64,000 nucleotides of DNA from Deltaproteobacteria bacterium (GTDB taxonomy: Bacteria > Desulfobacterota > Binatia > HRBIN30 > CADEER01): positions 1-64,000 of the forward strand of contig JAJCZJ010000055.1 of the NCBI GenBank assembly GCA_029262455.1, read 5' to 3'. The translations under genes and the position numbers were made by a program. Positions 1 to 64,000 of this stretch are shown here, piece after piece; the first letter of the stretch is position 1, and every line of letters starts with the position of its first letter. The notes beneath the pieces are model-generated. The model worked only from the letters and a program-made list of their open reading frames with translations, ran no database searches and was not told the DNA's origin.

Positions 1-366
1 TGAAAGCGCCGATTAAAATCGGCAAGGAGAAGCGGATGAAAGATCCGTACGATGAAGGAATAGCGAACCGCATCGGCCCCGAGTCATGCGTTGGCGACTG
101 AGAGGTCGCAGCGAAGCGTTGACAGGGGGAGAAGTGGGCAGGGACATGGAGCCGCGAAAGGCTGACATTTGGGGTGCCGACGCCGTAGGGCGCGCGGAAG
201 GCAAAACCGGTTTGACCGATATCGCAAGGTCAGGCGGACCCCACGCGGTCGTAGACCCCGTGCACGCTTTGATCTCTCTTTGCACGAGAATCGGGAGATC
301 CTCAGTCCGATCGCCCGGAGATGGCCGGGCGATCCGCGCCGTTAATCCTCTGGGAGCACTGCGGCG

Positions 367-1842
367 ATGAACGGAGGGAGGAAGTCGGACTGGCCCATAG
401 TACCTGAGAAGCCGGCGAACAAAGCGGACGGTGCGCCGTCGGCGGCGGAGTTGGTGGAGGGAAGGGGCCGGGCCAAGGGGAACTCGGTGGAGCGTAGCAG
501 CGACCGGACACAGAGCCGGGGTGAGCTGTCACAGGCGCTGGACCGAGTACGGCAGGCAGCCAGAAAGGATAAGAGGCTGCAGTTCACAGCGCTCTGGCAC
601 CATGTGTACGACGTTGATCGGCTACGCAAGCATTTCTTCGCACTAAAGCGAGCGAGCGCGGCGGGGATCGACGGAGAGACGTGGGGGCACTACGGGCAGC
701 GACTGGAGGAGAATCTCCAGGATCTGTCGGGACGGCTCAAGCGGGGGGCGTACCGTGCGAAGCCTGTCAGACGCGTTCACATACCGAAGCCCGATGGTGG
801 TCAGCGACCGCTGGGAGTGCCGGTGCTGGAGGACAAACTAGTCCAGCGCACGGTGGCGGAGGTACTGAGCGCAATCTACGAGACCGACTTCAAAGGGTTC
901 TCTTACGGATTCCGACCCGGTCGCGGACAGCACAATGCGCTCGACGCGGTGGCAGTGGGAATACGGTGGAGAAAGGTGGGCTGGGTGCTCGATGCAGACA
1001 TTCGTGGATTTTTCGATGCCATCGACCATGATTGGATGCTGAAGTTCATCGAGCACCGAGTAGCGGACCGGCGCGTCGTACGCCACATCAAGAAGTGGCT
1101 GAAGGCGGGCGTGCTGGAGGCCGGGAATCTTCGGTACCAGGAGTGCGGAACACCGCAGGGGGGAAGCATTTCCCCGCTGTTAGCCAATATCTACCTGCAC
1201 TACGTGTTGGACCTGTGGGTAGCGCAGTGGAGAAGGACGCAGACGGACAAGAGTGTGATTGTGGTCCGGTACGCCGACGACTTCATTGTGGGCTTCCAAA
1301 CCCGCGCCGATGGCGAGCAGTTTCTTGAAGACCTGCGCGAACGACTGCGCAAGTTCGGACTAGAACTGCACGGCGACAAGACCCGACTCCTCGAGTTTGG
1401 CCGTTTTGCAGCGGCGAGGCGAAAGGAGCTGGGGCAAGGCAAACCGGAGACCTTCAACTTCCTCGGATTCACACACATCTGTTCGAAGACGAGGAATGGA
1501 AGATTCGTGGTCGTACGCAAAACCAAGCGGACGGCGATGCAGGCAAAGCTCGCGGAGATCAAGGTCGAGCTGCGCCGGCGAATGCACGATCCTGTTCCAG
1601 AGGTGGCACAGTGGCTGCGCGCGGTCCTGCGAGGGCACAATCAGTATTTTGGTGTCCCTCTCAACGGCCGGGCACAAGCCTCGTTCCGGCATCAAGTGAT
1701 TCGTCTGTGGTTTCGCACGCTGCGGCGTCGGAGTCAGAAAACGAGACTCACCTGGGACCGGATGGTTCGTCTACAGCGGTGGCTCCCTCAGCCCCGTGTT
1801 GTTCATCCTCATCCCGATCAACGCCTGCGCGTCAGAACCTAA
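367..1842 (+). CDS. ltrA: Group II intron reverse transcriptase/maturase
   Basis: This protein of 491 residues acts in intron splicing (maturase) and in target-primed reverse transcription. The palm carries RYADDF with the catalytic aspartates at about residues 304-305. Upstream motifs include IPKPDGGQRPLGVP near 140, the SYGFRPGR block near 180 and TPQGGSISPLLANI near 265. The thigh/X region includes the ETFNFLGFTH block around 365. The protein ends at a WLP..R..HP.P..RLRV signature with no H-N-H endonuclease domain after it, which matches the endonuclease-lacking bacterial intron classes. The reading frame is intact. The first ATG is used, although the initial 60 residues are low complexity and the true start could be slightly later. 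Confidence 0.93.
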   Translation: MNGGRKSDWPIVPEKPANKADGAPSAAELVEGRGRAKGNSVERSSDRTQSRGELSQALDRVRQAARKDKRLQFTALWHHVYDVDRLRKHFFALKRASAAGIDGETWGHYGQRLEENLQDLSGRLKRGAYRAKPVRRVHIPKPDGGQRPLGVPVLEDKLVQRTVAEVLSAIYETDFKGFSYGFRPGRGQHNALDAVAVGIRWRKVGWVLDADIRGFFDAIDHDWMLKFIEHRVADRRVVRHIKKWLKAGVLEAGNLRYQECGTPQGGSISPLLANIYLHYVLDLWVAQWRRTQTDKSVIVVRYADDFIVGFQTRADGEQFLEDLRERLRKFGLELHGDKTRLLEFGRFAAARRKELGQGKPETFNFLGFTHICSKTRNGRFVVVRKTKRTAMQAKLAEIKVELRRRMHDPVPEVAQWLRAVLRGHNQYFGVPLNGRAQASFRHQVIRLWFRTLRRRSQKTRLTWDRMVRLQRWLPQPRVVHPHPDQRLRVRT

Positions 1843-1847
1843 GGCAG

Positions 1848-1920
1848 GAGCCGGATGCGGTAGTTCCGCAAGTCCGGATCTGTGCGGGGGGCACCGGGTA
1901 ACCGGTGTCCCTACCGCGAC
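1848..1920 (+). ncRNA. Group II intron domains V and VI
   Basis: About 34 bases starting GAGCCGGATGCGG form a hairpin whose arms (GAGCCGGAT.. and ..GTCCGGATCTG) resemble the catalytic domain V of bacterial group II introns. A second GC-rich hairpin follows (GGGGCACCGG paired with CCGGTGTCCC) and is the expected domain VI carrying the branch point. The position immediately after the maturase stop fits the standard layout. Exact ends were judged by eye. Confidence 0.75.
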
Positions 1921-1966
1921 CCAGTCTTTTTGAATGGATGTCCCGCTTATTCTTCTCGGTTGCTAT

Positions 1967-2254
1967 TCAGTCCGCGAAAAGCCGGTACATCGAATCGATT
2001 GACTCGGGACCATAGGCTACGACACCCACTGGCACGGCATAGTCGATGGCCTCCAGAATGCGGCCCGCAGCCACCGGGCTGAAGCCTCCACAGAGCTCGA
2101 TGAGTTGAATCCCTTCAGAGACCATCTCGATCGCTGCCGCAACTCCGTCGGCGGCGTCGCACACGCCGACCACTTTCATCGAAAATTTGTCCGTTCCCTG
2201 CCACTGGACGAACGCGTCGCCCGTCACGATGAAACCAAACTTGCTCAACGCCAC
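1967..2254 (-). CDS. DUF6506 family protein
   Basis: This is a small protein of 95 residues. It contains a segment of the pattern MVSEGIQLIELCGGFSP followed by VPVGVVAYGPES, which is how I recall the DUF6506 family of uncharacterised soluble alpha/beta proteins. The GTG start is chosen because AGGGAGAG lies a few bases upstream and the product then begins with the conserved KFGFIVTG strand. An upstream ATG 36 codons earlier would add an unrelated-looking extension. The function is unknown, and no partner gene is adjacent because the intron lies on one side and repeat DNA on the other. Confidence 0.65.
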   Translation of the reverse strand: MALSKFGFIVTGDAFVQWQGTDKFSMKVVGVCDAADGVAAAIEMVSEGIQLIELCGGFSPVAAGRILEAIDYAVPVGVVAYGPESIDSMYRLFAD

Positions 2255-2369
2255 CTTGCTCTCCCTTTCGGTCTGTCTCTCAGAAGGACACCGATATGCC
2301 GCGAGAACGTCTAGAACAAGGCCAAGAAACGAACGTTGGAAAACGAGGAGGAGACGGGACAACAGTTGA

Positions 2370-2610
2370 AGGTCACGACCGCAGATATCCGGTCATCCAC
2401 CCGAAATCCTGAAGCCTCTTCGTGTCTTAGTGTCTTCGTGTTGAAATATCAGAACGAAAGCTCGCCGGAACCCGCAACTCTGCTTCTGAGGTACTGCCGC
2501 CAATCTTCAAGTGTCGGCCACGACTCTGGTTGATGAATTCCGACCCTGTTTGGCAGCCTGATCCAGGTTGCGTCCTCGTGGAACACCTTTCTTACACAAA
2601 GACACGTCAC
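2370..2610 (+). repeat. Dispersed ~250 bp repeat, diverged copy (copy A)
   Basis: This stretch aligns along its length with the copies at 9132 and 11116. Shared blocks are CAGATATC, a CTTCGTGTCT-type tract, GAACGAAAGCTCG, CGCAACTC.GCT.CTGAGGT, GTTTGGCA and a terminal ACACAAAGACACG tract. It is clearly more diverged than the other two are from each other. The CTTCGTGTC tract on the left and the AAAGACACG tract on the right are reverse complements in the better-preserved copies. No gene is supported between the DUF6506 gene and the small membrane protein apart from this element. Confidence 0.75.
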
Positions 2611-2697
2611 TGATTCGGAAGTGCTGGATCAGCTGGATTCAGCGCGGCGCTTTCGCCTGCGCGTCGAGTGGATTACGCGACGCCACCTTGCCGTATC

Positions 2698-2853
2698 TCA
2701 CAGCACCCAATCGAAGATTGGCGAGGCCCAATAGGCGAGGAAGGCGCCACTCGCGATCCACGGCCAGACGAAGACTCGCGGTTCGAAATCAGCTGCCAGA
2801 AAACACGTGGCATTGGACCAAACGATGATTGCAAAACCAGTAAAAAATTCCAT
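2698..2853 (-). CDS. 51-residue small membrane protein
   Basis: This open frame encodes a hydrophobic protein with two predicted membrane segments, about residues 4-20 (FTGFAIIVWSNATCFLAA) and 28-48 (VFVWPWIASGAFLAYWAS). A short polar turn, DFEPR, separates them. A strong ribosome-binding site (GGAAGGGGG) lies about nine bases before the ATG. It is too short to assign to a family. The ribosome site and clean hydrophobic pattern argue for a real gene; its position between repeat DNA and the kinase cluster gives no clue to function. The 267 bases between it and the kinase gene show nothing I can name. Confidence 0.5.
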   Translation of the reverse strand: MEFFTGFAIIVWSNATCFLAADFEPRVFVWPWIASGAFLAYWASPIFDWVL

Positions 2854-3120
2854 TCTTCAGACCCCCTTCCTGGTCGTAGCTCCAAGATCCATGCCACTTT
2901 GTGAGTGATTGCCACGGAGAGGTTTGGGGGCTGGGTGCAGGTGTTTTACACACAGCGGCGGGCAGACCTTGCAAACCAGGAGTACATCTTGCAGGCCCTG
3001 CGGCTATGCGAGCATCCTAAGCCGCGACGTCGGCCCGATATCCGCCGGCCCTGTATTGACTCGGGCAGTCGTACCTTGGCACGGACGCCGGATTTTTCTC
3101 CGACGCTACGCTCGAGGACC

Positions 3121-5208
3121 CTAGCGTCGCTGCTGGTCCAGGACTGCGCGCAATTCGTCGGCGCTGATCGGTTTGACCAAGTGGCTGTCGAAGCCGGCGC
3201 CCAGGGCGCGAGCTCTGTCTTCGGGATGTCCGTATCCCGTGACCGCGACTAAGGTCGCTCCCTGCTCCCCGATACGCTTGCGGTATTCTCGGGCGAATTC
3301 GTAGCCGTCGAGCCCCGGTAGGCCGATGTCGACCAAGATCAGATCCGGCTCGTAGGTCATCGCAAACTCCAGACCACTGAGTCCATCTGCCATCTCCGAG
3401 ACATCGTTGCCCCAGGCTTCCAGTAGAGCCCTCATCGCCATCCGTACGTCATCGTCGTCCTCGACGAGGAGAACCGATCTTCGCTTCTGGGCGGCGTCGG
3501 TCGTCGTCAGCGCCGGCGTGTCTGTCGAGCCGGGTTCTTGGATTCTCGGCAGACGTACTTCAAACTCGCTGCCGCGGTTGGAGCCCGCGCTCTTCGCCGC
3601 GACTCGACCCCCGTGCATCTCGACCACCTTCTTTACCAGGGTCAGGCCGATTCCGAGTCCGCCGCCGCCGCGGTCGATCTTCTGCGGCCCCTGCGAAAAC
3701 AAGTCGAAGGCCTTGGTCAGAAAGTCGGCCTGTAGCCCAACGCCGTCGTCGCGAATGCGCAACACCGCCTCGTCACCTTCCGCCTCCAGGGTCACCCAGA
3801 TTGACCCGTGCTCGGGGGTATACTTTACGGCGTTCTCCAGTAGATTCGTGGCAACTTGCTCGATCCGGACTGGATCCCCCGACACCCAAACCAGCTCCGT
3901 CGCGACTTCGATGTGTCGCTGCAGCCCCTCCAGGTTTCGAATCGTGTCTTCGACGCAGCCGGAGATGATGCTACCGAGCTCCACATCAGACCTCTTGATG
4001 ACGAACTGGCCGGAGCTTACCCGGGCTACATCGAGCAGATCGCTGACAATCGAGCGCAGGTGATCGCCTTGGCGCAGAATGATCCCGATCAGAGATTCGC
4101 TCGACTCCTGCCGGCCATTTTGGGCGCGCAGCCCCAATGCCGACGTGTTGATCGCCGCCAGGGGGTTGCGCAACTCGTGACCCAACATCGCAAGAAACTC
4201 GTCCTTGGCGCGATTCATGGCCTCGGCTTTGTATTGCGCCGCACGCGCCTCCTCGATCAACGCCTCGCGCTCGACTACGGCGGAGTGTCTCTCGATAGCA
4301 ATCTGCGCCAGACGCACGAAGTTCGCCATCCAGATCAGGTCGCCAGGGGAAGGCTCTTCTGCCAACTCTCCGTGGACGATCAGCACCGCCAAGGCCTGAT
4401 GCTGTGAGTCCAGGACCGGCGTCACCCAACAGCGACGCGCCGCTTCGGCCGGCTGGTCGCTGGCGATCCCCTTGAGCATCTCGTCGGAATCGAAATCCGC
4501 CACGACCTCGAGTTGACCTGCGGACGCGGCGCGCCATACAGGGCCCGCCTCTGGGCCGAGCTTGGTCCGGCGCACCCGCTTGGTGAACGCCGCCGGTATA
4601 TGCAGGCCAACCGGTTCAAGGATACGCCGTCGAACCAGATCGAGCGGCAGTATCACGGTCCGCACCGCGGGGCGGTCAGCGTCGGCGACTTTCACGATGG
4701 CACTCATGGCGGAAGGTAGAGTGGCACCATCGGCGATCGCACCAAGCAACGCCGTTTCGGCATCTTGAATCGCCTCGGTCTGCCGGCGCCGAGCGATTTC
4801 GCGCCCGAGCTGGTCGATCTTGCTATTGAGCACCGCGAAACTATTGGACGCGGTACTGTCTTCGGGTCGTTCGCATCGAAGCAGCATGAGCTTCTCACCC
4901 TGAACAAGATCCGGCGGGATGCGGCTAGCATACACACGACATTGCAGCGACGAGTCCTCCTCCTGTCGAAAACTGAGCCTGCCAGGTAGGGGGTCACCGG
5001 TACTAGCGGCGCGGCGCAAGAGTCGGTCGACGCTTGCCGCGGAGTCGATCACCAAAGAGTGGAGGGTCGCGCCGCGCGATTTGGTTTCGTCGAAGCCCAA
5101 AGTTTCGCGCATGACGTGTGTGCAGGCTCTGACGGTGCCCGCGCGGTCGACGATCAAAGCAGGACGATCGAGCGCGTTTGACAGGGCAAGTGCAGATTTG
5201 ACGTTCAC
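3121..5208 (-). CDS. Hybrid sensor histidine kinase with C-terminal receiver
   Basis: This is a cytoplasmic-type hybrid kinase of 695 residues with no membrane segments. The N-terminal ~100 residues look like a PAS domain (PALIVDRAGTVRA). A GAF-like sensor region spans roughly 150-310. HisKA follows, with phospho-accepting His344 in MLGHELRNPL. The ATPase has an N box NLLENA near 456, DDGVGL near 488 and GGGGLGIGL near 514. A receiver domain with Asp627 in ILVDIGLPG ends the protein. The GTG start overlaps the stop of the upstream gene by two bases plus spacing (TGAAGTG), which implies translational coupling. It is the last gene of a three-gene sensory cluster; no output gene is adjacent, so its phosphorelay target is unknown. 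Confidence 0.88.
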   Translation of the reverse strand: MNVKSALALSNALDRPALIVDRAGTVRACTHVMRETLGFDETKSRGATLHSLVIDSAASVDRLLRRAASTGDPLPGRLSFRQEEDSSLQCRVYASRIPPDLVQGEKLMLLRCERPEDSTASNSFAVLNSKIDQLGREIARRRQTEAIQDAETALLGAIADGATLPSAMSAIVKVADADRPAVRTVILPLDLVRRRILEPVGLHIPAAFTKRVRRTKLGPEAGPVWRAASAGQLEVVADFDSDEMLKGIASDQPAEAARRCWVTPVLDSQHQALAVLIVHGELAEEPSPGDLIWMANFVRLAQIAIERHSAVVEREALIEEARAAQYKAEAMNRAKDEFLAMLGHELRNPLAAINTSALGLRAQNGRQESSESLIGIILRQGDHLRSIVSDLLDVARVSSGQFVIKRSDVELGSIISGCVEDTIRNLEGLQRHIEVATELVWVSGDPVRIEQVATNLLENAVKYTPEHGSIWVTLEAEGDEAVLRIRDDGVGLQADFLTKAFDLFSQGPQKIDRGGGGLGIGLTLVKKVVEMHGGRVAAKSAGSNRGSEFEVRLPRIQEPGSTDTPALTTTDAAQKRRSVLLVEDDDDVRMAMRALLEAWGNDVSEMADGLSGLEFAMTYEPDLILVDIGLPGLDGYEFAREYRKRIGEQGATLVAVTGYGHPEDRARALGAGFDSHLVKPISADELRAVLDQQRR

Positions 5209-5209
5209 T

Positions 5210-5746
5210 TCAATCGGACTCGAAGTACTCGCGCCCCTCGACGGATGCGGTTGACGCGCTCGGCCGAACGTGAACGACGACCCTGCACTGTGGGTGCCCA
5301 TCGGCGATCGTTTTCTCGAGCTCGACCTTAGCGTAGCCGTGGTTTTGCGCGGCGATGTGGCCGAACACATTCGAGGTCATCATACACATCGACTTTCGAC
5401 CAATCACCCTGTCTCCGAACGGGCAAGCGCGGTTGCCGAAAACGATCTTGTCGTCATCGCGCTCCGCAACGTAGAAGTCTCCTCCGATTCGACGTTTGAG
5501 GTCGACAAGAACCTCCGCGACCTCGCCGGACTCGAGGCTACTCTTGTTCAACGCTTTGCGATAAGCGGCAAGAATCTCCTCGCCCATCGCTTGCCCGACA
5601 ACACTGATAAAGCCCGACGCTTCGGCGAGACCTACCGTGTCCTCGAGGCTACCCGCCAGGTGACGAATCAGCGTCCTCATGAAGAGGTCGCGATTGAGGT
5701 CTACCGGTAACTCATCGATTGGGTTCCTACTGTTGGGATCCGCCAT
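5210..5746 (-). CDS. MetOD1 (methanogen output domain 1) family protein
   Basis: This protein of 178 residues matches the domain usually found at the end of archaeal and bacterial sensor kinases and called methanogen output domain 1. Recognisable blocks are the N-terminal helix FMRTLIRHLAGSLED, VLVDLKRRIGGDFYV, the cysteine block GNRACPFG, then CMMTSNVFG and a final Cys in PQCRVVVHVRP. The spaced cysteines suggest a metal or redox site, but that is inference. It lies between two histidine kinases and is coupled to the hybrid kinase downstream, so it probably works in the same signalling pathway as a separate module. Confidence 0.75.
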   Translation of the reverse strand: MADPNSRNPIDELPVDLNRDLFMRTLIRHLAGSLEDTVGLAEASGFISVVGQAMGEEILAAYRKALNKSSLESGEVAEVLVDLKRRIGGDFYVAERDDDKIVFGNRACPFGDRVIGRKSMCMMTSNVFGHIAAQNHGYAKVELEKTIADGHPQCRVVVHVRPSASTASVEGREYFESD

Positions 5747-5787
5747 TTTCTCAATCTACCCGACCTTTCCAACTCTGCAACGCCCGG

Positions 5788-7075
5788 CTACGCGCGCTGG
5801 AGCGCGATCCGAATAACCGTGCCCGCCGGTTGCTCGTCGTCTGTCCAGATCCTCCCACCGTGAGCCTGAACGATCCCCTGCGCGAGGGACAGGCCAAGCT
5901 GTGCACCGCGCCAGGTTCGCGTCCCCTGCTTGAATAGATGATCTCGAATATCCGCAGGAATCCCTGCGCCATCGTCCCGCACGGTGAGGACCACCTCCCG
6001 CGCTCGCACATCTACTTCCACCGTGACGGTGGAGTTTCGCGGACAACTCTTCACCGAATTGCCAATCAGGTTCGAAAGCAGGTGCAGAATCCGCTGCTGA
6101 TCGGCGAGCACGAGGGCGTTTTCGTCAACCGCTTCCATCTCGAGCCGAATGCCTCGTTTCGCGGCGTCGGGTTCATGCGGTAGCCGCGAGTTCTCTCAAA
6201 ATACCTACGACGAACACAGATTCGAGCTCGAGGTGCAGGGCATCGGCGTGGATCGCCGCAAAATCGCAAAGGTCGTGAATCAACCGTTCGATGCGACTGG
6301 CAGAGCGTCGAATGTTGGCCGAGTTCTTCTGCTGCTGCTCTGACTCTGCTGTCTCCCCGATCAGCGCCGCCGACAAGCCGATCGCGTTGAGCGGACTCTT
6401 CAAGTCGTGCGAGACAACCGCCATGATCTGCTCGCGCGCCGCGACCTCGCGCTGATTCTGTTCAGATAAAGTCTCATTTTCGAGGGCCAGCGCGATACGC
6501 TGGCCAAAGTCTTCGGCGATGAGCCGAACTTCATCGTCGAACGGGTCGCGCGGCGCGGCTGACAAGAATACGATCGCACCGAGTCGTTGCGTCCGCCCCT
6601 GCAACGCGATCGCGAGGGCGGCGTTGAGCTGGCGATCGCGCGCCCAAGATCCCTCCGCTAGCGCCGTGAACTCGGTGAGCGTTTGCGCGTTGCCGCAAAC
6701 CACTTCGGTGATTCCTGTATCGCAGACGCGATGCACCGCCGGACTTGATCTGGGCTGACTTGCAAACCGTTCGATCTCCAATTCTTCGCCTTCGAGGCGT
6801 GCCCAGGCGATACGCTGTGGCGCATCGCCACGCAGGAGATGCAGGATCGCGCAATCCGCGATGGTCGGTACGGCAAGCCGTAAAGCCAAGTCCGGGATCG
6901 CCTGACGCTCGAGAGTCTGAGAGAGGGCAAGCCCCGTGTCCGCGAGGAACCGTAGGCGTGATTGCAGCTTACTCAATTGTTCGTCCTGGATCCGCAATTC
7001 CTCGAATGGATCATCCAAGTTCTTCTCAGTGAGGGCAACCCCGACGCGGCGGGAAAATCGTCTCGACGGAGGCAC
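5788..7075 (-). pseudogene. GAF histidine kinase, broken by a frameshift near 6183
   Basis: The N-terminal frame (about 300 residues) holds a GAF-like domain and a HisKA domain with the phospho-accepting His in AVVSHDLKSPLNAI. It stops at ELAATA, where the ATPase linker should begin. One base out of frame, the sequence continues as HEPDAAKRGIRLEMEA and then a complete HATPase domain (LLSNLIGNSVK, DDGAGIP, QLGLSLAQGIV, GGRIW). The two halves join smoothly if a single base is removed around 6183. This is a recent frameshift, a sequencing error or, less likely, programmed frameshifting. It would be first in the cluster with the MetOD1 protein (41 bp downstream) and the hybrid kinase. Confidence 0.8.
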
Positions 7076-7083
7076 AAGTCACA

Positions 7084-7133
7084 CGAGCTTTCGTTCCTTC
7101 TTTCCACACAAAGACAGCAAGACACAAAGGCGG
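7084..7133 (-). repeat. Dispersed repeat, terminal fragment in inverted orientation (copy D)
   Basis: Read on the minus strand, this 50 bp reproduces the left end of the repeat: a CTTTGTGTCTT.CTGTCTTTGTGT tract followed by GAAGGAACGAAAGCTCG. Only the terminal ~50 bp is recognisable. It lies immediately upstream of the kinase pseudogene start and next to a monooxygenase remnant, so it marks a rearranged junction. Confidence 0.65.
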
Positions 7134-7164
7134 TCTAGCGGTGCTGCGCCTGCGGGCTTGTCGT

Positions 7165-7290
7165 GCAGAGCTCCACTTACTCGCGGAGTACCGCCACTCC
7201 TCGGCCCCGGAAGTCTTTCTCGTGGCGTGCGGCCAGGTCACCGACAACCTTCGCCTCGGCAATGGCATCGTGCAGCTCCCCGGCCGGCTT
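7165..7290 (+). pseudogene. Luciferase-like monooxygenase fragment
   Basis: About 42 codons translate to AELHLLAEYRHSSAPEVFL followed by a segment containing TDNLRLGNGIVQLPG. This matches the N-terminal region of LLM-class flavin-dependent oxidoreductases (EHH.L.EYSHSSAPEVFLAA...T..IRLGHGI..LP). Neither the barrel start nor the remaining ~250 residues is present, so it is a relic. It sits between the repeat fragment and the amidohydrolase gene, on the amidohydrolase strand. Confidence 0.6.
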
Positions 7291-7386
7291 CAGCAACTAG
7301 AGATGCTTGCAAAACGCTCACATGCGTAGGTAGATCGACGACCCTCTGTCCTCGCAGAGGTGGACTACAAAGTAGGGAGCCTTCAG

Positions 7387-9051
7387 ATGAACGATCTCGC
7401 AATCAAGAACGCCACGGTGGTCGATGGGACAGGCAAGCCCGCTTTCGCTGGCTCGATCGGTATCCAGGACGGGCAGATCACGGAAGTCGGCGACGCCGTC
7501 GGGCGCGCCACCAGAGAGATCGACGCCGAAGGTCGCCTGGTGACGCCCGGCTTCGTCGATATCCACACCCACTACGACGGCCAAGTCTGCTGGGACAAGC
7601 AGCTGACACCAAGCTGCTGGCATGGGGTCACGACGGTCGTAATGGGAAATTGCGGTGTTGGGTTTGCGCCGGTCCATGCGGGCGATGAGAATTGTCTGGT
7701 CGAGCTGATGGAGAGTGTCGAGGACATCCCGGGTTCGGCACTGCACGAGGGCATTCCCTGGACCTGGGAGACTTTTGCCGAGTATCTCGACGCCATCGAC
7801 ACCCCCTACGCGATGGACGTGGGGACTCAGGTCCCGCACGTCGCGATCCGGCGCTACGTGATGGGCGACCGGTGCTACGATGATGCGAACGATGCCGACC
7901 TCCTCCAAATATCGTCGATCGTAAGGGGCGGGCTCGAGGCCGGCGCCTTCGGGTTCTCGACGTCTCGCTACTACGGTCACCTCGACAAAGCAGGTAAGGA
8001 GGTGCCGGGCACACGAGCCGCCGCGAAGGAGATGCTGGCCATCGGAACCGCCTTCGCGGGCCTTGATCACGGGACCATCGAGATCATCACTGATCAAATC
8101 GAAGAGGATGCCGAGCTGGCCTGGGTGGAGAAGATCATCCGCGATACCGGCCGACCTTTGACCATGTTGGCGCTACCCGGTGTGAAGAAGATCTGGAAGC
8201 TGGCGGAAACCTTGCACAGCGAAGGCCTCGAACTGCGCCCCCAGATCGGCGCAAGGCCGGCGTCGATCCTCATGAGTCTCGACGGCACAATCGACCCGAT
8301 GGCGATCTTTCCCAGCTACAAGGCAATTCAGAGACGTCCCCTCGACGAACGCGTCCGCATGTTGGGAGACGCCTCGTTTCGCGAGAAGATCAAGACCGAA
8401 GAGCCCATCCACCACAAGAATGAAGACGCCAGGAGGTTCACGTCGAGGTACGACAAGATGTATCCCCTCGATGATGCTCTCACCTATGAGCCGGCGCCGG
8501 CCGACAGCATCCAAGGCATCGCCGACGCGACGCGGCGACATCCTCTGGATGTGCTGATGGATACGCTGGCGGAGCGGCGACCGATCATCACCTTCGCGGG
8601 TGGCTACCTAGGAGATCTGAACGCGCAATTCGATGCGGTAGCCCGGGAGCGAAGCGTCTTTGGGCTCTCCGACGGCGGCGCCCACTGCGGTGTTCTCTGT
8701 GACGCGAGCGTGCCGACCTACATGCTGAGTTATCTGGCAAGGGATCGGAGCCGGGGCGAGACGATGCCGCTCGAATTCGTGGTTCACAAAATGACCCAAG
8801 ACAGTGCCGGCGTCTACGGATTGTTCGATCGCGGTGTCATCGCACCCGGCTACCAGGCCGACCTCAACCTGATCGACTTCGACGCCCTCGCCTTGGAACA
8901 ACCGCAAATGGTCTATGACCTTCCGAGCGGGGGGAAGCGCTTGATCCAGAAAGCAAAGGGATACGTCGCGACGATCAAGCAAGGTGAAGTCACGTTCGAG
9001 CACGGCGAAGCCACTGGCGCCATGCCGGGCAAGCTCTTGAGGGCCGGCTAG
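7387..9051 (+). CDS. Amidohydrolase, N-acyl-D-amino-acid deacylase family
   Basis: This metal-dependent hydrolase of 554 residues belongs to the D-aminoacylase/dihydropyrimidinase superfamily. It opens with a small beta-sandwich and a GTGKPAF-type block. The HxH metal motif is in DIHTHYDGQ near residue 60, and the family's cysteine ligand block is in MGNCGVGFAP near 88. The barrel ends with SDGGAHCG near 430, whose aspartate is the likely catalytic residue. The start was chosen for the GGGAG ribosome site eight bases upstream. Substrates of this family are usually N-acyl-D-amino acids, but many uncultured members are uncharacterised. It appears to be a single-gene transcript. Confidence 0.82.
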   Translation: MNDLAIKNATVVDGTGKPAFAGSIGIQDGQITEVGDAVGRATREIDAEGRLVTPGFVDIHTHYDGQVCWDKQLTPSCWHGVTTVVMGNCGVGFAPVHAGDENCLVELMESVEDIPGSALHEGIPWTWETFAEYLDAIDTPYAMDVGTQVPHVAIRRYVMGDRCYDDANDADLLQISSIVRGGLEAGAFGFSTSRYYGHLDKAGKEVPGTRAAAKEMLAIGTAFAGLDHGTIEIITDQIEEDAELAWVEKIIRDTGRPLTMLALPGVKKIWKLAETLHSEGLELRPQIGARPASILMSLDGTIDPMAIFPSYKAIQRRPLDERVRMLGDASFREKIKTEEPIHHKNEDARRFTSRYDKMYPLDDALTYEPAPADSIQGIADATRRHPLDVLMDTLAERRPIITFAGGYLGDLNAQFDAVARERSVFGLSDGGAHCGVLCDASVPTYMLSYLARDRSRGETMPLEFVVHKMTQDSAGVYGLFDRGVIAPGYQADLNLIDFDALALEQPQMVYDLPSGGKRLIQKAKGYVATIKQGEVTFEHGEATGAMPGKLLRAG

Positions 9052-9131
9052 TTAGCCCCAGATTCTTCCTGGTCTGCGCAGCGGCGGGCCTGCTGCAGCG
9101 GTAGCGGCCCAGCTTCGAGATCCCAACTTTC

Positions 9132-9389
9132 GGTCACCACCACAGATATCGGATCACCCAGCCGAAAGCCTGGAGCCCTCTTCGTGCCTTCGTGTCTTTG
9201 TGTTGAGAAAAAGGAACGAAAGCTCGGCGGGACTCGCAACTCGGCTACTGAGGTGGTGCGTCAGTCATCGAATATTGGCCAAAGGCGTGGTTGGACTTCC
9301 TAGGTTGTTTGGCACTCTTATTCGGGTTGTATCCCCGGTGGGAGATCTTCTTAAACACGAAGGCACGAAGACACGAAGACACGAAGACA
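9132..9389 (+). repeat. Dispersed ~250 bp repeat, copy B (left of TIR gene)
   Basis: This copy is nearly identical to the one at 11116, with about a dozen differences by eye. It begins with CCACCACAGATATCGGATCACC, has a left tract CTTCGTGCCTTCGTGTC near 9180 and ends with ACACGAAGGCACGAAGACAC near 9354. The two tracts are reverse complements over roughly 20-25 bases, so single-stranded DNA or RNA could fold into one long hairpin around ~150 bp of interior. It lies in the same orientation as copy C, so the two form direct repeats around the TIR gene. The remaining ~110 bp up to that gene shows only a possible TATACT -10 box near 9455. Confidence 0.85.
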
Positions 9390-9499
9390 TTGAAAGCCGT
9401 ATCCGGAAGGACCCCAGCTCGATCGGGTTTAGCAGCTCTGCATCCCGGGTTGAAATTACTATACTGCTGTCTTTGAACTGGATCCCGAATCTTTGGTAG

Positions 9500-10849
9500 A
9501 TGGATGGCCTAATGATTTTTGTGTCCTACGCCTCGGAGGACCGATCGCGTGCCGCGCGGGTGGTAGAGGCTATCCAAGCTCACGGGCAGACGGATGTGTG
9601 GTTCGCTCCGCGCGATGTCGGCTCCACTGACCCGTATGTGCGCGAGATCGAAGAGGCACTCGGCCGCGCGGATATCGTTCTGGTTCTGTGGTCGCGACAT
9701 GCGGCGGCCTCGACCTGGGTGCAGACTGAGCGAGATAGCTCGCTCGCTCGTTCTCACAACGGTGAACGCGTTCGGGTTGTCATGGCTCGGCTCGATGACA
9801 CCCATCCGCCGCCGTTGAGCGCCGCGGAACTCTGCTTGGATTTTCGAGCGGAGGAGACATTGCCTGAGACGGTCGCCGAGTTCCTGAAGGTAGAGCCGAC
9901 GTCGAACGACGATGAGTTTCGGGAACGAATCGTGCAGACTGAGTTGCCGCGCGCGGAACAGATTGCTGAGGTTGTCCGATATCTAGGAAGAAGTGAACCG
10001 GTTGTGGTACTGGCGTCGAGAAAAGGCGGTAGCCACTCCTTCACCCGACAGCTGCAAGCCCGGCTCGCTGCGGAGCAGCCGGACTGGACCGTCGTCGCTG
10101 TCCCGGTTCGGCCGTTGCCGTTGGAGGATTTGCATTCGTACCTGGCACGAATGAGAGGTTTGATGCAACTCGATGAATCCGAGGGCGGTAGGCTAGTCAT
10201 TTGCGCTCACGGTTGGTCGCAGGGAGCAGCCGGAGATGAGGGCAAATCGTCTGAATTTCAAGAGGCCCTGGCCAACGTGCTGCGAACCTGCGCTGAAGGT
10301 GGGGGCACGCCGCAGCGGCCTTGTTCACTCGTCGCCACTGGGAGCTACTCGTTGTTCCTCCTGCGATACACTGGGGAGAGTCGGTCAGTGTTTAAGAACG
10401 CGATGCAGGTAGACCTCCCCGACCTTACGTGTGACGAAGTCGAAGCCTGGATGGCAAAGGTCGAGCCTGGGTCATGGACTGAGCACGCTGGTGAAGTATG
10501 GCGACGTACCGGAGGCCACCCGTACCTCACGAAGAAGTTGGTCCATGCATGGGCTACCGATGCAAGCGGCGGCTGGGACGCCGCCGAGGAGAATCTCCTG
10601 GAGGACACCAACTTTCTGTTGCCTCTCTTTACGAATGCGATTCAACACCCGCAACACGGTGAAGAGGCGAAGAACGAGTTGCGACGGTGCCTCGAGTCGC
10701 GGAACGGCCTGAGATACACAGTTGTCAATCCGCGAGCAATGTCGTTGCGACTCCTTTACGAAGGTTTGTTGCGCCGCGATGGCCGGCGGCTGAAGTTGCG
10801 CTGTCGCGCCATCGAGACTCTATTCAAAGACATTGCCGAGGAAGCCTGA
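9500..10849 (+). CDS. TIR-domain protein with degenerate STAND-like module
   Basis: This predicted cytoplasmic protein has 449 residues. Residues 5-125 form a TIR domain: IFVSYASEDRSRA, DVWFAPRDV and STWVQTERDS. Glu77 is at the position of the NADase catalytic glutamate, so the effector may be active. Residues ~150-350 resemble the AAA_35/STAND ATPase fold seen in TIR defence proteins, including the TGGHPYLTKKLVHAWA sensor block near 337. The P-loop position reads ASRKGGSHSF and the Walker B position LVICAHGWSQ, so both lack the usual residues. The C-terminus looks like a winged helix. By analogy with TIR-STAND antiphage proteins it may be an abortive-infection effector. It sits alone between two direct repeats. 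The ATG four codons later is an equally good start. Confidence 0.8.
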   Translation: MDGLMIFVSYASEDRSRAARVVEAIQAHGQTDVWFAPRDVGSTDPYVREIEEALGRADIVLVLWSRHAAASTWVQTERDSSLARSHNGERVRVVMARLDDTHPPPLSAAELCLDFRAEETLPETVAEFLKVEPTSNDDEFRERIVQTELPRAEQIAEVVRYLGRSEPVVVLASRKGGSHSFTRQLQARLAAEQPDWTVVAVPVRPLPLEDLHSYLARMRGLMQLDESEGGRLVICAHGWSQGAAGDEGKSSEFQEALANVLRTCAEGGGTPQRPCSLVATGSYSLFLLRYTGESRSVFKNAMQVDLPDLTCDEVEAWMAKVEPGSWTEHAGEVWRRTGGHPYLTKKLVHAWATDASGGWDAAEENLLEDTNFLLPLFTNAIQHPQHGEEAKNELRRCLESRNGLRYTVVNPRAMSLRLLYEGLLRRDGRRLKLRCRAIETLFKDIAEEA

Positions 10850-10886
10850 CGCGCGTGTAATACCCTACTTGTTCTGGAATAGACGC

Positions 10887-11119
10887 CTAAACTTTCCGCT
10901 GTTCCAACAGCTTCTCAAGCTGATCCTTGAAGTGGCGCTTGAGGTGTTCGTCGTTGTCGTAGTTATGTGGAGGCGGCCAAGCTTCTCGATTTTGTCTTGC
11001 AACGCCCAGAGTGACTGGAGAGCTTTTCTGATGTCGTCTCAGGTCGAGATCTCAGCTTTAGGGAAGTAAGTGTAGATGAGCGGCTTCTGCTGTGCCTGGT
11101 GTGCTACGTCGTGAAGGTC
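10887..11119 (-). pseudogene. Decayed C-terminal part of a DUF4062/TIR-like effector domain
   Basis: Reading leftward, the frame gives AHQAQQKPLIYTYFPKAEIST, an in-frame TGA, then IRKALQSLWALQDKIEKLG. After a one-base shift near 10975 it continues as NYDNDEHLKRHFKDQLEKL and stops. From memory this matches the end of the DUF4062/TIR-like domain of nSTAND proteins (KPFIYTYFKDA.IST...SLWAFQDKLKALGH...L...F..QL.KL). The 5' side ends exactly where repeat copy C begins. A stop, a frameshift and loss of the N-terminus make it a relic. It faces the TIR gene (convergent). Confidence 0.55.
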
Positions 11120-11366
11120 GCCACCACAGATATCGGATCACCCCGCCGAAAGCCTGGAGCCCTCTTCGTGCCTTCGTGTCTTTGTGTTGAGAAAAAGGAA
11201 CGAAAGCTCGGCGGGACTCGCAACTCGGCTACTGAGGTGGTGCCTCAGTCATCGAATATCCGCCAAAGGCGTGGTTGGACTTTCTACCTTGTTTGGCACT
11301 CTTATCCGGGCTGTATCCCCGGTGGGAGATTTTCTTGAACGCGAAGACACGAAGACACAAAGACAG
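11116..11366 (+). repeat. Dispersed ~250 bp repeat, copy C (right of TIR gene)
   Basis: This is a direct repeat of copy B, with the same left tract (CTTCGTGCCTTCGTGTCTTT), interior (GGAACGAAAGCTCGGCGGGA) and right tract (GCGAAGACACGAAGACACAA). Its first bases coincide with the broken end of the pseudogene on its left. Copies B and C differ at roughly a dozen positions, far fewer than either differs from copy A, which suggests recent duplication or gene conversion. Confidence 0.85.
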
Positions 11367-11387
11367 CCTACGGCCGATCTAGTGCGG

Positions 11388-12227
11388 CTACTCGCCGCCC
11401 TTCGCATTGTTCACGGCTTCGTCGCCCACGACCATCCGAGCCGTGTATTCGAAGTTCTCGCCGTCGTGGACGCCGAAGCCGCCGTCTACGTTGAGTAGCT
11501 CGCCGGTGACCCAGTCGGCGTGGTCAGATACCAGGTAGCCTACTGCTTGGGCGATGTCTTTGGGCTGGCCGGGGCGCTTGATCCAGGTTGCGTCTAGGCA
11601 GCTTTGGGTCATTTCTTTGCTGAAGGCGGCGCGAGCTGACTCTGTGTCGATGTAGCCCGGGCGGATGCCGTTGACGCGGATGTTGAAGGGCGCGAACTCG
11701 CGGGCGGCGCAGCGTACCAGGGCGTCGACTCCCGCTTTTGATACTGGGTACGGCGCCATGAAGAGCGGTGCGCGCAGGGCCTCGATCGTGGAGATTGCTA
11801 CCACGGCTCCGCCGCCGTGGGTGCGCATGATCGGGGCGGCGTGCTTGAGGCAGAAGGCTGTTCCCATGACGTTGACGCGGAACGGAATCAGCCAGCCCTC
11901 TGCTTCGAGTGAAAGGATCGGCGCCGGGTATCCAGTGCCGGCATTGCACACCAGGATGTCCAGATTGTTGGCGCCGGCTGCTGCGGTGACGGCTTGGCGC
12001 ACTTGTTCTTCGTCGGTGACGTCGCAGAGAACCGCTTCCAGCGTTGCGTCGCCTTTGCGTGCCGGCGCCAACTCCGCCAGGGCTGTGTCGAGCGCCGCTT
12101 GATCGGGGCCGGCGATGGTTGCGCTGGCTCCGGTCAATAGGAGAAACTGGGCGCAGCCTTTGCCGATGCCGGTCGCGCCGCCGGTGACCAGTGCCCTCTT
12201 CCCGGTGAAGTCGTGTGTCGTGCTCAT
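11388..12227 (-). CDS. SDR family oxidoreductase
   Basis: This classical short-chain dehydrogenase/reductase has 279 residues. The NAD(P)-binding TGGATGIG is at 15-22, CNAG at 94-97, and the catalytic Ser146, Tyr160 and Lys164 (YPVSK) are all present. It lies 20 bp downstream of the sulfatase-fold gene on the same strand and is probably co-transcribed. The substrate cannot be read from the sequence; family members reduce keto groups or oxidise alcohols of fatty acyl, sugar or steroid-like compounds. Confidence 0.85.
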   Translation of the reverse strand: MSTTHDFTGKRALVTGGATGIGKGCAQFLLLTGASATIAGPDQAALDTALAELAPARKGDATLEAVLCDVTDEEQVRQAVTAAAGANNLDILVCNAGTGYPAPILSLEAEGWLIPFRVNVMGTAFCLKHAAPIMRTHGGGAVVAISTIEALRAPLFMAPYPVSKAGVDALVRCAAREFAPFNIRVNGIRPGYIDTESARAAFSKEMTQSCLDATWIKRPGQPKDIAQAVGYLVSDHADWVTGELLNVDGGFGVHDGENFEYTARMVVGDEAVNNAKGGE

Positions 12228-12247
12228 CTTGTTCGGTGCCCTCCCGC

Positions 12248-14146
12248 CTAATCCAAGTACCCCAGTGCGCGCAGCCTTTCGGCGACTGCCTCGTCTAGCT
12301 CGGCTTCAAACTCGGCCTTTGGTTTTGCCTCGTGGTCGGTCTTGGCGCCGCCGATGTATTGATCGATCATTTTCGAGAGCTCGGCGACTTTTTCTGGGCG
12401 GACTTTCGATAGGTCGATCTTCTCGCCGGGGTCCTCGTCCAGTCGTACGAGACGGCGTTCGGTTCCGTCGACCGAGCGAATCAGCTTCCAGTTTTGGTGT
12501 CGCGCCGCGATCCACAGTTTCCGGCATTCGCCCTGCTTGGCCTTCTTTGTCTCCTTGCCACCCTTGGTCTTCTTGGCCTTCTGATCGCATCCGGCTGTTG
12601 TGCGTCTCAATTCGGAAAAAGACGGCTCGTCGGGGATCGGGGTGTCGTGTTGCAACAAGGTCGGTGCGAGGCTGCGGCCCGTAACGCCCTTGCGGAGTGG
12701 GATTCCGGCGAGCTCCATGACCGACGGCATGACGTCGATCAGCTCGACGTCCGCGGTGCTGCGGCCGGGGGTGATGTGGCCGGGCCAGCGGATTGCTAGA
12801 GGGATCTGTAGAACCGTCCCATGCAGCGAATCGCCGTGCCCTAGCTTGCCGTACTCACCGAACTGCTCGCCGTGATCGGACGTGATGACGACGATCGTAT
12901 TGTCGGCCAGACCGCGCGCGGCGATGCCGGCGAGAAAGTTGGCGGTGAGATCGTCGAGGGTACGGACACGGCCCTGATACAGCGCTGACAATCGATCCAA
13001 GTCGGCACGCGTCAGCTCCATTTCGCGGCGGTTGTACTTGGCAACCATTTCCCCGGTTCTGTCGCCGAGGTCGCGGGTGTCGTCGGGTGTCAGTGAGTCG
13101 GCTAGACGCCGGCCGGCTTTGCTGGAGATGTGGTACGGCGTGTGAACCTCGTAGGTGTGCACGAAAAGAAAAAACGGCGGCCCTTGGCTGTTCTCATCGA
13201 GCCACTCCGAGGCTCGACGAAAAGTCTCTTTGGCGCCCGTGCGCTCTCCGGGTCGCATCTTGCGCAGCAGCTTGTTGGGGCCGTCGTCGTAGCTGTCAAA
13301 TCCAACGTCGAAGCCGAATCCAGAGTTGACGTAGCCGTTTTCAGTGACCGCGGCGGTGTGGTAGCCGGCCTGTCCGAATGCAGCGACCAGCGAATTGAGT
13401 TTGGGTTGCGGGAATGTTCCCTCGATGCGCTGGTGGTCCTTGGGGTAAAGGCCAGAGAAGAGCGACGAGTGCGAAACCAGCGTGTTGCCATACGGGGCGT
13501 AGGTGCGTCGGAAGGTAAACGCATCGCGAAACCACGCGTCGAGCTTGGGTGTCGCCGGTGCCGGGTTGCCGTAGAAGCCCATGTAACGCGCACCGAGGGT
13601 GTCGAGCGATATCAACACGATGTTAGGGCGGTCTCGTTGGGATATCGTCGCGCGGACCATTCGGATGGCACCGACGTGCGCCGCAAGACGTCGCGGCGCC
13701 GAGCTCTCGGTTGAAGCGCGCTCTGCCCGGAAGCGAAACTCTGAAGCAAGCGCAGACGCGCCTTCCAGCTTGACGCTGCGGTCGACCCAGGTGGGCTTGC
13801 CTGCGGCAAGCCCTTCATCGAACACGTCCACCCATTCCTCGGAATCCGAGCGCGCCGATACCCGGTAGCGAACCTTGCTGGAACCCACCAGCGGGACTCC
13901 CAGGCTAAAGCGCAGCGCCTGTCCAGGCTGCTGAAACTTGACGATCAAGTCAGAGCCCGGGGACAGCGTCGATCCCCAACGCGAAACGCTGGCGATGCGA
14001 ATTCGCTCCGGTTTTACACCCGTTTTTGGGTTGTCTCCAAAGCGGCCAACAACTTCTTCGGACGCGGCGGCAACGGAGCCCTGTGCCAACCAGAAGGCGA
14101 CCAGGAACGCTGCTAGGCGGCTAAGTCTTGTCGTTCGTGCGTGCAT
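12248..14146 (-). CDS. Exported sulfatase-fold hydrolase/transferase
   Basis: This protein has 632 residues with an N-terminal signal peptide (about 27 residues, ending near AAAS). A ~150-residue N-terminal beta domain precedes the alkaline phosphatase-like core. The core has RPNIVLISLDTLGA (metal aspartate), a nucleophile region NTLVSHSSLFSGLYP, and SDHGEQFGEYGKLGHG. The nucleophile loop lacks the C/S-x-P-x-R formylglycine motif, so this is not a typical formylglycine sulfatase; a Ser/Thr nucleophile, as in related phosphotransferases, is possible. A lysine-rich insert lies near residue 520. It is followed 20 bp later by the SDR gene. Confidence 0.8.
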   Translation of the reverse strand: MHARTTRLSRLAAFLVAFWLAQGSVAAASEEVVGRFGDNPKTGVKPERIRIASVSRWGSTLSPGSDLIVKFQQPGQALRFSLGVPLVGSSKVRYRVSARSDSEEWVDVFDEGLAAGKPTWVDRSVKLEGASALASEFRFRAERASTESSAPRRLAAHVGAIRMVRATISQRDRPNIVLISLDTLGARYMGFYGNPAPATPKLDAWFRDAFTFRRTYAPYGNTLVSHSSLFSGLYPKDHQRIEGTFPQPKLNSLVAAFGQAGYHTAAVTENGYVNSGFGFDVGFDSYDDGPNKLLRKMRPGERTGAKETFRRASEWLDENSQGPPFFLFVHTYEVHTPYHISSKAGRRLADSLTPDDTRDLGDRTGEMVAKYNRREMELTRADLDRLSALYQGRVRTLDDLTANFLAGIAARGLADNTIVVITSDHGEQFGEYGKLGHGDSLHGTVLQIPLAIRWPGHITPGRSTADVELIDVMPSVMELAGIPLRKGVTGRSLAPTLLQHDTPIPDEPSFSELRRTTAGCDQKAKKTKGGKETKKAKQGECRKLWIAARHQNWKLIRSVDGTERRLVRLDEDPGEKIDLSKVRPEKVAELSKMIDQYIGGAKTDHEAKPKAEFEAELDEAVAERLRALGYLD

Positions 14147-14254
14147 CGGCGCGACTCTAGCGGTTCGCGCTTCTGGCCACTAGCCGTCAGGACGGCTAGT
14201 GGACGGCTACCGGACGCTTCCGATCTCGGCCCCGTTCGGGACGGAGCACTCGCC

Positions 14255-14761
14255 CTACACCGCGTCGATGCATTCGCGGCAGAGCCAGGCGCGGCGGCGG
14301 CGCGCTTTGTCGCTCATTCCGACGAACGCTCGGCTGCCTCGCGATTGGGACTGAGCGCAGCGCATGCATTTCGTGGCGCGCTGTATGACGACTTCGTTCC
14401 ATCCATAGACGTCGTCGAGATCTTTGTCCCAATCGGGCTCGACCCGCTTCTTGCCCTGCCCCGCAGCGGCAATCCTTTGTGCATTGCGGGTAACGTTGCG
14501 CGCCAGGTCGACCGAGTCGGTTACGACCCGATCGAGATCCGAGACCACACCGTCGACGAGATGGAAGGTGTCTTCGAGAACACTGCGAATCAGATGCGAC
14601 ACCGTCAGGCGACGGCGCGCCGCCTCCTCCTTGAGGGTCGATTCGAGGTCCTCGGGAACCCGCGTCTGGATCAACCGGTCCTTGCGCGGCGTCGTTTTCG
14701 CGCGCCGTTTCGGTGTTCTTTTTGCCGTCTCTTTTGGTGTCGCAATTTTCTTCGTCGCCAT
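14255..14761 (-). CDS. Ribbon-helix-helix protein with C-terminal zinc ribbon
   Basis: This basic protein has 168 residues. After a Lys/Arg/Thr-rich tail (residues 1-27), residues ~28-68 fit a ribbon-helix-helix DNA-binding domain (RLIQTRVPEDLESTLKEEA then VSHLIRSVLEDTF). A helical middle follows, and then two CxxC pairs, KCMRCAQ near 132 and LCRECID near 160, likely bind zinc. It is transcribed divergently from the phasin-like gene, with an AT-rich palindrome between them, so it may regulate that gene and itself. Function inferred from the domain and layout only. Confidence 0.65.
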   Translation of the reverse strand: MATKKIATPKETAKRTPKRRAKTTPRKDRLIQTRVPEDLESTLKEEAARRRLTVSHLIRSVLEDTFHLVDGVVSDLDRVVTDSVDLARNVTRNAQRIAAAGQGKKRVEPDWDKDLDDVYGWNEVVIQRATKCMRCAQSQSRGSRAFVGMSDKARRRRAWLCRECIDAV

Positions 14762-14883
14762 CTTGGTACCCAGTTCTCAGCAGGATGGCTGAGCGCAGCA
14801 GGCGCGGCAACCATCGGAAAACGTTGCGGAATGAAATAAGCGCTCCATCCTCTCGTGATACGGCTTGCGCTTCGTTGTATTAA

Positions 14884-14896
14884 TTTGTATTACAAA
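14884..14896. promoter_or_regulatory. AT-rich palindrome, candidate operator
   Basis: TTTGTA-T-TACAAA is a perfect inverted repeat with one central base. It is flanked by a second TGTATT just upstream and ATACAT just downstream, inside an unusually AT-rich stretch of an otherwise GC-rich region. It lies between the divergent RHH regulator and phasin-like genes, 65 bp before the latter. The size and symmetry suit a ribbon-helix-helix dimer, but the pairing with this regulator is inference. Confidence 0.4.
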
Positions 14897-14961
14897 TACA
14901 TACAGGACGTTGGAGTCCTCGACAAGCCGCCCGCAAGCCGAGGCGGATCAAGGAGAAAGAC

Positions 14962-15282
14962 ATGCCTTCAAAGAAGAAGCAAAACGTCAAACACGATGTC
15001 GACACGGCAACGGTCTTTGCTGAAAGCACCCGCGCGGTCCAGGATATTCACCAGGCGATCGCGGACGTGCCGTTTGCGATCATGGATCGACTCGGCGTCC
15101 TCGACAAGTCGGGCGACGAGATCAAGAAGCTTCACGACGACACCGTCGGCATCATCTACGACACCGTACGCAACATCGGCGATCGGGTCGTTTCGCTTGC
15201 CGACGATCTGGGTACGGAGGTCATGGACGTCGTCGTTCCGCAGGCCGAGAACGCAGCAAAGCAGATGTCGAAGGCGGTGTAG
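14962..15282 (+). CDS. Phasin-like small helical protein
   Basis: This protein has 106 residues, with a lysine-rich start and then long amphipathic helices (FAESTRAVQDIHQAIADVP, EIKKLHDDTVGIIYDTVRNI). It has no cysteine, signal peptide or membrane segment. The composition resembles phasins that coat polyhydroxyalkanoate or lipid granules, although I cannot place it in a named family. A good ribosome site (AAGGAGAAAG) precedes the ATG. The lipase gene begins two bases after its stop, so they are translationally coupled, and a DNA-binding protein is divergent. A storage-granule role fits the layout but is unproven. Confidence 0.6.
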   Translation: MPSKKKQNVKHDVDTATVFAESTRAVQDIHQAIADVPFAIMDRLGVLDKSGDEIKKLHDDTVGIIYDTVRNIGDRVVSLADDLGTEVMDVVVPQAENAAKQMSKAV

Positions 15283-15284
15283 TT

Positions 15285-16001
15285 TTGCCGGCCGACTTCG
15301 ATCGGAGAGCAGTCCGTGCCGCGATGATCCGGGAGGCACTGTGCTATGTGGCGCACGGACTGCTCTACCCCTTGGCTTCTCTCGGTGCAAAATCTGCGCC
15401 GCTGCGCAGTCGAGACATTCGAACGGTCGTCTTCGTTCACGGGCTCGGAGCCAACCGATCGAGCTTCCTAGCCCTGCAAACCTATCTTCGTTTCCAAGGC
15501 TACGATCGGCAGTACTCGGTCGGCTATCGCAGTAGTGGCTCGCTCGAAAATCTGGGCCTCGATCTCAAGCGCCGCCTCGACGGCCAGGTTCAAGGCGGGC
15601 GTATCGATGTCGTTGCCCATTCGATGGGCGGTCTGGTGTCGCGCTTTTACATTCAACAACTCGGCGGGCATCGGCGGGTCGATCGCTTGATTACCCTCGG
15701 TACGCCGCACCTCGGAACGCACGCCGCGAATTTTATCCCGGCCGGGTTGGTACGCCAGCTGCTGCCGGACAGCCCGTTCCTGACAGAACTCAACGCGCTC
15801 CCCGCGCCGGAGAATGTGCAAGCCACCTCGGTGGTCGCGGGAAGAGATGTGTTGGTACAGCCGATTTCCGCGGCGCGGTGTCCGTTCGGCGAGGTTGTCG
15901 AGTTGAGCGAGCTCGGTCATTTGGAGTTGCTGTTCCGCCCCGAAGTGTTTCGTGTCGTAGCTGAGCGCTTGGCGCGTCCCGCCCCGGCGTGTGCGGGCTA
16001 G
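15285..16001 (+). CDS. Alpha/beta hydrolase, triacylglycerol lipase-like
   Basis: With the TTG start the protein has 238 residues; an ATG 13 codons later is an alternative. The oxyanion-hole block VFVHGLGANRSSF is near 50, the nucleophile elbow AHSMGG has Ser113, an acid residue lies in VVAGRDVLVQP and the catalytic His in ELGHLELLF near 218. LGTPHLGTHAA is typical of LipA/EstA-type lipases. There is a hydrophobic patch near the N-terminus but no clear signal peptide. The TTG follows the stop of the phasin-like gene by two bases, with AAGG upstream. It may act on stored neutral lipid or polyester. Confidence 0.78.
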   Translation: MPADFDRRAVRAAMIREALCYVAHGLLYPLASLGAKSAPLRSRDIRTVVFVHGLGANRSSFLALQTYLRFQGYDRQYSVGYRSSGSLENLGLDLKRRLDGQVQGGRIDVVAHSMGGLVSRFYIQQLGGHRRVDRLITLGTPHLGTHAANFIPAGLVRQLLPDSPFLTELNALPAPENVQATSVVAGRDVLVQPISAARCPFGEVVELSELGHLELLFRPEVFRVVAERLARPAPACAG

Positions 16002-16074
16002 CAGCCGGTAGAAAATCAGGTGTGGGCTGCTGGACGAGTTGCATTGACGATTGAAAAGTGGTGATCGACTGCTG

Positions 16075-16905
16075 ATGACGACGCAATCGAAGAGCCTGGT
16101 CGCCGCCCTGTGTGGGTTTCTGATGACTTCCTGCGTTACGACCCGTGTTCATATGCCGCCGCACTATTGGCCGAGCGCGCTGGCAAGCGCTCGCTTCGTC
16201 GATCTCAGCTACGCCTTTGGCCCGGACACGATCTATTGGCCGACCGCGCAAGGTTTCCGAATGGAAACGGTCGCGGCCGGGCCGAGTGACGGTGGCTATT
16301 GGTACGAGGCGAACAACATCAGCACGGCGGAACACGGTGGGACGCATATGGACGCACCGGTGCACTTTGCAAAAGGCCAGCTGACCGTCGATGAGGTACC
16401 AGTCGGTGCCGGCATTGGTCCGCTGGTGCGGATCAATGTCGTCGACGCTGCGGCGGCCGATGCGGACTATCGACTGCGCGTGGCGGACCTCGTCGCTTGG
16501 GAGAAGCGCCATGGGCAAATCCCGGCCGGTGCGATCGTGGTGATGTATAGCGGTTGGGGAGCGCGCTGGCCGGACCGCAAGCGTTACTTGGGGACCGATG
16601 TGCCGGGAGACACGGGAAATCTACACTTCCCCGGCTTCTCTGCCGCTGCCGCCCAATTCCTCGTCGGCCAGAGATCGGTGAAAGCAATCGGAGTCGATAC
16701 GCCGAGTATCGACCATGGCCCGTCGAAGGACTTCATCGTGCATCGAGTCTGGCACGGTGCCGGCAAGCCGGCTTTCGAGAACCTCGCCAACCTCGATCAG
16801 GTGCCACCGCGCGGGGCATTGGTGGTCGCCTTGCCGATGAAAATCACTGGCGGTTCGGGCGGTCCACTACGGGCGGTGGCGATTCTCCGCAACAACGACG
16901 AGTAG
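16075..16905 (+). CDS. Cyclase family protein, probable lipoprotein
   Basis: This metal-dependent hydrolase of 276 residues belongs to the kynurenine formamidase-like cyclase family. The defining HGGTHMDAPVHF motif is near residue 90, and GVDTPSIDHGPSKDF is near 205. The ATG start gives a signal sequence with the lipobox LMTSC near residue 20, so the mature protein is probably a lipoprotein. An upstream TTG would only lengthen the N-terminus. Exported members act on various esters and amides; the substrate here is unknown. Confidence 0.8.
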   Translation: MTTQSKSLVAALCGFLMTSCVTTRVHMPPHYWPSALASARFVDLSYAFGPDTIYWPTAQGFRMETVAAGPSDGGYWYEANNISTAEHGGTHMDAPVHFAKGQLTVDEVPVGAGIGPLVRINVVDAAAADADYRLRVADLVAWEKRHGQIPAGAIVVMYSGWGARWPDRKRYLGTDVPGDTGNLHFPGFSAAAAQFLVGQRSVKAIGVDTPSIDHGPSKDFIVHRVWHGAGKPAFENLANLDQVPPRGALVVALPMKITGGSGGPLRAVAILRNNDE

Positions 16906-16958
16906 GAGTTCGCGCTCCTGTCTGCCGCAGCGAAGTGATCGTCGAGACGCGCTGCCTG

Positions 16959-18404
16959 CTACTCGCAAGCGAGCGAAGATTCGATCAGAAGGTCGCCGAC
17001 AGCCGAGCCGAACGTAGGAAGGTATCCTACGAGCCTGGTCGCGCTCGTGCCGGAAACGATCCCTGGGCAATTCGGTGCACTGCCAACGGTACCAAACGGG
17101 CCAATCGTGACACCGGGGTTGTTCTGGTTGTTGTCGAGTTGGGCGGTAGCGACGCCGGTCGTCGCGGCCTGGCAGACCGGTGGCAACGTCACGCTTGCTG
17201 GAACGTCGCCGCAGATTCCGTTGCCATCGAGCTCGATGCCAATCGCCAGGCTGAGATTGCAATCCAATGTCGGCGACGAAGGGGCCACGCCCAGACCCGT
17301 CCCCTGGCACGAACATTCGCAAATGTGACCGTCCGCGCCGCCATCGCGCCCGCCACACAAGCCGCCAGGGCAGTCGGAGTCGACGCCGCAAAATTCCCCG
17401 TCGTTCGGGCCTCCGACGCAGTAGTCTTCGCAAATCGAAAGATTCCGCTGATAACCACTGCCGAGGGTCGCACAACGAGCGTCACACTGGGCCGCGCAAT
17501 CTGCGTTGCCGGTGCATAAGCCGATGTTGTGATCCGCCGACAAATGGGTGTCGACGGGTGAGCCGGTAGAACAATCGAGGGTCCCGGCTTCACAACTCGG
17601 GCCGGGGTCGATGCATACATCGCCAATGCCCGGGATGTTCATCGGGTCAAAGCTTGCGGCGCAGGTACAAGCCGCCTGCATGCTGGTCGCGCCGAGAGCG
17701 TCGCAAGTGAAAGAAAGTTCCCCGCTAGCAACGAGCGGGATTATCAGGATGCCAGTCTGAAGAACTATGCTGCTCGAATTGGCCAGTGGACAAGAGGCCG
17801 TCGTCACCTGACAGCTGGTCGCAGTACCGCGGAAGGAAAGACGTTGCGGCCTGTTTGTCGTAACCCTTGCGGCCGGAGGCCCGAGGCGCCCGCAGTACTC
17901 GACAGCGCCGACGATCAATCGCACTTCGAGAAACGCCGACGGATCACTGACAGGTTGCATGCCGAGGGTATTGCCCCGTGCACGTACGACGATCGTGCCG
18001 CCGCGATTACCTTCTAAGAATGAAATGCGTCGGATACCCGACACCGCCAGCGGATCGTTGTATCGATAACCGCGCCTGACCCGGCGCCAAAGAGACGTAT
18101 CGAGGGGTAACTCGGTGATGCCTGAGGTTTCACTAAAGACGCGGAGGAACGAAGGATCGATGGTTGGATCCGGCAAAGGAGCCGCGATTCGGGAATCCCT
18201 GCCGAAGCGCACAAAGCCTCGGTCCTTGCTGGCACCGTCGTGATCGACAAATCGCGCGGAAGCACGCGCCCCGGCTAGATCGACGCCCCAGACAGAGCTT
18301 GTCGTGAGGCAGAAGAAAAAAGAGAGCCCGACGGAGAGGATGAGCCGCCATGCAAAGCGACTACGATTGCCTAGTTCGCGGATCCGGCGTTTGCGGTATG
18401 CCAT
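16959..18404 (-). CDS. Secreted cysteine-rich protein
   Basis: This protein of about 481 residues starts at the second in-frame ATG, followed by a basic region and a hydrophobic signal segment (LILSVGLSFFFCLTTSSVWG). The middle has paired cysteines (ACTCAASFDP, CEAGTLDCSTG). A block PNDGEFCGVDSDCPGGLCGG resembles the GG.N.G..C..D.DCPGG.C repeats found in large exported proteins of deltaproteobacterial lineages. A block in the same style occurs in the lipoprotein at 53521-55035. No enzymatic motif is visible; it is probably a surface or extracellular protein with disulfides. Confidence 0.65.
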   Translation of the reverse strand: MAYRKRRIRELGNRSRFAWRLILSVGLSFFFCLTTSSVWGVDLAGARASARFVDHDGASKDRGFVRFGRDSRIAAPLPDPTIDPSFLRVFSETSGITELPLDTSLWRRVRRGYRYNDPLAVSGIRRISFLEGNRGGTIVVRARGNTLGMQPVSDPSAFLEVRLIVGAVEYCGRLGPPAARVTTNRPQRLSFRGTATSCQVTTASCPLANSSSIVLQTGILIIPLVASGELSFTCDALGATSMQAACTCAASFDPMNIPGIGDVCIDPGPSCEAGTLDCSTGSPVDTHLSADHNIGLCTGNADCAAQCDARCATLGSGYQRNLSICEDYCVGGPNDGEFCGVDSDCPGGLCGGRDGGADGHICECSCQGTGLGVAPSSPTLDCNLSLAIGIELDGNGICGDVPASVTLPPVCQAATTGVATAQLDNNQNNPGVTIGPFGTVGSAPNCPGIVSGTSATRLVGYLPTFGSAVGDLLIESSLACE

Positions 18405-18503
18405 GGACAAATATACTCTTTTTCCGCCCACTAGAGTCAAGCAATTTGCCGCGGTGGCTCGCCTCAATGGCTATTCAGTGAGGGTTGGGTGTAAATTTTG
18501 AGT

Positions 18504-18911
18504 ATGAGCGACTCCAAGTTGATTTTTGTCTACAACGTCGACGCCTCGCCTTTGGCGTTGATGCGCGATCTCTATCAAGCGGTGACCGTCGGCGAGACGG
18601 ACTGTCGTCTCTGCGACATCACTTACGGCAAGTTGCTCAAAGACCCGGAATGGGCTCGCTTCGTCCGTGAGCTGCCCGTGGCAGCGGAGTTCCGCATGCG
18701 GTCGACATTTGTCCGGAACCACCCCGACACCAAGGGGCGGCGCTTTCCTGCCGCTTATTTGGAAAACGGCGAGGGATTGCGCGAAGTCATCGGCGCAGAC
18801 GAGATGGAGGCAGTCGGTGGTCTCGCGGATCTGATGAGTCTCGTGTCCGACCGTGTTCGCGAGCTAGGCATCGCAACCAGCGCGTCTCCTGCAGCCTCGC
18901 GCTCGGCGTAG
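18504..18911 (+). CDS. Conserved small protein with CxxC motif
   Basis: This soluble protein of 135 residues begins with a beta strand KLIFVYNVDASPLALMRD, followed by DCRLCDITYGKLLKDPEW and ELPVAAEFRMRS. Proteins with this YN.D......D......CRLC..T.G......W..F pattern occur in many bacteria and are often labelled hypothetical or, without evidence, GTPase. No P-loop is present. The ATG was preferred to a TTG two codons earlier. It is convergent with the acyl-CoA dehydrogenase gene and divergent from the cysteine-rich protein gene. Confidence 0.6.
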   Translation: MSDSKLIFVYNVDASPLALMRDLYQAVTVGETDCRLCDITYGKLLKDPEWARFVRELPVAAEFRMRSTFVRNHPDTKGRRFPAAYLENGEGLREVIGADEMEAVGGLADLMSLVSDRVRELGIATSASPAASRSA

Positions 18912-18931
18912 CCTAGCGCCTGGCCGCGCGG

Positions 18932-20656
18932 CTACTCGAGACCCAGAATCGCGTTGTAGCGCTGCAATCGTGTAGCGTCACCGCTGGAGATGCGCTCGGC
19001 GTTCATGCGCAGCGCCAGCATGTGTCGTCGGATGAAGGCTCTGGCGAGCTCACCCTTCTCCTCGGATATCGCGGCCTGCTGCAGCAGCTCAGCGGACACG
19101 ACGACATCGATGACCATCTGAGAAATGCGCTTTGCGTTGAGTAAGGCGTAGTCGAAGTCGCCGAGCAGCGCGGAGATGCTGCTGTTGATCACATCAATGC
19201 CATCCGAGACCTCTTGCGCCAACTCGCCAGCTGGTTGGTCGAGCTCGGATAGAGTCTTTTTTGTATCTTCGAGCGTCGCTGTGAGCGCGCCTTTGGCCAT
19301 TTCCTTCAACGCGAAGCTGGCCTGAATCTCGGACGTGCCCTCGTAGATCGTCGTGATGATCGAGTCGTTGTGGTAATGACCGGCCGAAGTTTCCGCCATG
19401 TAGCCGATGCCGCCGTGGACCTGGATGCCGGCGCGCGTGACGTCGTTGGCGACTTCGGTCGCGTAGTACTTACAAAGCGGTGTGAAGAAGCGAATCAAAG
19501 ATTGGAGGCGATCGCGTTCGGCCTCGAGCTCCGCGCGCTTTGGATCGTCGTCGGCCCGCCCCGATTCGATGTGCGCATCGATCGCCTCGATGGTGTCGAT
19601 CATACCGCAGGTTCGATAGAGCAGAGCGCGCGCCGCCTGGATGTTGATCGCCATCGATCCCAGCATCGACTTGACCAGCGGTTGCTGGAGGATCGGCATT
19701 CCGAACTGCACTCTCTCGGCAGCGTAGCTGCGCGCCGCCCGGTAGGCGGCCTCGGCGATGCCAATCGCCTGTGCCGAGACACCGAGACGGGCGTGGTTCA
19801 TCAGAACCAACATCGCTCGGAACCCCTGCCCCACCTCGCCGAGAAGGTAGGCCTCGGCGTTGTCGAACTCGACGACGCAGGTCGGTGAACCGTGAATTCC
19901 CAGCTTGTGTTCAACCCTCGGGATGGTCACGCCGTTCGGCGTTCCGTCGGCCAGAGTACGAGGACAGAGAAGCAGGTTGAGGCCGTTGGTTGTTCCACGC
20001 GACTCGTCGTAGAGGTCGCCGTCGCGCGCCAGCACCAGGTGAATTTCCGCACCACCGTTGGTGATGAAGATCTTCTCACCGGTGACGTAGTACTTACCGT
20101 CTCGCTTGTCGGCGCGTGTGACGATACCGCCGAGATCGGATCCCGCTTGGGGTTCGGTCAGGTCCATAGCACCCTGCAGTTCGCCCGAGACAAATCTCGG
20201 CAGATACTCCTGACAAATCTCTTCCGAGCCAAATTTCTCAATGTCCGTTGCGACTCCGGTCTGGAGACCGACAATGGTCATCAGGCTGGAGTTCGCCCTC
20301 GAAAGCATCTCGAGGAACATGCAGCTCAACATCATCGGTAGACCGGAACCACCATAAGCGCCGCCGGTGGTCAGACACGTGAGACCGGCCCCCTTCAGCT
20401 TTTCGTAGCCGGAGGCTACGTGCGCCGGCAGCTGGACCTCGCCATCTTTCAGCGATACCGCTTCATGCCAGTGGTCGATCGAATCGGTTTCGATGTCGGC
20501 GCACACCTCGCCGGCGGTACGCATGACCATCTTGTAAGTGTCGACTTCGTCGGTGGCGTTTGCGCCGGGGCCCTGGCTAAGTCCGATGAGCTTTGACCAA
20601 TCCACCCGATGGTCAATAAAAAATTCCATGTCAGCATTGAAAAAGTCTGTTTTCAT
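18932..20656 (-). CDS. Acyl-CoA dehydrogenase, DmdC/FadE-like large form
   Basis: This FAD enzyme has 574 residues and catalyses alpha,beta-dehydrogenation of an acyl-CoA. Family blocks are MDLTEPQAGSDLGG near 165, GEKIFITNGG near 193, GVSAQAIGIAEAAYRAA near 300, QVHGGIGYMAE near 430 and IYEGTSEIQA near 453, which carries the catalytic glutamate. The insert after residue 350 and extended C-terminus are typical of the ~590-residue form related to 3-methylmercaptopropionyl-CoA dehydrogenase, a group also acting on other acyl-CoAs. No electron-transfer partner gene is adjacent. Confidence 0.87.
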   Translation of the reverse strand: MKTDFFNADMEFFIDHRVDWSKLIGLSQGPGANATDEVDTYKMVMRTAGEVCADIETDSIDHWHEAVSLKDGEVQLPAHVASGYEKLKGAGLTCLTTGGAYGGSGLPMMLSCMFLEMLSRANSSLMTIVGLQTGVATDIEKFGSEEICQEYLPRFVSGELQGAMDLTEPQAGSDLGGIVTRADKRDGKYYVTGEKIFITNGGAEIHLVLARDGDLYDESRGTTNGLNLLLCPRTLADGTPNGVTIPRVEHKLGIHGSPTCVVEFDNAEAYLLGEVGQGFRAMLVLMNHARLGVSAQAIGIAEAAYRAARSYAAERVQFGMPILQQPLVKSMLGSMAINIQAARALLYRTCGMIDTIEAIDAHIESGRADDDPKRAELEAERDRLQSLIRFFTPLCKYYATEVANDVTRAGIQVHGGIGYMAETSAGHYHNDSIITTIYEGTSEIQASFALKEMAKGALTATLEDTKKTLSELDQPAGELAQEVSDGIDVINSSISALLGDFDYALLNAKRISQMVIDVVVSAELLQQAAISEEKGELARAFIRRHMLALRMNAERISSGDATRLQRYNAILGLE

Positions 20657-20832
20657 CCTAGGTATCCTCGGCCCATCGAATTGGGTATCAGGGGAGCTTG
20701 TAGTGGCTCTCTGCCGCCAGTTTCAATTATGACGACGCCTTCGCAGCTAGCAAGGCCCTCCCCGCTTTCGAGAGGTACTCCAATGCTGGGCAACAACCGA
20801 AACAGACGTGACCGCCGAAAGGCCTGTGGCTG

Positions 20833-22254
20833 ATGGCCTCACGTGCGAGAATCGTCTGCACTCTCGGTCCGGCGTGTTCGAGTTTAGACCTTATCCGCCA
20901 ACTTGCCAAAGAAGGCATGGATGTCGCGCGGCTCAACATGTCCCACGGGAAATGGGACACGCATGCGGAACTCATCGGGCGCGTCCGCGAGGTCGACAAA
21001 GAGCTGGGAAAGCCGATTGCGTTGTTGGCGGACCTGCAGGGCCCGAAGATTCGTCTGGGCGTCCTGCGCGATGGAGAAGCGACCCTCGCCGACGGTGCAC
21101 GGTTCGTGCTCGACGGCGAAGCAGAGCCGGGAGACGCGACACGTTCTTCGACGACCTACCCGAGTCTCGCAGCCGATGTCCGCGTCGGGGATACGCTGTA
21201 TATCGATGATGGACATATCGAGCTCCGCGTCGTTGAGGTTTCGACTTCCGCCGTGGCCACGGAGGTGGTTGTCGGCGGGGTGATCTCCGATCGCAAAGGG
21301 GTCAACATTCCGAGTACGCGACTCGACCAGCCGGTCCTCAGCGAAAAAGACAAGACCGACCTCAGGGCGAGTTTGCGCGCCGGCGTCGACTGGATTGCCT
21401 TGTCGTTCGTGCGGGCGCCGGGCGATGCGGAGGTGGTTCGCGAAATCATGCGAGAAGTCGGGGTCTTGCGACCGATTGTTGCGAAGATCGAGACCCCACA
21501 GGCGGTCGAGCACCTCGATGCGATCGCCGATACTTTCAACGGATTGATGGTCGCGCGCGGAGATCTCGGGCTGGAAACACCACTCGAGAAACTGCCGTCG
21601 GTGCAGCGACGCGCGATCGATCTGGCTCGCGATCGAGCTATCCCGGCGATTGTGGCGACCCAGATGCTCGACTCGATGATCGAGTCCCCTACCCCGACGC
21701 GCGCCGAAGTTGCAGACGTTGCCACGGCGATCGTCGATGGAGCCGACGCGGTGATGCTATCCGGCGAAACCAGTATCGGCAATTTCCCGGTGCGCACGGT
21801 TCGCCAGATGCGCCGCATTGTGGAGTCGGCGGAGGGGGAGCCCCGGCGCTACCCGCTCGAGGTCCGCGCGTCCTCGCGACCGTCAGACGCGCTTGCCAGA
21901 GCTGCCGTCCATCTTGCCGGGGAACTGGGCGCTGCAGCTTTGTGCGTCTATACCGCCTCCGGTCGTACGGCCAGGAGCTTGGCGCGCCACCGCACTGGCG
22001 TACCCCTGCTGGCTCTGACGCCTCAGGCCGAGGTGGTGCGGGCGTTGTCGTTGGTCTGGGGGGTACAAGCTCTCCACGTCGCGCTCGTCGATGGGGTCGA
22101 TGACATCGCACCGATCGCAGAGTCGGAATTGCAGCGCACGGGCATGGCTCGTCGCGGTGATACCGTGGTCCTCGTCGCCGGTAGCCCCTTGGGGGCAGTC
22201 AGCCGGACGAACTGGTTGCGGGTTCTCGTGGTTGGCGCCGACGCGGTTGGTTGA
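20833..22254 (+). CDS. pyk: Pyruvate kinase
   Basis: This glycolytic enzyme transfers phosphate from phosphoenolpyruvate to ADP. It has 473 residues, the normal length. Visible blocks are RARIVCTLGPACSS at the start, MDVARLNMSHG near 35, IVAKIETPQAVEHLDAI near 220, the signature GLMVARGDLGLE near 238 and VMLSGETSIG near 313. The C-terminal allosteric domain has TASGRTARSLARHR. No other glycolytic gene is adjacent; the next gene is convergent, four bases away. Confidence 0.95.
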   Translation: MASRARIVCTLGPACSSLDLIRQLAKEGMDVARLNMSHGKWDTHAELIGRVREVDKELGKPIALLADLQGPKIRLGVLRDGEATLADGARFVLDGEAEPGDATRSSTTYPSLAADVRVGDTLYIDDGHIELRVVEVSTSAVATEVVVGGVISDRKGVNIPSTRLDQPVLSEKDKTDLRASLRAGVDWIALSFVRAPGDAEVVREIMREVGVLRPIVAKIETPQAVEHLDAIADTFNGLMVARGDLGLETPLEKLPSVQRRAIDLARDRAIPAIVATQMLDSMIESPTPTRAEVADVATAIVDGADAVMLSGETSIGNFPVRTVRQMRRIVESAEGEPRRYPLEVRASSRPSDALARAAVHLAGELGAAALCVYTASGRTARSLARHRTGVPLLALTPQAEVVRALSLVWGVQALHVALVDGVDDIAPIAESELQRTGMARRGDTVVLVAGSPLGAVSRTNWLRVLVVGADAVG

Positions 22255-22258
22255 TCGA

Positions 22259-22960
22259 TCAATATTCTCTCAGCAAGCGGCCTGATCCTTTGAGTCGATC
22301 ATCGACGCCGCAGGAACGCAGGGCCTGCCAATACAGCGCCGTGTTGCTGGTGACGACGATCTTCCCGCTTTGAGCCTCGATCGCTTCGATGTCCGCCAAA
22401 GTCGGGAGTCCGGTGCCGACCTGCACCACGGCGTCGGCGTCGGCGCATCGCAAGGAGCGAAACAACGCAACCACTTGGTCACGTGGCGTCGAACCGATCG
22501 TGGCAATGTCGGGACACGCCAGACCGGCGATGTCGGTGACGGCAATGCCGACCGCGGCGAAGCTTTGTTGCACGACTTGGTTCGAAGAATCGTCAAACGG
22601 GGTCGCGACGGCGATCGACTTTGCCCCGATCGCTGCGAGCGCGGCATGGGTCGCATGGGAAGCGGTGAAGACCGGCCGGCCGGTTCGTTTGCCGGCGTCA
22701 GCGGCCGCCTGCGCAAGCAGCTCGAGCCCGCCCGGAATCGACTCGGTGGCCAGTCCGACAAGCAGAGCGTCGGGGTTGCACGACGCCAGGCCGTCGGCGG
22801 CGGCATTGACGTGATCCAGGACATCGGCGTCGAGGAGAAATCGTGCGGTTTGGTTGGATACGCCGCTGGGCTGCAGGGCCGCTAGCTCGGGTTCGACGAC
22901 GGTGTTGAAATACGGGACCAGGACCCCATAGATACCGCGATTGCCAATTGTATCCCTCAA
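22259..22960 (-). CDS. Asp/Glu racemase-fold protein (arylmalonate decarboxylase/maleate isomerase group)
   Basis: This protein of 233 residues has the two-domain fold of maleate cis-trans isomerases and arylmalonate decarboxylases: GVLVPYFNTVVEPEL at the start, LVGLATESIPGG near 66, and SNTALYWQALRSCGV near 207. The usual catalytic cysteines are not in their places: the first position is in GLATES and the second in TSNTALY, where VxCTAL is expected. It may therefore use a different chemistry or be inactive. The gene is not in an obvious operon. Confidence 0.7.
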   Translation of the reverse strand: MRDTIGNRGIYGVLVPYFNTVVEPELAALQPSGVSNQTARFLLDADVLDHVNAAADGLASCNPDALLVGLATESIPGGLELLAQAAADAGKRTGRPVFTASHATHAALAAIGAKSIAVATPFDDSSNQVVQQSFAAVGIAVTDIAGLACPDIATIGSTPRDQVVALFRSLRCADADAVVQVGTGLPTLADIEAIEAQSGKIVVTSNTALYWQALRSCGVDDRLKGSGRLLREY

Positions 22961-23190
22961 TGTTTCACCTCACCGGAGCAGCTCTATTGTTGCCTAAATG
23001 TTCTGAATTTTACGCCCGGCGGCCCGTCATCTCACATCGATCGAGGTCACGGCAACCCACGGACAGCTGATTTTCCAACCTTTGCACTCGCAAAGTAAGG
23101 TTTACATACGACCCAGATCCTGATCTTTTTGGACCGAGATTGGCGGACGTGGGGTGGCTGGCACGATGGTTGCGACGTACATTCACAAAG

Positions 23191-24423
23191 ATGACCCCTC
23201 GGCGAATCACACGGCAAGCAGCAAAGATCCTCGCAACGGCGCTCGCCGGCGGCGGGGTGCTGATCTCGGTTGCCGAAGCACGACTGCGCATGGTCGTAGG
23301 TCGTGCCGACAACGGGCAGATTTACCAGGTGCTGCAGTACCGTGCCGGAGACGATTTGGGAGTCGGCGCAGAGGAATTGCAGATCACCAGTGTCGTCGCC
23401 AGTAGTTCGCAAGCAGAGACCTGTGGCACCGGTCTTGGAATTTCGGTGCAGCGCGATCCTGCTGAGTCGCTCGCTTACGGACCGATTCAAGGAAGCCGGC
23501 CGCTAGAATTGGCGTATCGCTCGCGCCTGATCGCCGACGCCTCCGCTCCGTGTTTCGATGCTGCTGCGGTCGACGGCCTCGGCAGAGTTTGCGTCGGTCC
23601 AGGATGTTCGGCCGCCTGCGAGTGTACCGATGAAGATCGATGTTTTGCGTTTTCAATGACCGACGGGACGACGTTGGATATTGCGTCTCCAGACGTTCCA
23701 GCGGCAAAAGTCGTCGCGCCAGTTCGGGCCAGACATCGGCAATGCAACGTCCTCACCGGTGTTGCCTACGGTTTCGGCTCTGCCGGCTCGATCACGACCG
23801 AATCCGATCTGTGCGCGACCGCGCCGGCCGACGGATTTAGACTCGCTGGATCACCGACGAGTTTGTCTGGCGGCGTTGATGGAACGACGCTCATCATCGT
23901 CTACGACGCAACCCAGGATGAGCTGGTTACGGTGGCTGCCGCTGGTTTCGGAATCGACCGGGATGGGAGTAGCGCCTACCAGTGCGGCTCGCCGGGTGGC
24001 GTCGTTGCCGCGGTTCAAGCCGATGGTGAGGAGGCGCCGATTGTGCCGCCGCCGGGTCCACCGGTTTCGTTGAGCACAGAAGAACTCAAGTGTCAGCGCT
24101 CGATCGCACGATCCGGGCGGAAGTTTTCGATGCGGGTATTGAAGGCCCTACAAGTTTGCCGCGAACGTATCCTCAAGGGGGCGTGGCCAATCACCTCGCA
24201 GGAGTGTCAGACTCAGCCTTATGTCGAGCGATCGATTCGCTCTGCGGCACGCGTATCGCGAGCCACCATGAGCGCTAAATGTCGAGCGATCGACATGAGC
24301 CGACTCCTGACCTGCGGTGATTCGATCGACGACCTGATCTCGTCCGACAATCGGGGCGGGTGTCTATTCAGCACCCACTTGCAGGCCGCAGAGGATATGG
24401 CCGAGGTCGAATTCGGATTTTAG
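23191..24423 (+). CDS. Secreted protein of unknown function
   Basis: This protein has about 410 residues. The ATG start gives a basic N-terminus followed by a hydrophobic signal segment (ILATALAGGGVLISVAEA). A cysteine cluster ACECTDEDRC lies near 150. The middle is rich in small residues, with a beta-strand pattern (TTLIIVYDATQDELVTVAA). A PPPGPP linker near 290 leads to a helical C-terminal part with spaced cysteines. An upstream TTG would add 17 residues before the signal and looks unlikely. I do not recognise a family; the style resembles the other two cysteine-rich exported proteins in the window. Confidence 0.55.
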   Translation: MTPRRITRQAAKILATALAGGGVLISVAEARLRMVVGRADNGQIYQVLQYRAGDDLGVGAEELQITSVVASSSQAETCGTGLGISVQRDPAESLAYGPIQGSRPLELAYRSRLIADASAPCFDAAAVDGLGRVCVGPGCSAACECTDEDRCFAFSMTDGTTLDIASPDVPAAKVVAPVRARHRQCNVLTGVAYGFGSAGSITTESDLCATAPADGFRLAGSPTSLSGGVDGTTLIIVYDATQDELVTVAAAGFGIDRDGSSAYQCGSPGGVVAAVQADGEEAPIVPPPGPPVSLSTEELKCQRSIARSGRKFSMRVLKALQVCRERILKGAWPITSQECQTQPYVERSIRSAARVSRATMSAKCRAIDMSRLLTCGDSIDDLISSDNRGGCLFSTHLQAAEDMAEVEFGF

Positions 24424-24479
24424 TCCTGGGCAGTAGACACTAGTAGTCAACGGCTCGCCGAGCCGATATCTTGCCTAGG

Positions 24480-25373
24480 ATGCCCACCTCCGCAGGTTCC
24501 GCCCACCGTTTGATCCTCATCCTCAGCTCGGAGCGCTCGGGGTCGACCCTGACCCGCGTACTCCTGGGGCAGCATTCGCAGATCATTGCGCCGCAGGAAA
24601 TGTTCCTCATGCGCTATCCGGACTACGCGACCTGGCGGCGCGAAAAGTCGGTCGCCAGTGAAAGTTTGGTCGAGTTGTTCGACCTGATCGGCTCGCCGCG
24701 CACGATCGAAGAGCTCGACGAGACCCTCGGACAGATGTCGACGCCCGCCGCCTACGAGTGGCTGCTCGACCAGCTGCCTCCGGGGAGCCGCTTGCTCGAC
24801 AAGACTCCGGCCTATGCCAACGACGGAGATTCGCTGCGCCGCTCGCGCCCGCTCGAGCCGTTCTACATCTGGCTCATTCGCCACCCGCTCGGAGTGATCG
24901 AATCGCATGTTCGGATCAAGCGGGAGGCGCGAGCAGGATCGGGAGGCTGGGTCGGATTGCGCCGTCGGATCCGCGACAACATCGTTCGCATGGCTGCGGC
25001 GCCCCAGGGCGGGATGACCGCCCTCGCCCGTCAGCGCGAGATCAAGTGGGTGGTGCAGCAGACGACCATTCGGGAGTATCTCGCCACCGTCGACGCGAAA
25101 GACAAGATGGTCGTGCGCTTCGAAGACCTGGTGCGTGACCCGTCACCGGTCGTGTCGCGATTGTGTGAAGGCTTGGGCCTGAGCCAGGAGGACGGCATGC
25201 TCAACGTCATCGGCGAGCGGCGAACCATGAACACCTCCCTCGGTGACCCAAATTTTCACAAGCACGACAAGGTAGACCCAGTCACCGCCGAAGGGTGGCG
25301 ACAGGTGTTTTCAGAAGACAACCTGACGTTGGAAACGCGCCGCCTCATGGAGCGCATCGGCGTGGCGACGTAG
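24480..25373 (+). CDS. Sulfotransferase family protein
   Basis: This soluble protein of 297 residues would transfer sulfate from PAPS to a hydroxyl or amine acceptor. The 5'-phosphosulfate-binding loop is LSSERSGSTLTRVLLGQ near residue 20, and the 3'-phosphate-binding block is LIRHPLGVIESHVRI near 140. MVVRFEDLVRDP near 218 is the usual core helix. The ATG start is used. The acceptor cannot be predicted. The exported sulfatase-fold enzyme in the window is not close enough to imply a shared pathway. Confidence 0.83.
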   Translation: MPTSAGSAHRLILILSSERSGSTLTRVLLGQHSQIIAPQEMFLMRYPDYATWRREKSVASESLVELFDLIGSPRTIEELDETLGQMSTPAAYEWLLDQLPPGSRLLDKTPAYANDGDSLRRSRPLEPFYIWLIRHPLGVIESHVRIKREARAGSGGWVGLRRRIRDNIVRMAAAPQGGMTALARQREIKWVVQQTTIREYLATVDAKDKMVVRFEDLVRDPSPVVSRLCEGLGLSQEDGMLNVIGERRTMNTSLGDPNFHKHDKVDPVTAEGWRQVFSEDNLTLETRRLMERIGVAT

Positions 25374-25463
25374 AAGTTGCACGGCTCGCCCTTCCGGCGA
25401 CCCGTCCGACGGGCTCGCGGCGTTACCCGCCTCGACAGGAGTCCCCCTCCCGCGGCCATGTAG

Positions 25464-25632
25464 GTCAGGCTTTAGCCTGACAGTTGCGCGCCTCGGCAGC
25501 GCACTCCGCCGGCGGCGTCCCAATACATTTGTAGCGGCGATTGTCAGGCTAAAGCCTGACCTACTTGCCTGACAGCGACGGCTGTCCCAAACATTTGTAA
25601 CGGTGATTGTCAGGCTGAAGCCTGACCTACTA
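25464..25632. repeat. Cluster of three palindromic GTCAGGCT..AGCCTGAC repeats
   Basis: Perfect 8-bp arms GTCAGGCT/AGCCTGAC with a 2-base centre occur at 25464-25481, 25543-25560 and 25609-25626. The second and third belong to a longer direct unit (CCCAA.ACATTTGTA.CGG.GATT, palindrome, CCTACT), and the first is in the opposite orientation (TAGG before its palindrome). This is a REP-like extragenic palindrome cluster, of the type mobilised by REP-associated transposases in other bacteria. The last unit overlaps the end of the BtuF-like gene. The intervening bases back to the sulfotransferase hold nothing else I can name. Confidence 0.85.
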
Positions 25633-26428
25633 GTTTGCGTAGATACGGCAACGCCCCGATCGTGCGGCGGCCGTACCAGAACATGGCCTTTCCATCGACG
25701 AGGTGAATCCTTTGCTGTTGCCAGGCCGGCGATCTCTCCAATGGCTTCAGGTCCTCGATGTGTTTTTTCCCGAAGACGTAGGGCTCGTCGGGTAGCAACA
25801 CGACCTCGGGGTTCAGTGCCGCGACCTCTTCCAGATCGACTTGCGGATAGGTGTCGGCGGCCTGGTCGCAAACATTGACTCCGCCGGCACAGCGGATCAG
25901 GTCGGCGGCGTATGTGCTGCCGTTGAAAGACATCCAGGGGTTGCGCCAGATTGGGCAGAAAACGCGCACTGGCTCTTTGTTTGCCTCAGCTCCCTCGGCG
26001 AGCTCCTCGCCCAGCGCTGTCGCCAACGCCTCCGCGTCCGTCTCGCGGCGTAACGCCCGACCGACGCGCAGGATCGACGCTACGGTGCCGGCAACCGTCT
26101 GCGGAGCGGCGACGAAAACTGGGATCCCGGCAGCGGCGAGCGCGTCGAAGTCTTCGCGACGGTTCTCGTCGCGATCGACCAAAACCAAGTCTGGCGCGAG
26201 CTCGACGATACGATCGAGGGCGGGGTTCTTTGTTCCCCCGACTCGCTCGACGTCAGCGAGGCCGTCGGCCGGCTCAATGCAGTAGCGGGTCACGCCGATC
26301 AGCCGCTCCCCCGCCCCTAGATCAAAGAGCAGCTCGGTCAAGCTGGGAACCAAGCTAACTACCCGACGTGGTGTTACCTCTAGGTGAATGGACCGGCCGA
26401 CGTCATCGGTGAAGGCCGGGTGATCCAT
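25610..26428 (-). CDS. BtuF-like helical-backbone metal/corrinoid-binding protein
   Basis: This protein of 272 residues has the two-lobed fold of vitamin B12-binding protein BtuF and iron-siderophore receptors. It has RVVSLVPSLTELLFDLGAG near 22, VGGTKNPALDRIVELAPDLV near 64 and a C-lobe with LEEVAALNPEVVLLPDEPY. There is no signal peptide or lipobox, so it may act in the cytoplasm. It starts in a TGATG overlap with the small membrane protein and ends the methylmalonyl-CoA mutase cluster, whose enzyme needs B12, so corrinoid binding is the sensible guess. The final residues and stop codon are encoded within a REP-like palindrome. Confidence 0.75.
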   Translation of the reverse strand: MDHPAFTDDVGRSIHLEVTPRRVVSLVPSLTELLFDLGAGERLIGVTRYCIEPADGLADVERVGGTKNPALDRIVELAPDLVLVDRDENRREDFDALAAAGIPVFVAAPQTVAGTVASILRVGRALRRETDAEALATALGEELAEGAEANKEPVRVFCPIWRNPWMSFNGSTYAADLIRCAGGVNVCDQAADTYPQVDLEEVAALNPEVVLLPDEPYVFGKKHIEDLKPLERSPAWQQQRIHLVDGKAMFWYGRRTIGALPYLRKLVGQASA

Positions 26429-26709
26429 CAGTTGTCGTCCAGCGACTCGAGCAGCTGCTGGAGATTTTCTCGTTCGGACTCGGTGATCTCCGGTGGGTGT
26501 TGCGCCGGGTCATCGTCGCGCGACTGGAAGGCGAACGGTTTGTCTCCCTGTGAGGCGATCTGCAGGACAACCCACAGCAGCGCCGAAGACACCAGGAGCA
26601 TCACCGTCAAAGTCAGCCACGGCCGCTTCCGGCGCTTGGCAGGCTTGCGCTTGACGGCAGGCTTGCGCTTGACGGCTCGCTTGCGTCGCTGCGGTTTTCG
26701 CGCGGGCAT
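26428..26709 (-). CDS. Small single-span membrane protein with basic repeats
   Basis: This protein has 93 residues. The first 29 are almost all Lys, Arg, Pro and Ala, with a tandem VKRKPAVKRKPA motif. A membrane segment follows at about 32-52 (LTLTVMLLVSSALLWVVLQI) and then an acidic tail (ITESERENLQQLLESLDDN). The basic side should stay cytoplasmic, leaving the acidic tail outside. It is 21 bp after the mutase small-subunit gene and overlaps the BtuF-like gene, so it is co-transcribed with both. I do not recognise it; it could tether or assist the corrinoid protein. Confidence 0.6.
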   Translation of the reverse strand: MPARKPQRRKRAVKRKPAVKRKPAKRRKRPWLTLTVMLLVSSALLWVVLQIASQGDKPFAFQSRDDDPAQHPPEITESERENLQQLLESLDDN

Positions 26710-26730
26710 TAGAGGCCTCTTCGAGGCGAC

Positions 26731-27132
26731 TCAGTTGCGGCGGATATTGTTGCGTGCCCAGGTGACGATGTCTTCCGTACTCGCCCCCGGGGTGAAGATC
26801 TGGTTGACCCCCTTCGATTTGAGCTCGTCGGCGTCTTCGTCGGGGATGATTCCGCCACCAAATAGCGCCACCCCCTTCAAGCCCTTTTGCTCCAGCAAGC
26901 CCATGACCGCCGGAAACAGAGTCATGTGGGCTCCCGACAAAATGCTCAGACCGATCGCGTCTACGTCCTCTTGGACGGCGGCCTCGGCGATCATCTCTGG
27001 AGTCTGATGCAGACCGGTGTAGATGACTTCGAAACCGCCATCGCGCAGAGCCCGGGCGATGATCTTCGCGCCGCGGTCGTGCCCGTCGAGGCCAGGTTTG
27101 GCGATCAAGATTCGAATTGGTCGTTCCGTCAC
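26731..27132 (-). CDS. Methylmalonyl-CoA mutase small subunit (cobalamin-binding)
   Basis: This is a separate B12-binding subunit of 133 residues. The base-off cobalamin motif is in [13 protein letters not shown] (His near 18), followed by [10 protein letters not shown] near 63 and [14 protein letters not shown] near 93. It binds adenosylcobalamin and completes the catalytic subunit encoded 51 bp upstream. In many bacteria this domain is fused to the large chain; the split form is known from archaea and several bacterial lineages. Confidence 0.9.
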
Positions 27133-27183
27133 GGGTTGGATCTCCTATTTGCTAACCTAGGCAAAAGGTTCAGGATTGTTCGG

Positions 27184-28809
<1,626 letters not shown>

Positions 28810-29035
28810 TTGCTATCCCCCGAAATCGCCCTCAACTCGCGCCCAGTCGGACCTTTCTAGCACGCCGCACTCGCCAAGGGCACCAACGTCGTTTCCTACC
28901 GGCACGCCGGGTCCTGCTGCCGGGGCCCAGAAACCCCAAGAGTGCCAAAATCCGTAGTTATTTCTCGACGATATGGGCTTCAACCTCAAGTGGTGTCGAA
29001 TCTCTCGATCGGCAGTGTACGCGACCGTCCGTGCG

Positions 29036-29835
<800 letters not shown>

Positions 29836-29836
<1 letters not shown>

Positions 29837-30780
29837 TAATACTCCGGCTTCAAGTCAAAGCGGTGGTTGGACTTCAAAAAGCGAACGGTATGGGTTCGCG
29901 ATCGCATGACGACGGAATGGGTGGTCGCGCCACCGCGGTAGAACCGCACCCCGCTCAGGTAGTCGCCATGCGTGACGCCGGTGCCGGCGAACATGACGCT
30001 TCCCGACGCCATCTCGTCGATCGTGTAGATCTTGGTCGGATCTTGAATGCCGTACTCAGCGGCGCGTGACTTCTCTTCCGGGGTGCGGGCGACCAAGCGG
30101 GCCTGCATGTCGCCGGCGGCGCAGCGCAGCGCGGCGGCAGTCATGATCCCCTGTTGCGAGCCGCCGATGCCGAGCAGCATATCGATTCCGGTTTCTGGGT
30201 TCGTCGTTGCGATCGCCGCGGCGACATCGCCATCGCGCAGCAGCTTGACGCGTGCGCCGGCTTCCCTGACTTCCGCGATCAGGTTTTCGTGGCGGGGCCG
30301 TTCGAGGATCGCGACCGTGAGGTCGGCAACGTAAACGCCCTTGGCATCAGCCAATGCCTTGAGATTGTCGGTCGGCGTATTCTCCAGACTGATCGAGCCG
30401 CGACCTTCTGGGCCGACGGCGATCTTTTCCATGTACATGTCCGGGATATGGAGAAAGCCGTCGCGCTCCGCGATCGCGACGATCGACATCGCGTTGTAGC
30501 CACCGACGGCGCAAATTGCTGCGCCTTCGAGCGGATCGAGAGCGACATCGAGCTCCGCCCCGGCGCCGTTGCCGACCCGCTTTCCGACAGGCAAAAGATC
30601 GCTGTCGGTATCGCCCATCGCGACGACCCCATTGATGGCGATCGACTGAAAGGTCTTCAGCATCGCATCCGCGCCGGCGCGATCGGTTGCTAGCAGATCG
30701 CCGCGGCCCATCAAACGGGCGGATGCCAGAGCGGCTGCTTCAGTTACACGTACTGCTTCGAGGGCGAGATTCCGATCCAT
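29836..30780 (-). CDS. Class II fructose-1,6-bisphosphatase (GlpX)-like, divergent active site
   Basis: This GlpX-family protein has 314 residues, similar in length to E. coli GlpX. Conserved parts include RVTEAAALAS, DVALDPLEG (metal aspartate and glutamate), PDMYMEKIAVGP and GIGGSQQGIM. Several usual residues differ: the GRGDK lysine is Leu (GRGDLLATD), the GEGE.DEAP loop is shortened to MGDTDSDLLP, and the threonine of DPxEGT is Ala. It may be a weakened or repurposed phosphatase. The ATG was chosen over a TTG three codons upstream. It follows hom and overlaps the crotonase gene. Confidence 0.75.
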
Positions 30781-30999
30781 ACTCCACAACCCTGCGGCTC
30801 AACGTTGCCGTTGGCCGACGTCGATACCGTAGCCACTGGTCTACGGCGCCGGTCGATTCCGGCACTGTTGGTGTGCTCTCCATTTAGATCGAGCGGGCCT
30901 GCGCCCTGTTGCGAGTATAGAGTCTTTATCGGGCTTTTCCACAGCATCTCTCTGAGATGTGTTTTCGATGCCCGATGCCCTGCAACGCGGCGATCAAAC

Positions 31000-32316
31000 T
31001 CAGCCCGAAAGGCTCTCTTCGATGCGTAGGACGACTGATTTACCCCGCACGGTCGCCAACTTATCGATGGCAGTGACCGCCTTGTTCAAAGCGCGGTGGT
31101 TGGCGCGATGGGTTCTAAAGACGACGGTGGCGGACCCGCGTCGCTTCTGACCGCGCTGGACCATCGACGCGATCGAGACCCCGGCCCGTCCCATGGCGCC
31201 CGTGATGTGGGACAGCGCACCCGGTTTGTCGGCCACCTGCATTCGCAAATAATACGTCCCCTCGGCGTCGGCGGCGGCGATCGGTTTCGCCTTGACGAGG
31301 CTGGCGACAGGGAATCCCAACGGCGCGACCCGTCCACGGCAGCCGTGGAGGCGGTTGCGAGCGATCTCCATCAAGTCCCCGACGACCGCGGTCGCGGTCG
31401 GCATCATTCCGGCGCCAAGCCCTACGTACATACTGCTTTCCAGGGCTTCGCTCTGCAGGACGATCGCGTTCAGCGCCCCGTTGATGCCTCCGAGCGCGTG
31501 ATCGCGCGGCACCATCGCCGGGTGCACTCGCGCTTCGATTCGATCGCCGTGTCGCACGGCCACCGCCAGATGCTTGAGCACGAATCCAAACTCGGCAGCA
31601 AAGGCGATGTCGTCTTGCGTGATCTTGCGAATGCCCTCGGTCGAGACATCGTCGAAACCAATCTTTCGTCCAAAGGCAAGTTGGATCAGCAGGGTCAGTT
31701 TGTGAGCGGCGTCGACCCCGTCCACGTCGAAGCTCGGATCGGCTTCGGCCAGACCGTCGGCTTGCGCCTCGGCCAGCACGGTCTGGAAGTCGCCCCCTTC
31801 CTGGCTCATGCGGCTGAGGATGTAGTTGGTGGTGCCGTTGACGATGCCGAAGACAGCCTGATGGCGGTCGCCGCCGAGGGCTTCGCGCAGGGTTCGAATG
31901 ATCGGGATCCCGCCTCCGACACTCGCTTCGTATCCGATCTCGACCAACGATTTCTCAGCCTGGGCGAAGATCTCGTCGCCGTGATGGGCCAAGAGCGCTT
32001 TGTTGGCGGTGACGACGTCCTTCTTGGCCTTGAAGGCTTCGAGCATGAACCGCCGCGCCAGGCCGGTGCCGCCCATCAACTCGATAACAATATCGATCGA
32101 TGGGTCGTCCAAGACTTTGCGCGCGTCGCCGACGAGGACCCCCTTGGCGAGGCGAACGCCGCGATCGCGCTTGGTGTCGATATCTGCGATGCGAACGAGA
32201 TCGACGGGCACTCCCACTCGATCCCGTATCTGTTCGCGGTTGCGCTTAAGTAATTTGACGACCCCTGTGCCGATCGTGCCGAAGCCGATCAGTCCTACGC
32301 GTATTGCCCGCTGCAC
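31000..32316 (-). CDS. hom: Homoserine dehydrogenase
   Basis: This enzyme of 438 residues reduces aspartate semialdehyde to homoserine for threonine and methionine synthesis. The NAD(P) motif IGFGTIGTGVV is at the N-terminus, GTGLARRFM and VVTANKALLAHHG are near 90-110, and the catalytic region YEASVGGGIPII is near 130. A C-terminal ACT domain (DKPGALSHITGAMGRAGVSI) implies feedback inhibition, usually by threonine. It follows the aminotransferase gene after 140 bp on the same strand. Confidence 0.94.
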   Translation of the reverse strand: MQRAIRVGLIGFGTIGTGVVKLLKRNREQIRDRVGVPVDLVRIADIDTKRDRGVRLAKGVLVGDARKVLDDPSIDIVIELMGGTGLARRFMLEAFKAKKDVVTANKALLAHHGDEIFAQAEKSLVEIGYEASVGGGIPIIRTLREALGGDRHQAVFGIVNGTTNYILSRMSQEGGDFQTVLAEAQADGLAEADPSFDVDGVDAAHKLTLLIQLAFGRKIGFDDVSTEGIRKITQDDIAFAAEFGFVLKHLAVAVRHGDRIEARVHPAMVPRDHALGGINGALNAIVLQSEALESSMYVGLGAGMMPTATAVVGDLMEIARNRLHGCRGRVAPLGFPVASLVKAKPIAAADAEGTYYLRMQVADKPGALSHITGAMGRAGVSIASMVQRGQKRRGSATVVFRTHRANHRALNKAVTAIDKLATVRGKSVVLRIEESLSG

Positions 32317-32456
32317 TTGTTTCCTCCGCTAACCGCCGTGAGTTCCCTCGTCTGAGACGGCGTGATGGCCGTGTTGTGACGAGCCCCCCGGATCGTCTAG
32401 CCGGTTACGCGCCATTCTTCCAGGGGCGGTGACGCGGCATTTCGCCCCGCTAGTCC

Positions 32457-33659
32457 CTATTCGGCACTGGAAGTGCTGCCGCCACCCGGTCCGGCGGCGA
32501 GGGCACGGCGAATCCCGCGGATCGCTTGACGGGTTCGCTGCTCGTTCTCGATCAGCGCGAAGCGAACCCATTTATCTCCGTACGCGCCGAAGCCAACGCC
32601 GGGCGAAACCGCGACCTTCGCTTCCTTGAGCAGGAATTTCGAGAACTCCAAAGAACCCATCGGTAGAAACTCTTCGGGGATCGGCGCCCACAGAAACATG
32701 GTCGCGACCGGTTTCTCGACCGGCCAGCTTGCCCGATTGAGGCCATCGACGAGGACATCTCGACGGGTTTGGTACACCTGGCGAATTTCTTCGACGTAAT
32801 GCTGAGGCCCATTCAAAGCGTGGATCGCCGCAATTTGGATCGGCTGGAAGATCCCGTAGTCGAGATAACTCTTGATGCGCGCCAGAGCCGCAATCATTTC
32901 GGGGTTGCCGACGCAAAAGCCGACGCGCCAGCCGGGCATATTGTAGCTTTTCGACAGCGTAAAGAATTCGACGCCGACGTCTTTAGCGCCCGGTACTTCG
33001 AGGAAGCTCGGTGCTTGATACCCGTCGAAGACGATGTCGGCATAGGCCAGATCGTGGACGACCAGGAAGTTGTACTCCTTGGCGAACTCGACGATGCGTT
33101 CGAAGAAGGTTCGGTCCACAACCGAGGTCGTCGGATTGTGCGGGAAGTTGAGGATCAGCATCTTCGGCTTGGGCCAGGTTTGCTTCAACGCCTCGGCGAG
33201 GTTGCCAAAGAAATCTTCACCGGGAACGAGCGGGACCGATCGCAAATCGCCGCCGGCCAGGATCACCGAGTATTGATGAATCGGGTAGGTCGGGCTCGGG
33301 CAAAAGACCACGTCACCGGGGCCAAGCACCGCCATCGACAGGTGCGCCAGACCGTCCTTCGAGCCGATGGTCACGACGGCCTCGCTGTCGGGATCTAGCT
33401 CGACTCCGTAGCGCCGCTTGTACCAATCCGTGATCGCGACTCGGAGCTTGTAAACCCCGCGTGAAACCGAGTAGCGGTGATTCTGTGGCTTCTGGGCCGC
33501 TTCGATGAGTTTGGCCACGACGTGCGGCGGTGTCGCCCCGTCCGGGTTGCCCATACCAAAATCGATGATGTCCTCACCGGCCCGCCTCGCCTCGTGACGA
33601 AGATCACCGATGATGTTGAATACGTACGGCGGAAGCCTCTTGATCCGCGGAAAATCCAT
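32457..33659 (-). CDS. alaC: Aminotransferase class I, AlaC-like
   Basis: This PLP enzyme of about 400 residues resembles glutamate-pyruvate aminotransferase AlaC, whose genes are often beside homoserine dehydrogenase. The N-terminus is [14 protein letters not shown], followed by [11 protein letters not shown] near 35, [13 protein letters not shown] near 170 and the PLP lysine in [16 protein letters not shown] near 235. The ATG is preferred to a GTG eight codons earlier because a TAGGG precedes it and AlaC proteins begin this way. The substrate assignment is by resemblance; a diaminopimelate or aspartate role is possible. Confidence 0.82.
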
Positions 33660-33749
33660 CCCTACCACCCTATTCTCGCCCACGCGGAGCGTTGCAGAGG
33701 CGTAGTAAATCCGATTTACACAGCCTCCGCAATTGGCTTCTTTCGACGA

Positions 33750-36224
33750 TCATCCCACTTCGGCAAGTCCGAGTCGTCCGGCCCAGCGGTGCGCTAGCAC
33801 ACTTCGGATTGCCTCGGAATCTGGTTTGGAGAGATCTGGGTCGCTATCGAGCCATCGGATGGCCGCGCTCCGCGCGGCGACCAGCAGACTCGTGTCGCGC
33901 AGCAGATTGCTCACCCGGAAGTCGGGCAACCCGGATTGCCGTGTGCCCAGAAACTCACCCGGCCCGCGCAGGCGCAGGTCGGCTTCGGAAATCGCGAAGC
34001 CGTCGTTGGTGTCGCACATCACCGCCAGCCGGTCGGTGTCGGAATTCGCCGCATGTCGTGTCGAAACCAGGATGCAGTAGGCGCGATCGGCGCCGCGCCC
34101 GACCCGACCGCGCAATTGATGGAGCTGGGACAGGCCGAATCGCTCAGCGTGCTCGACCACCATGACCGTCGCGTTCGGGACGTCGACGCCCACCTCGACG
34201 ACCGTCGTCGTGACCAGAATCTGGACATCACCAGCGCGAAAGCGCCTCATCACAGCGTCTTTCTCGTCAGCTTTCATCTTGCCGTGCATCAGCCCGACCT
34301 TGAAATCCGGAAACACCGTGCGGTTCAACTCACGGGCCATGGTGGTGGCGTCTCTGAGATCGATCTTCTCGCTGCTCTCGACCAGCGGATAGACGATGTA
34401 GGCTTGCCGCCCGCTCTCGACTTCTCGTCGAACCGTGGCATACGCCCGTCCGCGTTCTGCCTCGTGTACCAGGTGGGTCGCGACCGGCTTTCGCCCCGGC
34501 GGTAGCTCGTCGAGCAGGGACACGTCCAGATCGCCGTAAACGGTCATTGAGAGGGTTCGCGGGATCGGCGTCGCCGTCATCAGCAACACGTCGGGCGCGT
34601 CGACGGATTCCCCGCCGAGATTGCGCAACGCGGCGCGTTGCAAGACACCGAAGCGGTGCTGTTCGTCGATGATTCCGAGTCCGAGTTGCGGAATGGTGAC
34701 AGCATCCTGAATCAGAGCGTGGGTGCCGACGGCGATCTGAATCTCGCCCTGCCCCAGGGCTTCGTACAGATCTCGCTTTTGGCTAGAAGTCCGTGAGCCG
34801 GTTAGAAGTTCGGCCCGCACATCGAGGCCACTGGTGAACTGTTCAATGGTCTGGAAGTGTTGTTCGGCGAGCAGTTCCGTCGGCGCCATGAAGGCCGCCT
34901 GCATGCCGCTCTGGACTGCGACGAGCGCAGCGTGCAGGGCGACGACGGTCTTGCCGCTGCCGACGTCGCCCTGCACAAGTCTGTGCATCGGCTGCGGCTG
35001 CATCATGTCGTCGGTAATTTCGCGGATGACCCGTTGTTGTGCGCCGGTCATGGTGAACGGAAGCATGCGCTCGAAGGCTCCGGTCAGCGGGCCGTCGGGT
35101 TGCATGGAATAGCCCCTCTCGCGAGCCATGCGGCGGCGGCGCATGCCGAGGCCAAGCTGTAAGAAGAAAAGCTCGTCGAAGACCAGCGAGCGGTGGCCGA
35201 GGGAACAGAAGTTCGCCAATGCCTCGGCGTCAATCGTCGCACTGGGGCGGTGTACCTCCCGGAGAGCCGTCTCTTGGTCGGTTATTCCGGCCGGACCGGT
35301 GATTTCCGGCGGCAAGACACTCGGGACGTCTTTGGCCGCGACCGCCACCGCCTGGTGCACGATCTTGCGCATGGCTTTGACCGAAAGATTGCCCGGCTTC
35401 GCGTACACACTGTAGATGGCGATCCCTTGGTTGCTGCCGACTGGCTCCAGCTCCGGATGGACCATGCGTTTCCCGCCAGCTTGGTCGGATTCGATGCTGC
35501 CGAAGGCACTGACCTTTTGGCCGCGCTTATAACGAGACCCGAAGAATGAGACTTGGTTGAACCAGGTGAGAGCCAGCAACCCAGTCTCGTCGCGCAGGAC
35601 GCCTTCGAGAATGCGCCGTCGCGCCCGGCCGATGGTGCGTTCGTCGAGGCTCACGAGCTCACCGACGAAGTTCGCGCTTTCGCCGATCACGGCGCGCGCG
35701 ATCGGCACCACGCGGCGGCGATCTTCATAGCGAAACGGCAAATGGAAAAGAACGTCCTCGACGGTCCCGATGCCCATGCGTCTGAGCTCTTCAGCCCGCC
35801 GCGGTCCGACTCCTTTTAGGAACTGCACGGGTTGTCGTAGTGCTTCCAACCCGGCGCTGACGTCCGCGGCGCTACGCCGGTACGCGATCTCTGGCGATGC
35901 CGACGTCGCGGTGGCCGGGTTGCCTGCGCAACGGTCCAGACCCTGCACGACGAGGGCGAGAGATCCTTGGGCAACCGCGACTCTGCCCTCGGCGTTCTGT
36001 TCCGCGTAGGACTCGAGCAGAGGTACCAAGCTGTCGAGGATCTGGCCCAACGACGGGTCGTCGACGACGCTGCGCAGCGCTTTCGCCTGATCGACGTGCT
36101 GCTTAGCCGCGAGGCTGATGCGCTGAGCCGCTCCGAGTGGGGCCGCTAGGATGTACTCGAGTGCTGGTCGCAGTGCCAGAAACATTGCCTCGAGCGAATC
36201 GGCCGGTCGTTGCGCGGGCGACAC
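33750..36224 (-). CDS. recG: ATP-dependent DNA helicase RecG
   Basis: This protein of 824 residues remodels stalled forks and branched DNA. After a ~120-residue N-terminal extension comes the wedge domain, starting near VQFLKGVGPRRAEELRRMGI. The helicase core has the Walker A QGDVGSGKTVVALHAAL, motif II IIDEQHRFGVLQR, motif III MTATPIPRTLSM and motif VI LHQLRGRVGRGA. The TRG block (LRLRGPGEFLGTRQSGLPDF) is intact. The gene begins 53 bp after carB on the same strand, so it may be read from the pyr operon. Confidence 0.96.
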   Translation of the reverse strand: MSPAQRPADSLEAMFLALRPALEYILAAPLGAAQRISLAAKQHVDQAKALRSVVDDPSLGQILDSLVPLLESYAEQNAEGRVAVAQGSLALVVQGLDRCAGNPATATSASPEIAYRRSAADVSAGLEALRQPVQFLKGVGPRRAEELRRMGIGTVEDVLFHLPFRYEDRRRVVPIARAVIGESANFVGELVSLDERTIGRARRRILEGVLRDETGLLALTWFNQVSFFGSRYKRGQKVSAFGSIESDQAGGKRMVHPELEPVGSNQGIAIYSVYAKPGNLSVKAMRKIVHQAVAVAAKDVPSVLPPEITGPAGITDQETALREVHRPSATIDAEALANFCSLGHRSLVFDELFFLQLGLGMRRRRMARERGYSMQPDGPLTGAFERMLPFTMTGAQQRVIREITDDMMQPQPMHRLVQGDVGSGKTVVALHAALVAVQSGMQAAFMAPTELLAEQHFQTIEQFTSGLDVRAELLTGSRTSSQKRDLYEALGQGEIQIAVGTHALIQDAVTIPQLGLGIIDEQHRFGVLQRAALRNLGGESVDAPDVLLMTATPIPRTLSMTVYGDLDVSLLDELPPGRKPVATHLVHEAERGRAYATVRREVESGRQAYIVYPLVESSEKIDLRDATTMARELNRTVFPDFKVGLMHGKMKADEKDAVMRRFRAGDVQILVTTTVVEVGVDVPNATVMVVEHAERFGLSQLHQLRGRVGRGADRAYCILVSTRHAANSDTDRLAVMCDTNDGFAISEADLRLRGPGEFLGTRQSGLPDFRVSNLLRDTSLLVAARSAAIRWLDSDPDLSKPDSEAIRSVLAHRWAGRLGLAEVG

Positions 36225-36277
36225 GTCATCTCCCAGGAGATTCGCACGGGCGGTTAGCCCTGCTTTTCAACGGACTG

Positions 36278-39200
36278 CTACCCCTTGCCTCGCAACGTTT
36301 GCTGATGGAACTCCTGTAAGCTGCGGACTCCCAGAGGATTGCGCTTGAGGTACTCGATTCCCTCAGCCGCAGCGGCCGCACCGGCCATGGTGGTAAAATA
36401 CGGCACCTGGCTCTCCAGCGCGGCGCGCCGCATCGGAAAAGAGTCCTTTTGTGCCCCGCTGCCGAGCGGCGTATTGATGACCAGGACGATTTCTCCGCCC
36501 TTGATTGCATCGACAGCGTTTGGACTGCCGTCCTGAATTTTCTTGATGGTACGGACCTGGAGCTTCGCTTTCTGCAAGGCCGCAGCGGTCCCGGTGGTTG
36601 CGCACAGGTCGAATCCGGAATCCGCCAGTCGTTTGGCGACAGCGACGGCGTCTCGTTTGTCCTCGTCCTGGACGCTGAGGAATACCGTCCCGCTCTCCGG
36701 GAGCACGGTCCCCGCACCGAGTTGGGCCTTGGCGAAGGCGACGCCGAACGAGTCGTCGATGCCCATCACCTCGCCGGTAGACTTCATCTCCGGGCCGAGC
36801 AGTGTGTCTACACCGGGGAATTTTGCGAAGGGAAACACCGCCTCCTTGACCGCGATATGCTTGGGGACCACTTCCTTCGTGAAACCGAGGTCGGTGAGTT
36901 TCTCGCCGGCCATGACGCGCGCGGCGAGTTTTGCTACCGGGACCCCTGTGGTCTTCGATACGAACGGGACAGTTCTCGAGGCGCGTGGATTCACCTCGAT
37001 GATGAAAACTTGCCCGGCTTGTATGGCAAACTGAACGTTCATCAGTCCGACCACGCCAAGCTCCAGGGCCAGCTCTTTTACTTGTCGTCGAACTTCGTCG
37101 AGCAGCTCGCCCGATACGGTCTCGGGCGGTAGTGAGCAAGCGCTGTCGCCCGAGTGGATACCGGCGCGTTCGATGTGCTCCATGATACCGGCGACGACAA
37201 CGGTCTCGCCGTCGCTGATCGCATCGACATCGAGCTCGATCGCGTTTTCGAGAAACTGATCGATCAAGACCGGGCGTCCCGGTCCGACATCGACTGCCCG
37301 CGCCATGTACGAGCGCAGGCTCGTGTCGTCGTAGACGATCTCCATGGCCCGCCCACCGAGGACGTAGGACGGGCGAACCAAAACGGGAAAGCCGATGCGC
37401 GCGGCAATTGCGGAGGCTCGGCCGGGTTCGAACGCGATGCCGTTCTCCGGCTGCTTCAGACCGAGATGCTTGAGTAGATCGGCGAAGCGTTCGCGATCCT
37501 CGGCACGGTCGATCGAGTCCGGGCTGGTCCCCGCGATCGGCACCCCTGCCGCCTCGAGCGGGACGGCCAACTTGAGTGGCGTCTGGCCGCCGAACTGCAC
37601 AATGACACCGTCGGGCTTTTCGCGGTCCGCAATGGCCAACACGTCTTCGCGTGTCAGGGGTTCGAAGTAGAGTTTATCAGACGTATCGTAGTCCGTGCTG
37701 ACCGTTTCCGGATTGCAGTTGACCATGATGGTCTCGAAACCGGCCTCTTTCAGGGCAAACGACGCGTGGACGCAGCAGTAGTCGAACTCGATCCCCTGCC
37801 CGATCCGATTCGGCCCGCCCCCGAGGATCATGATCTTCTTGCGATCGGTGATTTGGCTTTCGTCCTCGTCCTCGTACGTCGAATACAGATACGGCGTGTG
37901 CGCTTCGAATTCGGCGCCGCATGTATCGACCATCTTGTAGACCGGGGTGATTTCAGCAGCGATCCTTGCCTGTCGAACCTCTTCCTCACTGACGCCGCAC
38001 AGCGAGGCGATGCGAATGTCTGAGAATCCAAGCTGCTTCGCTCGACGCAGCACCGAGCTCTCGAGCGACATCGTTTTCTCAAAGTCGATGATCTGTTGGA
38101 TGTTGTCGAGAAACCAGCGGTCGATGCGGCTGGCCTCAGCCACCCTCTCGACGCTCCAGCCCTTGCGGAGCGCGTCGCCGACGTACCAGATCCGCCGGGC
38201 GCTCGGCACGCGAAGTTTTTTCTCGAGTTCGTCGCCATCGAGTTCTTCGCCGCGCCCCTTGTCGTCGAAACCATAGGAATCGACTTCGAGCGAACGCAGA
38301 GCCTTCTGCATGGACTCCTTGAACGTCCGACCGATCGCCATCGCCTCTCCGACGGACTTCATCTGTGTGCCCAGAGTGTCGGGAGTGGCGCCGAACTTCT
38401 CGAACGTAAAGCGCGGGATCTTCGTCACGACATAGTCGATCGTCGGTTCAAAAGACGCCGGCGTTTCGCGCGTGATATCGTTGCGAATCTCGTCCAGCGT
38501 GTAACCGACGGCGAGCTTGGCGGCGATCTTGGCGATCGGAAAGCCGGTCGCCTTACTGGCCAGCGCGGAGCTGCGTGACACCCGAGGGTTCATCTCAATG
38601 ACGGCCAGCCGTCCGTTCTCAGGATTGACTGCAAACTGTACGTTCGATCCGCCGGTGTCGACGCCAATCTCGCGCATGATCGCCAGCGTCGCATCGCGCA
38701 TGATCTGGTATTCTTTGTCGGTGAGGGTCTGGGCCGGAGCGACGGTGATGCTATCGCCGGTGTGCACGCCCATCGGATCGAGGTTCTCGATCGAACACAC
38801 GATCACTACGTTGTCGAGGCGATCGCGCATCACCTCGAGCTCGTACTCTTTCCATCCAGCGATCGACTCCTCGACGAGGATCTCGTTGATCGGTGACAAT
38901 TCGATACCGCGTCGCGCCAATGCTTCGTAGTCGTCGAGGGTCTCCGCGATCGCTCCGCCGGTACCGCCGAGCGTACGCGAGGGACGAATGATCAAGGGAG
39001 CTCCGATCTCCTGACCGAGAGCTTTGGCCTCGTCCCAAGTGTGGGCAATGCCACTGCGCGGGACATCCAAGCCGATCGACTGCATGGCGATTTTGAAGCG
39101 TTCGCGATCCTCGGCCTTTTTGATGGCGTCGATGCGCGCACCAATCATTTCGACACCGTAGCGCTCGAGGATGCCGGCTTCGGCGAGCGCGATGGAGACG

Positions 39201-39490
39201 TTCAAGCCGGTCTGGCCGCCGATGGTCGGTAGGAGCGCGTCGGGGCGCTCGCGTTCGATGATCCGTTCGATGATCGGGACCGAGATCGGCTCGACGTAGG
39301 TTCTGTCGGCAAATTCCGGATCGGTCATGATCGTCGCCGGATTCGAGTTGATCAGGATGACACGGTAGCCCTCTTCCTTGAGAGCTTTGCAGGCTTGCGT
39401 GCCCGAGTAGTCGAACTCACAGGCCTGCCCGATTACGATCGGGCCGGAGCCGATGAGGAGAATTGTTTTGATGTCGGTTCGCTTTGGCAT
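36278..39490 (-). CDS. carB: Carbamoyl-phosphate synthase large subunit
   Basis: This protein of 1070 residues is full length, with two homologous ATP-grasp halves. The first half has the [20 protein letters not shown] block and the second has [20 protein letters not shown] near residue 557. The C-terminal allosteric domain ends with LRGKG. It makes carbamoyl phosphate from bicarbonate, ATP and ammonia delivered by the CarA subunit. carA ends three bases upstream. The product feeds aspartate carbamoyltransferase encoded by pyrB in the same operon, and arginine synthesis. Confidence 0.97.
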
Positions 39491-39493
39491 CGA

Positions 39494-40615
39494 TCAGCTG
39501 TTTCGTTCCATTAAGTCGATAAATCGCGCGAACAGATAGTTCGCGTCGTGAGGTCCGGGTGAGGCTTCGGGATGGTACTGCACCGAAAATACCGGCACGT
39601 CGCGGTGCGCCAGGCCCTCAACAGTCTCGTCGTTGAGATTGATGTGGGTCAGATCGGCACTTCCCTTCAGGGACTGTACATCGACGGCGAAACCGTGATT
39701 CTGACTCGTCACCTCGACCTTGCGGGTGGTGAGATCCATCACCGGTTGATTGCCGCCGTGGTGACCGAACTTCAACTTGTAGGTCGATCCGCCGAGAGCG
39801 AGGCCGAGGATCTGGTGACCGAGGCAGATTCCGAAGATCGGCTTCTTACCGACCAGGTCCCGGACGTGAGCGGCGGCGTACGGCGCCGCCGCGGGATCGC
39901 CCGGGCCGTTCGACAGAAACACGCCGTCGGGATTGAGATCCAGGACCCGAGCCGCTGGAGTGTCCGCCGGGACGACGGTTACTTCGCAACCGTTGTCGAC
40001 CAAGTTGCGCAGGATGTTCTGCTTGATGCCGAAGTCGTACGCGACCACTCGTTTCTTCGGAGCTGCGGTCGGGGTCTGATACCCTCCCTCGAGATGCCAG
40101 CATCCCTCCGTCCACTGATACGGCTCATCACAGGTGACGATTCGAACCAAATCTCGTCCCTCCATCGACGGCGCTGCGCGGGCCTTGTCGACCAGGGTGT
40201 CCGGGTCGTCCTTGCCATCGGTGGCGAGGACAGCATTGACCGCTCCGCGCTCCCGGATATGTCGGACCAACGCCCTCGTATCGAGTCCCTGAATCCCAGG
40301 GATGCCGGCCTCTTCCAAGTACGAGTGCAGCGACTGCTGGGCTCGCCAGTTGCTCGGGATATCCCAGTATTCTTTGACAATGAATCCCTCGACGAAAGGT
40401 CGTTTGGACTCGACGTCCTCGCGGTTGACCCCGACGTTGCCAATCTCCGGATACGTCATGGCGACCAATTGGCCGCAATAAGACGGATCTGTGAGGATCT
40501 CCTGATAACCACTCATCGATGTGTTGAAGACGAGTTCGCCGGTCGCTTGTCCGCGGGCGCCAAAGGCGGCGCCGTGAAAGACACGGCCGTCGGCCAGTGC
40601 GAGTACTGCACTCAT
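39494..40615 (-). CDS. carA: Carbamoyl-phosphate synthase small subunit
   Basis: This glutaminase subunit has 373 residues. [16 protein letters not shown] is near 37, and the amidotransferase domain has FLSNGPGDP near 227, the nucleophile cysteine in [15 protein letters not shown] near 260 and the His/Glu pair in [13 protein letters not shown] near 344. The ATG overlaps the pyrC stop (ATGA), which fixes the start and implies coupling. Confidence 0.96.
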
Positions 40616-41904
40616 TGAGCCTCCTGAGGTGGCCATTTGATTCCTCCGCCCACGATGGTGGCGCGCGCAGCACCAACCATCTCCCAGCCCCCGAAGGGCG
40701 AATTTTTTGATTTTGATCGGAGTCGATTGACGTCCACCGTCCAGCGATCCTCCGGGTCGATGACGGTTATATCGGCCGGCTTCCCCACTGCCAACGACCC
40801 CGCATTCAGATTGAGGATCTCTGCTGGGTGAACACTCATCGCCCGGATGAGAGCGTTTGGACTGAGGCCAGCATCGCGGACCAGTCGCAACCCCAACGGC
40901 AGCGAAGTCTCGAGGCCGACGATGCCGAAAGCGGCTTCGTCAAACTCGACTTCCTTTTCGTCGCGGTGATGGGGAGCGTGGTCGGTGGCGATTGCATCGA
41001 CGGTGCCATCGACCAGCGCTGCTATCATGTGGTCGACATCCGTAGCGTCACGGAGAGGTGGTTTCATCTTCGCGTTGGTGTCGTAGTCCAACACGGCTTG
41101 GTCGGTGAGCATGAAATGATGCGGTGTCACCTCGGCGGTTACTTTCAGCCCTCGGGATTTCGCGTCGCGCAGCATGCGCACCGAGCCGACCGTACTCACG
41201 TGGGCAATGTGCAATCGTCCGCCGGTTTGCTCGAGGATCGCGATGTCTCGAGCGACCATGGCTTCTTCGGCCGCGGACGGCATCCCCCGCAGCCCCAGAT
41301 GCAGACAGGTTTGGCCCTCGTGCATGACGCCATTGGCAGCCAAAGACGGGTCTTCTTCGTGGACGATCACCGGCAGATCGAAGAGCTGTGCATACTCCAG
41401 GGCTCGTCGCATCAACGCGCCATCGGCGATCGGCATGCCGTCATCGGATATCCCGACGATGCCGGCCTCACGCATTTCGCCGATCTCGGCCAGGGCCCTG
41501 CCCTCGAGTCCGAAGGAAACGGCGCCGATTGGGTGGACGCGAGCCAGGTTCGCCAGGCGCGCCCGTTCAATGATGTACTCGGTGACGGCGCCACTGTCGT
41601 TGACCGGGTTGGTGTTGGCCATGCAGGCCACCGCGGTAAATCCGCCGGCCACAGCGGCGAGAGTGCCCGTGGCGACAGTTTCCTTGTACTCGTAGCCCGG
41701 TTCTCGGAGATGGACGTGCATGTCGATCAAGCCGGGCGTGACCCAACATCCACTGGCATCGATCCGCGCCCCCTCGTGCTTGATTTGGGACGGCGGGGCA
41801 AGCTCAGCGACGAGTCCGTCGCGCACCAGCAAGTCGAGCTGATCGTCGATATCATTGGCCGGGTCGATGACCCGGCCACCGTGTATCAATAGGTTCTGCG
41901 TCAT
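40612..41904 (-). CDS. pyrC: Dihydroorotase
   Basis: This type I dihydroorotase has 430 residues and cyclises carbamoyl aspartate to dihydroorotate. The metal motif is [17 protein letters not shown] near 60, and later blocks are [10 protein letters not shown] near 94 and [13 protein letters not shown] near 308. All metal and substrate residues I can check are present, so it is probably an active enzyme, not the inactive partner seen in some PyrB complexes. It begins in a TGATG overlap with pyrB and overlaps carA by four bases. Confidence 0.95.
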
Positions 41905-42848
41905 CAGGCGGTCTGTCGTTGTTCGGTATCGCGCACGCGGCCGGCGAGCAGGTAGAGAGTGGCCATGCGGACCGCGACTCCGTTGGCAACTTGATCGAGG
42001 ATGGCGGAGCGATTGCTGTCGGCGACGTCGCTCGAGATCTCGACACCGCGGTTGATTGGCCCGGGATGCAAGACGACCGCGTCGGGCTTGGCGGCATCAA
42101 GAGCGGCCGAGGTGAGGCAGAAGTAGCGAGAATATTCGTCGAGGCTGGGAAGGAAATTAGCCCCCTGACGCTCGCGCTGCAGGCGGAGCATCATGACGAC
42201 ATCTGCGTCGCGGATTCCCTCTTCCAAGTTGTGGTGGAGGTCTCCCCAAGAAGCCAGTTGCCGAGGCACGAGAGTCGGTGGTCCAACAAGGCGCACCTCG
42301 GCACCGAGGGTGCGCAGCGCATACAAATTCGAGCGCGTCACGCGGCTGTGCAGGATATCCCCGACGATGGCGACCTTGAGTCCGGCGATACGTCCTTTCT
42401 CCTTGCGGATGGTCAGGAGATCGAGCAACGCCTGGGTTGGATGCTCGTGGGCACCGTCGCCGGCATTGATCACTGGACAGCCGACATGTCGGGCCAGGAA
42501 ATGGGGGGCCCCTGCCCTCGAATGGCGAACGACCAAGGCATCCGGACTCATGGCCGCAATATTTCGGGCTGTATCGAGTAGACTTTCGCCTTTGCTGACG
42601 CTGCTGGCGGAGGCATTCACGCTAACGAAATCGGCGCTCAGTCGCTTCGCTGCAATCTCGAACGAGGTGCGCGTTCTGGTGCTCGACTCGAAGAACAAAC
42701 TGACAACGGTCTTGCCGCGCAGGGTGGGAACTTTCTTGATCTCACGCTCGGCAATCTCGCGAAACGAATCTGCGGAATCGAGGAGAAACTGGATTTCCTC
42801 GGCTCCCATCCCGTCCAGGCCGAGCAGGTGGCGTCCGACGATGCTCAC
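41904..42848 (-). CDS. pyrB: Aspartate carbamoyltransferase catalytic subunit
   Basis: This protein of 314 residues condenses carbamoyl phosphate with aspartate. The carbamoyl phosphate motif is in [13 protein letters not shown] near 55, with HPTQALLD near 137 and [10 protein letters not shown] near 225. The GTG start overlaps the pyrR stop (GTGA), giving the expected N-terminus [15 protein letters not shown] longer reading from an upstream ATG would overlap pyrR by more and adds 13 basic residues. No pyrI regulatory subunit is present. Confidence 0.95.
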
Positions 42849-43399
42849 GGCACGGCTCGGGCGCGCACAATGGCGACTTCGTCGCACTCATCGTGATCGC
42901 GTATTTGCACACGCACACTCTCGCTCGGAGAGGTTGGAATGTTCTTGCCGACATAGTCCGGTCGGATCGGCAGCTCCCGGTGGCCGCGATCGATCAAGAC
43001 CGCCAGCTGAACCGAGCGTGGGCGGCCGAAGTCCATCAGCGCATCGAGAGCAGCGCGTACGGTGCGTCCGGTGTAGAGAACATCGTCGAAGAGGACAACG
43101 TGGCGATCGTCGATGGGAAAGTCGATCTCGGTGCCCTTGACCATCGGTGGATGCTCGGTCGAGCGGATGAGGTCGTCTCGGTAGAGAGTGATATCGATAA
43201 TGCCGAGTGGCGGATGCTTGTCTTCAATCTTTGCGATCTTCCCAGCCACGCGGGATGCGAAGTCGACACCGCGTGACCGGACTCCAATGAGAACCACATT
43301 GGAGATGCCGCGGTTGTGCTCCACCACTTCGTGGGCGATTCGAGCCAAGATTCGCTCGATTCCCTTGGCGTCGACGACGACCCTAGACTCGTCGCTCAT
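42845..43399 (-). CDS. pyrR: Bifunctional PyrR: pyr operon RNA-binding attenuator/uracil phosphoribosyltransferase
   Basis: This protein of 184 residues contains the PRPP-binding signature [21 protein letters not shown] near 105 and RSRGVDFA near 47. In other bacteria PyrR bound to UMP grips a hairpin in the pyr leader and promotes termination or blocks translation. A hairpin with a matching PyrR loop and a terminator lies directly upstream. It is the first gene of the pyrR-pyrB-pyrC-carA-carB operon, whose genes overlap or lie three bases apart. Confidence 0.95.
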
Positions 43400-43401
43400 G
43401 C

Positions 43402-43428
43402 AAAAAAGGCCCCCTGTGAGGGAGCCTT
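43402..43428 (-). terminator. pyr leader intrinsic terminator abutting the pyrR start
   Basis: On the minus strand, AAGGCTCCCT and AGGGGGCCTT form a 10-bp stem (one G-T pair) with a 3-base loop, followed by six T residues that end two bases before the pyrR ATG. The only purine-rich ribosome site candidate (AGGGGG) is inside the stem, so the hairpin should also hide it. An upstream AGGCCCC at about 43434-43440 can pair with GGGGCCT and would act as antiterminator. Confidence 0.8.
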
Positions 43429-43473
43429 ACCTCGGGGCCTGGGTTGAGAGGTGATTCATGTGGACCTGCCTTT

Positions 43474-43491
43474 CTGGTCTCACGGGACCAG
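43474..43491 (-). promoter_or_regulatory. PyrR-binding hairpin in pyr leader RNA
   Basis: On the minus strand, CTGGTC-CCGTGA-GACCAG makes a 6-bp stem with a 6-base loop. Reading UCCCGUGAG across the loop matches the PyrR-binding consensus UCCNGNGAG known from Bacillus. It lies 45 bases upstream of the terminator. The order hairpin, antiterminator arm, terminator, pyrR is that of classical PyrR attenuation: UMP-loaded PyrR would stabilise this hairpin and favour termination. Confidence 0.75.
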
Positions 43492-43727
43492 TCTTAAAGG
43501 AGACACCTAGGTAGTCGGCCCAGCACTGCGAGTCAAGCTCGGCACATCAACAGCGTCATATCCGCGCCGCCTTGATTCCTTGATTCCGCCGAATATTGCT
43601 CAACCTCTTCCATTTCCCGGTGATCGGCTATGGCCTCAGTGGTGTGCATTGCTGGCATGCAGATCGCATGAGTTCTCATCGGTAGCCCGATTTGCACTTT
43701 TCTATTGGGTATGGGGCTGGAAACACA
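43492..43727. other. Non-coding gap between pyr leader and histidine kinase gene
   Basis: This divergent intergenic region should hold the pyr promoter on the minus strand and the kinase promoter on the plus strand. I see no convincing -35/-10 pair, repeat or RNA structure, and no open frame with a ribosome site. Confidence 0.4.
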
Positions 43728-45656
43728 ATGCATGCGGTCGAAACAGATTCGGAGGTAGCGGTGGGCACAGAGCCTGCCGTTTGTCTCGTCAAGGGCGGTG
43801 AGGTTCGCCGCCTTCGCGAGCAAGATACAGAGGCAAGTTCCTCAACGGAAGGCGCCATCCAATGGCGAACCGTTGCCGTCTCCGTCCTGCTGCTATGCGC
43901 GGCGTTGGCGGGCGCCGTCGGTATCGGCTCGGCGATCGAACTTTCGCCCCGCATGTGGAGTGCCGTAGCGGTTGGAATGAGCGCGACCGCGGGATTCGTA
44001 GCGCTCTTGCCACGCCTTCGGATCAAAGCGTTCTTCGTCGCCCTGGTGCGCGGCGTGGTCTTACTCACGGTTCTTTCGGGCTCTCTTCTCGCCGGCCTTT
44101 GGGTCGCGGTCACTCCAATCGGCGCGGAGCTGGCAACAGCCGCTCTTTGTGCCCCGACGCTCGTGGTGGCCCTTTTCTGGCCGCGTCACTGGGCGCTCTT
44201 GTTGATTGCGAGTGCACTGGTCGGAATCGGGGCTCTCCCCGGATTGGCGAGTGCGCCCCATGCGCCCACCTCGTACCTGGCAGCGGCGACGCTTCTGACC
44301 ACCCTGCTGGTCGGGATGGCCAACGGTACCCGAGGTCTCCGGCGCCCGGCCACCCCTGTGGCAAAGCCGGCGACGGCTGCTGACAATCGGCCCGCCGCCG
44401 CCGTGCTGCGACTGGCGCGTCACTTTGCCTCACACGAGCATGGCAAGATTGCCCAAGTCATCGTCAATGAAGTCTCAAAGGCCATCGGCGCGACTGGCGC
44501 GATCCTTCTATTGTGGGACGAGTCGGCTGAAGCCTACCGGGTCGAGGCAATGTCTGGCCCTGAAACCGCAGACCTTGCGGAGCTTCGTCAGGTGGAACTC
44601 AATCCGGACTGGATCGCACGCGCGAAACCGCGCAGTGGCGAGGCGATCGCGTCGGTCCTGCCGAACGCAATTCGCGAACCAGTGATTGGTTCGATCATTC
44701 GACGATGGCACGCCCGAGCGGTCCACGTGGTCCCATTTCGGCGCGGTGCGACGACGATCGGCGTTCTGCTCCTCGGGCGTTCGCGCGCAAAAGCCAGCTT
44801 GTCAGCAGACGACGGTCAGATTCTGTCGTCGATGGGGCCCCATGCTGCAGCAGCGCTTGCTCACGGCGCCCTGATTACGGATCTGGAGTCGGCGAATGCT
44901 CTCAAGGAAGAGTTCATGGCGACCATGTCGCACGAGCTGCGCACTCCGCTCAACGTAATCATCGGCTACACGGATATGCAGATCGAAGGAGCATTCGGCG
45001 ACCTCGACGAAGAGCACTCTTCGACCTTGCAAACGGTACGCGAACAAGCCGTCCAGCTGCTGGAATTGATTCAGGCGACGTTGGACATGAGTCGACTCGA
45101 GCGAGGCTTGGTGTCTCTCGACCCGGTGGACATTCAGGTTGCGCAACTGCTCTCCGATCTCCAGAAACGAATTCCCCCGGCGTGGCGCAAGCCGACGGTC
45201 AACCTCGACTGGAAGATCGACGAAGATCTACCGATGGTTCGCACAGACCCGTCAAAGTTGCAGATCTTGTTGCGAAACCTGATCCACAACGCGATGAAGT
45301 TCACCAACAACGGCCTGGTCCTGGTGTCGGCGGCACGCCATCCAACGAAAGATTGTGTTACGTTCTTGGTTCAGGACTCAGGCGTCGGGATCAAGGCCGA
45401 GCATCTCTCGCAGATCTTCGACATGTTCCGGCAGGCACCCGACGGAGAGAATCATGCAGGCGGCGTCGGCTTGGGCCTCTACATCGTAAAACGGCTGGCG
45501 GCTGCCCTGGGCGCGGAGATCGAAGTATCGAGCGCCCCCGGGCGTGGCGCGAGCTTCCGTATTCACTTGCCGTTAGAGCACACAGATTCGGAGTCGGGCA
45601 GCGCCGAGCCGGACGATACGGTGGCTGGCGATCAGGAAGTCAGCGAGGCGAGTTGA
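43728..45656 (+). CDS. Membrane sensor histidine kinase with GAF domain
   Basis: This protein has 642 residues. About six hydrophobic segments lie between residues 45 and 200, followed by a GAF-like domain at ~225-385 (AIGATGAILLLWDES, GVLLLGRSRAKASLS). HisKA has phospho-accepting His402 in ATMSHELRTPLNVIIGYTD. The ATPase domain is complete: NLIHNAMKFTNN, DSGVGIKAEH and GGVGLGLYIVKRLAAALGA. The ATG is used; a TTG 12 codons earlier is possible. A second kinase-like gene with similar HisKA region but no ATP site follows after 90 bp, so the two may work together. No response regulator is adjacent. Confidence 0.88.
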   Translation: MHAVETDSEVAVGTEPAVCLVKGGEVRRLREQDTEASSSTEGAIQWRTVAVSVLLLCAALAGAVGIGSAIELSPRMWSAVAVGMSATAGFVALLPRLRIKAFFVALVRGVVLLTVLSGSLLAGLWVAVTPIGAELATAALCAPTLVVALFWPRHWALLLIASALVGIGALPGLASAPHAPTSYLAAATLLTTLLVGMANGTRGLRRPATPVAKPATAADNRPAAAVLRLARHFASHEHGKIAQVIVNEVSKAIGATGAILLLWDESAEAYRVEAMSGPETADLAELRQVELNPDWIARAKPRSGEAIASVLPNAIREPVIGSIIRRWHARAVHVVPFRRGATTIGVLLLGRSRAKASLSADDGQILSSMGPHAAAALAHGALITDLESANALKEEFMATMSHELRTPLNVIIGYTDMQIEGAFGDLDEEHSSTLQTVREQAVQLLELIQATLDMSRLERGLVSLDPVDIQVAQLLSDLQKRIPPAWRKPTVNLDWKIDEDLPMVRTDPSKLQILLRNLIHNAMKFTNNGLVLVSAARHPTKDCVTFLVQDSGVGIKAEHLSQIFDMFRQAPDGENHAGGVGLGLYIVKRLAAALGAEIEVSSAPGRGASFRIHLPLEHTDSESGSAEPDDTVAGDQEVSEAS

Positions 45657-45746
45657 CGGGGCACAGAGTTCCGGGGTTGAGGTTCTGCTTCAAAAAAAGT
45701 TTTGTGAAGCCGATCGAGTGTGGTTGTTGTTGGGGTGGAGGCAGAC

Positions 45747-47276
45747 GTGAGCACGTCGAGTGATGGATTTGATCCGCGGCGCGTATTGATCGCTGAGTCG
45801 GAGTCGTCGGACGCAACCGCATTGCATGAGACGCTCGTCAAAGCGGGCTACGAATGCCGTGTCGCGCCCCTCAATGCGCGAGACATAGAACATCTGTTGA
45901 CAAAGTGGCCGGCGGAAATATTGATCGCCGTCGGCCAAACGGCTCGGGTCCTGGAAGACAGCGGCATTGCCCAAGTGCTCCGTCGCAAGCAAAGCGGGGT
46001 GCGGCGGATCTTGGCGTTGGTTGATGATTCGTCCGCTGGTCCGCCCGCCGGGTTCGACGAAGTGTGCGATGCCCATGCTCCAGCCAGAATCATCTTGGCG
46101 GTCGAGAGAGGACCTCGAGAAGACGCTCTATCCCTGGCCCGATCGTTGCTGCGCGGATTCGACTCGCAACGCATTTGTCGCCTGCTGGTCGATCATATGG
46201 TTGGGACGGTCTGCGCCGAATGGTGCGCCGTCTTGTATCCGCTGACCAAGAACAGCGCTCTCTCGGTGACGGCGAGCATCGGCCCAATCCCGCGATTCTT
46301 GCTGGAGTCTGTGGAGACCAGTGTTGGGGGGCTTGCTGCGGCACTCGGCTGGAGCGACGAACGCCCCCGTGTGGTGGTTTGCGAACAGTCCGAGTCGCAC
46401 AGCGGCAAGTTCATCCTTGGCGTCATGCTGGGCTGCGATCAGCAAGAGGACTCGCCGGAAATCAGAGGAATTCTCGTCGCTGGGGGTGGGCTGCTTTCGT
46501 GCGATCTCACCGGCGTCGGGGTGGTTGACCAGGTCGTCGCTCTCGCGGCCCCGGCGCTAACTTATTCTGGACGAGTCGAGGACTTGCGTATCGCCGATCG
46601 CACAAAGTCGGAGTTCGTGGCGACGATGTCTCACGAACTGCGAAACCCTTTGAGCGTGATTCTTGGGTACATTGACCTCTTGGTTCACGGAGACGTCGGC
46701 GCTGTCGGCGAAGAGCAACTGGAGGTGCTGCGCCGCGCTCATCGCAGTGCTGATTCGCTCCTCGATCTGATCAATGCGACTCTCGATGTGAGTCGTTTCG
46801 AAGTCGGTGACGCCGCTGGAAACGAGACCCAGGTCAACGTTGCCGATGTCTTGCGCGATCAAGTGGATCACGCAATCCGGTCGCACGCTGGTGAGGTTGG
46901 TCGAATTGAGCTGGCGCCGATTCCGCCCTTGACGCTTTACACCGACGCGCTCAAATTGCGTGTTGCCACCCGGCAAGTCCTCGACGCCGCCGCTGTGACG
47001 AACCGCGGCGAGGATCTACAGGTCACCGCCTGTGAGTTTGACGGCGGTATCGCGATCGAAGTCCTGCCTCTTGCAATGGGGCCGGGCCCGCGTGAAGCGC
47101 CGGTGATGGTCAGCCTACCGGAAGACGACACGTCCCTGGGAGTTCCATTCGCGCTCTTTGTCGGCAAGCGGCTGATCGAGATCTTGGGCGGGACCCTAGG
47201 GGTCTGGCGCACCGAGGATCCGGTGATGTTGGGCTTCAGGATGTGGATTCCGCCAACGAATGTCCCGGTCCACTAG
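45747..47276 (+). CDS. Histidine kinase-like protein with degenerate ATPase (pseudokinase)
   Basis: This protein has 509 residues. Residues ~10-125 have a receiver-like alternation (PRRVLIAESESSDATALHE) but no phospho-acceptor Asp at the expected strand end (ILIAVGQT). A GAF-like region spans ~140-275. HisKA is well preserved, with His296 in ATMSHELRNPLSVILGYID. The following domain has the size of HATPase, but the N box reads TRQVLDAAAV, the DxGxG loop reads EVLPLAMGPGP, and no G-rich lid is seen. The GTG start is supported by GGAGG upstream. It probably dimerises or docks through HisKA without phosphorylating. It is transcribed with the active kinase upstream. Confidence 0.75.
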   Translation: MSTSSDGFDPRRVLIAESESSDATALHETLVKAGYECRVAPLNARDIEHLLTKWPAEILIAVGQTARVLEDSGIAQVLRRKQSGVRRILALVDDSSAGPPAGFDEVCDAHAPARIILAVERGPREDALSLARSLLRGFDSQRICRLLVDHMVGTVCAEWCAVLYPLTKNSALSVTASIGPIPRFLLESVETSVGGLAAALGWSDERPRVVVCEQSESHSGKFILGVMLGCDQQEDSPEIRGILVAGGGLLSCDLTGVGVVDQVVALAAPALTYSGRVEDLRIADRTKSEFVATMSHELRNPLSVILGYIDLLVHGDVGAVGEEQLEVLRRAHRSADSLLDLINATLDVSRFEVGDAAGNETQVNVADVLRDQVDHAIRSHAGEVGRIELAPIPPLTLYTDALKLRVATRQVLDAAAVTNRGEDLQVTACEFDGGIAIEVLPLAMGPGPREAPVMVSLPEDDTSLGVPFALFVGKRLIEILGGTLGVWRTEDPVMLGFRMWIPPTNVPVH

Positions 47277-47278
47277 GA

Positions 47279-48742
47279 TTAGCCAGTAGGGGCCAAGACC
47301 TCGACGGAGAGCTGGCCGATGAGCGGCACTAGCTCGATGTGTTGATCTGGTTCACCCTGGACGAGTTTGATGTGCGTGGCGTCGGCCGGCATTTGGTTGA
47401 AGGCAGGATCAACGGAGACCCAGCCCTCACCCAGCCATACTTCGTTCCAGGCGTGATAGAGGAAGACTCCTTCAGAGTAGACGATGCCTGCCACGACTCG
47501 CGTCGGCAGTCCGGATGCACGGGCCAACCCCGCGTAGAGCACCGCATGTTCGTTGCAATCGCCAGCACCCATTTCCAGCACCTGTAGGGCATTGGGAATC
47601 GTCGCCACTGCGCGCTTCTCCAGGGTTGCGTAGACCCAGTGTCGGAGCCGCACAGCTCCGTTGTGTGCGTCCTTTTCACCTGCCATCACTCGTTCTGCGG
47701 CTGCAACGAGCTGCGGGTGATCGCTCTGCACAAAGGCTGTTGGGCTAAGCTCGCTGCGCCATTGCTCTCCGCGATAGGGAAGCGAATAGCTGCCGGCGGC
47801 GGCGCTATCTTCCCGCACGATGCGCAGTCGACCGTCCTTGAAGGTCTGGCGCGGGTCGGTCGGCAGCTGGAGCGAGCCAAGGCCGTCGATTGAGAGTTCC
47901 AGCTGCTCCAAACGGCGTGCGGACTTGATCGGCTGGTGCACGGGAATCGCGACGGCGTCCATGAGATCGACCAGAGAACCCTCACCCCACCCAATTTCGG
48001 TCGCCCGTTCCGGATCCTCTCGAACAGCGACCAGCCCCATAGGACCTTCTTCGCGCAGGACGACTCCGTTCTTGTCGAGCCAGACGGTTGTCTCAACGCC
48101 CCTGAACGATTCCAGCAACTTCCACGCTTCGGTCTTGCCGCTCAGTGTTTCCAGAGTTTCAAGGCCGACAGTTTGAATTTCGATCGTCTGGGCTGACATG
48201 GCGGCAGCGTCGAATACCGACGCCTCCAGTGTCTGACCTGCTCGCAGCCCGGCCGCGACCACCCGCGCACGTAGAGAGCTCGGCAAGTAGAGAGGTCCGT
48301 CGATAGGGTACTCGTGACGATTACTGTTGGCGCCCGTTTGCACGTCAATTTCTAACATCTTGTCACCGACTTCGCCGTTCACCTGGAACTGCCCGATGCC
48401 GCTATTGAGGCGCACCCGAAACGATTGCAACGCGAAGTCCGCATCTACGTTGGCCGTTGTGTGAGCGTGAACCGTTTGGTTCTGGTCCATCATGCGCAGG
48501 CGCAATACGGATCGATCTTCGACGCGGTAGCCGCCCCGGCTCGAGGCAAGTTCGAAGTGGGAATATCCCACCTTCTTGCCATTCATGTACAAACCCATCC
48601 AGCCGGTGTGCGCGTCGCCAACGATTTGCGGGAGCACATGGACATCGCCACGCTGTGCGGGCAATTCGGGACCGCGCCAGAGGATCGCCAGCAGGCTGAT
48701 CCAGACGCCGATCAGTGTAATCCGGAGTAGAGTTGAGGACAT
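47279..48742 (-). CDS. Membrane-anchored transglutaminase-like protein
   Basis: This protein of 487 residues starts at an ATG just before a single hydrophobic segment (LLRITLIGVWISLLAILW), which leaves most of the chain outside the cytoplasm. A ~270-residue beta-rich region (GYSHFELASS, GQFQVNGEVGDKML) precedes a transglutaminase-core domain. The catalytic triad is intact: Cys396 in GAGDCNEHAVLYAGLARA, His in YHAWNEVWL and Asp in VSVDPAFNQ. It may cross-link or cleave amide bonds at the cell surface. In-frame sequence upstream of this ATG lacks coding character. Confidence 0.8.
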   Translation of the reverse strand: MSSTLLRITLIGVWISLLAILWRGPELPAQRGDVHVLPQIVGDAHTGWMGLYMNGKKVGYSHFELASSRGGYRVEDRSVLRLRMMDQNQTVHAHTTANVDADFALQSFRVRLNSGIGQFQVNGEVGDKMLEIDVQTGANSNRHEYPIDGPLYLPSSLRARVVAAGLRAGQTLEASVFDAAAMSAQTIEIQTVGLETLETLSGKTEAWKLLESFRGVETTVWLDKNGVVLREEGPMGLVAVREDPERATEIGWGEGSLVDLMDAVAIPVHQPIKSARRLEQLELSIDGLGSLQLPTDPRQTFKDGRLRIVREDSAAAGSYSLPYRGEQWRSELSPTAFVQSDHPQLVAAAERVMAGEKDAHNGAVRLRHWVYATLEKRAVATIPNALQVLEMGAGDCNEHAVLYAGLARASGLPTRVVAGIVYSEGVFLYHAWNEVWLGEGWVSVDPAFNQMPADATHIKLVQGEPDQHIELVPLIGQLSVEVLAPTG

Positions 48743-48883
48743 GGTCGACGAATGAATCGTGCCACAACAACTCCTGCTCCGCCACGTCGATTTGGCGAAT
48801 CGCGCCCGATCCTTGAGACCAGTCCTTTGCAGGCCCCCCGCCCACGCCTGGAATCCGACTCCGCTCCGGGCTAGCATAGCCAC

Positions 48884-49150
48884 ATGGCAGTCGAAGAGTT
48901 GTTGGAGTTTGGTGAGGCGGAGTTCCTCTTGGGCAACTGCCCCGATTGCAAGCGGCGGGTTCTGACCTATCCGGCGGATGCAAGCGATGGCGGTGGGAGC
49001 CGGTGTGTACACTGCGATTCGAGTGTCACCGACGAGCTTCGTGAGGCCAACGGCGACGACCTTCCCGACGCTGGATACGGTCTCCTCGAGCTGCAGGGAT
49101 GTGGAAACCCCGATTGCGGCGGCGGCCGCTGTAGCCGCGAGCAGGCCTGA
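48884..49150 (+). CDS. Small zinc-ribbon-like protein
   Basis: This protein of 88 residues has three cysteine pairs: NCPDCKRR near 19, CVHCDS near 41 and GCGNPDCGGGRC near 73. The first two form a plausible zinc ribbon; the last adds two or three more ligands. The rest is acidic, with no DNA-binding helix visible. It is convergent with trmL and divergent from the transglutaminase gene. I recognise no named family. Confidence 0.5.
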   Translation: MAVEELLEFGEAEFLLGNCPDCKRRVLTYPADASDGGGSRCVHCDSSVTDELREANGDDLPDAGYGLLELQGCGNPDCGGGRCSREQA

Positions 49151-49152
49151 AT

Positions 49153-49650
49153 CTAGGAAGACTGCGTGAAGCCGCGGCGCCTCAACGCGTCGTAGAGTAC
49201 GATCGCCACAGCGTTCGAAAGGTTTAGCGAGCGCACCTCTGGGTGGAAGATGGGGATCTGGTAGATCCGGTCCCCGGCCTGACGGACAATTTCTTTCGGC
49301 AGCCCCTTGGTTTCGCATCCGAAAACGAGGTCGCAGGGGGCAACTCCCTCGAGCGGCGCTTCGAGGTACGAGGTTTCGGCGCGGGCCGAGAGATAGACCT
49401 TTTCGCGGCTGCCACTTGCCTCGAACGACGACCACGAACGGTGAGTCTGCAAATCCAGGTACGGCCAATAGTCGAGACCTGCGCGGCGAAGGTACCGATC
49501 CTCGAGTGAAAATCCGAGAGGCTCGATCAGATCCAAGGGAGTCCGTGTCGCGGCGCAAAGACGACCGATGTTGCCGGTGTTTGGGGGGATTTCGGGCCCG
49601 ACCAACACGACCCGCAATCCGTGTCTATACGTTTCTGATGGGGATGACAC
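49153..49650 (-). CDS. trmL: tRNA (cytidine/uridine-34-2'-O)-methyltransferase TrmL
   Basis: This SPOUT methyltransferase modifies the wobble ribose in leucine tRNAs. The N-terminal block VVLVGPEIPPNTGNIGRLCA, the middle LVFGCETKGLPKEI and the knot region IPIFHPEVRSLNLSNAVAIV are typical. With the GTG start it has 165 residues and overlaps the upstream gene by 26 bases. A TTG 11 codons later (before RVVLVGPE) would begin where TrmL proteins usually begin and avoid the overlap, so the true start may be 49617. Confidence 0.9.
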   Translation of the reverse strand: MSSPSETYRHGLRVVLVGPEIPPNTGNIGRLCAATRTPLDLIEPLGFSLEDRYLRRAGLDYWPYLDLQTHRSWSSFEASGSREKVYLSARAETSYLEAPLEGVAPCDLVFGCETKGLPKEIVRQAGDRIYQIPIFHPEVRSLNLSNAVAIVLYDALRRRGFTQSS

Positions 49651-50110
49651 AGTTCTCGACTCGCAGTTGAAACCCGCCCGACTCGACCTCTTCGAAGAAT
49701 GGCGCCAGACGGTGGAAGACGTGGCGCAGAATTCGGGCGCGCTCTGTCCCCTCTTTCACCGAAGCATACAAGACGTTGTCGGGCGTTTGTTCCAGGGCGG
49801 CGCCGGTCAAATCTTCTCGGCTGCCGTCATTTAGGGTCGCCGTCAACGCCTTCTCGACTGTTTGGCTCGCCGTCGACGTGTTCTCGACCGCCACGTCGAT
49901 GACGACATAGGGTGTATCTTCGACGACGATATCGGCGGTTTCGTCGCCCACCCGAAGGCGGTAACCGCCGGCCTCTGTTGGTTCGACACTGCGTGAAAAA
50001 AGATCCGCGATTCGCGTATTGAGGATGGGGTCGCCATCGGCGTACCACAGTCCGTCGCTTCCGAATCGAATCTCCGAGTTGTGAATGGCGTAAAACCCTG
50101 CCGCAGGCAC
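49625..50110 (-). CDS. DUF1285-like protein
   Basis: This soluble protein has 161 residues. The segment IRFGSDGLWYADGDPI with the following LFSRSVEPTEAGGYRL and VEDTPYVVIDVAVEN resembles DUF1285 proteins, which consist of small beta-rich domains of unknown role. The C-terminal third (TERARILRHVFHRLAPFFEE) has a helical character. The GTG start is supported by GGAGG six bases upstream. It lies between dtd and trmL, both tRNA-quality genes, on the same strand, probably as one transcript. Confidence 0.6.
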   Translation of the reverse strand: MPAAGFYAIHNSEIRFGSDGLWYADGDPILNTRIADLFSRSVEPTEAGGYRLRVGDETADIVVEDTPYVVIDVAVENTSTASQTVEKALTATLNDGSREDLTGAALEQTPDNVLYASVKEGTERARILRHVFHRLAPFFEEVESGGFQLRVENCVIPIRNV

Positions 50111-50153
50111 GTTGCCTCCAATCTCCGAATGTCCAGGTCTCGACCGACGGTGG

Positions 50154-50603
50154 TCAGACCTGACCTGGGGTGTCTAATATGATTGTGACCGGTCCGTCAT
50201 TGACCAACCCGACTTTCATATCGGCGCCGAATCGTCCGCCGACGGTCGGGACCCCAGCGAGCTTCATCGCCTCGATCACGGATTCGTAAACGACCTCAGC
50301 GCGATCGGGCGGGCACGCCCCATTGAAAGAGGGACGACGACCTTTGCTGGTATCTGCGTAGAGCGTGAATTGGGACACCAACAGAATCTCGCCTCCGGTG
50401 TCGAGGATCGATCGATCCATCCCAGCTGTGTCGCTGGCGAAGATTCTCAACCGCGACACCTTCTCCACCATCCATTCTACCTGCGTGTCGCTGTCGTCGG
50501 CCGCGATCCCGAGCAAGATGAGAAGGCCCGCATTGATTCGGGCGATGGATTCTCCGGCAACCTGAACTTCGGCCTCGCTGACTCGTTGCAAGATAGCTCT
50601 CAT
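50154..50603 (-). CDS. dtd: D-aminoacyl-tRNA deacylase
   Basis: This protein of 149 residues removes D-amino acids and mischarged glycine from tRNAs. Diagnostic blocks are MRAILQRVSEAEVQV at the start, ILLVSQFTLYADTSKGRRPSF near 75 (catalytic SQFTLYAD) and the Gly-cis-Pro-type NDGPVTIILDTPG at the end. Length and motifs match the family. It leads a short minus-strand group with the DUF1285-like gene and trmL. Confidence 0.95.
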   Translation of the reverse strand: MRAILQRVSEAEVQVAGESIARINAGLLILLGIAADDSDTQVEWMVEKVSRLRIFASDTAGMDRSILDTGGEILLVSQFTLYADTSKGRRPSFNGACPPDRAEVVYESVIEAMKLAGVPTVGGRFGADMKVGLVNDGPVTIILDTPGQV

Positions 50604-50733
50604 TTGACCGTTCGATCAGCTCGCCGGCCGTGGTGAGTTGACACTCCGAGAGCACATCGAGATAAGTCTATCACAGCGCGTTGCCGGTACGACGGGATCG
50701 AATCCAACATGATTGGTGCGAGGGATTTGGCAA

Positions 50734-51738
50734 TTGAAAGCATTCATTACAGCTTCGTTTTCAGAGTCTGGATTGAGCCAACTCACGCCGCACATGGAGA
50801 TCGTGCACGAAGACTGGCGGCAGACGAAACACATCTACTTGGAAGCCGACAAGTTCGCCAGCAAGATCAATGAGGTCGGGGCCGACGTATTGATCGTCGA
50901 AGCCGATTTCGTCGTCGACAAGGTCATCGAGTCGACCGCATTGAAGCTCATCGGTAGTTGTCGCGGCGATCCCAACAACGTTGCGATCGAGGTTGCGACA
51001 GCGCGGAAGATTCCGGTGATCTTCGCCCCGGCGCGCAACGCTGACGCGGTCGCGGATCTCACTCTCGGCTTCATGCTCGCCCTGCTCCGCAATATCTATA
51101 CGGTCAACGAAAGACTCAAATCGGGCGCGATGACCTTCGGCAGCATCGCCGATTATTTGACTGCGTACGAGCGATATGGAGGCTTCGAGCTGGGTGGGCG
51201 GGTGGTTGGAGTGGTTGGTTTCGGCGCGATCGGCCGCCGAGTGACGTCCCGCTGCCAAGCTTTCGGGGCGCCCGTGCTGGTATTCGACCCGTTCGTCGCT
51301 CAGGGTGATGTCGCCGCGACCGGTGCCGAAGCAGTCACCCTGGAGGATTTGATGCTGCGGTCGGACATCGTCACGCTGCACTGTCCCGATACACCCGACA
51401 ACCGTGGACTGATCTCACCGGGACTTTTGGCGTCGATGAAGCCGGGCAGCTATTTCCTCAATCTGGCGAGAGCCGCCGTGGTCGATGACGACGCGTTGTA
51501 CGAGGCCCTCGCTTCAGGGCGGCTCGCCGGTGGGGCCCTGGACGTTTTTGCCGAGGAGCCCATTCGAGCGACCAATCGCTTCGTCCAGCTAGAGAATGTT
51601 CTGGTTGCACCGCATCTCGGTGGCGCCACCCGAGATGTGGTTCGACACCAGTCGAAGATGGTCGTCGACGACATCCTCGCTTGGATCGACGGTCGTATCC
51701 CGCGCAACCTGGCAAACCCGGATTCGCTAGCGAGCTAG
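50734..51738 (+). CDS. D-2-hydroxyacid dehydrogenase, phosphoglycerate dehydrogenase-like
   Basis: This NAD-dependent enzyme has 334 residues. Cofactor motif GVVGFGAIGRRV is near 158, and the catalytic Arg, Glu and His lie in NLARAAVVDDDAL, DVFAEEPI and VAPHLGGATRD. The TTG start is chosen because AGGG lies upstream and the product then begins as MKAFITASF. The FGGY kinase gene follows after 13 bp, which suggests a sugar-acid or tetronate pathway, not serine synthesis; there is no ACT domain. The exact substrate cannot be told. Confidence 0.8.
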   Translation: MKAFITASFSESGLSQLTPHMEIVHEDWRQTKHIYLEADKFASKINEVGADVLIVEADFVVDKVIESTALKLIGSCRGDPNNVAIEVATARKIPVIFAPARNADAVADLTLGFMLALLRNIYTVNERLKSGAMTFGSIADYLTAYERYGGFELGGRVVGVVGFGAIGRRVTSRCQAFGAPVLVFDPFVAQGDVAATGAEAVTLEDLMLRSDIVTLHCPDTPDNRGLISPGLLASMKPGSYFLNLARAAVVDDDALYEALASGRLAGGALDVFAEEPIRATNRFVQLENVLVAPHLGGATRDVVRHQSKMVVDDILAWIDGRIPRNLANPDSLAS

Positions 51739-51751
51739 CGGAAACCTTCGT

Positions 51752-53242
51752 ATGCCTGTCGTTCTCGTACTCGACGCCGGCACGGGCGGCGCCAAATGTT
51801 CGGTCGTGGACCACAGTGGAGCGGTGCGAGCGACGGCGGCAGAGCGCTGGGAATACGAGGTCGTGGCCAATGCCTTGGTTCCAATGGTTCGAGAATACGC
51901 GTTCGACCCAGATCGATTCTGGCAAACGATTGGCCGCTGTGCGCGTCGAGCCCTGTCGCAAGCCGCGACCGAAGAGGTCGTCGGTGTCGTGACGACGAGC
52001 CAGCGCGAGGGCTGCGTGTTTCTCGATGATGCGGGCAAAGAGGTCTATGCCGGTCCCAACCTCGACAGCCGTGCGTTCATGGAAGGTCTGCGAATTCTCG
52101 AGGAGTTGGGCGCCTCCCGGCTGTATCAGATTACCGGCCACACGGCGCCGTTCATCTTCCCGCTGGCTCGCTATCTGTGGTTTCGTGCGAATGACGAACG
52201 ACCGCTGTCGAAGCTGCTGATGATCAACGACTGGATGATCTACCGTGCCTGCGGCGAAATCGTTTCGGAGCCGTCGAACGCAACGGAGTCGATGATCTTC
52301 GATTTTCGCGAGCGTCAATGGTCGGAGGAAGTCTGTCGTCTATTCGAGGTCGACCCAGCGGCACTTGCACCGATTCATCCCAACGGGAGTGTCGTTGGCG
52401 CCTTGAGTCCTACAGCGGCTGTCGATCTGGGTTTGCCGGAAGGGACCCCGATTTATACCGGAGGGGCCGACACGCAGTGTGGTCTCCTGGGCGTTGGCGC
52501 GACAACCCCCGGTGACGTTGCCGTCACGCTGGGAACGACCAGCCCCGTGCAATGTGTGGTCGCAGAACCCTGCCTCGATCCGGCTGAGAATTTGTGGGCC
52601 GGGTGCCACGTTCTCCCTGCGTCGTGGGTGCTCGAATCGAATGCGGGAAGTACCGGGGACGCCTATGAGTGGCTCGTCGGGCTGACGATCGGAACCGACG
52701 AGGGGCGGCACGAGCGAGCTCTGACGGCTGCGCAAGCAGCCGCGCCGTTCGAAGGATTCTCCTACATCGGGCCGCGCATCTTCGACATCAACAAGACCCG
52801 ACCGGACCTCCCGGGTGCGTTGTTCTTCCCCTTTCCAGCGCTGCAGCTGCGCCCCGGTCCTGGCGAGCTTGTGCGATCGCTGATCGAAAGTGTGGCCTGT
52901 GCGGTCCGGGCCAATCTCGAGCAGCTCGAAAGGGTCGTCGGATCCTTCGACGCGACGTTAGCGGTCGGCGGAGGTATGTCGCGCAGCCCGTTGCTCGTCC
53001 AGACCGTGGCCGACGTACTCGGTAGACCGATCAGACTCGCGGACACAGCCGAAAGTACTGCTGTGGGATGCGCGGCACTGACCTTCGCCGGCTCCAGCTT
53101 CTACGCGGGTGTCGCCGAGGCAGCTGGCGCCATGTGTCGCAGCACCGAGATCACTCCGGACCCGGAATCGCGAGAAGCCGCTGAGGCCGGTTACGCGAAG
53201 TGGCGTGGCGTTTACGACGTCCTGGACGGAATGTCGATCTAG
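51752..53242 (+). CDS. FGGY-family carbohydrate kinase, LsrK-like
   Basis: This sugar kinase has 496 residues. VLVLDAGTGGAKCSVVD holds the N-terminal phosphate loop, SQREGCVF lies near 80, GADTQCGLLGVG near 245 carries the catalytic aspartate in GG.D, and the C-terminal block LAVGGGMSRSPLLVQTVADVLGRPI is near 407. The overall pattern resembles autoinducer-2 kinase LsrK, but the lsr transport and processing genes are absent, so the substrate may be another sugar or polyol. It forms a two-gene unit with the hydroxyacid dehydrogenase. Confidence 0.82.
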   Translation: MPVVLVLDAGTGGAKCSVVDHSGAVRATAAERWEYEVVANALVPMVREYAFDPDRFWQTIGRCARRALSQAATEEVVGVVTTSQREGCVFLDDAGKEVYAGPNLDSRAFMEGLRILEELGASRLYQITGHTAPFIFPLARYLWFRANDERPLSKLLMINDWMIYRACGEIVSEPSNATESMIFDFRERQWSEEVCRLFEVDPAALAPIHPNGSVVGALSPTAAVDLGLPEGTPIYTGGADTQCGLLGVGATTPGDVAVTLGTTSPVQCVVAEPCLDPAENLWAGCHVLPASWVLESNAGSTGDAYEWLVGLTIGTDEGRHERALTAAQAAAPFEGFSYIGPRIFDINKTRPDLPGALFFPFPALQLRPGPGELVRSLIESVACAVRANLEQLERVVGSFDATLAVGGGMSRSPLLVQTVADVLGRPIRLADTAESTAVGCAALTFAGSSFYAGVAEAAGAMCRSTEITPDPESREAAEAGYAKWRGVYDVLDGMSI

Positions 53243-53459
53243 CTGGGGCGCCGTCGCCAAAGCCACGAAAAGCCCGCAACGCTCAGTACTGCGCGCCGCG
53301 GGGTCACGTTGCTGTCAAACCAGCCCTCTGGGCAGGAAGCCCGCCTTGGTCACTGTCGATCGGGCCAGAACCTGGACGAGTCGCCGGTTCGGAAGCGCCG
53401 CGACCATGCGCGGCAAATGGACTTGTTCGAGCAGACCGTCATCGCGCGGATCAAAGACA

Positions 53460-53492
53460 GAGGGCGGCGTCGCCCGATGCGACGCCGCCCTC
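53460..53492 (-). terminator. Strong hairpin downstream of cysteine-rich lipoprotein gene
   Basis: This is a perfect 14-bp inverted repeat (GAGGGCGGCGTCGC / GCGACGCCGCCCTC) with a 5-base loop, 28 bases past the stop of the lipoprotein gene. On that strand it is followed by TGTCTTTG, a weak T tract. It probably terminates the lipoprotein transcript and perhaps also the convergent kinase transcript. The rest of the gap from 53243 to 53520 shows no supported feature. Confidence 0.7.
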
Positions 53493-53520
53493 GTCTACGA
53501 TTGCTCGTCTGGCCTATTGA

Positions 53521-55035
53521 CTATTGTTCGCCTGGCTGAGTGTACGAGAAGACCGTACCCGTCGTGTTGTCTCCGATCAGGTTCGAATCGATCGCCGGGA
53601 AAGAAACGGCCAGCGATCCGCCGGATAGTCCGCCGGTGTCGGTATTCAACAACCCGTCGCAGTCAAACGGTTGTCCCTGTTGGACGGTGATACAACGGCT
53701 ACCACCGCAACGCGTGCTACACACGCCCGAAGTCGAGTCCATCGGGTCGGTCTGGATACAGGTTTCCGGTGCGCCGCAAGTCGAGCCACACTGGGTATCG
53801 TCGGTACACGGTGTCGACGAACCCTGCGCGATAAATCCGCCAGCGATGTTGATGGCGTTGTAGATCTGAGCGCGCGCTGTACCCGTTGTGATCGGGTTTG
53901 TCTGAGGCACACCGAGATCGTCATCGTCAGCGGTACATGGAATGCAATCGGGACCGTAGGAAGGTTCAGGACAGGGGCTTTGGTTTGCGATGTCCATGTT
54001 GCAGGACCCAGCGTCCGAAAGCAGGCCAATTGCAATATTGATGAACATGAACGCCGAACCCTCCGGTCCATCTCCCGACACGAGCAGGTTGCGGCCACTG
54101 TTGCAGACGCCGGGGTGGCTGGCGATCGGGTCGTCCGGGTCTTCCTGCACGAGCGAACATTCCGGCTCAGCGCCTTCACGACAAGGCGCTGAGGACACTC
54201 CATCCGTCAGCTCAACGACGTCGTTGCAGTCCGGATCCGCAGGCAACGAGCAATCTGGGTTCACCGCGAAACCCTCGAGTGGATCCGTACGGTGGTCCTG
54301 TTCCAGCACGTAGTCGATGTTGTCGACTCGTTCGTTGCAAGAGATGAAGCCGGCTAGCGAGTTGTTCGGCCCAAAAGCCGGCACCTCGACACCGCGCACA
54401 CAGGCGCAAACCAAGCTCGGCACGATCGCTGGATCGATTCGTAGATCATCGACTCCTGAGACCACCGGCAAGTCGTTGGCTCGGAACGTAACCTCGCCAT
54501 CCAGGCCAACCGTATCGTCAGCTCTTGCTGCTCCAGTGCGGAAGGTTTGACTCCCGGTCAGCGCCACCGGAACCGCAAATCCTGTCGTTTGCACGATCGC
54601 ACTCGTGCCAGGCGCGAAGTCCGCCGTTCGAACGGTTTCGATGGTGCAGTTCGCCGAACACGTGGCTGTCGCTTCGTCTGGGATAGCCGCGCCACCAACC
54701 GCAGCGCAAGTACCGTCCGGGCACTCTGCCAGGCTGCTGCAGCGCTCGCCGTTGTTCGCGCCACCGGCACAAACACCGCCTACATCGCATTGCTCAGGTG
54801 TGTGGCAGATACCGTCGCCGCAAACCACGTCCACGCCCGCTTCGGGCGGTCCACATTCCGACGGAGGGGTGACGACCGTGGTCGGACCCGGCGTCGGAGT
54901 GTCCGTAGGCGGTACAGCAGTCGGAGGTACTGCCGTCGGGCCGACCTCTTCGATAATGTTTGTGATGTCGTCGCCGCATCCGTTTAAAACGAATGCCCCG
55001 AGAACTAGTAGTACGACAGTGCTTCGCAGCTTCAT
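53521..55035 (-). CDS. Cysteine-rich surface lipoprotein
   Basis: This protein has 504 residues. The signal peptide ends in the lipobox VLNGC, so Cys20 should be lipidated. A Pro/Thr-rich linker (residues ~30-60, with repeated TAVPPT units) spaces it from the membrane. The body is cysteine-rich, with blocks CGDGICHTPEQCDVGGVCAG and NNGERCSSLAECPDGTC near 70-110 and CTDDTQCGSTCGAPETC near 415. These resemble cysteine-repeat modules seen in exported deltaproteobacterial proteins and the block in the protein at 16959-18404. A strong AAGGAGGGGG ribosome site precedes the ATG. Function unknown. Confidence 0.72.
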   Translation of the reverse strand: MKLRSTVVLLVLGAFVLNGCGDDITNIIEEVGPTAVPPTAVPPTDTPTPGPTTVVTPPSECGPPEAGVDVVCGDGICHTPEQCDVGGVCAGGANNGERCSSLAECPDGTCAAVGGAAIPDEATATCSANCTIETVRTADFAPGTSAIVQTTGFAVPVALTGSQTFRTGAARADDTVGLDGEVTFRANDLPVVSGVDDLRIDPAIVPSLVCACVRGVEVPAFGPNNSLAGFISCNERVDNIDYVLEQDHRTDPLEGFAVNPDCSLPADPDCNDVVELTDGVSSAPCREGAEPECSLVQEDPDDPIASHPGVCNSGRNLLVSGDGPEGSAFMFINIAIGLLSDAGSCNMDIANQSPCPEPSYGPDCIPCTADDDDLGVPQTNPITTGTARAQIYNAINIAGGFIAQGSSTPCTDDTQCGSTCGAPETCIQTDPMDSTSGVCSTRCGGSRCITVQQGQPFDCDGLLNTDTGGLSGGSLAVSFPAIDSNLIGDNTTGTVFSYTQPGEQ

Positions 55036-55153
55036 GAAACCCCCTCCTTAGGACCTCTACCCATAAGTCTGTTGAGCCGGCACAAGACCGAGCGCGGCCA
55101 TATTGACCAGAATAGACCGGGGATAGTCAAGCGGACCGGCCTTTGCTGCTTGA

Positions 55154-56881
55154 TTAACTGAAAACAAACAGCGAAAGGGCCAGAATCACCAGGATTGACA
55201 AGATCCCGACCAGGACGTCGGAGACCGGCGGGCGATGACGATTCTCCTCGAATGCGGGTTTGTCGGCGCCGCCTCTGGTGAGTGGATCGCGAACCCATCC
55301 GAGCACCGAAGTGCGAAAACCGTCGATTTGCCGGGCCAGAATATCTGCTGATCGGTCGAGCCTCGGCGACAGCCCACCAGCCAGCCAAGCTGCCGGTATT
55401 CGATACAGCTGGTCGAGATCCCGCGTGATGCCCAGGTGTGGCGCGAGCTGGTGCCGAGTCTGCCAGAAGGCAACGGCGCACAAGAACATCACCAGCAGCA
55501 TCTCGAACACGTGATAAGAGCTGTACGGGTGGTAGTCGACGGGAGGCCACGGCAGGAGGCTGTACAGCACCGATGGGACGATCCCGATCCCCACACACGC
55601 AAGGGCCAGCACCCCCATCGCGGCCAGCATTTGCGGCGGTGCTTCGGTCAGGTCAGTCGGGCCTTCGCTTTGGACACTCTGCTCGGCCGGCTTGGCGTTC
55701 CCCCAGGCAAAATACGGAAGCTTCAAACCGACCGACAGGAAGGTGCCGACGGAAGCTAGAGTCAGTAGGAACACCGGAAGAGTATGATGGGCTTCTGCGG
55801 CACCGCTGACCACGAGTGACTTCGACACGAAGCCGTTGAACAGTGGAGCGCCTGAAATCGACAATGCGCCGACCAGGTACAGTCCCAGGGTCAGCGGCAT
55901 CTTCTTATAGAGTCCACCCAACTCGGCCAGGCTTTGTTTCCCGGTCCGGTAGATGACCGCACCGACCGCCATGAAGAGCAAGGCCTTGTACAAGATGTGG
56001 CATACGGCATGGGCGACCGTTCCGTTGAGCGCAAGTTCGGTACCAACTCCGACGCCACAGACCATATAACCGACCTGGGAAACGATGTGGTACGAGAGAA
56101 GACGCCGCATGTCGTCCTCCATGGTGGCGAAGATGACTCCGTACAGTGCCATGACGGCGCCGATGGCGATCAGGATTTCCGCTCCGGCGAAACCTCTCAC
56201 CAGGCAATAGACAGCCGCCTTGGTCGTGAACGTGCTCAAGAAAACACTGCTGGCGATGCTTGCGCGTGGGTACGCATCTGGGAGCCAGCCGTGCACCGGA
56301 GGTACGGCGGCGTTGAGGCAAAGAGCGGCGAGCAGAGCCCACCCCGGCCAGCCGTTCAGGGGGATGGCGTCGAAGGCGAGCCCACCGTTGGCTGCAACAT
56401 GGCCACCGATTCCGAGCAGCAGCAGACCACCCGCGACGAGGTGGACCAGAAGGTAGCGCTGCGCCGCGGCGGTTGCGCCCGGGGTGCCGCCGAGAAACAC
56501 CAGCAGAGCGGAAGAAACGGCCATGACTTCCCAGGCCACGAGCATGGTGAACAAATCGCCAGCGAAGACCACGGCCATGCCACCGCCAGCGTAGATCAGC
56601 GCCGCGGCCTGCTCGGCGATTCGGGTCCGGTGCCATCCGTATAGGTTGGCCGCTGTAGCGGCACCGGCGAAGACGAGACCGAAGATGCGACTCAGGGCAT
56701 CGACCCGCAACAACGTCAGGTCGTAGCCGAGGAACGAGACGTTGACGCCGCTCTGGGTCGATAGGGTCGCCACGGTGTAGAACGAAAGCGCCGGCGCAAG
56801 GACGCAAAGCGTGCGTCGCAACGTCAGCGGCAAGAACGGCAAAACCAGCGCAGCGAGTAGAATCCAAGCGTAGGGAAGCAA
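55154..56881 (-). CDS. Mrp-type antiporter subunit D-like (third copy)
   Basis: This polytopic membrane protein of 575 residues belongs to the proton-pumping NuoL/M/N-MrpA/D family. The antiporter core has LVAWEVMAVSSALLVFLGG (helix-5 glutamate) near 115 and VHGWLPDAYPRASIASSVFLSTFTTKAAVYCLVR near 198, with lysine Lys in TTKAA. It has an extended C-terminal part with a charged loop and one last membrane helix. The TTG start directly follows the stop of the small upstream gene. It is the last gene of the antiporter operon. Confidence 0.8.
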   Translation of the reverse strand: MLPYAWILLAALVLPFLPLTLRRTLCVLAPALSFYTVATLSTQSGVNVSFLGYDLTLLRVDALSRIFGLVFAGAATAANLYGWHRTRIAEQAAALIYAGGGMAVVFAGDLFTMLVAWEVMAVSSALLVFLGGTPGATAAAQRYLLVHLVAGGLLLLGIGGHVAANGGLAFDAIPLNGWPGWALLAALCLNAAVPPVHGWLPDAYPRASIASSVFLSTFTTKAAVYCLVRGFAGAEILIAIGAVMALYGVIFATMEDDMRRLLSYHIVSQVGYMVCGVGVGTELALNGTVAHAVCHILYKALLFMAVGAVIYRTGKQSLAELGGLYKKMPLTLGLYLVGALSISGAPLFNGFVSKSLVVSGAAEAHHTLPVFLLTLASVGTFLSVGLKLPYFAWGNAKPAEQSVQSEGPTDLTEAPPQMLAAMGVLALACVGIGIVPSVLYSLLPWPPVDYHPYSSYHVFEMLLVMFLCAVAFWQTRHQLAPHLGITRDLDQLYRIPAAWLAGGLSPRLDRSADILARQIDGFRTSVLGWVRDPLTRGGADKPAFEENRHRPPVSDVLVGILSILVILALSLFVFS

Positions 56882-57088
56882 CTAGGCCTCCTTCTCTGAC
56901 GCTGGCCCGCGCAGGCGGGGCGCCAAAACCGTCTTTGCGAGATAGACGAGCGCACGTGCACCGGCGTAACCAAAGACCGCCCCGTAGGCCGGTATCGACT
57001 CCCACATCACATGGGGGTGCGGGTTGCGACCGAAGATGGCTGCGGCCACAACCAGGATCGCCCCGAGCACCGTCACCCAATGCGGCAT
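56882..57088 (-). CDS. Small two-span membrane protein of the antiporter operon
   Basis: This protein of 68 residues has two hydrophobic stretches (WVTVLGAILVVAAAIFG and IPAYGAVFGYAGARALVYLA) and a basic/acidic tail (RLRGPASEKEA). The ATG overlaps the stop of the preceding antiporter gene (TGATG), and the next gene begins right after its stop, so it is embedded in the operon. It is probably an accessory subunit; I recall similar short proteins between MrpD-like genes in other bacteria but no family name. Confidence 0.65.
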   Translation of the reverse strand: MPHWVTVLGAILVVAAAIFGRNPHPHVMWESIPAYGAVFGYAGARALVYLAKTVLAPRLRGPASEKEA

Positions 57089-58554
57089 CACTGCACACTC
57101 CTGGCAATCAGCTCGGCGAAGCTCAGCGGTCCGTTGCCAGCGTCTGGCCACAAGCCGAACACAATACAGGCCAGCGCCGTCAACATGAGCGGCGCCAACA
57201 TCTCGATACGCGCCTCTCCGTAGTCGTCGAACTCATCGGAGGACTCGAAAAACGCTGTGTAAACCACGGGAAACAGGTAGGCGATATTCAGAACACCGCT
57301 GACGACGAGCACGACAGCAAGTGGCGTGTGACCCGACTGGATGCTGCCGAGGCAGAGGTACCACTTACTGATAAATCCGTTGAGCGGAGGTACTCCGGCG
57401 AGCCCGAGAGATCCGATGGCGAACGCCCCCATGGTCAGTGGCATGCGGCGACCGATGCCCGCCAGCTGGCTGATCTTGTCCTTGCCTGTCGTGACGTAGA
57501 TAGCTCCGGCGCAGAAGAAAAGCGTGATCTTGAGGAATGCGTGACTGACCAAGTGGAGCACAGCCCCTGCCGTCGCGGTCGTGGTCAGCAAGGCGGCGCC
57601 GAGGACGATGTAGGAGAGGTGTGAGATCGTTGAGTACGCAAGGCGCCGCTTGAGGTTGTCCTGCGAGAGGGCGACGGTCGAGCCGAAGAGGATGGTCGCG
57701 GCGGCAAGGTAGGCCAGTAGATCGGAAGCGCCCATGGTCGTCAGTGTGTCTGCACCGAAGACGAACGCGATCGCACGTACGCAGCCGAACACCCCGGATT
57801 TGACGACGGCGACCGCGTGCAACAATGCGCTCACGGGTGTTGGCGCGACCATGGCGCTCGGCAGCCAACCGTGCAGCGGCAGGAGGGCCGCTTTGACGCC
57901 GAAGCCGATGATCAGCGAGGCGAAGATGAAGTACTGAGCCGTCGGGGCAACCGATTCCAGTTCTGCGATTCCGCCTGGGCGGAAGTCGAGTGTGCCGGTC
58001 TCGGCGTAGAGAACTCCCATCCCTCCCAGCAGCACGACACCGGCACCGAGTGTATAGGTGAGGTACTTGCGGCTCGCGACCAAAGCCACTTCGGTTTCCT
58101 TGTGGGCGACCAACGGATAGGTCGCGAAGGTCAGCAGCTCGTAGAAAAGGTAAAAGGTCAGCAGGTTGGCGGAAAAGGCGACGCCAATCGTCGCCCCTAC
58201 GGCAGCGGCAAAGCTCGCGAAGTATCGGGTCTGAGCGTGCTCGTTGAGCGCACGCATGTAGCCGATCGAGTACAGCGTCGTAACGAACCATAGGGCGGAC
58301 GCCAGGGTCGCAAAGACGGCGCCAAAGAAATCGACACGCAACTGAAGTGCGACGCCCGGGAGCATCGCCAGGGGCGGCGTCTGGATGGTCGCGTTCTCGG
58401 TGGGCAACAGCGATAGGACCTGAAAGAAGAGCAGCAGCGCCGCCGTCAGCGAGCAGCTCTCGCGGATGTTCGGCATTCGGTCGAGGCGCAAGACGACCGC
58501 TGCCGCCAGGCAGGGTGTCAGGACCGCAAGCGCGGGGGTCCAGGATTCAATCAT
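57088..58554 (-). CDS. Mrp-type antiporter subunit D-like (second copy)
   Basis: This protein of 488 residues has about 14 membrane segments. Antiporter-family residues are visible: YLFYELLTFATYPLVAHKETE near 132 (helix-5 glutamate), LLPLHGWLPSAMVAPTPVSALLHAVAVVKSGVFG near 205 and LKRRLAYSTISHLSYIVLGA near 303. It would carry one proton or cation path. It starts 18 bp after the first D-like gene. Confidence 0.85.
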   Translation of the reverse strand: MIESWTPALAVLTPCLAAAVVLRLDRMPNIRESCSLTAALLLFFQVLSLLPTENATIQTPPLAMLPGVALQLRVDFFGAVFATLASALWFVTTLYSIGYMRALNEHAQTRYFASFAAAVGATIGVAFSANLLTFYLFYELLTFATYPLVAHKETEVALVASRKYLTYTLGAGVVLLGGMGVLYAETGTLDFRPGGIAELESVAPTAQYFIFASLIIGFGVKAALLPLHGWLPSAMVAPTPVSALLHAVAVVKSGVFGCVRAIAFVFGADTLTTMGASDLLAYLAAATILFGSTVALSQDNLKRRLAYSTISHLSYIVLGAALLTTTATAGAVLHLVSHAFLKITLFFCAGAIYVTTGKDKISQLAGIGRRMPLTMGAFAIGSLGLAGVPPLNGFISKWYLCLGSIQSGHTPLAVVLVVSGVLNIAYLFPVVYTAFFESSDEFDDYGEARIEMLAPLMLTALACIVFGLWPDAGNGPLSFAELIARSVQ

Positions 58555-58572
58555 GATTCAAACACAGCTCGA

Positions 58573-60063
58573 TCAGCGCGCCACGAGTTGTCCGAGCGCC
58601 TGCAGGAGCGGAGTCGGCTCGATCAGCTCGCCGATCGCGAACTGATTGCCAAGCCCCAGCGCCAGAATCGCCGCCGCTGCTGCACCGACTGGGAGCAACA
58701 TCGCCGTCGGCAGTTCATCGCGGGTGCGCGGTTTTGGCGGCTCGACAAAGAAAATCGCTTCGAAGAGGCGCAGGAAGTACCAAGCACTGAGCAGTGTGCT
58801 CGCGACGACCAGGACGAATAGGTCGGTGCGCCCTGCTTCGAGACACCCGATCATCAAATACCACTTGCTGAAAAAGCCGGCCGTCGGCGGTATCCCGATC
58901 ATCGACAGCGAGGCGACTACAAAAGCCGCCGTACTCAGTGGCATGGTGCGGTGTAGTCCAGCGAGCGAATCGAGATTGCGCCGGCCGAACCGGTAAACGA
59001 CTCCGCCCGCGACCAAAAAGAGCGTCGCCTTGGCAAGACCGTGGGCGAGCATGTGAAATACGGCTCCCGCGAGCGCGGTTGCGTTCCCCAAGCTAATTCC
59101 GACTGCGATATAGCCGAGATGAGCGATGCTCGAATACGCCAGCAGGCGCTTGAGGTCGCGTTGCGCCAAGGCCATCACAGAGCCAAAGACGATCCCGGCC
59201 GCCCCGAGGATGCCGAGGACGGTCGTGACTGCTGGGAGAAGCTCGGCCTGGCCGGGCGCGAACACGGCGTACAAGACCCGCAAGAGGGCCAAAGCGCTGA
59301 CTTTGGTCATCACGCCACCGATCAGCGCCGACGTTGCCGACGGCGCGTAGGTGTAGGCATCGGGAAGCCAGCCGTGCATCGGAAATACGGCCATCTTCAA
59401 GCCCAGTCCAACCGTGAGAAGTGCCAGTCCGGCGTTGAGCGCTGCCGAAGGCGGCGTCCTCTGTAGGATCGTCGCAATTTCGTGGGCGTTGAGCGAGCCA
59501 GTCAGTGCAAAGAGAAAGGCGACCCCGAGCAAATAGAAACTCGCACCGACTGTCCCGATCAATAGATATCGGAAGCTGGCGAGCGATGCCGCCCCGCCAC
59601 CGATCGCGATCAAGGCGTAGGCAGACAAGGACGAGATTTCGAGAAACACGTACAGGTTGAACAGATCCGCGGTCGTCGTCATGCCTTGCAGTGCAGCGAC
59701 GAGAAGTAGACTCATCGCATAGAACGCAGGAATATCGCGCGGCAATTCGGCGCGCAGAGATCGTCCTGCGTAAAGGCATACACCAGTCGCGAGGGCGGCG
59801 ATCAGCATCGCCAAGGCAGCGGCGATGCCGTCGAGGCGTGCCTCGATGCCAATCGGAGCGGTCCAGCCGGCGTATGAATACGAGAGCACCCCGCCGTCCC
59901 GACATGCTTCGATTCCGGCAGCTGCAGCACCGAGCGATATCGCGAGGCTCAGAAGGGCCAAAATCTGCGCTCGTCTCGCGTTGTTCAAGGCGAGCACCAC
60001 GATCAGCAAGGCACCGAAGATCGGGGATAGAACGAGCCCCGCGAAAACGAGCGAAGTGGTCAC
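58573..60063 (-). CDS. mnhD: Mrp-type antiporter subunit D
   Basis: This protein of 496 residues is the closest match to MnhD/MrpD by length and by its place after the C subunit. It has LFNLYVFLEISSLSAYALIA near 130, AVFPMHGWLPDAYTYAPSATSALIGGVMTKVSALALLR near 213 and LKRLLAYSSIAHLGYIAVGIS near 305. The GTG start overlaps the mnhC stop (GTGA). Confidence 0.88.
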   Translation of the reverse strand: MTTSLVFAGLVLSPIFGALLIVVLALNNARRAQILALLSLAISLGAAAAGIEACRDGGVLSYSYAGWTAPIGIEARLDGIAAALAMLIAALATGVCLYAGRSLRAELPRDIPAFYAMSLLLVAALQGMTTTADLFNLYVFLEISSLSAYALIAIGGGAASLASFRYLLIGTVGASFYLLGVAFLFALTGSLNAHEIATILQRTPPSAALNAGLALLTVGLGLKMAVFPMHGWLPDAYTYAPSATSALIGGVMTKVSALALLRVLYAVFAPGQAELLPAVTTVLGILGAAGIVFGSVMALAQRDLKRLLAYSSIAHLGYIAVGISLGNATALAGAVFHMLAHGLAKATLFLVAGGVVYRFGRRNLDSLAGLHRTMPLSTAAFVVASLSMIGIPPTAGFFSKWYLMIGCLEAGRTDLFVLVVASTLLSAWYFLRLFEAIFFVEPPKPRTRDELPTAMLLPVGAAAAAILALGLGNQFAIGELIEPTPLLQALGQLVAR

Positions 60064-60425
60064 CGCGTTCGTCCGAGCAGTTCGCCTTCTTCCAGAGAAC
60101 CGTAGCGAGCGTGGATCCGAATGAGCAGCGCGAAGGCGACGCCGGCGGTCGCGACCATCACGACGATCGCTGTTAGCATCAGCACATGCGGCAAGGGGCT
60201 CATGTAAACGACGTTGGCCGTCCCCTTTTCGATGATCGGGACCGTCCCCCCGGTCTGCACACTCATCGAGATGAAGAGCAAGATGATGGCGGTCTGCATG
60301 ATGTTGAGGCCGATGAGCTGCTTGACGAGATTCTGTTTCGACAACATTCCATGCAGGCCGACAACAATGAGAGCGCTGGTCATCACGTACTCGAATCGAC
60401 CCGCCAATGCCGCCGCGATATCCAT
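60060..60425 (-). CDS. mnhC: Mrp-type antiporter subunit C (NuoK-like)
   Basis: This protein of 121 residues has three membrane helices and the NuoK/MnhC pattern: GLHGMLSKQNLVKQLIGLNIMQTAIILL with glycine-rich first helix, and DPLPHVLMLTAIV-like SPLPHVLMLTAIVVMVATAG, where the PHxLMLTAIV block is family-defining. It starts in a TGATG overlap with mnhB. It anchors the large antiporter subunits. Confidence 0.9.
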   Translation of the reverse strand: MDIAAALAGRFEYVMTSALIVVGLHGMLSKQNLVKQLIGLNIMQTAIILLFISMSVQTGGTVPIIEKGTANVVYMSPLPHVLMLTAIVVMVATAGVAFALLIRIHARYGSLEEGELLGRTR

Positions 60426-60877
60426 CAGCGGCCCTGCCTGTAAGGACGCTCGGTAGGCGCTAAATCATCGAAAATCGATAGCATCACACACGCCACTGCG
60501 ACGGCCACGCCGACTTCGACCGCCTCGATGCCGATGGCGTGTAGTTCATCTTCGTGAGCTCCCGGAAGAGGGAGTGCGCTGTAGTCCAAAAATGCGGCGC
60601 CGCCAAACAATGACAACAGTCCGACAACTCCGTAGATCAACACCCCGACGGCGCCGAGGCGCAGAGCGCTGGTTCCGGGTAGGTAGTGGACACTGACGCC
60701 CGGGCCAGCCGTCAGTCGGGCCAGGATCAGACTCGCTCCGAGAATCGCGCCGCCTTGAAAGCCACCGCCGGGGCTCTTGGCGCCGTGGAAGACAACATAG
60801 AGTGCGAAGACCTGGATGAGTGGAATCAGGATCTTCGCCACCGTACGCACGGTGACGCTGTCGTACGGTGGAATCAC
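60425..60877 (-). CDS. mnhB: Mrp-type antiporter subunit B (MnhB domain)
   Basis: This four-helix membrane protein of 150 residues has the signature HGAKSPGGGFQGGAILGAS near 33, typical of MnhB/MrpB. The GTG start overlaps the preceding stop (GTGA). A longer reading would overlap the neighbouring gene by another 45 bases without ribosome site support. Confidence 0.88.
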   Translation of the reverse strand: MIPPYDSVTVRTVAKILIPLIQVFALYVVFHGAKSPGGGFQGGAILGASLILARLTAGPGVSVHYLPGTSALRLGAVGVLIYGVVGLLSLFGGAAFLDYSALPLPGAHEDELHAIGIEAVEVGVAVAVACVMLSIFDDLAPTERPYRQGR

Positions 60878-61161
60878 TTTCCGGACTCTCCCTCTTCGCG
60901 GCGACCCAACAGCAGATAGCAAGCCAGCCCGGCCGTGAAGACGACTGTGGTCTCGCCAAACGTGTCGAAGCTTCGGTAGTCAGCGAGGATGGCAGAAACG
61001 ATGTTTGGGGTCGCGGTGTCCTCGACCGCATTTTCGACAAAGTAGCGCTCGACACCAGTTCGAATCGGGCTGTCCGGATTGCGCAGGGGCGGCAATGCGG
61101 CGACGGCGTAGAGCAGCAGCCCGCTGAGCAGGCCGAGCGCGAGGTACGCTGGTGGTCTCAA
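60874..61161 (-). CDS. MbhE-like subunit (C-terminal part of split MrpA)
   Basis: This protein of 95 residues has an N-terminal helix, a periplasmic loop with VENAVEDTATPNIVSAILADYRSFDTFGE and a second helix. That loop is the hallmark of the MbhE/MrpA C-terminal region (NVVNVILVDFRGFDTLGE). It starts in an overlap with the MbhD-like gene. In canonical Mrp operons this segment is fused to MrpA. Confidence 0.85.
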   Translation of the reverse strand: MRPPAYLALGLLSGLLLYAVAALPPLRNPDSPIRTGVERYFVENAVEDTATPNIVSAILADYRSFDTFGETTVVFTAGLACYLLLGRREEGESGK

Positions 61162-61406
61162 TCCCCCGACCTCCGGCTCGTGCGAGCGATTGCCATGACG
61201 AAGAACACTCCGGTCAATCCAGCGCCGACCGAAGCCTCGGTGAAACCGACGTCGACGGCACCCATATGGGCCATGAGAAGTGCGGTGAGGAAACTGTAAG
61301 CGCTGAGCAGAAATACCGCGGCCAAGAGGTCACGCACATTCAAAGCGGCGATGGCCAAACCGAGCAATGCTGGAAATAGAGCGAGCGATATCAGATCAAT
61401 GCTCAT
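61158..61406 (-). CDS. MbhD-like subunit, DUF4040 (part of split MrpA)
   Basis: This protein of 82 residues has three membrane helices and contains VRDLLAAVFLLSAYSFLTALLMAHMGAVDVGFTEASVGAGL, which matches the DUF4040/MbhD pattern (A.DVA.TEA.VGAG). The ATG overlaps the mnhG stop (ATGA), setting the start. Confidence 0.85.
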   Translation of the reverse strand: MSIDLISLALFPALLGLAIAALNVRDLLAAVFLLSAYSFLTALLMAHMGAVDVGFTEASVGAGLTGVFFVMAIARTSRRSGD

Positions 61407-61735
61407 GCTGGATCCGGCGGTTCGACTTGCGGACCAGCCTCGGTCTCGTTGCGCCAGGGGCGAAGTCCCGTGACGAAGGCGGCGCGGGCGATTGCGTGGG
61501 TCGAGGTTGGGTTTGCGATGATAATGAACACCGCGACGAGAACGATCTTGAGCGAGAGCAGTGTCCAGCCTGTACAGCAAGCGACACCGAGAAGAGACAG
61601 GAATGCCCCGAGCGTATCCGCCTTACCGAGCGCGTGCATGCGGCTGTAGAAGTCCGGAAGACGAATATATCCGACGGTGCCTGCGATGAAAAAGAAGGCC
61701 CCGACAAGCATGAATATCGCGCCGATCCAGTTCAT
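61403..61735 (-). CDS. mnhG: Mrp-type antiporter subunit G
   Basis: This protein of 110 residues has three helices. The MnhG signature is GTVGYIRLPDFYSRMHALGKADTLG near 25, where RLPD.Y.R.HA is diagnostic. The ATG overlaps the mnhF stop (ATGA). The C-terminal tail is hydrophilic. Confidence 0.9.
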   Translation of the reverse strand: MNWIGAIFMLVGAFFFIAGTVGYIRLPDFYSRMHALGKADTLGAFLSLLGVACCTGWTLLSLKIVLVAVFIIIANPTSTHAIARAAFVTGLRPWRNETEAGPQVEPPDPA

Positions 61736-62001
61736 TGAGACATGTCCTGCCAAGTGAAGTAGCGCGCAACCGCCAGGGTCACAATGAAGTTCAACAACGC
61801 GTAGGTCAGCGCGATGTCCACAAAAGCTCCCGGTCGATCAAAGAGAAGGCCGAGGTAGAGCAATAGGACCGTGGTTTTAGTGCCGACGACCCCGACCCCA
61901 ATGATGCGGTCGAAGACGTCCGTACGCAACACCACTAGCCCCAGCGTCAAGATCATCGAAGCGATCAGGAGAGCAGACAATGCGCCTACGAGGACCGTCA
62001 T
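61732..62001 (-). CDS. mnhF: Mrp-type antiporter subunit F
   Basis: This protein of 89 residues has three helices. It contains VLRTDVFDRIIGVGVVGTKTTVLLL and FVDIALTYALLNFIVTLA, matching MnhF/PhaF (DR......). It overlaps mnhE and mnhG by four bases each. Confidence 0.88.
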   Translation of the reverse strand: MTVLVGALSALLIASMILTLGLVVLRTDVFDRIIGVGVVGTKTTVLLLYLGLLFDRPGAFVDIALTYALLNFIVTLAVARYFTWQDMSQ

Positions 62002-62513
62002 CCAATCGGCTCCAGTGGGCCCATCGCGCGGATGATTCGCTCCTCCATCTCGTATACCGTCGCGGCAACGTCGTCGGCGTTGACGAGCGCGTGGATCACG
62101 AAAACGCGATTGGCGTCGTCGGCGGAACGTACAGTGATCGTCCCAGGGGTTGCGGTAATCGAATTCGCCAGCAGCGTGATGCCAGCGTCGGATCGAACGC
62201 GCGTCGGAACATGGACGATCGCCGGCTGTATCGGCAGCCGTGGGTCTAAGACGACCCGGGCGATTTGGAAATTGGCGTACACGATCTGCCGGAGTAACCA
62301 GAACGAGTAGCCCGCGATGCTGAACCAGGGGAGCGTACCCAAGTGGCGGACGATCCCGCGTTCGGAATTATCGCCTACCATCTGCAATCTTCGCGCTTGC
62401 ACGGCGACTGCAAGAGTCGCAATCAAGCCAATTCCCACGTGCTTGAGGTCGAAAATCCCCGATAGGATCAGCCAGAAGAGAAAAAGAAGTAGCCAGTGAA
62501 ACAAGGTGCCCAT
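61998..62513 (-). CDS. mnhE: Mrp-type antiporter subunit E
   Basis: This protein of 171 residues has two N-terminal helices and a soluble domain. It contains WLLLFLFWLILSGIFDLKHVGIG at the start, YANFQIARVVLDPRLPIQPAI near 95 and LLANSITATPGTITV near 130, which are typical of MnhE. The ATG gives the standard MnhE N-terminus; upstream codons in frame are basic and unlikely. It is the first gene of the 11-gene operon: mnhE, F, G, mbhD, mbhE, mnhB, C, D, D-like, small, D-like. The product complex should exchange Na+ or K+ for protons. Confidence 0.9.
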   Translation of the reverse strand: MGTLFHWLLLFLFWLILSGIFDLKHVGIGLIATLAVAVQARRLQMVGDNSERGIVRHLGTLPWFSIAGYSFWLLRQIVYANFQIARVVLDPRLPIQPAIVHVPTRVRSDAGITLLANSITATPGTITVRSADDANRVFVIHALVNADDVAATVYEMEERIIRAMGPLEPIG

Positions 62514-62701
62514 AGAGGCCTCGGGAGTCCGGCGGCATCTTAACCGGGAATCTCGGACCGTCAAGGCCGCTGCCACAGGCTGCTGCCCGGCAATGAACGG
62601 GCTTTCCGAGAAATGAACGTTTCAATTTGTGGTATCTTGCCGAGACTAGTTCCCTATGGTAGCTCCATCTTCGCGGTCGGTGACATTCCTCGGCCGCGTT
62701 T

Positions 62702-62774
62702 TCCTCGGTAGCTCAGTTGGTAGAGCGATCGGCTGTTAACCGATTTGTCGCTGGTTCGAATCCGGCCCGGGGAG
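62702..62774 (+). tRNA. tRNA-Asn (GTT anticodon)
   Basis: The cloverleaf is complete. Acceptor arms TCCTCGG and CCGGGGA pair, the D arm has AGCTCAGTTGGTAGAGC, and the anticodon stem ATCGG/CCGAT encloses loop CTGTTAA with anticodon GTT at 62735-62737. The T arm is GCTGG-TTCGAAT-CCGGC. The discriminator is G. The 3' CCA is not encoded. A strong hairpin follows within ten bases. Confidence 0.96.
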
Positions 62775-62779
62775 CTATG

Positions 62780-62811
62780 TATGCCCCCACACGAACCAGT
62801 GTGGGGGCATA
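62780..62811 (+). terminator. tRNA-Asn terminator
   Basis: TATGCCCCCACAC and GTGTGGGGGCATA form a perfect 13-bp stem with a 6-base loop, followed by TTTAATA. It starts six bases after the tRNA and should terminate its transcript. Confidence 0.85.
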
Positions 62812-63108
62812 TTTAATAGCTGCCGTTTTCGATACGCGACGAGCGGCGACCCGACGAGCTCCACGTGCAGCGGATGTTCGCGCGACTTGCCGTCGTCCGC
62901 GCGGTCTCCGATGAGCGCCACAAAGAGCATTCGCGAGCCGAGCATTCGCGAGTCGTGTGAGGGTTCTGATCGGCGCCGACATTGCTCTCCACAAGGGAGA
63001 TTGGGGAGGAGAGCAATCGCCCTTGGGCAATGGCACCGAGCACATGTCGCCGCCGCTGATCGACCGCTGTGGCTTCGCGGCCCGCATGATGGGAGCGACG
63101 AAGTGGCC
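62812..63108. other. Gap between tRNA terminator and OsmC gene, no supported gene
   Basis: Open frames exist on both strands. A minus-strand stretch (LFVALIGDRADDGKSREHPL and following) has coding-like third positions but no start, ribosome site or recognisable family, and its frame runs into the tRNA terminator. It also contains a 13-bp tandem repeat GAGCATTCGCGAG at about 62926-62953. It could be a gene remnant; I cannot support more. Confidence 0.35.
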
Positions 63109-63531
63109 CTATACGAGAACGTTCCTAATACGCACCTCTGAGGTGAGGGTCCGATGTACGGGACACTTGTTCGCGATCTCCAGGAGGCGCTGGCGCTGCT
63201 CGTCGGAGAGCGGACCTTCAAGCTCAATGGAGCGTTCGATCTGATCGATCCGTCCGACCCGTGTCTCGCAATCCTCGCAGTCGCGGGCATGAATCTTCTC
63301 GTGCCGCAGGCGAACTGAGACGCCCTCGAGCGGCCAGCCCTTTCGGTCGGCGTACATTCGAAGCGTCATCGAAGTGCACGAGCCGAGCGCGGCGAGCAGA
63401 AAATCGTAGGGTGAAGCTCCCGTATCGGCGCCGCCAACGTCGGTGGGCTCGTCACTGATCAACTGATGCGTCCCGACTTCGATCTTCTGGGCCAACCCGC
63501 TCGGTCCACCGCGAACCACTACATCGTTCAT
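63109..63531 (-). CDS. OsmC family protein
   Basis: This protein of 140 residues has the OsmC/Ohr thiol-peroxidase fold. [24 protein letters not shown] near 47 carries the first reactive cysteine, and [11 protein letters not shown] near 124 carries the second, so both catalytic cysteines are present. [15 protein letters not shown] near 85 adds two more cysteines, seen in the YhfA-like subgroup. The ATG has GGAAAGGA upstream; twelve earlier codons in frame are not needed. Confidence 0.88.
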
Positions 63532-63638
63532 GTTCTCGTCCTTTCCCCTCCGAGGGGCTTGGCCCACGTCTCGGTGAACACGAGGTCCCAGCGGCCTGAT
63601 TTGCGATTAGGTTCGCGCGGCCCGTCGCTGCCAGGCTA

Positions 63639-64000
63639 TCACAGGGGCCGGCGTGACGAATCTTCCGTCGGACCCGGTTCGTCGAGGTCCGACCTTTCGG
63701 TACTGAGCGTCATGCCGCTGCCCTTCGCGTTGGGCCGGCTACGAGCCAACAATGCCGCCGGTGTGCCCTGCGCACTCAACTGGCGCAGCGCTACCCGGAC
63801 TGCTTTCGGCTCTAGGCCGAGTATCTCGCAGACCACCTCAAAGGAGAATACCGATCGAACCTGCACCGAGAATATCCAGTGATCCGCCTCTTCTCGCGCT
63901 CGCTTGTCTGTCCCCAGCAAGGCGCGTATCGCGTCTTCGAGAACGGCCAGCATCAGCGCGCGCGTCCCCGAGAATGGCGCGGACCGCGATTCTCCCCCGC
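63639..64000 (-). CDS. Small conserved protein, 5' end beyond window
   Basis: The frame is open to the window edge: before the first ATG (63953) it continues upstream as PFSGTRALM, which joins smoothly to LAVLEDAIRALLG. The protein contains REEADHWIFSVQVRSVFSFEVVCEILGLEPKAVRVALRQL. I recall similar proteins with a WIFS.D...FSF..VCE.LGLDP..LR..L core in deltaproteobacterial genomes, with no assigned function. The core could be a small helical DNA-binding fold. The C-terminal ~25 residues are low complexity. Confidence 0.5.
   Translation of the reverse strand, partial: GGESRSAPFSGTRALMLAVLEDAIRALLGTDKRAREEADHWIFSVQVRSVFSFEVVCEILGLEPKAVRVALRQLSAQGTPAALLARSRPNAKGSGMTLSTERSDLDEPGPTEDSSRRPL

Follow-up and report, generated by a model that had tools for sequence, protein, structure and literature searches.

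The question raised by this locus is how a histidine kinase-like protein without an ATP site, encoded directly behind an active-type histidine kinase, could take part in signalling, or whether its gene is simply decaying. Such a pair had been proposed in a sequence-only reading of the window (the whole stretch of 64,000 nucleotides that was analysed, from an 86-kb contig of a 7.34-Mb genome in 127 contigs), and both genes were indeed found at their places, with Pfam matches and motif readings in agreement. The first gene (43728..45656, plus strand; an ORF with Pfam matches) encodes a histidine kinase of 642 residues, hereafter HK. The second gene (45747..47276, plus strand) encodes the pseudo-histidine kinase psHK, which has 509 residues when started from GTG 45747 and 518 when started from GTG 45720. 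The sequence GGAGG, resembling a ribosome-binding site, precedes GTG 45747 (45737..45741, plus strand). The analyses of psHK were run on the 518-residue version, in which His296 of the 509-residue version is His305. HK and psHK are co-directional and located between a divergent pyrimidine cluster and a convergent transglutaminase-like gene, which served as syntenic flanks. The nearest pyrimidine gene is pyrR (42845..43399, minus strand; PyrR family match), followed in the same cluster by pyrB, pyrC and carA, named by eye. The transglutaminase-like gene (47279..48700, minus strand, start approximate) was likewise named by eye, and an NCBIfam search with its ORF gave no match. HK and psHK are probably expressed together, because in the window they are separated by 90 nt (63 nt if psHK starts at GTG 45720) and in the orthologous locus L011 the GTG of psHK and the stop of HK overlap. 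The two genes share a reading frame in the window and in locus L009, but not in L010 and L011. Therefore, the shared frame is not a conserved feature, and read-through or an HK-psHK fusion was dropped as such.

The N-terminal part of HK appears by eye to span the membrane and is followed by GAF, HisKA and HATPase_c domains, with scores that all exceed the Pfam cut-offs (GAF_3, 34 bits; HisKA, 62.7 bits; HATPase_c, 87.7 bits). By eye, then, HK looks membrane-bound and psHK soluble, a difference that counts against the mechanism proposed below. The phospho-accepting His402 of HK lies in the motif MSHELRTP (44931..44933, plus strand). Its HATPase_c domain, placed at 45246..45578 on the plus strand by a profile search of the genome, carries RNLIHNAMKFT (45273-45305), DSGVGI (45375-45392), FDMFRQ (45417-45434) and GGVGLGL (45459-45479), which we take to be intact N, G1, F and G2 boxes, respectively. 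A HATPase_c domain with these four boxes, as in canonical HisKA kinases, is thus present in HK and absent from psHK. Indeed, the sole Pfam match of psHK at E-values of up to 10 was HisKA (46605..46802, plus strand; 67 bits), a match found in all four psHK orthologues, and the 72 HATPase_c places detected genome-wide include one inside HK and none inside psHK. In the degenerate CA domain of psHK (psCA; 46824..47249, plus strand; model residues 369-510), the place of the N box (46971-47003) reads RQVLDAAAVTN as opposed to RNLIHNAMKFT in HK, the DSGVGI (G1) stretch and the lid are absent or shortened in the alignment with HK, and the place of the G2 box reads LGVPFAL as opposed to GGVGLGL. The loss of the N, G1 and G2 boxes that had been described for the window is borne out by the missing HATPase_c match and by the absence of all three boxes from each of the four orthologues. 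CA domains devoid of N and G boxes do not bind ATP in the customary way, and psHK is predicted to be unable to use ATP via its own degenerate CA domain, which is part of what we regard as the best explanation of the locus.

When the motifs were read with a crude pattern in 153 distinct kinase cores, eight lacked all three, namely the four psHK and four cores of less than 200 residues; among the 146 cores of at least 200 residues only the four psHK were without N, G1 and G2. This motif loss goes beyond chance, since the four orthologues group in a single clade (SH-aLRT 100) and all are without the motifs. Degenerate kinases are nevertheless not unique to the psHK locus in this genome, because for 7 of its 64 HisKA places no HATPase_c place follows within 900 bp. 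These seven comprise psHK, one place where a contig ends, two that belong to a single protein with its weak HATPase_c lying upstream, and three more. By its sequence features, psHK belongs to the pseudo-histidine kinases, an established kind of protein: the accessible part of PMC12632262 defines it as an HK-derived protein missing one or more kinase functions and handles it as a recognised idea, pointing to Collins and Childers.

Both HK and psHK are present in all four genomes of the genus that were examined (G000, G259, G260 and G261). The four psHK orthologues have open frames at 36-40% identity, have lost the ATP motifs and have kept the His-Glu pair. The full gene order (pyrimidine genes, HK, psHK, and transglutaminase-like, trmL-like, dtd-like, 3-PGDH-like and sugar-kinase-like genes, the last four named by eye) is shared by the window and L009, and the order in L010 and L011 agrees up to the contig ends, L010 being without the pyrimidine side. 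The same order was found in one genome of the sister genus (G262, locus L153), where HK is 58% identical over 379 residues; however, no psHK is located between HK and the flank in this locus, and a frame that looks phosphatase-like by eye stands in its place. Since this one genome has HK without psHK, HK does not need psHK, and either HK is older than psHK at the locus or psHK was lost in G262. That HK stands alone there is also an observation against the mechanism proposed below. The conservation of the pair thus holds within the genus, and with HK alone in the one sister-genus genome the pairing is not deep. Among the five loci (the window, L009, L010, L011 and L153, the last without psHK), no homologue with intact ATP motifs was found. 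As no psHK with intact motifs was detected and the pairing is kept within the genus, neither of the two observations that had been named as speaking against the sequence-only reading was made.

As far as searched, psHK appears to be restricted to the genus. In a search of 148 genomes of the class, in which the best 10 candidates at most were scored per genome, matches of at least 40% over residues 101-513 were among the matches listed for four genomes, including that of the window. Some other class matches listed span about residues 135-515 at 27-34%, and two of them (L104 and L106) align with HK through the CA domain of HK. A peptide-pattern scan of the genome collection returned 76 relatives, three of which (L009-L011) matched at 40-42% over most of the length; L028 covers residues 137-493 at 27% and is not among the cores without G1. 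The psCA profile scored at least 233 bits at four places in the 148 class genomes and 57 bits at the next best, with some match in 87 genomes, taken as ordinary kinases. The N-terminal part of psHK gave two matches in 198 genomes of the phylum, one being the window itself. Outside the genus, no psHK was seen in the collection scan or among the matches listed for the 148 class genomes, searches that distant copies could escape.

The loss of motifs, the long psHK stem (1.86) and a psCA identity of 38% might be taken to indicate a decaying or misassembled kinase gene without function. This is highly improbable and largely refuted, as the frame is open in four assemblies at the low overall identity given above while HisKA is 80% identical, and the earlier argument against simple decay therefore stands. 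Mean pairwise identities among the four psHK were 20.8% for the receiver-like part (23.1% without L011), 30.0% for the GAF-like part, 80.1% for HisKA and 37.6% for psCA, and those of HK in the same genomes were 60.7% for GAF, 94.4% for HisKA and 83.0% for CA. Divergence is about 3.6 times greater in psHK than in HK for both HisKA and CA, and, without saturation correction, CA divergence is about 3 times HisKA divergence in either protein. The dead CA domain is therefore not drifting freely relative to its own DHp. The NG86 dN/dS of psCA was below 1 in all six pairs (about 0.23-0.62), which is weak evidence against decay because dS was at least 1 in every pair; two HisKA pairs were fully saturated. 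That psHK is selectively kept belongs to the explanation that we tentatively prefer.

In a tree from a quick search, with 146 of the 153 cores entered (7 of less than 200 residues were excluded) and a weak backbone (72 of 143 inner branches below 80), the five HK rows form their own clade (SH-aLRT 89) and, ordered by distance from psHK, occupy ranks 44-66 of 146. This tree does not place HK and psHK as sisters, which is a further observation against the mechanism proposed below. On this quick tree with its weak backbone, HK and psHK do not appear to be close paralogues, and an origin of psHK by tandem duplication of HK was found to be unsupported.

What psHK has kept was examined domain by domain. 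The retention of HisKA and its phospho-acceptor, as had been claimed, is evident from the HisKA match, and the number His296 is correct if translation starts at GTG 45747. In the alignment, the four orthologues are identical at His296 (46632..46634, plus strand), at the following Glu and over almost all of the helix-1 motif. The HExx[N/S] motif has N in three orthologues and S in L011; among the 144 cores read, 5 have Ser at this position, including 4 that are not psHK, so it is rare and not unique. A strictly conserved His usually bears the phosphate or assists a phosphatase reaction. The N-terminal domain (45780..46070, plus strand; model residues 21-117 in the 518-residue numbering) had been described as receiver-like without the acceptor Asp. 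No Asp was seen at the acceptor place and the modelled fold agrees with this description, but the sequence support is weak: one single match to part of an NtrC-type regulator (E-value 9.6e-4), a weaker one to CheY (E-value 0.14), and no PF00072 profile match over the N-terminus in the window or in L009. Nor is this domain among the 55 receiver places (PF00072) of the genome. It is mostly missing in L011 and poorly conserved in the other orthologues. A VIA row over residues 18-131 is a cobalamin-binding protein (Z 14.6), and because such a protein shares the general fold, the case for a receiver is weak. The GAF-like domain (46164..46484, plus strand; model residues 149-255) is supported by the model and by GAF and phytochrome chains that VIA aligned over about residues 130-290, whereas a Pfam search of this region gave no match.

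An AlphaFold model of psHK with the four orthologues had a mean pLDDT of 62.9, and with 35 kinase segments added the mean pLDDT was 82.8 (pTM 0.59). The second model leans on the added rows, because these are ordinary kinases; the four-row model shows nearly identical elements. Modelled as a monomer, psHK begins with a receiver-like or flavodoxin-like beta-alpha domain, followed by a GAF-like domain and the pair of long helices of the DHp. The modelled CA-like domain, of the alpha/beta type, has no lid and shows a lower-confidence loop at about 451-476 where the lid and the adjoining helix would sit. VIA-align 2 matched the second model to RetS (7n0e; Z 17.8, rmsd 3.9, 189 aligned), KdpD (Z 17.1), DivL (Z 16.8), GacS (Z 16.5) and HK853 (Z 16.5). 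With a Z spread of only 1.3, RetS is not clearly set apart. In a Foldseek search with the first model, a bacteriophytochrome and LOV-kinase chimeras ranked beside RetS and HK853, and a sequence profile ranked GacS, RetS, HK853 and DivL in this order.

Five docking sites for the response regulator, taken from PDB titles of rewired HK853 and mapped via the alignment, were compared between psHK and HK: V/A versus V at 268, G versus G at 271, L versus M at 275 (L in the sister-genus HK), R versus T at 294, and R/H/Q versus E at 297 (H in the sister-genus HK). At two of the five, HK and psHK agree or almost agree, and one of the remaining sites is variable among the psHK, which weighs against the mechanism proposed below. 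At the further docking sites 267, 291 and 298, psHK has S/T, V and S versus N, T and Q in HK. Overall, helix 2 is clearly different and helix 1 partly so. These differences would fit a separate regulator for psHK, yet any two paralogues could look so. The sole PF00072 match in the 86-kb contig lies in the hybrid kinase at 3139-3474, so that no receiver gene neighbours the pair, in keeping with a regulator encoded elsewhere.

Taken together, psHK probably signals through its partner HK rather than through ATP use of its own. HK and psHK would be jointly expressed, as their adjacency and overlap suggest, and psHK would act through its conserved HisKA (DHp) domain. HK would phosphorylate His296 in trans, most likely within an HK-psHK heterodimer, as had been suggested for the pair and as is plausible, and psHK would pass the phosphoryl group to a response regulator that is distinct from that of HK and encoded elsewhere. 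This account of a kept pseudo-kinase with an output of its own is our tentative choice, held with somewhat less than even confidence. It is built on features read from the sequences, i.e. the motif loss in four orthologues, the conservation of the DHp His and Glu, the kept pair and some docking differences. A kinase core that acts upon another is already known from RetS and GacS, according to the accessible part of PMC5992135. The pair might also work as a two-gene specificity adaptor, in which the ATP-using HK feeds two response regulators, psHK being phosphorylated in a mixed dimer and offering a second, differently tuned docking surface. If this possible but somewhat doubtful idea were true, the dead partner would set the pathway taken by the signal. 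The phospho-accepting His and its fixed active neighbour make psHK a good case for studying how dead kinases signal, and the four diverged copies with the same losses, together with the sister locus with HK alone, are a ready comparison for assays.

Other roles for psHK have to be weighed against phosphorylation in trans. It could be a brake like RetS that associates with HK or with a regulator and serves either to inhibit autophosphorylation of HK or as a transmitter phosphatase via its HExxN DHp, a rather doubtful reading. An N four residues after the His serves as a phosphatase residue; it is found in three of the four orthologues, the fourth having the rare Ser described above. Both by sequence and by fold, RetS chains rank among the best matches, but this likeness concerns the common kinase core, and similar scores were obtained for GacS and HK853, neither of which is a brake. 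The RetS core itself has a degenerate HATPase without autophosphorylation and is a phosphatase through HExxT, and RetS inhibits GacS autophosphorylation, as reported in the accessible part of PMC5992135; RetS is equipped with two receivers, which psHK does not have. As a homodimer, psHK could alternatively relay phosphate between receivers as a stand-alone histidine phosphotransferase, with HK at most initiating the relay. PhyT, a phosphotransferase that derives from a kinase and has a degenerate ATPase domain, sets an example for this, with Spo0B and ChpT as named precedents (PMC5898713, accessible part), and psHK has retained the DHp, the His and, in the model, a CA-like fold. Nevertheless, this appears unlikely: the Glu after the His is kept in all four psHK, and the window locus has neither a receiver gene nor a hybrid receiver. 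A Glu at this position is needed mainly for autophosphorylation.

Lastly, psHK could be an allosteric or localising scaffold that binds HK and alters its state or place, phosphorylation of the His being irrelevant. This we consider improbable. In the parts of the sources at hand, DivL is termed a pseudo-histidine kinase that is inactive and toggles CckA (PMC12189002), and the benefit of the ChrS pseudokinase is independent of its His (PMC9491836). DivL is also a close fold match to psHK (Z 16.8 compared with 17.8 for RetS). However, psHK has kept the His, the Glu and almost all of the helix-1 motif unchanged, in contrast to DivL, in which the His is lost. If psHK served only as a scaffold, there would be no need for an invariant His and Glu, and we counted these residues in favour of a phosphotransfer mechanism.

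By the features tested, psHK is neither a RetS, as it is without receivers, nor a DivL, as it has kept its His, although it may work like RetS, DivL or PhyT. RetS has a membrane sensor part, and is the best or a near-best core match to psHK (7n0e, 6dk7). Like psHK, it combines an intact H box in a kept HisKA with a degenerate HATPase, and, in Pseudomonas aeruginosa, it does not autophosphorylate and acts on another histidine kinase, its partner GacS (PMC5992135, accessible part). Its two receivers (same source) have no counterpart in psHK, which ends after psCA without a Pfam receiver match, and the psHK layout (receiver-like, GAF-like, DHp, psCA, beside an active HK gene) is unlike that of RetS. 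DivL has Tyr instead of His at the phospho-acceptor position, unlike the four psHK, and shares with them the core fold. In Caulobacter, it modulates CckA as a pseudo-histidine kinase, according to the excerpt of PMC12189002 available. PhyT, ChpT and Spo0B resemble psHK in that they derive from kinases, bear a His in the DHp and have an ATPase domain that is degenerate, and the motif of PhyT is HRxxN as opposed to the HisKA-type HExxN or HExxS of psHK (PMC5898713, accessible part). The ChrS pseudokinase variant of Corynebacterium glutamicum is, like psHK, a kinase with a dead CA domain next to a live paralogous system; in their native forms, ChrS and HrrS heterodimerise, while the truncated ChrS form gave no significant heterodimer signal in the part of the source available (PMC9491836). 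This variant is a laboratory-evolved frameshift, whereas psHK is a conserved natural gene.

The genome that carries the window (G000) encodes a second degenerate kinase besides the pseudo-histidine kinase psHK, and its domain order is unusual. This protein, at locus L162 (G000:C64:43500-49500; 2087-3520, plus strand), begins with a weak ATP-binding domain, which matches HATPase_c with only 33 bits and in which the G boxes look altered by eye. There follow a DHp domain with the motif SYELRTP, in which Tyr replaces His, a GAF domain, and another DHp domain with the motif SHHSRIP, with variants. Three more HisKA proteins of G000 have no HATPase_c match. They comprise a short protein (L164, G000:C112, 1076-1924, minus strand), a protein with a sigma-54-activator-like AAA domain fused to HisKA (L165, G000:C117, 893-2626, plus strand), both appearing by eye to end in a degenerate ATP-binding-like tail, and a protein in which HisKA, scoring slightly below the cut-off, is followed by a receiver and no ATP-binding domain is present (L166, G000:C80, 1471-2658, plus strand).

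Within the window, a histidine kinase at 5794-7075 (minus strand) is apparently split across two reading frames, with HisKA (6248-6439) inside a frame of about 300 residues and HATPase_c (5794-6102) in a separate frame of 135 residues. This may reflect a frameshift, an assembly error or two genes. In the sister-genus genome, the slot between the kinase HK and the transglutaminase-like gene is filled by a minus-strand frame for a putative small dual-specificity-type phosphatase (L153, G262:C7, 8337-8861; HCNAGLNR, by eye).

Orthologues of the L162 protein are encoded at L172, L169, L173, L171, L174 and L175. In the alignment of seven, identity is at least 75% in the four genus genomes and 44% for the sister-genus orthologue, while the orthologues from two further genomes are about 50% identical across the first half and lack GAF. 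The DHp Tyr is kept in all seven aligned genomes. The L162 protein is more conserved than psHK, and it is perhaps the odder of the two.
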